Shown here: positions 1 through 24,134 of the stretch, piece by piece
Layout: each line of letters opens with the position of its first letter
Numbering within the stretch: the stretch's first letter is position 1
IMG/VR virus record: IMGVR_UViG_3300037827_001079
Coordinates: 1-24,134 of that record
DNA: 24,134 nucleotides
Strand: one strand, 5' to 3'
Source: a virus
The notes under the pieces: model-generated
The model's database searches: none
Seen by the model: the letters and a program-made list of their open reading frames with translations, nothing else
Told to the model about the DNA's origin: nothing
Made by a program: the position numbers and the translations under genes

Positions 1-462
1 TTATCGAGGAGAACTCGCCGAGGTCGCGGGCTCCGCGCTCTTTGTAGCGAGGACCGCGTCGGTCGGACTCGAAGATCTCGGGGAACTCGGCGAGGATGTC
101 CCCGCGCGTTGAAAAAAAGTGATCACGAGCTCCGAGAGGATCGACGCCATCGTCTGAATCTCCTCGAGGTCGGTGATCTGATCGAACCTCGCGGCGTTGC
201 GATCCGCCTCGGCACGCGTCCAGGTTTTCCCGACCTCGGTGAGCAGTCCCGCGAGGATGAATGATTTCCGGCCGGTGAGGAAAATTCGCGTGAGGTAATC
301 GTTCGCGGGTTTCGAGATCGAGTCGGCGTCTCTCTTCTTGGGGTCGAGTCCGGCGAGGACTTCGAGCGCGCCGGCCGCGCGGAGGTTTCCGATCGTGTAG
401 TCGTTTTGAGCTGCCGTGACGGTGTGATCGATCGCTAGAAATTCTCTTCCGTCGAGCCTCAT
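1..462 (-). CDS. Tail assembly chaperone, lambda gpG-like (zero-frame product)
   Basis: This 153-aa protein follows the tail tube and a 70-aa gene, which is where long-tailed phages keep the gpG/GT chaperones that bind the tape measure during tail assembly. The start is the ATG at 462, overlapping the previous stop as ATGA. Residues 1-117 look like an ordinary soluble helical protein. From residue 118 the zero frame becomes a low-complexity Ser/Pro/Arg/Ala tail ending in TAA at bases 3-1. The change falls at a run of seven T residues read T-TTT-TTT (bases 118-112), the classic heptamer for -1 frameshifting. The -1 frame after it is open to the window edge and uses codons typical of this genome. 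Gene order and the slippery site support a G/GT-type pair; the sequence itself did not let me name a family with certainty. Confidence 0.65.
   Translation of the reverse strand: MRLDGREFLAIDHTVTAAQNDYTIGNLRAAGALEVLAGLDPKKRDADSISKPANDYLTRIFLTGRKSFILAGLLTEVGKTWTRAEADRNAARFDQITDLEEIQTMASILSELVITFFQRAGTSSPSSPRSSSPTDAVLATKSAEPATSASSPR
112..118 (-). promoter_or_regulatory. Probable -1 ribosomal frameshift site (T TTT TTT)
   Basis: On the minus strand the codons read ACT TTT TTT CAA, giving a perfect X-XXY-YYZ slippery heptamer. Slipping back one base opens a frame whose translation begins STRGDILAEFPEIFESDRR and has no stop before the window edge. It is rich in GAG, CTC, ATC and TTC codons like the neighbouring genes, whereas the zero frame after the site is Ser/Pro low complexity. 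A G/GT-type tail chaperone is expected at this position. A sequencing error in the homopolymer would produce the same picture. Confidence 0.6.
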
Positions 463-671
463 GGTTTTCTCGTTTCGGTTTCGAGAGTCGCGCCGGCCTT
501 TAAGAATCCGCACGCCTCGCATTTCACTAACGTGACCGTTTGACCTTTCACGAGCTTCGCGATCCCGAGAATGATCTCCTTCGCTTCCTCGAGCCTTTCG
601 AGCTCGAGATAACTGAGAGCCTTCTGGAGCTCGTTGTGCAGCTCATGAGCAAGAGCGACCGTGATCGTCAC
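459..671 (-). CDS. Small 70-aa tail-region protein of unknown function
   Basis: This gene encodes 70 residues and lies between the tail tube and the tail chaperone. The start is GTG at 671; a GGAGG ribosome-binding sequence sits about ten bases upstream. Residues 1-42 are predicted to be helical (Glu/Leu-rich heptad-like pattern). A CxxC pair at Cys51/Cys54 follows, in the sequence KCEACGF, and could be half of a metal site. The stop overlaps the next start as ATGA. I do not recognise the family. Position suggests a tail assembly or small structural accessory role, which is inference only. Confidence 0.7.
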   Translation of the reverse strand: MTITVALAHELHNELQKALSYLELERLEEAKEIILGIAKLVKGQTVTLVKCEACGFLKAGATLETETRKP

Positions 672-725
672 AACTAAAAAACCTCCGAGGACGAGATCCG
701 CCCGGGGTTCGCCCTCGTTGGTTTC

Positions 726-1517
726 TTAGTAGAACGTTTGCAGGTAATAGGGCGAGAGCGGGTGGTTCGACGTATCATCGAGGACCTCGCCGTCCAGTGT
801 CCAGTTCCCGTAATCGTCCGCGATGAGTCCGAGCTGTCCAGCCGGATAGAGATTTACTCTCCAGGCCTCGACCCCGAGCTTCTGCCCGTCGGTCGGATCC
901 GGAACGAAGCGGAGTCGCCCCAAGATCTGAGGGAGGACCGCGCCGGCGACTTGACTCTGAGAGCCGACAATCGTTTTGTACGTGCAGGTCACAGAGTGGC
1001 TTGTGTCGGCCGTCGTGTTGGTCGGGAAATAGATGAGCCCCTCGATCGGATCGACCAGGACGTAATCCTCGCCGGCGACGAGCGTGTTCGCATTGTTCGT
1101 GAGAACCGGCGGAGTCACGGATGGATCGATGTTCCGATTCAGGAGCGCGAAGTATTTCCCGCCCTTCGGAGTGCCGGCTGGAGCGAGGACTTCGGCCGTG
1201 ATCGTTGCGGCCGCGGTCGTAAGGACCGTCGGCCCGCTCGACATCATGGCGATTGCCATCATGTTCGGGTTGAACTCGGTTCCCACGATCGAGACCGAGA
1301 CGGTGCGCTTCTTGAGCCCGCTCGCGATCAGCGAAGCGGATTTGTTGAGGGACTGAAAAAGATTCGCGCGCTCGTCCTTGCTGGAGAGCTCGAGCTTTGT
1401 GCAGTTCCCGAACGGGAAATATCCGGTGAGGTTTCCGTTCACGTCGAACGTATCGAAGAGGATCGATCCCTTTCCGAGCATCGGGACGTGAGCTAATGGA
1501 TACTGGATTCCAGGCAT
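726..1517 (-). CDS. Major tail tube protein
   Basis: This 263-aa protein is the probable tail tube subunit, lambda gpV-like in role. It follows the tail terminator gene and precedes the chaperone region, the usual order in long-tailed phages. The ATG at 1517 has a good AGGAG ribosome-binding sequence about seven bases upstream. The sequence is rich in beta-strand-forming Thr, Val, Gly and Asn residues. It has an N-terminal segment (1-80) and C-terminal segment (190-263) typical of tube proteins, flanking a region of about 100 residues that includes GEDYVLVDPIEGLIYFP (about 149-165). That central motif is common in tail tube proteins of myo- and siphoviruses. There is no signal peptide or membrane segment. 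Identification rests on this motif, composition and gene order. Confidence 0.75.
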   Translation of the reverse strand: MPGIQYPLAHVPMLGKGSILFDTFDVNGNLTGYFPFGNCTKLELSSKDERANLFQSLNKSASLIASGLKKRTVSVSIVGTEFNPNMMAIAMMSSGPTVLTTAAATITAEVLAPAGTPKGGKYFALLNRNIDPSVTPPVLTNNANTLVAGEDYVLVDPIEGLIYFPTNTTADTSHSVTCTYKTIVGSQSQVAGAVLPQILGRLRFVPDPTDGQKLGVEAWRVNLYPAGQLGLIADDYGNWTLDGEVLDDTSNHPLSPYYLQTFY

Positions 1518-1527
1518 AAAAAAACTC

Positions 1528-2004
1528 CTATGTTCTCGAAGTCGGATCGAGGCGACTCGTCCGGTATTTCACGGTCCATTGTGTCGAAGCGGCCGCGATG
1601 ATTGCGTCGCCCTCTTTGCTCATCCACGCGGTCTTTCCTTCGACGACGCCCATTCCGAGCCCGTCGGGGAAAGCATCCGACACAAACTTTTCATTCGTGA
1701 CCATCGTCTGAGTTCCCCACACGATCAGGGGATCGAGCGCTTCATCCGGCGACAGGGTCGTCGAACCTTGAGCGCGATACTCGAGATAAATCACGAGCTG
1801 CCGAACGACGATCGGCGCCTTATAAATCACCTCGGCGAGCGGGACCGGCTCGTCGTCTTCGCTATACACCAGGATCGCGGGGAGCTGATCTTCCTCGATC
1901 GGCCGCGTCCGCATGCGATGAATTGTCACGCCCGCCGGCACCCCGGTCGCCGCAAGGTTCGCGACGATCGCCGAGAGAATCGTTTCTCGTATGCTGCTCG
2001 CCAC
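1528..2004 (-). CDS. Tail terminator / tail completion protein (gpU-like role)
   Basis: This 158-aa protein lies between the head-tail attachment gene and the tail tube gene, the normal site of the tail terminator that caps the tube and joins it to the head. The start is GTG at 2004, two bases after the previous stop. The N-terminus (ETILSAIVANLAAT, an amphipathic helix at about 6-20) is followed by alternating strands including QLPAILVYSEDDEPVP (about 40-55) and VVRQLVIYLEYRAQG (about 66-80). This helix-then-sheet layout is characteristic of phage tail-completion proteins. Ten bases separate it from the tail tube start. A more specific family name is not certain. Confidence 0.65.
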   Translation of the reverse strand: MASSIRETILSAIVANLAATGVPAGVTIHRMRTRPIEEDQLPAILVYSEDDEPVPLAEVIYKAPIVVRQLVIYLEYRAQGSTTLSPDEALDPLIVWGTQTMVTNEKFVSDAFPDGLGMGVVEGKTAWMSKEGDAIIAAASTQWTVKYRTSRLDPTSRT

Positions 2005-2006
2005 GC

Positions 2007-2306
2007 TTAAACGCTCCCGAGCAAAATCTTCGTAAAGGCTGTGTCGCCCTCTTTGAACCGCTTCTGGACCGAGTAGGTCACGCCGTCGACGATGATCGGC
2101 ATCCCGTTTGTAATCGGGGGAAACGCCGAGGTCTGGACCGTGACCGTATGGACGCCGGAGATCACTTCGCCGCGGCCGTTATTCGTCACAACGATCTGAT
2201 CGTTCTCGTCGACGAGCCCGATTCCGGGAGTCCCGTCGAGCATGATCGGGACTCCCATATCGGCTAGAAGAGCCGCAACATCGGCGTCTCTGAAAACGAT
2301 GGTCAC
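2007..2306 (-). CDS. Head-tail attachment protein, lambda FII-like
   Basis: The 99-aa product probably closes the filled head and provides the platform for the tail. The start is GTG at 2306, overlapping the previous stop as GTGA. The C-terminal pattern MPIIVDGVTYSVQKRFKEGD followed by a short hydrophobic strand resembles the conserved end of FII-type proteins, where an I-DG-Y-V motif precedes the final strands. The N-terminal residues FRDADVAALLADMGVPI also fit a short helix before a small beta barrel. It sits directly before the tail terminator, as in lambda. The assignment combines this weak pattern with gene order. Confidence 0.55.
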   Translation of the reverse strand: MTIVFRDADVAALLADMGVPIMLDGTPGIGLVDENDQIVVTNNGRGEVISGVHTVTVQTSAFPPITNGMPIIVDGVTYSVQKRFKEGDTAFTKILLGSV

Positions 2307-2581
2307 GCGTGCTTCCGGACGCTCGCTTTATTCGGCTCGACCTTTCGAGGACCAGGATCCCCATGAGTCGGAGCTTCGATCCGGACGCCGTACTGCTCGC
2401 CCGTTTCGACTTCTCGGCCATCTTCGTTGTCCTCGTCGATGAACTCCGCCTGTCCCGCGGAGACGAGCTCGCTCGCCTTGTGCCGGTCCATCTCGATCGT
2501 CGAGCCGGCCTCGGTGATTTTGCCCTCGATGAGAACATGCTTCTTGAGTTTGATCCTTGCGCGTTTTGTTTTTGCTGCCAC
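2303..2581 (-). CDS. Small head-region protein (DUF7210-like pattern)
   Basis: This 92-aa protein lies just after the capsid gene. The start is GTG at 2581 with a GGAGG ribosome-binding sequence about eight bases upstream. Residues about 10-52 follow a pattern I associate with small phage head-region proteins: a basic N-terminus, a VLIEGKITEAGSTIEM segment, then a helix and SAGQAEFI. The second half is acidic and then basic and looks disordered. Its job is unknown; similar genes sit between capsid and connector genes in many phages. The call is from memory of the pattern, not from a search. Confidence 0.6.
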   Translation of the reverse strand: MAAKTKRARIKLKKHVLIEGKITEAGSTIEMDRHKASELVSAGQAEFIDEDNEDGREVETGEQYGVRIEAPTHGDPGPRKVEPNKASVRKHA

Positions 2582-2613
2582 GGTAGAACCTCCAGGAGTA
2601 CAGGTTTTCGAGC

Positions 2614-2651
2614 CCGACCGCGCGTAAGGAAAACTTTTGCCGCGCGGTCGG
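2614..2651 (-). other. Strong 11-bp stem-loop between capsid and next gene
   Basis: Two perfect 11-base arms, ccgaccgcgcg at 2614-2624 and cgcgcggtcgg at 2641-2651, flank a 16-base loop. The hairpin lies in the 102-base gap after the capsid stop codon. No T-run follows on the minus strand, so it is not a standard intrinsic terminator. It may protect or process the capsid mRNA, or lower read-through into downstream tail genes. Confidence 0.7.
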
Positions 2652-2683
2652 ATTCTCGAGCTGGTCGAGCCATCCCAACCAAA

Positions 2684-4693
2684 TTACTTGAGGGATTGAG
2701 CGACGACGAACGCCTGGGGATACTTGAGGCAAACGTCGGTGAGCATGAACGTCGTGAGCTCGATCATCCCCTGTTTCTTGAGCCGATACGGATCGACGAC
2801 GAGCTCGAAGCCGCTTCCCCACATCCCGATCACCATCGTCGAGAAGACGCCGAGGATCACGGTCTGACAAACCGCTCCCGAGGATCCGCGGACGCCGGTC
2901 TTCGGAACCTGATTCGAGGAGCGAGCCACCAGTCCATCGACGGTGTCGTTATCTGCCCAAACCGGAAGAGCGATTGTGTTCGCCATCCGAGGAGTGAGCT
3001 TGAGGAGCGATTTGATCGACGGGGTCGTGAGCCACGCGGGGTTGCCGAGCTGATCGGCGTTCACATCCTCGAGGTCCTCGACCATCTTGATCACGTCGGC
3101 GTATGCGATCTCGCCGCCGTTGCCGGAGTCGGACGCGACGATAAACGCCTGGACGCCGGTCGTGTTCATGATCCCGACGGGAGAGTTCCCCCCGCTCGGT
3201 CCATTGATCGCGGCGTAATCGACCGCGAGAGCCATGTCGCGCGCGAGGTCCTGACGGACCAGCGTATCGACATCGATCACGGCCTGGGCGAGCAACTGCC
3301 TCGAGTAGCTCGTCGAGGACTGATACGTGTGCGGCGCGCTCGGCACCTGACCGAGCGTGAGGTTCGAATCCGCGACATCCGAGCCGGGATTTTCCGCGAC
3401 CCAGTATCCGGTCGCCGTTCCGGTTTGCTTCGGGAAAGCGACGTTGTCCCGGAGCCCCGAGATCGTCGTCGCGCCGAGCTCTTTCACGCGCATCGAGTTA
3501 TATAAAAAATCGATGAACGCTCCCGGCTCGGTGAACTTGAGCTCCTGTCCAGCCGTCGCGACATTCGAGGAGAGTCCCGCGCGCTTCGAGATCGCGTGGA
3601 CGTTTTTTACGCTCCAGGGGACGAACAGCCCGCCGTGGTTTCCGCCTTTGTGCGATCGCTCGATTGTCTGAGAGATCTCGAGCTCGAGGCAGTTCTCGCG
3701 CTTATCTTCGCCCGCTTCGTCGTTCTGAATGAGCGTCATGATCCCGCGTGCGAGGTTATATTCGCGCTGCTCTTTTTCGGTTAGCTCGAGCTGCTCGGCC
3801 GTCTCCGCCGCTCCTGGGGTTGTGTTGGGTTTCGCCGATCGGGATGCGACTTCCTCGAGGATCAAAGCGGAAACGGCATCGATCGACCGTCCCTCACTGA
3901 TCCACGTCGCGACGCGCTCCTGATCGATCCCGTGACGCTTGGCGAGTTTTACAATCTCGCCGGCCGTCTTGCGGGACTCGATTAGAACTTGAGCATGATC
4001 TGTTTCCGCCATACTTTCCTCCGTGGTTTGCTCGGCCGATCTTTCAGCCGAGGGGTTGAGAACCTTAACGGGGAAACCGCGCTCCCCCGCTTTCCGGTTG
4101 TGCCCGACTGAAGGATCAGCAGGGACCGCGACCGAACTTGTTTCGAGCGGCGTCCAGGACGTGGCGCGATATGTGTCGCCCTCGTCCTTCGAGGACTTGT
4201 CGAGCGTGTACTCGTTCACGCCATAGCCGACCGAGATATATTTTCGGATCCCGTCGACGACATCGCGCTTCACTTCTTGCGCTTTCGGGTTCCGCGAGAA
4301 CTGGACGACGCCTCGAAGGACTTTTTCCTTTTTGTCGAGCTTTACATCGTTCACGACTCCGACGATCGACTTCGAGTCATGCGAATCCAGGAAGGAGAGC
4401 CCGTTCTTCGCGCGCGTGAGATCGACCGCTTCCGGCGTGTGATCGAGTATTTCCTTTCCGAACCATCGCTGGACGGGGAACTCGGAGGAGATCGAGATCT
4501 CGAAGCGATCCTCGTCGGCGCCTTCCGGATCGTCGTCGTCCTGAGCGGCCGCGCGAGCTGCGAGCTCCGCCTCGGTTGGTTTCGCCCGCTTGATCTTTTT
4601 GAACGTTGCGATCGCAAACTCTCGAGTTTGCATCGGAAGGACCTCGCCGTCTTTGACGGGGATCGTACGTGTGAGCTCTTCTGCCTTGGTCAT
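2684..4693 (-). CDS. Fused HK97-type prohead protease and major capsid protein
   Basis: This 669-aa polyprotein joins a maturation protease to the HK97-fold capsid protein. Residues about 60-200 are an S78-type prohead protease: His105 in LSFLDSHDS, Ser154 in KYISVGYG, and the family's WTPLETSSVAVPADP at about 180-194. Residues about 230-300 form a charged helical linker like a scaffold or delta domain. From about 310 to the end is the capsid domain, with the E-loop and P-domain-like region, a GYWVAENP motif at about 428-435 and the C-terminal FELVVDPYRLKKQG motif. The start is the ATG at 4693, overlapping the portal stop as ATGA. The fusion implies self-cleavage releases the capsid subunit during assembly. 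Both activities are expected from the domains, not shown. Confidence 0.9.
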   Translation of the reverse strand: MTKAEELTRTIPVKDGEVLPMQTREFAIATFKKIKRAKPTEAELAARAAAQDDDDPEGADEDRFEISISSEFPVQRWFGKEILDHTPEAVDLTRAKNGLSFLDSHDSKSIVGVVNDVKLDKKEKVLRGVVQFSRNPKAQEVKRDVVDGIRKYISVGYGVNEYTLDKSSKDEGDTYRATSWTPLETSSVAVPADPSVGHNRKAGERGFPVKVLNPSAERSAEQTTEESMAETDHAQVLIESRKTAGEIVKLAKRHGIDQERVATWISEGRSIDAVSALILEEVASRSAKPNTTPGAAETAEQLELTEKEQREYNLARGIMTLIQNDEAGEDKRENCLELEISQTIERSHKGGNHGGLFVPWSVKNVHAISKRAGLSSNVATAGQELKFTEPGAFIDFLYNSMRVKELGATTISGLRDNVAFPKQTGTATGYWVAENPGSDVADSNLTLGQVPSAPHTYQSSTSYSRQLLAQAVIDVDTLVRQDLARDMALAVDYAAINGPSGGNSPVGIMNTTGVQAFIVASDSGNGGEIAYADVIKMVEDLEDVNADQLGNPAWLTTPSIKSLLKLTPRMANTIALPVWADNDTVDGLVARSSNQVPKTGVRGSSGAVCQTVILGVFSTMVIGMWGSGFELVVDPYRLKKQGMIELTTFMLTDVCLKYPQAFVVAQSLK

Positions 4694-6426
4694 TGCAAGA
4701 CCTCCAAATTTTTGCCGCTCGCGTCGTCATCGCCGCCGGATCCGGATCCGCCGCTTCCTCCGGAGTCGTCGCCGCCGGCGCCGTCGCCGCCGGTCCCATC
4801 GTCTTCGCCTGACTGATCGGTCGGAGCTCCGAGAGGTTTCGTTGCGCTCGGAAGCGTGAGATCGATGTCCAGCGTCTCGGCGAGATCCAGCTCCGATCGG
4901 ATCTCCTCGAGGACCTCTTCCCAGTCCTCGCCCTCTTCCCCGAGCACTCGGGTTCGCGAGGTAAGGTTGGCGCCGATCGAGAGCACCGCGGCCTGTGCAT
5001 CTTTGAGCGGATCGACCCATTGCCAGCCGCGAGGTTCCCACTTGCCGGCCTTGAATTTTTCCGGATCGCGCGAGTCGAGGACCAGGCCTCCGAAGTCCAT
5101 CGCGCATAGCAGGAAGTCTTCGAAGACGGGCTCGCAGAGGTTTTCGATCATCCAGGACTGATCGCGCTTCCACTGATCGCGCTCGATCAGGAGTCCGGAT
5201 CGCATCGAGGAATAATTGACCCCGATGAGATCAGAGGCGAGCGCGTTGTAAGAGACGCCGAGTCCGGTCGCGATCTGTCGCATGATCGTGATGACGAAAT
5301 TCGGGAACGCGTTCGCGGGATGATCGGGGTTCCACTCTTTGAACGTGAGTCCTGGGGGAAGCGTCTCGATCGTTCCCGGGTTCGCCTCGAGGACAAACTT
5401 TTTATCTGGGTTCGGTTCTTCATACGCCGACGCGTCGGTGTACTCGAGCCACCCCATCTTCGCCGCTCCAGTGCGCGCGGCGACGAGCTCCGCCTCGATG
5501 TATCCCTCGAGCATGCGGAGCTGGAGCATTACCGGATGGAACCATGTGACCCCGCGGGTCTGAGCGACGCGCTCCAGGTCGTAAAGATGGATTATGTCCT
5601 CCGCCGGGATCCGCTGTCGGTCGAGCGATCCGCCGAGGTCGCTCGGGTGGCCTGGGTTGATCCAGTACGCGACGGGTTTCCCCCACTTGTCGACCTCGAT
5701 CCCGAGCCGGATCTCGTTTCCGTTCTTCGAAGGGGGGACGGAATACAGGTGGTCGCACTGATCGGAGTCGATGAGCTGGAGAGCGAACTTAAACTTATTC
5801 CCCGCGAACCCGCGGACCTTTCGAACGAAGACCTCGCCGTCGACCGCGGTGTTTTTGAGCGCGGTCTCCTGGACGCCGCGGAAGGAAAGACGCCCATCGA
5901 CGGTGCAGTTTTTCTTCTTCGACCATTCGGAGAACGCCGCGGAGATCTTGTCGTTGATCGGTTTCGACAGTACGTCTTTCAGCTTTCCCGTTCCCTTGCA
6001 CGCTTTGCAGGGGGGAGGTGGCGGAGGATCGGGAGGAGTCTTTGCGGCCGCGGCCTTCGCTTTCGTACCGTTCGCCGGCGGAACTACGATCGCCGGCGTC
6101 TCGCCGGTCCCCTCGCACTTCGGACAAACCGCGGAGCTGTTTCGGACCTGGGGACGATAGCCGATCCCCTTCGAGCCGACGACGTTCGCGAGGAGAAGAT
6201 TGATAAAATTTTTCGCGATCGGATTGTTGCGCGAGAGCTCACGGCCGCGAGCTCTCAAGAGTCGAAGGTTCCCGCGGATCTCCTGATCGGCCGAGAGTAT
6301 CGTCGCGATCCAGTCGAGCGTGAGCCGCGTCCCAGATGCTCCGGAATAGATCGTCGCGTTCGAGCGCTTCTCGTATCCGATGAACTTGAGCGCGCGTTGA
6401 AGGAGCGACGGGTTCTTTTTCGTCAT
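4690..6426 (-). CDS. Portal protein, lambda GpB family, with zinc-finger-like insert
   Basis: The 578-aa product forms the dodecameric ring through which DNA enters and leaves the capsid. Lambda-type portal motifs are visible: LSRNNPIAKNFINLLLANVVG near 65-84, VDGEVFVRKVRG near 195-206, the QLIDSDQCDHL segment, and LASDLIGVNYSSMRSGLLIE in the C-terminal half. Residues about 97-153 carry an insert with two CxxCxGxG motifs, CPKCEGTG (Cys101/Cys104) and CKACKGTG (Cys140/Cys143), separated by an Ala/Lys- and Pro-rich linker. This resembles a DnaJ-type zinc finger. The C-terminal 45 residues are a Gly/Ser/Asp-rich, probably disordered tail. The ATG at 6426 overlaps the previous stop as ATGA. Confidence 0.92.
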   Translation of the reverse strand: MTKKNPSLLQRALKFIGYEKRSNATIYSGASGTRLTLDWIATILSADQEIRGNLRLLRARGRELSRNNPIAKNFINLLLANVVGSKGIGYRPQVRNSSAVCPKCEGTGETPAIVVPPANGTKAKAAAAKTPPDPPPPPPCKACKGTGKLKDVLSKPINDKISAAFSEWSKKKNCTVDGRLSFRGVQETALKNTAVDGEVFVRKVRGFAGNKFKFALQLIDSDQCDHLYSVPPSKNGNEIRLGIEVDKWGKPVAYWINPGHPSDLGGSLDRQRIPAEDIIHLYDLERVAQTRGVTWFHPVMLQLRMLEGYIEAELVAARTGAAKMGWLEYTDASAYEEPNPDKKFVLEANPGTIETLPPGLTFKEWNPDHPANAFPNFVITIMRQIATGLGVSYNALASDLIGVNYSSMRSGLLIERDQWKRDQSWMIENLCEPVFEDFLLCAMDFGGLVLDSRDPEKFKAGKWEPRGWQWVDPLKDAQAAVLSIGANLTSRTRVLGEEGEDWEEVLEEIRSELDLAETLDIDLTLPSATKPLGAPTDQSGEDDGTGGDGAGGDDSGGSGGSGSGGDDDASGKNLEVLQ

Positions 6427-7082
6427 CGATCGAGTCCCGTCACATCGACCCAGGTCGGAGGATAGGTTGGGTCTTCGGGCTCGTTCGTCATCGCGATATA
6501 GACCGGCGATCCGAGCTGTCCGGGATGCTTGAGTTGCCAGAGCGAAGCGCGGAGCTGTCCCTGGATCTGACGGAGATCCTTGAGCGGGGTTTTCACGAGA
6601 GCTCGACCGCCACCAGCTCCGCTCGTGACTTGGTAGCTTTGGAGATCCGAGGAGAGCCGCGACAGGATCGTCGCATTGACCGCGGCGAGCTCGTTCTCGA
6701 TCCGCGAAATATAGTAGCCGGCCGGCGCCGTCGAGACGTCCGCTTCGACGTTGATCTCGAGCTCGTCATCGCGGGGATCGTCGACCTCGCCGAGCCCTGA
6801 GTTCGTAACGCGCTCGGCGCACGTATATCGACCAGGGGGAAGCGAGGCGACCGTGGGATTCGTGATCGCTGAAACATTCGCCGGGATGACGATGTCGAAG
6901 GACTGCCCGTCCGGATTGATCGTCGCCGGGACATCGAGCTTTGTCGGAGGAGATCCCCCGTTCATGTGGAAGACGTACGTCCAGCCCGCCGACGCGAGGT
7001 AATCGTCGAATGATCTGTGGAACTTGACAGTCGTCCCGGCCGCGAAGAGCCGAGGAATTTTGTCGGGGATGTACGGGGGCAT
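6423..7082 (-). CDS. Head-tail joining protein with Ig-like N-domain and gpW-like C-domain
   Basis: This 219-aa protein precedes the portal gene, where lambda has gpW. Residues 1-110 look like a beta-sandwich with the motif FHRSFDDYLASAGWTYVFHM at about 21-40, which I recognise from phage proteins encoded between terminase and portal. The C-terminal part, about 125-200, is helical (ENELAAVNATILSRL, then a TPLKDLRQIQGQL helix) like the gpW-type domain that joins head and tail. The ATG at 7082 has no obvious ribosome-binding sequence, so its translation may depend on an unusual leader; no upstream in-frame alternative was preferred. The stop overlaps the portal start as ATGA. Role is inferred from the pattern and position. 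Confidence 0.6.
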   Translation of the reverse strand: MPPYIPDKIPRLFAAGTTVKFHRSFDDYLASAGWTYVFHMNGGSPPTKLDVPATINPDGQSFDIVIPANVSAITNPTVASLPPGRYTCAERVTNSGLGEVDDPRDDELEINVEADVSTAPAGYYISRIENELAAVNATILSRLSSDLQSYQVTSGAGGGRALVKTPLKDLRQIQGQLRASLWQLKHPGQLGSPVYIAMTNEPEDPTYPPTWVDVTGLDR

Positions 7083-7146
7083 TAACCGGAAGGTAACACG
7101 CTAGAGGGAAACGATTTAGGCGGAGCTCGCCGAAAATGACTGACGT

Positions 7147-7178
7147 AACAAGAAACGCCCTCCGAGGAGCGAAGGGCG
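7147..7178 (-). terminator. Probable intrinsic terminator after the accessory cluster
   Basis: On the minus strand CGCCCT (7178-7173) pairs with AGGGCG (7161-7156) across an 11-base loop and is followed by TTTCTTGTT (7155-7147). It lies 35 bases after the stop of the 51-aa gene and about 65 bases before the gpW-like gene. The interrupted T-run suggests a leaky terminator, which would let late transcription continue into the portal genes. I see no convincing promoter in the 7083-7146 leader. Confidence 0.6.
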
Positions 7179-7212
7179 AAAGTGTTCAGAGATGCGAGGC
7201 GACGAGCTTCGA

Positions 7213-7368
7213 TTATATCGCCGGGAGCACCTTTCGCGGCCTTCCTCCGAGCTTCCCGTTCGCGCTCGAGCTCGCGGCCTTCGCGTCTGATCGCGCGAGC
7301 CCGCCTTTCCTGCCGATCTTCGCGAGGTACTCGGAGAGCGCTCGCGGGAGCTTCTTTGCTTTCGTCAT
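7213..7368 (-). CDS. 51-aa basic protein with IGRKGG motif
   Basis: This 51-aa protein is the last gene of the accessory cluster after TerL. The start is the ATG at 7368, overlapping the previous stop as ATGA. It is strongly basic, with the segment ALSEYLAKIGRKGGLARSDA at about 10-29 and a GRPRK tail at about 42-46. The IGRKGG pattern is one I recall from very small proteins in bacterial genomes, often annotated hypothetical and carrying a repeated KGG-type motif. GRPRK resembles an AT-hook core, so nucleic acid binding is possible. It may have been picked up from a host. The function is unknown. Confidence 0.7.
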   Translation of the reverse strand: MTKAKKLPRALSEYLAKIGRKGGLARSDAKAASSSANGKLGGRPRKVLPAI

Positions 7369-7703
7369 GACTTCCCCCCTTTTTCGAAAAAGACTGTTGA
7401 TGGCAACCCGAAAACCGCGGACCAACCTATCGCGATGAACTCGGAACACGCGCGGAGCTGCCCGCTCCACTTCGCCGCGCGAAGGCCTGGGTTCTCTTCC
7501 TGAGCTCGCTTCATGAGCGCGGTCCAGTTCTCGCAGTCGATCAGTTCCGAGCACTTCGAGCAAGCAAGCCAGGGACCGACATCCTCCCAGAGCGAGGGAT
7601 CGAGATCCGGCGTATCGAGCAACAGGTGAGCTTTGGGCTCGTACTTTTTCCCGACGCTCCAGGTCGGCGCGCTGCAAAAATCGCACTTTCCCTCGGCCCT
7701 CAT
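7365..7703 (-). CDS. 112-aa zinc-ribbon-type protein, unknown function
   Basis: This protein begins with an ATG overlapping the previous stop (ATGA). It has Cys7/Cys10 in KCDFCSAP and Cys48/Cys51 in ACSKCSEL, a spacing that suits a zinc ribbon, plus Cys57. The CDFCSAP start followed about 40 residues later by a W-AC-KC segment is a pattern I recall from small uncharacterised proteins in bacteria and phages. It sits among six coupled small genes between TerL and the connector genes. A late accessory or host-takeover role is possible, but nothing in the sequence defines it. Confidence 0.75.
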   Translation of the reverse strand: MRAEGKCDFCSAPTWSVGKKYEPKAHLLLDTPDLDPSLWEDVGPWLACSKCSELIDCENWTALMKRAQEENPGLRAAKWSGQLRACSEFIAIGWSAVFGLPSTVFFEKGGKS

Positions 7704-7945
7704 ACGATGTGCTCGAGTCCATACGGACGCTCGACCGCGGTCGCCGCATCGATCTCGGCCTGGGTAAGTAAGCCGCGCTCGACGAGGAGCTTCGAGATCT
7801 GATCGACGACCTTCGCGACGAGCGCGCGACTCCCCCCGCTATTGTTCGGATGGCGGAGCGCGAGACATAGGTTTCCGTGGACGGCCATCCACTCGAGCAG
7901 TGAAGCGTCGAGCGTGGCTCGCTCGAGAGCTTTGTCCAGGTTCAT
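7700..7945 (-). CDS. 81-aa hypothetical protein
   Basis: This gene encodes 81 residues from the ATG at 7945, which overlaps the upstream stop as ATGA; the GGAG of an upstream CAGGAGTGG serves as its ribosome-binding sequence. The protein appears all-helical, with an amphipathic N-terminus (MNLDKALERATLDASLLEWM) and a second helical region that includes DQISKLLVERGLLTQAEID. There is no membrane segment. I do not recognise a family. It is coupled at both ends to neighbours in the accessory cluster. Confidence 0.7.
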   Translation of the reverse strand: MNLDKALERATLDASLLEWMAVHGNLCLALRHPNNSGGSRALVAKVVDQISKLLVERGLLTQAEIDAATAVERPYGLEHIV

Positions 7946-8151
7946 GATTTCCACTCCTGACAGGTGCAAGCATATTTCGGAAATTGCTCGCGGATCAGCG
8001 CGAGAGCCGGCCGGAGAATCGCGTACATCTGGGGATCAGCGCGAACCGCGGCGTCGGCGAGCGAGCGGAGGAAGCCCCCCGACGGCGTCGGCTCGCCGTG
8101 GATTATTCCGTATATCCAGGGAGCGAGATGCGAATCTTCCGTGGCCGTCAT
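7942..8151 (-). CDS. 69-aa hypothetical protein
   Basis: The ATG at 8151 overlaps the previous stop as ATGA. The product is a small soluble protein with a helical central part (FLRSLADAAVRADPQMYAIL) and a C-terminal CxC pair (Cys62 and Cys64 in YACTCQEW). Aromatic residues near the N-terminus (APWIYGIIHGE) suggest a compact fold. No family was recognised. Tight coupling at both ends argues that it is a real gene of the accessory cluster. Confidence 0.68.
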   Translation of the reverse strand: MTATEDSHLAPWIYGIIHGEPTPSGGFLRSLADAAVRADPQMYAILRPALALIREQFPKYACTCQEWKS

Positions 8152-8339
8152 CGCTTGCCCGCTTTCTTTTTCGGGAGTCGGATGTCCATATCGATCGCAA
8201 CGGTAACGGTCGTCTTGATCTTCACGGAGAACCCCGCGGACTCGAGAGCTCGCTTGATCTTGAGGACGCGGTCGGTCGCGAGCGCGACGTCATAGAGGCT
8301 AATCGGATCGATCGGAGGAGTTTCGATTCTCTCGCTCAT
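8148..8339 (-). CDS. 63-aa hypothetical protein
   Basis: The ATG at 8339 overlaps the preceding stop as ATGA and the stop overlaps the next start in the same way. The sequence predicts a helix (ATDRVLKIKRALESAGF) followed by a run of beta-branched residues (VKIKTTVTVAIDMDIRL) and a basic tail KKKAGKR. This helix-strand layout with a basic tail could bind nucleic acid or a partner protein, but there is no recognised motif. Confidence 0.68.
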   Translation of the reverse strand: MSERIETPPIDPISLYDVALATDRVLKIKRALESAGFSVKIKTTVTVAIDMDIRLPKKKAGKR

Positions 8340-8830
8340 CGAGTCACCCCGCGCGCTTTCGCGAGCTCGGGATACTTAAGAGCCCACTCCTGCCAGTCGG
8401 AGCGGAGCGAGCTCTCGCAAGCCGCGCGCGCGTCCGTTTCTGAGAGCTTTCGCCCGACGAGCTTGTACTCGCAGTCGAGCTCCTGATTCTCGAGCGATCG
8501 CTCGGCCATCCGGCCGGCCTGGGTGTTTTCCGTCGGCGCCGGCGCCGGCGTGTCGGTTTTTTTCTGAGTGCATCCCGCAAGAGCGAGAAGCGCGACGAGT
8601 GCGAACATCGTCCGAGATGCTTTCGCGGCGAGCGCGGCCTGGAGCACGTACCATGCGCGACGCTCGAGGACCTCGTCGATCGAGAGCGGTTGTTTCTCGT
8701 TTCGCTTGAGAGCCTGAGCTTCGCTCATGATCTCGCTCTGTTCGGCCTGTGAGAGCTTCTCCCAGGTGCGGGAGTCCTGATTGCGTACTTGCCAGTTGCG
8801 GAGAGCTTCGTGGAGGTACTTTGTGTCCAT
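8336..8830 (-). CDS. 164-aa protein with internal membrane segment and lipobox
   Basis: The chosen ATG at 8830 has a GAGGGAGA ribosome-binding sequence just upstream and gives 164 residues. Residues 1-70 are charged and helical. Residues 75-87 (MFALVALLALAGC) form a short hydrophobic segment ending in a canonical LAGC lipobox, followed by a Thr/Pro/Ala-rich linker like that of lipoproteins. The C-terminal part has Cys120 and Cys138. A lipoprotein signal normally lies at the N-terminus, so there may be an internal start at Met75 or another start, giving a Rz1-like or other outer-membrane lipoprotein of 90 residues. Alternatively the full protein is a single-pass membrane protein. It is the first gene of the cluster after TerL. 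Confidence 0.65.
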   Translation of the reverse strand: MDTKYLHEALRNWQVRNQDSRTWEKLSQAEQSEIMSEAQALKRNEKQPLSIDEVLERRAWYVLQAALAAKASRTMFALVALLALAGCTQKKTDTPAPAPTENTQAGRMAERSLENQELDCEYKLVGRKLSETDARAACESSLRSDWQEWALKYPELAKARGVTR

Positions 8831-9013
8831 TTTCTCCCTCGTCTCGGGTCGATCCTGAGCTTCGAATCGCCCGCCCAATTACTGATATAAGCGTAATCCT
8901 AAGCGGCTTTAGGAGGAAGAAAATAACGCAGTGAACACTTACCAACGTACACAGTAGCGACTGAGATAATGAGGTAGTAACTAAGGTAATCGAAGCCACT
9001 GAAAGAGCAGGAC
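8831..9013. other. AT-rich intergenic stretch after TerL
   Basis: This 183-base gap is visibly richer in A+T than its surroundings. On the minus strand it holds an 18-base stem-loop (TCCTAA/TTAGGA with a 6-base loop, 8897-8914) and a TATATC sequence that could act as a -10 element, but no good -35 hexamer is visible at the right distance. It may contain a promoter for the accessory cluster. No convincing gene lies in it. Confidence 0.45.
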
Positions 9014-10939
9014 TTACCAGTTTTTGACCCATCCCTGGGAGCGCATCGACCCCCTCGAGACTGCCTCGACCTGGGGGATCGGCTCGGGTTTGACTGCATC
9101 TTGCGGGCTTGCTGCCAGCTCCTCCGCCGTCTCGCCGAGCTTGTTCAGTCTCCAGTTGCCGATCGTGTAAAGCGCGGCGAGGTTGTAGACCTCGAGATCG
9201 AGCGCTTCGTTGCGAGCCCGCGTCTTGATGTACTCGCGGACGAAGTGACCGCCTTTCTTCACGCGCCGAACCCGCTTCTCGCTCGTGAGCTGCTCGAGGT
9301 ATTCATCGTCGACGAAGTGCGGGAGGTGCATATATCCCGGACCAGGGACGGGGATCTTCATGCGCGCGAAGATCCGGTCTTTCGCTGTATCGGTCCCGAT
9401 CGTGTAGAGCTTCACGCGATAGGAATTATTGAGCGAGAACTTCCCGAGGATCTCTTTCCCCTGCTCGCTCGAGCCTTTGAGCGCGAAGATCCGCCGTCGC
9501 TGTCGCGCCTTCACGAATCGATAAACATCGTCGGAGTTGTGACCGCCGGAGTCGACCATCGCGCAATTTATTCGGAGCTTCCGGCCGGAAGCATGCTCAA
9601 ACTCGGTGAGAAGAAACTCGTCGGCGTCGTTCCAGACTTCCCCCTGCCCTGGATCCCCGAAAAATTGCTGATACGCGATGAGCCAGGACTCCTCTTTCTT
9701 CCCCCATCCCTTGACGACGATCTCGAGACGATCCCCCTGGACATCGATCGCGGCCGTGAGCAGCGCGACGCCGGCCGGAACATCGGCGACGTAATCCTCG
9801 CAACGCTTTCGGAGCGTGTGCGATTCGAGCGAGTCCCCCTGCTCTTCCCAGGTCTCGCCGAGTCGGAGGTTGATGAAGGCCTTCATCTTCTCCGGGTTTT
9901 TTTCCTCCGACGCCTCGTGCCACTCCTGAGCGAGCGCTTTCCAGTTCATTCTCCAGGGGGAATAAAGCGCGTTGACGTAGAACCCGACGATCGGCCGGCC
10001 TGGGAAGGTCGGGACCCATGTGCCGGCGTCGAGCATCGCCTGTTTTCGGTACTCGGGGATCTTTGCCTTACATTCCGAGCAAACGTAAAAGACCGAGCTC
10101 GGGACCACTTGCCCGTCGCCGTCGACCGCGTACGCGAGCCGATAGTCGCCGTGATCCGGATCTCTCCAAACCAGCGGTTGAGCGAACCCGCATGCGGGAC
10201 ACGGCACGAGAAAATTCCTCTGATCGCTGCGTTCCCACGCTTTCTCGATCGGCGAGATCCCCTTCGGTTTCGCCGGCGTCGATCCCTTCACGATTTTGTA
10301 GTTCGCGAACGCGTCCGTCCTTCTCGTCCCGATCATGATCGGATCGCCCTCGCCCTCAACGTCCAGGGGATAGCCGTCGATCTCATCGAAGAGGACGATC
10401 GGGACCGGATCCGATCGAAGACCAGAGCCGGCGTTGGCGCCGGTGAGCTTGAGGAATCCCCCAGGGAACTCTTTGAGCGATAGCGTGTTTCCCGCTTGCC
10501 TCGAGACTCGATCGCTCACTTTGATCTTGAGCGACGGCGTCGTCGCGATCATCGGCGTGATCCGCTTCTTCCCGTAATCCTTCGCGTTGTCGATCGTCGG
10601 CTGGACGAGCATGATCGGTTTCGGATCGATGTCCATGAAATATCCGACGATGTTATTGAGCACGGCGTCGGAGTAGCCGATCTGAGTCGACTTCTTGATG
10701 ACGACCTCGTGCACCAGGGGATCGAGGAGCGCGTTCATCATCTCGACCTGAAAGGATTCCGCGCGAAAGGGTCCCGGCCGATCGGTGGTCCCCTTCGGCA
10801 TAATCCGGTTTTTCTCGGCCCACTCCGAGACGGTGATGCTTTCGGGAGGAGCGAACAAAGCGAGCGCGGCCTGTCGCCGCTTCCGGTAGAGCTGGAGCGC
10901 GCGCGAGTCTTTATCCAGGATCGAATTGACTGAGGACAC
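9014..10939 (-). CDS. Terminase large subunit, lambda GpA family
   Basis: This 641-aa protein is the ATP-driven packaging motor and nuclease. The N-terminal ATPase domain has a GpA-type Walker A variant KKSTQIGYS at 82-90 and Walker B IVLFDEIDGY at 181-190 (Asp185/Glu186). Two CxxC pairs (Cys246/Cys249 and Cys286/Cys289) form the zinc-binding insert seen in GpA proteins. The nuclease domain begins near 390, with Asp398 in LTAAIDVQGDRLE and Asp462 in AMVDSGGHNSD as likely metal ligands. The length is normal for GpA (lambda 641). The start is GTG at 10939, overlapping the end of TerS by 29 bases; the ribosome-binding sequence is weak, so coupling is likely. Confidence 0.95.
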   Translation of the reverse strand: MSSVNSILDKDSRALQLYRKRRQAALALFAPPESITVSEWAEKNRIMPKGTTDRPGPFRAESFQVEMMNALLDPLVHEVVIKKSTQIGYSDAVLNNIVGYFMDIDPKPIMLVQPTIDNAKDYGKKRITPMIATTPSLKIKVSDRVSRQAGNTLSLKEFPGGFLKLTGANAGSGLRSDPVPIVLFDEIDGYPLDVEGEGDPIMIGTRRTDAFANYKIVKGSTPAKPKGISPIEKAWERSDQRNFLVPCPACGFAQPLVWRDPDHGDYRLAYAVDGDGQVVPSSVFYVCSECKAKIPEYRKQAMLDAGTWVPTFPGRPIVGFYVNALYSPWRMNWKALAQEWHEASEEKNPEKMKAFINLRLGETWEEQGDSLESHTLRKRCEDYVADVPAGVALLTAAIDVQGDRLEIVVKGWGKKEESWLIAYQQFFGDPGQGEVWNDADEFLLTEFEHASGRKLRINCAMVDSGGHNSDDVYRFVKARQRRRIFALKGSSEQGKEILGKFSLNNSYRVKLYTIGTDTAKDRIFARMKIPVPGPGYMHLPHFVDDEYLEQLTSEKRVRRVKKGGHFVREYIKTRARNEALDLEVYNLAALYTIGNWRLNKLGETAEELAASPQDAVKPEPIPQVEAVSRGSMRSQGWVKNW

Positions 10940-11579
10940 TGAGCGCGCCTTTCAACAATCGCTCGATCTTGACCTGGGAGACGGCGAGCTCGGTCTCGCC
11001 GACGACCTCGGCCGCAACCCGCGGAGGAAGAGCGAGGATCCGAGTCCGGATCTCTATCACGATCGCCTCGAGATCTTTTTGAACCTTCTCGATCGGGACG
11101 AGCTGCTCGCGCTTCTCGGCGAGCTCCATCTCTTTCAGCTCGGCGTCGATCGAGAGCATTTTGTTTCGCGTCATCGTCGCCGAGGTGAGCGGTCCCCCAG
11201 GATCCCCGTCGGCGCCGTCCGGGAGCGCGCGCTCGACGAGCTTTCGCTGGAGGTAACGCACGTACCAACGAAAGCAAGCGATCACGTCATAGAGCCCGGT
11301 CCCTTTCTTGGGGAGTCCTTCCTTCGCGAGTTGCTGGACGCGTCGCGCGCCGAGGTTGAGCTCGCTCGCGCACTCCTCGAGCTTCCCGATCCAGCTCCGG
11401 CCGGCGCCGTCTCTTCGCTCGAGCTCTTTCTGGAGATGGCGAACGAACCAGAAGAAACATTGACCGAGCTCGTATTTATTTCGGCCGAGCTGTGGCATCC
11501 CTTCGCGAACCAGGTCGGGGAGTTTTCGAAACGGGACGTTGAGAGAGCCGGCGAGCTGCTCGCCGTTTACGCTTGCCAT
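10911..11579 (-). CDS. Terminase small subunit (Nu1-like) with duplicated HTH domain
   Basis: This 222-aa protein lies directly before TerL and should recognise the packaging site in phage DNA. It contains two tandem copies of one helical domain, about residues 5-56 and 65-117. Both share the layout of helix-turn-helix, the motif LP-L-REGMP or QLAKEGLP, and a terminal segment FFWFVRHLQKEL or FRWYVRYLQRKL. Such a HTH plus W-V-LQ helix is typical of Nu1-like DNA-binding domains, which normally occur once. A helical oligomerisation and TerL-binding region follows (about 130-222). The ATG at 11579 is three bases after the previous stop. Confidence 0.85.
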   Translation of the reverse strand: MASVNGEQLAGSLNVPFRKLPDLVREGMPQLGRNKYELGQCFFWFVRHLQKELERRDGAGRSWIGKLEECASELNLGARRVQQLAKEGLPKKGTGLYDVIACFRWYVRYLQRKLVERALPDGADGDPGGPLTSATMTRNKMLSIDAELKEMELAEKREQLVPIEKVQKDLEAIVIEIRTRILALPPRVAAEVVGETELAVSQVKIERLLKGALSVLSQFDPG

Positions 11580-11582
11580 AGA

Positions 11583-12974
11583 TTAGGGAGCGACCTCGAG
11601 CTCCTCGGGGATCGCGATCTCGACTGGACCGCGAGCTGCGACCGCGCGTTGGGGATCGCCTTTCAGAAACACGAGTATGTTCTGGTGCGTCTTCGCGAGC
11701 TTCCCCGTCGTCGAGAAGGTCTTCGCCGCTCGGATAGGAAGCGATCCGAGAGCCGTGACGAGAATCGCCTCGTTGTAAAACTCGAGCCCCGCTTCCCGGA
11801 ACGCGCGAACCGTGTCGCCGACAAAATTCAGATAATGCCCCTCCGTGTCGCGCACTTCGCCGACGACGAAACAGGCGAAGCGATCCGCCTTTAGAGCCGA
11901 GCAGCTCGCGGAGATGATCTCCGAGTACGCTTCGACGAACTGCGGATATTCCATCGTCGAGAGATCCAGGGGGTTGTCGCTGTATCGCTCGAGCCCGACG
12001 TAAGGCGGAGAGGTGAAAATAAAATCGAACTGCTCGCCCTTCGTCAGAGATCCCAACCGCCGGGAGTCGCCCACGGTCCACTTCGGAGCGGTCTCCTTCT
12101 TGGTCAAGATCTTCCGAGCCTGTTGTTCGTTTGCCCGGATCTGTGCCGAGCTGAGATCGATCCCGCGATACTTCCGGCCGAGCTTCGCGGCCACGATTCC
12201 GCGAACGGATCCGCCGGCGAAAGGATCGAGGACGACGCCGGCCGGCGGAGCGAACCAGCGATAAGCGATTTCACAGAGAACCGGATCGAAGATGCTCGAG
12301 CCCGTCTGCGCGCCGGTGATGAGCTCTTTCCCCGACGCCTTCGCCTTCTTGTACTCGCCGAGCTTGGCGTATCCGCCGGCGTTCGCCACATCCGAGAACC
12401 CGAGCATGTTGTCATCTCGGCCGAGCTCGCTCCGGATCCCGAGCGCGATCCACGCCCGCTTCCGATCCTGCCACCAGCCGTCGCGCGCGCTGAGGACGGA
12501 GAACGGAGGGACCAGGAACTTATCGGCGAGCCGGCCGGCGATCGCTTCCGAGTCGACGCCGGCCAGGATCCGCTCCCACTCCTCCGTTTCGAATCCGGTC
12601 ATCGACAAGTCGTAATCAGCTCCGCGGAGATCCTCGAGCTCGAGCTTTAACAAAACCTGATCCCACTCGGCGCCTTCGTTCGTGCGATTGTCGGCGATCC
12701 GATACGCGCGGACCTGATCGGCCGAGAGCTTCTCCGCGATGTGGACGGGGACCTCGGCGAGCCCTAATTTGTGAGCGGCGAGCAATCGCGTATGTCCGAC
12801 GATGACGACGAGCTTCTTGTCGGTAACGATCGGTTGCCGGAATCCGAACTCCTGGATCGAGCGCGCAACGCCGGCGATCACTTCATCGCTTCGCGTGCGG
12901 GGGTTCTTGTCGTACGGGATCACGTCGCCGATCTTGACCTGGAGGACCTTGTATCCGTGGCCGTTCTTTTTCAT
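11583..12974 (-). CDS. ParB-like nuclease domain fused to DNA methyltransferase
   Basis: This 463-aa protein has a ParB/Srx-type domain at about 9-100, with NPR at 24-26 and the core motif GHTRLLAAHKLG at 60-71. A linker is followed by a SAM-dependent DNA methyltransferase: AdoMet-binding motif I LDPFAGGSVRG at about 249-259 and catalytic motif IV TSPPY at 321-325. SPPY-type motifs occur in amino-methyltransferases for N4-cytosine or N6-adenine; the target base and sequence cannot be read from the protein. Such ParB-MTase fusions are common in phages and may protect phage DNA from restriction or take part in packaging-related marking. The ATG at 12974 overlaps the previous stop as ATGA. It lies immediately before TerS. 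Confidence 0.9.
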   Translation of the reverse strand: MKKNGHGYKVLQVKIGDVIPYDKNPRTRSDEVIAGVARSIQEFGFRQPIVTDKKLVVIVGHTRLLAAHKLGLAEVPVHIAEKLSADQVRAYRIADNRTNEGAEWDQVLLKLELEDLRGADYDLSMTGFETEEWERILAGVDSEAIAGRLADKFLVPPFSVLSARDGWWQDRKRAWIALGIRSELGRDDNMLGFSDVANAGGYAKLGEYKKAKASGKELITGAQTGSSIFDPVLCEIAYRWFAPPAGVVLDPFAGGSVRGIVAAKLGRKYRGIDLSSAQIRANEQQARKILTKKETAPKWTVGDSRRLGSLTKGEQFDFIFTSPPYVGLERYSDNPLDLSTMEYPQFVEAYSEIISASCSALKADRFACFVVGEVRDTEGHYLNFVGDTVRAFREAGLEFYNEAILVTALGSLPIRAAKTFSTTGKLAKTHQNILVFLKGDPQRAVAARGPVEIAIPEELEVAP

Positions 12975-13312
12975 GACGCACGCCTCCGGCCGAGCTCGAT
13001 CTCGCGTCGCTCCTGGGCGAATCGGATCAGCTCATCGAGGGACGCGAGGGGGACTCGCTGGACGAGCTCGAACGCTTCTCGATTCGTGAGCTCGTAGAGA
13101 GCGGGCTCGATCCGCTCTCCGTCATGCGAGACGATCGGCCGGCCTTCCTGGAACTCGATCGTGATCGTGATCGTTGTCGTTCGCGCGAGCTCGAGGAGCG
13201 CGCGCGCGTAGAGCCATAATCGGCCGAGGGGTCGAAGTCCGAGGACCATGTCGATCGAGCCATCAGCTTTTACCCTACTCTCCGCCTTGAACGCCCACTT
13301 CGGGATCTCCAT
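12971..13312 (-). CDS. 113-aa hypothetical protein
   Basis: The ATG at 13312 follows a GGAAAGGA ribosome-binding sequence. The 113-aa product has a beta-rich centre (ARTTTITITIEFQEGRPIV) followed by a C-terminal helical region rich in Arg and Glu (ASLDELIRFAQERREIELGR). It is coupled to the downstream ParB-methyltransferase gene by ATGA. No family was recognised. The tight link suggests it may act with the methyltransferase or packaging genes, which is inference. Confidence 0.72.
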   Translation of the reverse strand: MEIPKWAFKAESRVKADGSIDMVLGLRPLGRLWLYARALLELARTTTITITIEFQEGRPIVSHDGERIEPALYELTNREAFELVQRVPLASLDELIRFAQERREIELGRRRAS

Positions 13313-13412
13313 TTTTTTCCTTTCCGTCTTCCCACGGCTCGCGCTCCCTGGGTCCGTACTGCCGGAGCAATTCATCGACGCGCCTGATGCAAACCTCTAT
13401 AAAGGAGTCCAT
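13275..13412 (-). CDS. Possible 45-aa protein
   Basis: The ATG at 13412 has TTTGGAGAGCTGGAG just upstream, a good ribosome-binding context. The 45-aa product starts with an amphipathic helix (MDSFIEVCIRRVDELLRQYG) and continues with a charged, Gly-rich tail. It overlaps the next gene by 38 bases in another frame and lies immediately after an unusual stretch with poor coding signal. It is probably real because of the start context, but the evidence is limited. Confidence 0.5.
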   Translation of the reverse strand: MDSFIEVCIRRVDELLRQYGPREREPWEDGKEKNGDPEVGVQGGE

Positions 13413-13636
13413 CTCCAGCTCTCCAAAGTGGAACGACGCGAACGAAACGAAGTCTGGAAACAAAATGCTGTCGCTGGAGAATGCTCGCGGTCGCCGTCAC
13501 CCGCGCGCGGCCTGGGGGGGGGACAGTACCTTGAGCAAGTGGAACGACTGAGCCCCCCATCTTTATCCTCCGTCGCGCCGTCCAAAGCTCGTAGTTGCAC
13601 GCACTTGCATCGCAGCATGCGCGCCATATAGATCAT
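13397..13636 (-). other. Odd stretch with G9 run, 12-bp direct repeat and doubtful 79-aa frame
   Basis: A frame of 79 codons starts at the ATG at 13636, coupled as ATGA to the upstream gene, and is Cys-, Ser- and Arg-rich. Its codons include AGG, CTA, TTA and TCA, unlike neighbouring genes. It crosses a run of nine C residues on the minus strand. A 12-bp direct repeat, aagtggaacgac, occurs at 13426-13437 and 13537-13548. It may be a non-coding control region ahead of the late genes, a degraded gene, or a real rapidly evolving small gene. Confidence 0.4.
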
Positions 13637-13887
13637 GCTTGGCCAGCCGGCGGAAGTGGAGGAGCATGCTCGACGTATACAGGGATGTCGTAGATCTTCA
13701 CGCGCGCGATCGGATGGATCTCGTTTCGCTTTGGGTTGGTGATCATGATCTCGAGCCCTGGACCTTCCGTGGGGAAGATGACGCGGATCCCGATCTCGCC
13801 GGTGAACGTCTCGCCACAATCGATACAGCGACCAATGATGATCGCATCTTGAAAGATTCGGATCGCGCCGGTCGCTTCTTCGGTCAT
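13633..13887 (-). CDS. 84-aa protein with one CxxC pair, unknown function
   Basis: I chose the ATG at 13887, which follows CACGAGGTCGAAAAGA; an upstream GTG at 13914 would add nine poorly conserved-looking residues. The protein has a CxxC pair (Cys21/Cys24 in GRCIDCGETF) followed by beta-strand-rich sequence (IGIRVIFPTEGPGLEIMI) and ends in a Pro-rich tail. It resembles a small single-knuckle beta protein. No family was recognised. It could be a small regulator or a structural accessory. Confidence 0.65.
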   Translation of the reverse strand: MTEEATGAIRIFQDAIIIGRCIDCGETFTGEIGIRVIFPTEGPGLEIMITNPKRNEIHPIARVKIYDIPVYVEHAPPLPPAGQA

Positions 13888-13918
13888 TCTTTTCGACCTC
13901 GTGGATGTGCACACAGCA

Positions 13919-14125
13919 TCACTTGATGCCGTGATTGTTGAGCTGCTTAGAATGCACGATTGGATGAGTCGTTCGGATGTGATCGTTCATCCACGACGCT
14001 GCCAGTGTTCGCCGCGCGGGTTCTTTCGCCTGGGGAAACTCCTTCGCGAGCGAGATCACGAAATCGCATTGCACGCACTCGAAAACGAGTCCTTTCGGCA
14101 TTCGCTTGACGAGATAGCCTTTCAC
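13919..14125 (-). CDS. 68-aa C2H2-like zinc finger protein
   Basis: The start is GTG at 14125, overlapping the stop of the acidic 49-aa gene as GTGA. Cys17 and Cys20 in FECVQCDF and His49 and His54 in MNDHIRTTH give a CxxC-28-HxxxxH arrangement that fits a zinc-finger-like fold with a longer central loop. It is basic overall. DNA or protein binding is likely from the arrangement, but there is no specific family. Its tight link to an extremely acidic partner gene is notable. Confidence 0.68.
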   Translation of the reverse strand: MKGYLVKRMPKGLVFECVQCDFVISLAKEFPQAKEPARRTLAASWMNDHIRTTHPIVHSKQLNNHGIK

Positions 14126-14271
14126 TCGCCGTCCTCTTCCTCTTCGGTGTCATCCTCGAGATCATCGAGCTCGTCGCGATCGATGTCATCGAAATCGGGG
14201 ATCGCTTCCTCTGGAATGTCGTCGAGCTCATCGTCGAAAACGGATTCGTCCTCTTTGATGGTCAAACTCAT
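14122..14271 (-). CDS. 49-aa extremely acidic protein
   Basis: This gene begins at the ATG at 14271 overlapping the previous stop (ATGA) and ends overlapping the next GTG start (GTGA). Of its 49 residues 27 are Asp or Glu and only two are Lys or Arg. Hydrophobic residues recur every few positions (VFDDELDDIPEEAIPDFDD), so part may be helical. Small, very acidic phage proteins include DNA mimics that block host DNA-binding proteins, but also structural and assembly factors. No family was recognised. The double coupling supports it as real despite its size. Confidence 0.7.
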   Translation of the reverse strand: MSLTIKEDESVFDDELDDIPEEAIPDFDDIDRDELDDLEDDTEEEEDGE

Positions 14272-14909
14272 AACCTGCTCTCCTGGATCTCTTGCACAAA
14301 GTTTTTATCGAAGATTCGCGCGAACGATTCGCGGATCACAACCTGAGCGAGCTCGATCATGTGCGTCCGCGGCCGAAGAGGAGCTGAGGGTTTGAACGAG
14401 TAGATCAGCTCTGTACTCTTTCCGGTTCGCTGAAAAACGCCGACGCCTTGAACGAGGTAAGTGTGCTGCAGACCTGGGAAAATGACCGCGTGACCTTTAA
14501 TCTTCATGCTGATCTGCAAGTTCTTGTAAAGCAACGCGGTCGGAATCGGTGAAGCGAAAGACGGACGAGCCGCTTCGCCGGTGAGCGGGATTGCGAGCTC
14601 GGGTCCAGCCGTCGGGAGTTTCGATCCGCCTTCTTCGAAAAACCCGAGCAGGAGCGGCGAGCCCTGGACGCGATTATCGATCCCAACGATCGCGGTGAGA
14701 TCCGTCGTCCTGGAATACTGCAAAACCTTGAATCGACCAGTGAGGAAGTTTTTCCTGATCGTGAAATCCTTCCGGAGCTGATCCTGTTCGGCCGCAACGA
14801 CGAGCTTCGCGACTTCGGTGATCGAGTCGTTCAAGATGTAAGGCAACTTCCGGAGCACTTTCGCCGAAAGAGTTACGACCTGGGAGATGTCCACATCGAC
14901 GCTATACAT
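14268..14909 (-). CDS. 213-aa protein, possible minor structural or connector protein
   Basis: The ATG at 14909 is two bases after the ASCH gene stop. The first 80 residues contain long helices and the segment FTIRKNFLTGRFKVLQ (49-64), which resembles phage proteins with FTLR-K-W-V-G patterns found with minor head or tail genes. A beta-rich centre has GFFEEGGSKLPTAGPELAIP (about 89-108). The C-terminal helix ends FARIFDKNFVQEIQE, like the final helix of some tail-completion proteins. The position, among middle genes and well ahead of the terminase, is unusual for a structural gene. Function is a guess from pattern. Confidence 0.55.
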   Translation of the reverse strand: MYSVDVDISQVVTLSAKVLRKLPYILNDSITEVAKLVVAAEQDQLRKDFTIRKNFLTGRFKVLQYSRTTDLTAIVGIDNRVQGSPLLLGFFEEGGSKLPTAGPELAIPLTGEAARPSFASPIPTALLYKNLQISMKIKGHAVIFPGLQHTYLVQGVGVFQRTGKSTELIYSFKPSAPLRPRTHMIELAQVVIRESFARIFDKNFVQEIQESRL

Positions 14910-14911
14910 TT

Positions 14912-15298
14912 TTAAGCCGCTTTCCAGTGCACGATCTGACCGCGAAACGGGAGACGACCTTCCCAGAAGTTCATCATGTCGTCGAAGCTCTCGAAGCCAT
15001 CGCGACGAGCAAACGATTCGCACTCGTCGCGATCGAGTAGGACTCCGTTTATCGTTATGCTGAAAAAGTTCGGCTCGTCGTCGAGGAAGCGCTCGGGATG
15101 ATACTCGATCGTGATCGATTCGATCCTGGAGCACTCGACGCGCATGAGAAGACGCGCGCTCTTCGTGCGGAGTCCGGTGTATAGATGCAAAGTTTTTCCC
15201 GGTTTGTCTGGGATCGCGCGAAGCGGCCGGATCGTGTGAGTCTTCGAGCCGTCCAGGATGCGCGGAGCGAATCGCGATTTAAAGTTATAGAGTCCCAT
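14912..15298 (-). CDS. ASCH-like domain protein
   Basis: This 128-aa protein resembles ASCH/PUA-like domains that bind RNA or modified nucleotides. The visible pattern is the N-terminal NFKSRFAPRILDGSKTHTIR (5-24), where a K-x-T-TIR signature follows a helix, a LHLYTGLRTKSARLL strand region, and the C-terminal FARRDGFESFDDMMNFWE segment (about 98-115). All three occur in small bacterial and phage ASCH proteins. The start is an ATG at 15298, overlapping the 53-aa gene by 14 bases. Possible roles include RNA binding in expression control or handling of modified bases; the sequence does not decide. Confidence 0.75.
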   Translation of the reverse strand: MGLYNFKSRFAPRILDGSKTHTIRPLRAIPDKPGKTLHLYTGLRTKSARLLMRVECSRIESITIEYHPERFLDDEPNFFSITINGVLLDRDECESFARRDGFESFDDMMNFWEGRLPFRGQIVHWKAA

Positions 15299-15446
15299 CG
15301 GTTTGACCCGCTTTCCGTTCCATGAGCTTCTCGATCTCCCGGAGCACCAGGTGGTTCTCTCGCAACTGATCGAGCACTCGCCGGCGTCGCTCGAGCAATC
15401 GTCGGCGCCGGATCCGGAGTCGGCGCCGAACGTGTCGCGATCTCAC
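15285..15446 (-). CDS. 53-aa arginine-rich protein
   Basis: The start is GTG at 15446, overlapping the membrane-protein stop as GTGA. The first 24 residues are very Arg-rich (MRSRHVRRRLRIRRRR) and the rest predicts a helix suited to coiled-coil pairing (VLDQLRENHLVLREIEKLME). RNA or DNA binding with dimerisation is plausible. Arg-rich frames can arise by chance in high-G+C DNA, but the coupled start and ordered second half favour a real gene. Confidence 0.6.
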   Translation of the reverse strand: MRSRHVRRRLRIRRRRLLERRRRVLDQLRENHLVLREIEKLMERKAGQTDGTL

Positions 15447-15610
15447 AATCGGCCGTGAAACGTGAGGATCCAGAGCAGGATCAGGAGACCGGCGAAGAAG
15501 ATGCATCTCCCAACCTCCGCCTGTTTGTTTTTGTCGTTCGAGCACCCGAAATAGACGAGCAGTCCGAGCGCGATCGCGATGAGCGGGACGATCAGAATCG
15601 TGAAGGTCAT
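15443..15610 (-). CDS. 55-aa two-helix membrane protein
   Basis: The ATG at 15610 overlaps the stop of the preceding 31-aa gene as ATGA, with GAGGAG upstream. Two hydrophobic segments are evident, about residues 3-22 and 36-52, joined by a polar loop (CSNDKNKQAEVGR). It is likely an inner-membrane protein. Size and topology would permit a holin-like or superinfection role, but no lysis gene is adjacent and no family was recognised. Confidence 0.68.
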   Translation of the reverse strand: MTFTILIVPLIAIALGLLVYFGCSNDKNKQAEVGRCIFFAGLLILLWILTFHGRL

Positions 15611-15702
15611 TTGTTCTTCTCCTCTTTCGTGGCTGGACGTTGGTATCGCTGCCAGATGATACGGTCGATGACATCGAAGATACGAAACAGAAAATTCCTC
15701 AT
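15607..15702 (-). CDS. 31-aa small protein
   Basis: This short frame starts at the ATG at 15702, coupled as ATGA to the HTH gene, and stops at 15607, coupled as ATGA to the membrane protein. It has an aromatic, amphipathic N-terminal half (MRNFLFRIFDVIDRIIWQRY) and a basic tail. The GAGGAG inside its end is the next gene's ribosome-binding sequence. It could be a peripheral membrane peptide or merely a coupling cistron. Confidence 0.5.
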   Translation of the reverse strand: MRNFLFRIFDVIDRIIWQRYQRPATKEEKNK

Positions 15703-15956
15703 GCGAGCGCGATCTCTTCCCGAGTCCGTCGTTTCGGCTCGACGCGCGTGAGCGAGATTTTCTTCTTGAACGCGACGAGATCCGCGCGCTCATAGAACAC
15801 CATTCCTCCGCGGCCTTTGTAGTAAGCGGGACCTTCACCGTCTGATCTCCACTTTTTGAGCGCTGCCTCGCTGTAATCGAGAAACTTCGCGGCCGCGGTT
15901 GTGTTGAGCATCCCCTTCTCTTTCGAGATCTTCTTTGCTTCGTCTTTCAGTCTCAT
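15699..15956 (-). CDS. Excisionase/MerR-like HTH DNA-binding protein
   Basis: This 85-aa protein begins at the ATG at 15956, coupled to the RNase H stop as ATGA; the CGGAGGAAAGC before it provides a good ribosome-binding sequence. Residues about 17-62 fit the winged HTH of AlpA/excisionase type: MLNTTAAAKFLDYSEAALKK, then the wing-like GEGPAYYKGRGGMVFYERADL. Such proteins act as transcription regulators or recombination directionality factors. No integrase is present in the window, so control of phage transcription is the likelier role. Confidence 0.75.
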   Translation of the reverse strand: MRLKDEAKKISKEKGMLNTTAAAKFLDYSEAALKKWRSDGEGPAYYKGRGGMVFYERADLVAFKKKISLTRVEPKRRTREEIALA

Positions 15957-16630
15957 GCTTTCCTCCGAAATTGTTCCGAGCTCGGACACGAGATCCAGTG
16001 AGGATTGAACGTCCCGTGATCGACCGGAATTTTCTTGTCATGCGGCGTCGTCCAAAAATCGATCTTTGCTGGACATCCTCGACACTCGACGCCTTCGTGT
16101 CGCATCGTGTAGCCGGCCGCGAGAGCTGCCTCGACGGTTTTCGGAAACGGTGAGCGCGGTCGCTCGCGCGATCGAGTTCCGCTCCAGGATCCAGCCGCAC
16201 CAGGTTGAATCCTGAGACGGATCCCGCGCTCCTTGAGAACGGCCTTCGAGAGCTTGTCGCACTCTTCGTTCTCATCGCGGCCGATCCACTCGAGCCCAAC
16301 GCGCTCGCGCTCCGGCTCGAAGGCCTGCCGCGCGTTTAAAAAATAGGGGATGTAGAGACCTTGCTTCGCTTTGTACTTCCCCAGGAGCGTGAAGATCACG
16401 AGCTTTGAATCTCCGCGGACGAGCGCGGGTCCTGGGAGCTTCGCGATCTCTCGCATGAGCGCGATGAATCCGGAGAACTCGGCGACGTTGTTCGACATCT
16501 TCGGCCCGTAATCGACGTACTCGCCGCGCGAGACAACGATCTTCTCGTCGACTTTGACCAGGATCCCGAACGCCGCATGACCGCCAGGGTTCCGCGGTTC
16601 GCAAACTCCGTCGAACCATCCCTCGATCAC
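15953..16630 (-). CDS. RNase H-like protein with C-terminal zinc-type extension
   Basis: The start is GTG at 16630, overlapping the previous stop as GTGA. Residues 1-135 form an RNase HI-type domain with the expected acidic set: Asp7 in GWFDGVCEP, Glu51 in NNVAEFSGF, Asp74 in VRGDSKLVI and Asp125 in ENEECDKLS. It would degrade RNA in RNA-DNA hybrids, for example primers. Residues about 165-225 are a second region with Cys183/Cys186, His198, His205, His211 and Cys215 and the pattern IPVDHGTFNPHWISCP. I recall that pattern from separate small phage proteins. The two parts are joined by a Ser/Arg-rich linker. The fusion makes the protein longer than the usual 150 residues. Confidence 0.85.
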   Translation of the reverse strand: MIEGWFDGVCEPRNPGGHAAFGILVKVDEKIVVSRGEYVDYGPKMSNNVAEFSGFIALMREIAKLPGPALVRGDSKLVIFTLLGKYKAKQGLYIPYFLNARQAFEPERERVGLEWIGRDENEECDKLSKAVLKERGIRLRIQPGAAGSWSGTRSRERPRSPFPKTVEAALAAGYTMRHEGVECRGCPAKIDFWTTPHDKKIPVDHGTFNPHWISCPSSEQFRRKA

Positions 16631-16821
16631 TTGGACCTCTCTTTCTCGTCTTGCTCTTCTGCTCTCATGCCAGCGAAAAAAGCGGCCGAGAGTCTATTCG
16701 CGAGATACGTCCGCGCGTGCTCGTGGCTCGTTGGTCCGAGCGTCCCGGGATCCGACGCTTTCTTTCCTTCGTCGCTCTTGATCCACTGATCCCAGGCGAG
16801 CCACGATTCCGGTCCCCTCAT
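16627..16821 (-). CDS. 64-aa hypothetical protein
   Basis: The ATG at 16821 overlaps the end of the 29-aa gene as ATGA and the stop overlaps the RNase H GTG start as GTGA. The product has a Trp-rich start (MRGPESWLAWDQWIKSDEGK) and a helix (HARTYLANRLSAAFFAGM) with a charged tail. The pattern W-AW-W-S-EG near the N-terminus recalls small phage and bacterial proteins of unknown function. No function is offered. Confidence 0.7.
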   Translation of the reverse strand: MRGPESWLAWDQWIKSDEGKKASDPGTLGPTSHEHARTYLANRLSAAFFAGMRAEEQDEKERSK

Positions 16822-16907
16822 GCGACTCGTCCTTTCGCTCGAGCGCGGCATTGTCGACAGTAGCGACCGAACGTCACGTACTTGCGGCATCTACACGGCG
16901 CGATCAT
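16818..16907 (-). CDS. 29-aa cysteine microprotein
   Basis: This 29-residue frame starts at the ATG at 16907, coupled as ATGA to the ATPase stop, and ends coupled as ATGA to the next gene. It contains Cys5, Cys7, Cys17 and Cys20 and many basic residues (CRCRKYVTFGRYCRQCRARA), a plausible mini zinc knuckle that could bind nucleic acid. Filling exactly the space between two coupled genes argues that it is translated. Confidence 0.6.
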   Translation of the reverse strand: MIAPCRCRKYVTFGRYCRQCRARAKGRVA

Positions 16908-18199
16908 GCGGTCGCCTTCTCTTTGACTGCATCTTTCACGGCGCCGTCCTCCATCACCACGCCGACCTTCCCGCTCGTGTCGACGCGCTCGATCCAGATT
17001 TGATAATCCTCGGCCGCGGCCATCTTCGCGAGGAGCTTCATGCTCGACTCGTCCAGGAGCGATCCGTCCTGGATCCGGAGCACTTTGAGCTTTGGGTTTG
17101 CTGCCATCGCGACCGCGACCGAGACGCGGAGCTGCTCGGCCGAGCTCGCTTGATCGAAAGGGAGCTCGTTGTATACGACCTCGCCCTCGCCGAACGAGAG
17201 TCCCTCGATCGGCATCTTCGCCGCGGCGACCGCTTTGTTCTTCGCGGTTGTCCGCGCGGCCATTGCTTCCGTCAAAGCGTCCGCGGCGTCGCGCTTTTTC
17301 TTAGCCTGGGCAAAGATCGCCGCTTGCTGTTTTTTCTTCTGGACGCTCGCGTTGATCTGTCGCGCGGAGTCGATCAGCTCGCGGAGCTCGGTCGTGTTGA
17401 CCGGATCCGGGATCTTCATCTCCTCGAGCGTCTTCGTGTCGGTGAGGTTCTTCGCGATGTCTTCCTCGGCCGCGTCGTCGCACTCTTCCGCTTGCCTCCG
17501 AAGCCGCTCGGCCTGGAGTCGGGACTCGTGAGCATGCGAAGTTCGAGCTTTGATCGTTTGTTCGAACGCTGACCGATCGGATCGCGCGCGCTCGATCGCG
17601 GAGTTCTGCCGGCCGGCCGCTTCGAGCTCGCCGGCGAGCTTCGAGATGTCGATCTCCTCGTCGGGAGTGTCCTCGGGAAACGTGAAGCCGAATCCCTGAG
17701 CATCGAGCGACTTGATCTCGCGATTGAGCTCGGTCCGCTTCTCGAAGTCGTTCCGATTGTCGGCGTCGAGTTTGTCCAGGTCGACGTCGAGCTTCACCAT
17801 CGAGCGAATCTGCTCGAGCTGCTTTTTCGGATCCATCCGAGAAAACTCGAGCGGATCGAACGTAAGTTTTCCGAGCATCTCATCGAGGAGACGTTGCGGA
17901 GTAGGGAAGCGCGCGCCGTTTTTCGCTTCCGCGACGAGCGAGGTCCCGGTGTCTTTCGAGAACTTGCGCGTCACGGTGACCTCGCCGAGCTCGAGCGTGA
18001 CGTGTGCTTTGAGCTGTCCGCGGCGAATCGGTTGTGACGGGATGTCCTTCGCGCCGGCGAGCGCGTAAAAGATCGCGTCGAGGACGCTGGACTTCCCGCT
18101 TCCGTTCGGTCCGGTGATCTCGACGATGTGACCGTCGGGACGGATCTCGACGACCTTGAGCTTCTTGATGTTTGCTGCCTCGAATCGGAGAATCTTCAT
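16904..18199 (-). CDS. Rad50/SbcC-like AAA ATPase
   Basis: The ATG at 18199 is coupled as ATGA to the previous gene and gives 431 aa. The N-terminus has Walker A ITGPNGSGKSSVLDAIFYAL (GPNGSGKS at 30-37). A charged, largely helical region lies at about 145-330. The C-terminus has the signature SSAEQLRVSVAVA (352-364) and a Walker B-like LKVLRIQDGSLLD (371-383, Asp378). This is the SMC/Rad50/RecN layout with a short coiled coil and no CxxC hook, smaller than SbcC (about 1000 aa). It may act in phage DNA recombination or end processing with the nucleases upstream. No SbcD-like partner is visible in the window. The family assignment is firm, the role is inference. Confidence 0.85.
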   Translation of the reverse strand: MKILRFEAANIKKLKVVEIRPDGHIVEITGPNGSGKSSVLDAIFYALAGAKDIPSQPIRRGQLKAHVTLELGEVTVTRKFSKDTGTSLVAEAKNGARFPTPQRLLDEMLGKLTFDPLEFSRMDPKKQLEQIRSMVKLDVDLDKLDADNRNDFEKRTELNREIKSLDAQGFGFTFPEDTPDEEIDISKLAGELEAAGRQNSAIERARSDRSAFEQTIKARTSHAHESRLQAERLRRQAEECDDAAEEDIAKNLTDTKTLEEMKIPDPVNTTELRELIDSARQINASVQKKKQQAAIFAQAKKKRDAADALTEAMAARTTAKNKAVAAAKMPIEGLSFGEGEVVYNELPFDQASSAEQLRVSVAVAMAANPKLKVLRIQDGSLLDESSMKLLAKMAAAEDYQIWIERVDTSGKVGVVMEDGAVKDAVKEKATA

Positions 18200-18417
18200 G
18201 CTGTCCTCGCTTTCGGTTTGTCGACTTCTGGAACGGGTTCGAACGGTGCATCGGTGACGATCCGGAGGAGCTCCGTCACGGTTGTTTCGACCTGGGGATT
18301 GACTGAGCAATCGATGAACGTTTGCGTCGCGCGCGGGTTCGCGAGGAGCGCGAGGAGCGCGTCGACGAGTGCGAGCTTCTGTGAGCTCGAGATCCGGAGC
18401 GTGTACTTTCCGATCAT
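18196..18417 (-). CDS. 73-aa hypothetical protein
   Basis: The ATG at 18417 overlaps the 94-aa gene stop as ATGA; the stop overlaps the ATPase start in the same way. The N-terminal part has a strand (KYTLRISS), then a helix (QKLALVDALLALLANP) and ends with a Pro-rich basic tail. No motif was recognised. Its coupling directly ahead of the ATPase suggests a possible partner. Confidence 0.68.
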   Translation of the reverse strand: MIGKYTLRISSSQKLALVDALLALLANPRATQTFIDCSVNPQVETTVTELLRIVTDAPFEPVPEVDKPKARTA

Positions 18418-18698
18418 GAGGCGAATCGCTCCTCGATCGGTTTCTTGAACTCCTCGACGATCGCGGGAATAAAGTCCGCGTGGACGAACGGGATCTCGAT
18501 CTCGTCGTCGACCTGGAGCGTCGACTTCATCGGGTCGGTGACTTTCAGTCGCGCCGATCGCCCGAGCGACTCGCAGCATCGCGCGCGAAAGTCGCCGGTG
18601 TAATAGCCCTTTACGGCGTACACTCGGCCGATCGTGAGCGTGAATTTCGGTTTTTCCTTCGTCCGCGCGTGATTGCCTTTGAATGCTCGAGCTCTCAT
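18414..18698 (-). CDS. 94-aa hypothetical protein
   Basis: The ATG at 18698 overlaps the loader-like gene stop as ATGA. The protein has a basic start, then a likely beta barrel (FTLTIGRVYAVKGYYTGDFR, SARLKVTDPMKS, QVDDEIEIPFVHADF) and a C-terminal helix (IVEEFKKPIEERF). The short strands and basic residues recall an SH3- or OB-like fold, so nucleic acid binding is possible, but I do not recognise a family. Confidence 0.68.
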   Translation of the reverse strand: MRARAFKGNHARTKEKPKFTLTIGRVYAVKGYYTGDFRARCCESLGRSARLKVTDPMKSTLQVDDEIEIPFVHADFIPAIVEEFKKPIEERFAS

Positions 18699-19186
18699 GC
18701 TGTTCGCCTCGCTTTCTCGATTGCTGCCTGGATCCGGACTTTCTGATCCTGGAGCTCGGCGCGCCGTCCGGGAGCGCTCTCCGGGATCCGCTTCGAGCCC
18801 ACGATCGCGTTGAACTCGCGGAGCACGTCGGCGAGCCCGATCATCTCTCCCCGCGCGCGCCGGCGTTCGGTCTCCTCGTGGTCGACTCGAGCCTTCGCCG
18901 CGCGCTTCCGATCCTGCTCGGCCTTCACCCAGGTCGAATAGAGCTCGGTGATCTCGGCCGGTACCGGAAAGAACCTGCTCGTCCGAAGATGCTCGGCGAA
19001 CGCCCACTCGATCCCCTCAATTCGATAATTTCCGAGGAGTCGTTCCCAGAGCAGTAATTCCCTCGGCTCGAGCTCCTTCCTCGTCATTTGTGCCGAAACC
19101 GTCAATATCCCATTCAGGGTGAGCGTCCAGGACCGCTCGAGCGTTGTGCCGAGCGCGCCGTTCGTCCGAGCTAATTCGAGCGCCAT
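18695..19186 (-). CDS. Putative replication/helicase-loader-like protein
   Basis: The ATG at 19186 has a good GGAGG ribosome-binding sequence and gives 163 aa; Met34 (19087) is a possible later start. Residues about 44-80 contain LLLWERLLGNYRIEGIEWAF, then AEHLRTSRFFPVPAEITEL. A helix followed by an F-P-P-EI motif is a pattern seen in phage lambda P-like and other loader-type proteins. The rest is a charged helix. Position right after a winged-helix initiator with iterons supports a replication role. The first 170 bases overlap the end of the initiator gene in another frame. The loader role is a hypothesis. Confidence 0.6.
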   Translation of the reverse strand: MALELARTNGALGTTLERSWTLTLNGILTVSAQMTRKELEPRELLLWERLLGNYRIEGIEWAFAEHLRTSRFFPVPAEITELYSTWVKAEQDRKRAAKARVDHEETERRRARGEMIGLADVLREFNAIVGSKRIPESAPGRRAELQDQKVRIQAAIEKARRTA

Positions 19187-19724
19187 AATTCGACCTCCGT
19201 GAGTCGTTGGTTTTTGTGTGCAGGGAGAACAAATTTGGAGATGGGAGCGCGGGGTTCCGGTTCCCTTGATGGTTAGGTGATGATTCTTCCTTATTGCGCT
19301 GTCGTGATTTGCACCAGTCGATGTCGCCAGATGCACTAGTCGATGTCGCCAGATGCACCAGTCGATCCGGATAAGGCGTTTGTACGTCTGGTGCAGGAGA
19401 CGCACCAGAACTTTGACCATTCGGACGCCCTAAATTTCGTTTCAATCTCCACGGTTTTTTCTGCGGGAGCTGATCGAGCCGGATCTGGTAAACGACTCCC
19501 CCTCGAGAGATCTCGCCGACGGGGGTGAGGACCCCGTTGTCCCGATACTTTTTCACGTACATGGCGACGGTCCTTCGCGAGAGTCCCGTCTTCCAGGTCA
19601 GGTAGCTCCAGGACGGGTGAGCGAGGTAATCGTCGTCGGCACAATCGCCGATCGCCTGGAGGAAGATGAGCTCGAGCGGGGGAAGGTCACAAAGCCAAAT
19701 GTGCGATTGAACTCTAATACTCAT
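19017..19724 (-). CDS. Winged-helix replication initiator (lambda O-like role)
   Basis: The ATG at 19724 has an AAGGAG ribosome-binding sequence and gives 235 aa. Residues about 15-83 form a winged helix: PLELIFLQAIGDCADDDYLA, then SYLTWKTGLSRRTVAMYVKK (41-59) as the HTH, and a wing GEISRGGVVYQIRL. This matches the DNA-binding domain of phage replication proteins. A flexible middle follows, and the part around residues 119-141 is encoded by three 22-bp repeats, as the lambda origin lies in gene O. The C-terminus (from about 180) is low-complexity and overlaps the next gene by 170 bases, so the true end is uncertain. DNA binding to the iterons is inferred. Confidence 0.7.
   Translation of the reverse strand: MSIRVQSHIWLCDLPPLELIFLQAIGDCADDDYLAHPSWSYLTWKTGLSRRTVAMYVKKYRDNGVLTPVGEISRGGVVYQIRLDQLPQKKPWRLKRNLGRPNGQSSGASPAPDVQTPYPDRLVHLATSTSASGDIDWCKSRQRNKEESSPNHQGNRNPALPSPNLFSLHTKTNDSRRSNYGARISSDERRARHNARAVLDAHPEWDIDGFGTNDEEGARAEGITALGTTPRKLSN
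19301..19366. repeat. Three 22-bp iterons, candidate replication origin
   Basis: Three abutting 22-bp units lie at 19301-19322, 19323-19344 and 19345-19366. Units 2 and 3 (plus strand gtcgccagatgcacYagtcgat) differ at one base; unit 1 differs from unit 3 at a few positions in its left half but keeps the right half gcaccagtcgat. They are inside the initiator gene, and because 22 is not a multiple of three they encode different residues in each copy. Flanking sequence at about 19261-19300 and 19428-19460 is relatively AT-rich. Confidence 0.8.
19387..19409. repeat. Inverted pair of the iteron core next to the iterons
   Basis: tctggtgc at 19387-19394 and gcaccaga at 19402-19409 form a perfect 8-bp inverted repeat with a 7-base spacer, 20 bases from the last iteron. 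Both arms contain GCACCAG, the core shared with the iterons. The pair could bind the initiator dimer, or fold as a hairpin in the single strand. Confidence 0.7.
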
Positions 19725-19750
19725 CCAGTGGTTCTCCTTGTCTCGCTCAT
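19721..19750 (-). other. Nine-codon coupled mini-frame before the initiator gene
   Basis: An ATG at 19750 overlaps the nuclease stop, encodes MSETRRTTG and stops overlapping the initiator ATG at 19724, so both ends show ATGA. The initiator ribosome-binding sequence lies inside it. It may simply be a relay that couples initiator translation to the nuclease; a functional peptide is unlikely. Confidence 0.3.
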
Positions 19751-20271
19751 GAAAGAGCCGAGCGGTTTTTTTCCAGCCGGTCGCCTATGAGCTGCAGAAC
19801 GTCGGCCACGCTCCAGGCGACCATGACGATCGCTCCTCGTGACTGTTTCGAATCCAGGAAGTCGAGCTGATCTTCGGTCGGCCTTCCTGCCTCGCGGATT
19901 ATCTGGGAATAATTTTCGGGATTGATCCACGCCGGCGCCTTGACCTCGATGTAGAGACTCACGCCGTGGGGAGCGAGCGTCGCCGTGAGATCCGACCAGC
20001 CGGCCGGAATCCCGCCGTTCTTGAACTTCACGATCTCGCGAACGTCGACGCCGCGCGTGTAAGCCGCGGCGATCATGCGGCCGCGCGCTCGCTTCATCCC
20101 GGCATCTATGGCGACGGCGTCGACCCGATAGAACGCGAGATGGTCGATGATCCCGGTCTGGACCACCTCCTCCGAGACCTGACGGACGAGGTAATCGTTC
20201 GAATATCTCGAGCGGTCGAACTTCCAGAGAAACGGTCTCGTGAGCGTCGGCATAGGGGGAAGTGGGGACAA
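19747..20271 (-). CDS. VRR-NUC domain nuclease
   Basis: This protein of 174 aa (TTG start at 20271) or 168 aa (ATG at 20253) has a VRR-NUC fold at about residues 35-165. Visible motifs are the GWSD motif in GGIPAGWSDLTAT (Asp94), LYIEVKAP (Glu109, Lys111) and PTEDQLDFLD (Gln135). This is the PD-(D/E)xK set of structure-specific or Holliday-junction-type nucleases found in phages. The ATG has no purine-rich upstream sequence, while TTG has GGGGA, part of a hairpin, so the start is uncertain. It sits between the annealing protein and the initiator and probably processes recombination or replication intermediates. Confidence 0.85.
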   Translation of the reverse strand: MSPLPPMPTLTRPFLWKFDRSRYSNDYLVRQVSEEVVQTGIIDHLAFYRVDAVAIDAGMKRARGRMIAAAYTRGVDVREIVKFKNGGIPAGWSDLTATLAPHGVSLYIEVKAPAWINPENYSQIIREAGRPTEDQLDFLDSKQSRGAIVMVAWSVADVLQLIGDRLEKNRSALS

Positions 20272-20291
20272 CGGATCCCCGAGAGGATCCG
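20272..20291 (-). other. 7-bp stem-loop before the VRR-NUC gene
   Basis: cggatcc at 20272-20278 and ggatccg at 20285-20291 form a perfect stem with a 6-base loop in the gap between the annealing-protein stop and the nuclease start. No T-run follows. It would cover the GGGGA before the TTG start and could control nuclease translation, or attenuate transcription. Confidence 0.5.
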
Positions 20292-20305
20292 CGTCGCCCG
20301 ATGTT

Positions 20306-21310
20306 TTATTGTTTGGGTTCGGAGCTGTCGATCGTCGCCGGCGTCTTCTTCTCGCGGTTCAAGATCTTCTCTTTGACCGATTGAGTCGTCGAGCCGGCGC
20401 CGGCCGCGACCGCTCCCTCGGGTCCCTTCATTGCGGCCGCTTCTTTCTCGCGGAGCGCTGCTCGCTCGCGCTCGAGCGCGTTGAGGACCTCGAACATCGT
20501 CGTATTCCCCTCGCGAATCTCCATGTAAAGCCCGCGGAGTGTCTGGAGCTCTTTCGGGGTGAGGACCTGAGCATCGTGGCCGATGAACTTTTTCAGCGAA
20601 GCGACATCGACGCCGAGCTCGCCGAACGCGTCCAGGATCTCGCGCTTCGCGGCGTCGGGATCCTTCTCGTCGGCCGTTTTGACGGTGAGCTTGATCTCCT
20701 GGAACGCTTCCTCGACGAGCCATCCCGGGATCAGTCGGAGACCGGAGTTGCGGATCGACTTCGATTTCGCCGCGTTGACTTTGTTGAGGAGATCGTCCTC
20801 GGTCGCGCGGAGAATGTAGAGCTGATCTCCCGCTTTATTTTTGCGAGTGCGGAGGACCTCGGCGCCGTCGGGGATCGTTCGCCGCTCGATCGTCTTCTCG
20901 ATCGAGACCTCGTCGGCGTAGGAAACGATCTCTTGAGCGTCCCAGACCTTGACGAGTATTTTCCGCTGCTCGTCATCTTCCCAGATGGTCCGCGTCGTTG
21001 TGTGGATGTGCTTCGCCGCTCCGATGCAGGTCTCGGCGAAGCGGATCGAGAACCCCTGGACGCCTTTCCCGACGGGCTTGTTATAGCGAGCTGCTTTCGC
21101 GAACGATGTCCGCTTGCACTCGCGGAGGATCTTCTCGCGGACCTGATCCCAGTCGCGCGGCGATCGCTCGGCCTGGATCACGGCCGCTTGAACCTCGGCC
21201 TGGAGCTGTGCGGCGAGGATCATTGCCATCTGGTTGTTATTGTTGCGTGGTGACTCGAGAGCCATCCCTGTGGGATCGCTGAAACCATGATCTGTGCTTG
21301 TCGCTGCCAT
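20306..21310 (-). CDS. Putative RecT-like single-strand annealing protein
   Basis: The ATG at 21310 follows GAAAGGGG and gives 334 aa. Residues about 28-250 form the main domain with RDWDQVREKILRECKR, the conserved-looking VQGFSIRFAETCIGAAKHI (about 84-102), and SYADEVSIEKTIERR (about 129-143). The region ILDAFGELGVDVASLKKFIG, then LTPKELQTLRGLYMEIREG (about 226-265), resembles the end of RecT/annealing proteins in which a LG motif precedes a T-EL-L-G helix. The C-terminal 60 residues are charged. It is located between a YqaJ exonuclease and a VRR nuclease, the usual exonuclease-annealase pairing. I am confident of the gene and moderately of the family. Confidence 0.65.
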   Translation of the reverse strand: MAATSTDHGFSDPTGMALESPRNNNNQMAMILAAQLQAEVQAAVIQAERSPRDWDQVREKILRECKRTSFAKAARYNKPVGKGVQGFSIRFAETCIGAAKHIHTTTRTIWEDDEQRKILVKVWDAQEIVSYADEVSIEKTIERRTIPDGAEVLRTRKNKAGDQLYILRATEDDLLNKVNAAKSKSIRNSGLRLIPGWLVEEAFQEIKLTVKTADEKDPDAAKREILDAFGELGVDVASLKKFIGHDAQVLTPKELQTLRGLYMEIREGNTTMFEVLNALERERAALREKEAAAMKGPEGAVAAGAGSTTQSVKEKILNREKKTPATIDSSEPKQ

Positions 21311-21367
21311 TGTGAAACCCCTTTCAAAATTTCCCGCGGATCGGTGTCGGGTAACTCTCACGACTCT

Positions 21368-21392
21368 TGGTCACAGCAGGACTCGAACCTGC
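21368..21392 (-). other. tRNA 3'-half-like sequence (T-arm and acceptor strand)
   Basis: On the minus strand GCAGG-TTCGAGT-CCTGC (21392-21376) is a perfect 5-bp T-stem with a canonical 7-base T-loop, matching the tRNA B-box. It is followed by TGTGACC and A (21375-21368), like an acceptor 3' strand and discriminator base, with no CCA. The 5' partner GGTCACA is absent in the preceding 75 bases, which are the end of the exonuclease gene, so no complete tRNA exists. It may be an attP core or a tRNA remnant. Confidence 0.5.
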
Positions 21393-21413
21393 ACCTAGCC
21401 GACCGCGGGGTTA

Positions 21414-22445
21414 TTAAGTGAGCTCGAACTCGGCCGACTCCGGGATCGGCGAGTCCGCGTCCTTCGCGCGCTTCGCGACGAACCGACGCCCGCCGCGCTT
21501 TGTGATGACGCTTTCCATGCACTGCTCTCGCACGCGGGTGAGCTCGATCTCCGGGATCGAGTACATCTTCGCGAGGAGCTCGAGCGCCTTATCGAAATTG
21601 ATCCGCGTCTCCGTCGAGTCCTTGCAGAGTCGCCACGTAATCTTTCCCCAGGGACCGACGATCCCGTCGCTCTCGGCGAGAAACGCTTTCACTTCGTTTT
21701 GCGCGCCGGTGAGCTTCGCCTTAAAATCGCGGATCCCGTCGGCGTAATTGAGAGCGTTGAAGACGTGGCGCATGAGTGCGGGATGCGAGTTCTCGTCGAC
21801 CTTGAGGATCGCCCCGCGGTTGAACGGATACTTGTGCGCGAGGTAGTTCCCCCAGGCCTCCGACGCATCGAGCGGAGGTTCGATCTTCTTCACGACGTAC
21901 GCATGCCACCAGTCGCGGAGCTGCTCGAGCATCGATCTCTCGAGCACCAGGTCGCGGCCGAGCTGATAGATAGCGAACTTGAATCCGCCGTGAAGCACCG
22001 CGATGTCGCACCGATCGAGGTTCGCGACGGCCATATAGTGCGCGGCCTGGAGAACGTAGTGGTCCGGAACCTGATCGCTTCCTGGATCCCCGAACTTATC
22101 GGCGAACTGGTGCTCGCTCTTGAGCTCGACGACTCGGCCGTCCTGGGGAGCGAGCCGATCGGGGGAGCCGATGATCTCGGGAAACTCGAGATGCTGGACG
22201 ATCTCCGGATCGGGAACGAAGACTTCTCGAGAAGTCTGGTCGCAGTAGAGTCCCGCGATCACGGGCTCGAGGAGATGACCGAGCTTGAACAAAAACTTCT
22301 CGTCATCGGTCGGAGGGGACGGATGGACCTTCGATCGCCAGATGTCAACGGGGGACCTCCAGGGATCGAGACCCAGGACGGCCGGATTGTCGGATCCGCC
22401 GAGTCCGAGCCGGCGAGCTTCTAGCCACTGTGCGCGCGCGCTCAT
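21414..22445 (-). CDS. YqaJ-type viral recombinase exonuclease
   Basis: The ATG at 22445 overlaps the PLP gene stop as ATGA and gives 343 aa. It matches the YqaJ/lambda exonuclease family: the start RRLGLGGSDNPAVLGLDPW (11-29), GHLLEPVIA (56-64), GSPDRL (93-98, Asp96), VVELKS (105-110, Glu107, Lys109) and HYVLQAAHYMAV (129-140, Gln133). These are the PD-(D/E)xK metal residues. It resects double-strand ends 5' to 3' for the neighbouring annealing protein in phage recombination. Length is slightly longer than many YqaJ proteins because of a C-terminal extension (about 230-343) that contains a second helical region. Confidence 0.92.
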   Translation of the reverse strand: MSARAQWLEARRLGLGGSDNPAVLGLDPWRSPVDIWRSKVHPSPPTDDEKFLFKLGHLLEPVIAGLYCDQTSREVFVPDPEIVQHLEFPEIIGSPDRLAPQDGRVVELKSEHQFADKFGDPGSDQVPDHYVLQAAHYMAVANLDRCDIAVLHGGFKFAIYQLGRDLVLERSMLEQLRDWWHAYVVKKIEPPLDASEAWGNYLAHKYPFNRGAILKVDENSHPALMRHVFNALNYADGIRDFKAKLTGAQNEVKAFLAESDGIVGPWGKITWRLCKDSTETRINFDKALELLAKMYSIPEIELTRVREQCMESVITKRGGRRFVAKRAKDADSPIPESAEFELT

Positions 22446-23146
22446 GCTCCCACGTTCCAGAAGAGAGCGTTGTCGGCGCCATGCTGCAACATGAAGTCCC
22501 AGGCCTTCGCGTCGTAGTTGTCGCAGCTCGGAAACGGCGGAGCGCTCCGAGAGGGTTTCTCGAAGGGAAGCGCGCACTTATAGAGCGTCGCGCGGCCGAC
22601 ATCGCAGCTCCCGCCGACCTGGACGGCGAAGAACTTGGCGCGCGGCCACGCGATTTGGAGAGCCCGCGAGAGCGTCCCGCTCCCTGCACAGCTCCAAACC
22701 TCTTTGGGTTTGATCGGGATCGCGGCGACGATCCGAGTGAAAGCAGCGATCGCGGAATGATCCGCAACGCCGTGGGGGACGAGTACAGCTCCCGACTCGT
22801 TCGCATATTCCCGCGCTCGAGCTTGAACAACGGCGAGATAGCCGTTCGGGACCGAGACGATCTTCGCGCCGGCGTCCTGAGCTCTTCGCGTCCGCGGGTG
22901 AAGCACTTTCCGTTGCGCCGTGAAGATCGTTGCCCGCTTGCCGACCATCGCGCAACAGTGCGCGAGCGCGATCTGTGCGTAACCGAACGCCGGCGAAGCG
23001 TACACGAACTCATTCGCCGGCGAGCTGCTCACCAGGGGGAGGACATAGCGCATCTTCGATCCGCCGGCGAGCTTGTCATCGCGGACGACGAGGAAGCGGC
23101 CGAACTCCTCGAGGACTGGATCTGGTAGTTCCGCGCGGCCGGTCAT
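22442..23146 (-). CDS. Phage PLP-dependent enzyme, fold type II (lyase/deaminase-like)
   Basis: The ATG at 23146 is coupled to the 71-aa gene as ATGA and gives 234 aa. The pattern is that of small fold-type-II PLP enzymes: FLVVRDDKLAGGSKMRY (18-34) with Lys31 as the likely Schiff-base lysine, the core EFVYASPAFGYAQIALAH (46-63), and a glycine-rich CAGSGTLSRAL (153-163) for the phosphate. I recall similar phage proteins annotated as PLP-dependent lyase/thiolase or ACC deaminase-like. They are shorter than bacterial relatives (about 300-350 aa), and the substrate is unknown. It sits next to the exonuclease in the early operon. Possible roles include amino acid or nucleobase modification, all inference. 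Confidence 0.8.
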   Translation of the reverse strand: MTGRAELPDPVLEEFGRFLVVRDDKLAGGSKMRYVLPLVSSSPANEFVYASPAFGYAQIALAHCCAMVGKRATIFTAQRKVLHPRTRRAQDAGAKIVSVPNGYLAVVQARAREYANESGAVLVPHGVADHSAIAAFTRIVAAIPIKPKEVWSCAGSGTLSRALQIAWPRAKFFAVQVGGSCDVGRATLYKCALPFEKPSRSAPPFPSCDNYDAKAWDFMLQHGADNALFWNVGA

Positions 23147-23358
23147 AATTCCGTCCCACGCGTCCGGACGTCGAGAAGTTTTCCGTCCGCGGACGATAGT
23201 TTGTCGAGTCGCTGATTCAGCTCGGCGAGCTGCTCGGCGATCAGGAAGAGCGCCTCGATCTTCGCGCACTCGGCCGCGAGCCGGCGAGCGACATCGGGAG
23301 AGTTGAGAACTCCGGCGATCGCGCCGGCGCGACGTTTATCGAGCTCCGCGGCGTTCAT
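23143..23358 (-). CDS. 71-aa helical protein
   Basis: The ATG at 23358 overlaps the previous stop as ATGA and the stop overlaps the PLP gene start in the same way. The product is predicted all-helical, with a coiled-coil-like stretch (CAKIEALFLIAEQLAELNQR) and an acidic-basic balance. A small dimerising helper is plausible. No family was recognised. Confidence 0.7.
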   Translation of the reverse strand: MNAAELDKRRAGAIAGVLNSPDVARRLAAECAKIEALFLIAEQLAELNQRLDKLSSADGKLLDVRTRGTEL

Positions 23359-24065
23359 TGGACCACCTTCGCTTTCTTGCCGATCACGATGACGTTGATC
23401 TTTGTCCCGAGCGCGTCCTCGTGATCGCCGGCGTGATTTAGATCGCCGACGCAAAACTCGACGGGACACCGCTCGCGCTCCTCGAACGACTTCGGCTCGG
23501 CGACGAGCTCGGATCCTTTCAGGGGGAGCGGGACCTGGGCGATCGTGGTTTGACCAGGCGAGGAGTCGATCGAGAACTCGCACCAAACCGTTTTGCCGTT
23601 GTAATCGTGGGCCCACGCCGCGAGCCCGCGCGTCGATCGCGTCGTGACGGAGAACTTCGAGGCGACGATCGAATCCTCGCCGCGCTTCACGCGGAGGACT
23701 TTGAAATTTCGGAGAGTACATCGGGTGAGCAGGAGCTTTCGCTTTCGATCGCGCGCTTCCGCTTCCGCTTCATCGAGCCCGATCCCCCACTCGACCTCGA
23801 GGGGACCGCTCTGATCGGTCGCGTACAGCTCGAGCGTCACGTCCTCGATCTGGGTGAGCAGCTCGGTGTCTTTGATTGCCGATCCTTCGAGCTCCATCTT
23901 CTCGAAAGACGGAGCGAGGAAGCTCGGCATCGATTTATAGCTTTGTCCGGTGAGCGGCATCAGGAGGTCGAAGCGGATCCGCTTCTCGTCCTGTTCATTC
24001 CTGAGCGGTTGCCAGTCGGCGAGCTCGATCTTCCGACGTTGGCCTGGGAAAAACTCCGTCGACAT
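23355..24065 (-). CDS. 236-aa protein of unknown function
   Basis: The ATG at 24065 is chosen because GAGGAGACGAAAA precedes it; an ATG at 24134 would add 23 residues with no visible ribosome-binding sequence. The N-terminus (FFPGQRRKIELADWQPLRNE) resembles early-operon phage proteins I recall without a name. The middle is beta-rich (SMPSFLAPSFEKMELEGSAI, TLELYATDQSGPLEVEWG). It also has a Cys-rich part near ERCPVEFCVGDLNHAGDH (about 205-222) that could bind metal. It starts the coupled train visible here. The function is unknown. Confidence 0.7.
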   Translation of the reverse strand: MSTEFFPGQRRKIELADWQPLRNEQDEKRIRFDLLMPLTGQSYKSMPSFLAPSFEKMELEGSAIKDTELLTQIEDVTLELYATDQSGPLEVEWGIGLDEAEAEARDRKRKLLLTRCTLRNFKVLRVKRGEDSIVASKFSVTTRSTRGLAAWAHDYNGKTVWCEFSIDSSPGQTTIAQVPLPLKGSELVAEPKSFEERERCPVEFCVGDLNHAGDHEDALGTKINVIVIGKKAKVVQ

Positions 24066-24134
24066 TTTTCGTCTCCTCGTCTCGTTGTTGGCGTCGCGGT
24101 CGGGTGATGTCTTCGAGCGTGAGTTTCCGCCCAT
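24066..24134. other. Window edge, 69 bases with no assigned gene
   Basis: This stretch is upstream of the first called gene. Another minus-strand frame (reading GRKLTLEDITRPRRQQ) is open through it into the called gene for about 130 bases and could be the C-terminus of a gene that starts outside the window. Nothing else is visible. Confidence 0.3.

Follow-up and report, generated by a model that had tools for sequence, protein, structure and literature searches.

A predicted half-DnaJ zinc-knuckle insert in the wing loop of lambda-family portal proteins from a small group of uncultured phages

The insertion of DnaJ-like fingers into core phage proteins has a precedent in the DNA polymerases of HMO-2011-type phages, which carry a partial (half) DnaJ domain (PMC9038755, PMC6918029). 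Zinc-braced loops are also known near the portal, as the stopper of phage 812, a neck protein, has a Zn(Cys)4 loop that acts as a rigid element, and the portal wing surface of the same phage anchors DNA (PMC12886913). The portal of phage R4C is divided into a wing (residues 1-300 and 394-475), a clip (324-376) and a crown (476-551), and two residues of a 10-residue loop (99-108), R100 and K105, contact the layered genomic DNA, as seen in medium-resolution maps (4.7 A for the portal-adaptor, 11.5 A for the C1 vertex) (PMC10276861). We analysed a window of 24,134 nucleotides (the whole of the stretch studied, positions 1 to 24,134 of IMG/VR virus record IMGVR_UViG_3300037827_001079), in which a portal protein of this family carries two DnaJ-like knuckles.

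The open reading frame at 4690-6426 on the minus strand encodes a lambda-family portal protein of 578 residues. It matches Phage_portal_2 (PF05136) at 2e-94, with 317 bits against a cut-off of 32.9, along the whole length of the family (profile positions 3-354 of 354). The AlphaFold2 model, built from 118 alignment rows (a 17-row run was poor, pLDDT 52.7, and was set aside), has a mean pLDDT of 86 and a pTM of 0.80, and confirms the portal fold: Foldseek returns the R4C portal 8gtd first (E 1.1e-25, TMt 0.85), followed by the lambda and Chi portals. Its neighbours match the GpA terminase and capsid families with conserved synteny, as befits a head gene. The Gly/Ser/Asp-rich, low-complexity C-terminal tail (about residues 540-578; 4693-4809, minus strand) differs in length among relatives, and its pLDDT is below 50 from residue 546. 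The adjacent capsid gene (2684-4693, minus strand) is a 669-residue open reading frame in which an S78-type prohead protease (weak Pfam match, 8.9e-5) and a phage capsid domain (4.4e-33) are seemingly fused. Between the terminase and portal genes, a 112-residue open reading frame (7365-7703, minus strand) has spaced CxxC pairs (CDFC, CSKC) and may encode a zinc protein. Elsewhere in the window, a 463-residue open reading frame (11583-12974, minus strand), read by eye from the sequence, resembles a fusion of a ParB-type N-terminal domain with a DNA methyltransferase.

The portal core, the domain order and the conserved DNA-contact positions are common to this protein and to the solved lambda-family portals (R4C 8gtd, lambda gpB 8k38/8xow, Chi 8vhx). 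The difference lies in the wing loop from R95 to N158, which has 46-69 residues with two knuckles here and 12 in close relatives. The accessory insert (residues 97-153; 5968-6138, minus strand), which alignments and surveys do not find in other portals, directly follows NVVGSKGIGYRPQVRN. Translation of 4690-6426 bears out the first-pass annotation in finding CPKCEGTG and CKACKGTG within these residues, and shuffling the portal protein 200,000 times with its composition preserved never produced two CxxCxGxG motifs. No tandem repeat was found within the insert. On the minus strand, the elements are an outgoing strand (residues 95-100; 6127-6144), a first predicted zinc knuckle (CPKCEGTG, residues 101-108; 6103-6126; C101, P102, C104 and G106 invariant), a variable Ala/Lys/Pro linker (residues 109-139; 6010-6102) of 31 residues here and 13 to 36 among homologues, a second predicted knuckle (CKACKGTG, residues 140-147; 5986-6009; C140, C143, G145 and G147 invariant) and a return strand (residues 148-153; 5968-5985) leading into a helix at 155-168. 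In the model, DSSP assigns strand to residues 95-96 and 99-100 on the way out and to 148-149 and 152-153 on the way back, the pairing being taken from the DSSP pattern. Both knuckles lie in blocks of about pLDDT 92, and the linker drops to 60. A beta-hairpin stalk tipped by both knuckles is thus well supported as the predicted structure of the insert, and the secondary structure and confidence of the model are consistent with one closed metal site.

The relation to DnaJ is partial. The best solved-structure match of the insert profile is the E. coli DnaJ Cys-rich domain (1exk, 1.8e-5), and PF00684 is matched by each of the 10 insert sequences scanned, at E values of 0.1 or below (best 3.6e-5); the cut-off of 32.7 bits is not reached either by the insert (18.1-18.7 bits) or by the whole portal (13.4). 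The CxxCxGxG knuckles are common to the DnaJ domain and the insert, but every member of our set has two repeats, as against four in the central domain of DnaJ, and one predicted metal site rather than two, and no J domain appears among the Pfam matches to E 1 in the portal protein. Membership of the DnaJ family was rejected on these three grounds (repeats, J domain, PF00684 score). The two motifs are conserved together, as expected for a half-DnaJ zinc knuckle. The earlier description of a DnaJ-type zinc finger therefore stands as a DnaJ-like zinc-knuckle insert and has to be reduced to half a finger. The HMO-2011-type polymerase carries the same two-repeat module, likewise inserted in a core phage protein, but there it separates the exonuclease domain of a replication enzyme from its polymerase domain, and the carrier is not a virion protein (PMC9038755, PMC6918029). 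The phage 812 stopper resembles the predicted insert as a zinc-braced four-Cys loop in a protein of the head-tail neck, but has a CPC...CxxC pattern, lies below the portal and is unrelated in sequence (PMC12886913). Anti-TRAP and the zinc fingers of phage antitermination Q proteins have two-repeat or related DnaJ-like motifs and give weak profile matches, but these are regulators and the carrier proteins are unrelated. No description of a half-DnaJ insert in a portal was found in the literature searched. As the module is known as an insert in phage polymerases, we regard the portal insert as a variation on a known module.

The same insert is present in 14 further IMG/VR contigs, with portals 72-89% identical, from 13 other metagenome samples, a recurrence that excludes an assembly artefact. 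These give 11 distinct inserted sequences, the window's own included. All four Cys are kept in every one of the 11, and each of them is encoded by TGC in some sequences and by TGT in others. Eight core C/P/G positions (101, 102, 104, 106, 140, 143, 145 and 147) have a dN of 0, with turnover among synonymous codons. Over both whole knuckles the median dN/dS is 0.15, against 0.67 in the linker, where the mean dN is near 1; one sequence (L013) has Ala in place of the last Gly of motif 1. The simplest reading of this pattern is that purifying selection acts on a predicted zinc-binding core, whose two halves are separated by a loop that is free to vary.

The insert is genuine and conserved, a rare accessory to the portals of a small set of uncultured phages. 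About 118 relatives lack it; among 133 distinct related portals, those lacking the motifs have 42-53 residues where the inserted ones have 78-101 (two motif-less fragments that stop short of the compared segment were left out of this range). In 89 further distinct PF05136 portals from four bacterial phyla there is no CxxC pair, and the corresponding segment spans 21-41 residues where the window's portal has 82. In all, about 200 lambda-family portals from outside the insert clade lack the insert. When 50,697 phage records were searched by tblastn with the insert region, the portals matched either gap across the insert or match only downstream of it, and a scan of IMG/VR for the pattern QVRN-x4-CPxCxG returned only the contigs of this set and unrelated proteins. 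A weak match to residues 105-145 (L233) was discarded, having no CxxCxG motif. The claim that such a finger is not a normal part of lambda-type portals is upheld by its absence from the relatives, from the 89 PF05136 portals and from the isolate portals comparable by tblastn; the opposite outcome, set down beforehand, that most GpB portals have the insert, fails in these surveys.

When the insert columns were left out for tree building, the 11 inserted portals grouped with three insert-less ones (L011, L018 and L138) in a single, well-supported clade of 14; the insert-less three have an ordinary short loop of 12 residues from R95 to N158. As these three relatives do without it, the insert is not essential to the portal. 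The starred branches of the tree force at least three changes of gain or loss; one gain and two losses fits, although the same counts are compatible with other mixtures of gain and loss. Local identities around the insert site did not point clearly to any recombination donor. The gene order around the portal is identical in the inserted and insert-less relatives examined and their capsid proteins are homologous, so that the insert came without a visible partner gene, and none was seen when one was sought in these neighbourhoods. A pattern search of 84,980 species genomes found no prophage with the insert, nor did a search of 396 genomes of the phylum of the closest prophage found. The latter (L100), in a Terriglobia (Acidobacteriota) MAG, has a portal that is 55% identical and lacks the insert; an acidobacterial host is only a guess. 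Another lambda-family portal, in an Acidobacteriales MAG (L120), has a CxxC pair (CTDCGALP and CWSCGMEK) at its extreme C-terminus, about residues 523-548, perhaps a separate zinc ribbon.

Where the insert lies in the portal can be judged by comparison with R4C. With phmmer, residues 47-97 align without gaps on R4C 52-102, and N158 aligns on R4C 111. Arg95 (6142-6144, minus strand) is thus the equivalent of R4C R100 (PMC10276861), and the insert falls inside R4C 99-111, overlapping the DNA-contact loop 99-108. By alignment, then, the insert sits in the wing domain, in the loop that in R4C contacts DNA, and the clip or crown location proposed in the first-pass annotation is unsupported. Of 118 portals, 100 have a basic residue at the R95 position, and in the other two DNA-contact regions of R4C basic residues are likewise conserved here (R270, R272, K457 and K462). 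All 11 inserted portals have a loop net charge of +3 to +9, and the 107 others range from -3 to +3, a difference that is partly due to loop length and that counts as one observation, not eleven, since the inserted portals are related by descent. Together, the position and the positive charge of the loop favour a DNA-facing role.

The best explanation, in which our confidence is evenly balanced, is a zinc-braced basic hairpin that reinforces the anchoring of DNA to the portal inside the capsid. On this view the wing loop is drawn out into a stalk of two strands with both DnaJ-like knuckles at its tip; C101, C104, C140 and C143 would jointly hold one Zn(II), and the disordered, basic linker would lie farther out. 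A dodecameric portal would display twelve metal-braced, basic hairpins, which, if oriented as homology suggests, would point from the wing into the lumen of the capsid. They would start from the loop that in R4C meets the layered DNA through R100 and K105. Phage 812 supplies precedents, in its DNA-anchoring wing surface and, separately, in the Zn(Cys)4 loop of its stopper (PMC12886913). The benefit would most likely be added anchoring or organising of the packaged DNA around the portal. The three clade members that manage with the short loop count against the DNA-anchoring reading, as does the medium resolution of the maps from which the R4C contacts were read. So do two general properties: a Zn(Cys)4 site is itself negatively charged, and DnaJ-type knuckles bind protein more often than DNA.

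This preference for protein speaks for the hypothesis that the hairpin is an assembly contact aiding incorporation of the portal; it would dock either on the scaffold/protease portion of the fused capsid protein or on the capsid's inner wall. The adjacent gene does encode such a fused S78-type protease and capsid protein, and the edge of the R4C wing lies against the capsid wall (PMC10276861), but the aligned R4C loop is the DNA-facing one, and with gene order and capsid proteins shared by the examined relatives with and without the insert no partner gene tracks it; we consider an assembly contact somewhat unlikely. We judge unlikely a local zinc staple that would do no more than stabilise the portal, or a neutral decoration, neither of which would have a specific partner: the variable linker, the repeated changes on the tree and the otherwise unchanged portal core speak for it, but relatives without the insert have the same core, and the strict conservation of both knuckles and the consistently positive charge suggest more than neutral decoration. 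The least likely alternative, in which the insert would bring in the host DnaK/DnaJ machinery or itself serve as a chaperone, is highly improbable: the one point in its favour is that the sequence resembles the DnaJ Cys-rich domain, and the host-chaperone suggestion made earlier finds no support in a protein with two of four repeats, no J domain and a PF00684 score below the cut-off.

One might speculate that the DNA-anchoring hairpins form, as a ring of twelve, a dedicated genome-anchoring collar, a half-DnaJ finger put to use in a structural protein and dispensable in some close relatives; we offer this as a tentative possibility. Structures are only beginning to reveal how portals hold and organise packaged DNA. 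Close relatives with and without a predicted zinc hairpin in a loop that probably faces DNA constitute a natural series, which would allow a direct comparison of its role towards DNA, and a virion protein joins the short list of phage proteins with a half-DnaJ finger insert.

Follow-up and report, generated by a model that had tools for sequence, protein, structure and literature searches.

A putative iteron-containing replication origin within the winged-helix initiator gene of a tailed phage

The window, that is, the whole stretch of DNA analysed here, comprises 24,134 bp of IMG/VR virus record IMGVR_UViG_3300037827_001079. Its genes, nearly all on the minus strand, include an HK97-type capsid/protease, a lambda-family portal and a GpA-type terminase. 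A single protein encoded at 11583-12974 (minus) combines a ParB N-terminal domain with an N6/N4 DNA methylase, and a pyridoxal-phosphate-dependent enzyme (threonine dehydratase-like, PHROG 7093; 22442-23269, minus) adjoins phage recombination genes. The features of the putative replication locus are the following.

18695-19186, minus: P0002, 163 aa, putative helicase-loader-like protein, from weak PHROG matches and position
19017-19724, minus: initiator ORF P0001, 235 aa, of which the N-terminal ~90 residues alone are backed by coding signal and homology
19188-19306, minus: A/C-rich, strand-asymmetric stretch 3' of the iterons, putative DNA-unwinding element
19265-19274, minus: AACCATCAAG, match to the element AACCRTCAAGAACCRTCA, from comparison with relatives
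19310-19366, minus: three direct 22-bp iterons with half-sites CTGGTGCA / CTAGTGCA / CTGGTGCA on the gene strand
19311-19317: half-site GCACCAG, direct
19333-19339: half-site GCACTAG, direct, 22 bp from the previous one
19355-19361: half-site GCACCAG, direct, 22 bp from the previous one
19388-19394: half-site CTGGTGC, inverted
19390-19406, no strand: 17-bp dyad GGTGC-N7-GCACC, made by the inverted half-site pair
19402-19408: half-site GCACCAG, pairing with the inverted CTGGTGC to make the dyad
19470-19724, minus: winged helix-turn-helix (wHTH, HTH_36-like) DNA-binding domain, aa 1-85, from profile matches
19542-19589, minus: recognition-helix segment, aa 46-61, the peak of the partial Mantel analysis
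19747-20271, minus: VRR-NUC-like nuclease gene upstream of the initiator, a syntenic marker (PHROG 5702, Holliday junction resolvase, E 1.5e-10)

An earlier sequence-only reading had described P0001 as a winged-helix initiator gene, and the profile searches agree: the ORF matches PHROG 1032 (replication initiation) with an E value of 1e-8 and PHROG 391 ("O-like") with 1.5e-6. Pfam HTH_36 (PF13730) scores 24.2 bits against a gathering cut-off of 25, and no match to PF04492 (Phage_rep_O) was found in Pfam. The wHTH profile of the relatives gives the window protein 86.6 bits, the window itself being part of that profile; searched against the PDB, the profile yields a weak DnaD-type match (2vn2, E 0.094). 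The coding signal (GC at third position and codon log-odds) is good from the first codon of the ORF as far as about 19455, which covers the wHTH only. Past that point it is gone in all frames across the repeats, and it returns in P0002 in another frame; the array thus lies behind the DNA-binding domain and ahead of the next gene. Placement of the repeats inside coding sequence, as first proposed, holds for the open frame of 19017-19724, which spans them, and not for the coding signal. They do lie behind the DNA-binding domain, but that they are followed by a genuine C-terminus, as also proposed, is not established, since the C-terminal part of the ORF has neither coding signal nor a true homologue and is doubtful. 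Matches of Paenibacillus contigs to residues 151-226 come from a xylanase-like enzyme sharing VLDAHPEWDI and were dismissed as chance.

The initiator ORF extends 170 bp into P0002 in a different frame. A loader-like gene had been said to follow directly; P0002 does start at 19186 behind a Shine-Dalgarno sequence (GGAGGT, 19193-19198), yet the start lies inside the initiator ORF and the match to the helicase loaders of PHROG 2289 is weak (E 0.0086). PHROG 10105, a family also weakly matched by the second gene of the syntenic relatives described below, is hit with E 0.002, and the ORF containing P0002 has no match in Pfam. The assignment of P0002 as a putative helicase loader is weakly supported. 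A fusion of P0002 to the initiator by frameshift was weighed but not adopted, since P0002 has its own Shine-Dalgarno sequence and start.

Tandem Repeats Finder (TRF), run over the window, gives its maximum score of 107 to 19310-19366 (period 22, 2.6 copies, 94% matches), and a repeat search returns three copies at a spacing of 22 bp, in keeping with the three head-to-tail 22-bp units noticed before. The inverted GCACCAG pair is also present and forms the GGTGC-N7-GCACC dyad, which occurs once in the 24,134-bp window; given its recurrence in relatives, the dyad would most likely be a full site for an initiator dimer. Five GCAC(C/T)AG half-sites fall inside 98 bp (19311-19408). Five cores appeared in 0 of 2000 dinucleotide shuffles of 19186-19424 (mean 0.03), and the tandem score was unreached in 300 shuffles of the same segment. 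Outside the array, the 7-mer is present six times in the 24-kb window, unclustered. An Rfam search gave no match. The cumulative GC skew, suggested earlier as a check, makes no turn at 19.3 kb (its minimum is at 17.5 kb) and is uninformative. On the gene strand, 19188-19306 is 68% A+C and 15% T at a GC content of about 50%, and no strongly AT-rich tract lies beside the iterons.

Close relatives of the initiator or of P0002 were not found by tblastn in IMG/VR, nor were close relatives of P0002 in named phages. More distant initiators sharing the wHTH are numerous. Those found by tblastn in named phages of Microcystis, Vibrio, Sphingopyxis, Thermus, Edwardsiella and Rhodococcus have repeat arrays in their genes, directly after the wHTH. 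With three close wHTH sequences of this group as query, IMG/VR yielded 80 further loci; another scan returned four, of which two overlapped loci already obtained. A query built from the full nine-sequence wHTH alignment proved too diverse to use. Chains of at least three copies are present in about 68 of 84 genes, nearly always from codons 79-110, and almost never in the stretches upstream or downstream. With near-duplicates removed, the linker carries such a chain in 49 of 67 genes versus 0 of 67 control regions, and the first iteron of the non-redundant genes lies at codon 79-121 (median 86). Spacings of 17 and 22 bp predominate; their residues modulo 3 (2/1/0) are split 68/53/19, so the spacing is not set by codons. 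Arrays at the same place in distant relatives, with spacings that are mostly not multiples of three, argue for an origin linked to the initiator and for conservation at the level of DNA. This strengthens the earlier claim, made from the 22-bp unit, that the DNA rather than the protein is conserved. The comparison with relatives called for at the same time could be made in part: it covers distant wHTH relatives, and the search for closely related phages with this initiator found none. The window's own 17-bp dyad occurs four times in contig L112, a GGTGA variant three times in Thermus phage Cumys, and a related dyad, GGTGT...TCACC, in contig L113.

The DNA that follows the arrays is also distinctive. 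In 49 relatives, the 60 bp past the array have an A+C content of 63% vs 51% (p 5e-14) and an A+T content of 50% vs 41% in the rest of the gene (p 2e-10). In many relatives AACCRTCAAG stands directly 3' of the array, and often AACCRTCA recurs 10-11 bp on. An exact scan of IMG/VR for the 18-mer AACCRTCAAGAACCRTCA found it in at least 120 stretches. Among the matches listed, 103 of 120 have it in an ORF whose first part fits the wHTH profile, at a distance of 37-282 bp from the domain; some of the remaining ORFs are truncated where the stretch ends. Of the 119 listed matches preceded by enough DNA, 77 have a repeat chain within 150 bp, versus 1 of 119 random stretches. Its codon frames among the matches listed are 54/37/12; since it sits in all three frames, it is kept as DNA. 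The contigs concerned are L114-L233, and L033, L061 and L065 also carry it, at codons ~107-130, with ACCRTCA repeats at 10-11 bp. Microcystis phage Mvi-Yong1342-1 and contig L113 have the element as CCRTCAAGAACCAT.

In the window, the match is AACCATCAAG. Its chance of occurrence in shuffled local DNA is 0.0013, an optimistic value given that the motif was chosen after the window had been seen. The second half of the element has diverged (GGGAACCGG), and in a 20-column element scan the site ranks third in the window, with two others higher. The window copy is probably, though not certainly, genuine. The motif was not found described in the open-access literature, where matches occurred merely in unrelated neuroinflammation work. 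We tentatively propose, at rather less than even confidence, that AACCRTCAAGAACCRTCA is a sequence-specific origin element, a directional motif for single-strand recognition or unwinding. It would be common to a large class of phages with wHTH initiators and held constant by a conserved contact (loader, DnaB, SSB or a host factor) while the iterons diverge; the window would carry a diverged copy.

Each 16-residue stretch of the wHTH was correlated with the repeat 6-mers, with correction for the rest of the domain (partial Mantel). The segment aa 46-61 is the best predictor of the repeats (partial r 0.38, p 0.005), and for wing and loop segments the partial correlation is about zero. The correlation holds after removal of sequences above 90, 80 or 70% identity (p 0.002) and fades at a 60% cut (n = 19, r 0.10, p 0.16). 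That the recognition helix of the initiator dictates the repeat sequence is suggested, not proved, by this result, because wHTH and repeats lie in one gene and co-inheritance is a confounder.

Four contigs (L002, L003, L010 and L012) share both flanks of the window's module, namely the phrog_3657 family, the VRR-NUC-like gene and an AAA gene; the VRR-NUC-like gene is also kept in L011. The AAA gene of the window (16904-18310, minus) encodes an SMC/RecF-like ATPase (PHROG 1499, E 7e-101) and is kept beside the replication module in the syntenic relatives. At the spot of the initiator, these four contigs have another initiator type, with MQTRIRTIKPE... in three and a match to PHROG 16167 in L002 (E 6e-36). 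The window's repeats are absent from all four, and the linkers of their initiators contain repeats of GGAACT-type hexamers or of 15 bp instead. Tandem GGAACT/GGAACG (reading GTGTGT) occurs in MQTRIRTIKPE-type linkers at L002:4524-4564, L003:4755-4779 and L010:8398-8426, and these hexamers are possibly the origin element of that initiator class. From this comparison, the replication module is swapped as a unit, the repeats along with the initiator. Since these contigs carry another initiator, they bear only indirectly on the refuting condition named earlier, that close relatives with the same initiator lack the repeats. The initiator gene of L010 also holds a 63-bp direct duplication (8242-8412; 98% identical, 108 bp apart), which looks like recent copying of linker repeats and adjoins an inserted stretch with a putative GIY-YIG/T5orf172-like domain.

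The repeats noticed earlier are real, the reading first given to them is largely right, and they are almost certainly the start site of DNA replication of this virus. With high confidence, the locus is read as an origin of theta replication in a tailed phage, placed in the 3' part of the initiator ORF. The repeats, their position, the recurrence of the layout, the conserved element next to the arrays and the correlation of helix and repeats are observations. The wHTH initiator, probably as a dimer, would bind the GGTGC-N7-GCACC dyad and the three half-sites, whose 22-bp spacing would amount to two helical turns and place them on the same face of the DNA. The bound initiator would wrap or bend the DNA and open the adjoining A/C-rich stretch (19188-19306), to which the P0002 protein would bring the host DnaB helicase. 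Binding, bending, melting and helicase loading are inferred by analogy with the origin of lambda in gene O and with oriL of SPP1 (PMC7466680, PMC5043065, PMC6316719).

Dyad sites adjoining the gene of the wHTH protein that would bind them fit a regulator equally well, the repeats then being not an origin but an operator through which the protein controls its own operon or an antisense transcript. Plasmid Rep proteins act both as regulator and as initiator. Such an autoregulatory operator is nevertheless unlikely, as the sites lie ~300 bp inside the gene and away from a promoter, the same position recurs in dozens of relatives, many of them annotated as replication initiators, and a conserved asymmetric element follows the array. 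Still less probable is a decayed gene, in which a frameshift deprived an ancestral initiator of its C-terminal domain and left the origin as a relic in a phage that now replicates otherwise. The missing C-terminal homology, the 170-bp overlap with the next gene and the end of the coding signal at 19455 would all suit decay, as would the equally short initiator of L113 (142 aa); the coding bias of the wHTH is good, however, the ORF stays open to 19017, the iterons are well kept (94% matches by TRF) and a good Shine-Dalgarno sequence precedes the next gene. That the repeats only encode a low-complexity protein linker and have no function as DNA is hardly credible: in relatives the region does encode a flexible linker, and in Vibrio phage H20 repeats of 24 bp give the peptide repeat ENGTLNRP, but the relatives' spacings are mostly not multiples of three, the 22-bp unit leaves the peptide unrepeated in the window, the post-iteron 18-mer occupies three codon frames (54/37/12 among the matches listed), and the window has an inverted half-site pair where coding signal is absent.

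The replication origin is most easily compared with that of lambda. Lambda O (NC_001416) was measured to have its iterons at codons 116-144 with spacings of 20/24/23 bp, followed by a stretch with 50% A, and it scores 123 bits against PF04492. As in the window, the iterons and dyad-symmetric sites of lambda lie behind the DNA-binding part of the initiator gene, at a spacing of about two helical turns (22/22 bp in the window), and they are followed by an asymmetric A-rich stretch and then a helicase-loader gene, which in the window is putative. In contrast, lambda O belongs to PF04492 and is unmatched by the window's wHTH profile, the window protein being HTH_36-like, and the half-sites of the two are unrelated. 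Lambda has four iterons, each with inverted symmetry, and the window one full dyad and three half-sites; the stretch past the window's iterons is A/C-rich and not strongly AT-rich as in lambda, and the C-terminus of its initiator is unrecognisable. The description "lambda-like" is therefore apt for the layout and probably for the way of working, and not for the protein family. By its published description (PMC6316719), oriL of Bacillus phage SPP1, in gene 38, resembles the window in its direct repeats within the initiator gene, its DNA-unwinding element and its loader gp39 (the last two putative in the window), and the helicase gp40 goes with it. A second origin, oriR, and a DnaB-type helicase of its own set SPP1 apart; neither was seen in the partial record of the window. 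Nearest in protein are Mvi-Yong1342-1, Cumys, L112 and L113, which have the same wHTH family at ~28-43% identity and, like the window, arrays at codons ~80-100. The 17-bp GGTG-N9-CACC dyad is common to the window and the last three. These four differ from the window in having mostly longer, recognisable C-termini and other iteron sequences.

An origin within the initiator gene is a known layout, and it is common among the phages compared. What is new here is the A/C-rich AACCRTCAAGAACCRTCA element after the repeats in many initiator genes; the comparison also adds a rule of placement and a helix signal. Origins are unmapped for most environmental phages. Looking in wHTH initiator genes for repeats at codons ~80-120 and then an A/C-rich element would allow the origin to be located by sequence. 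The shared post-iteron motif is a candidate unwinding element. If the recognition helix dictates the iterons, the set of relatives would be material for decoding the origin specificity of phages.
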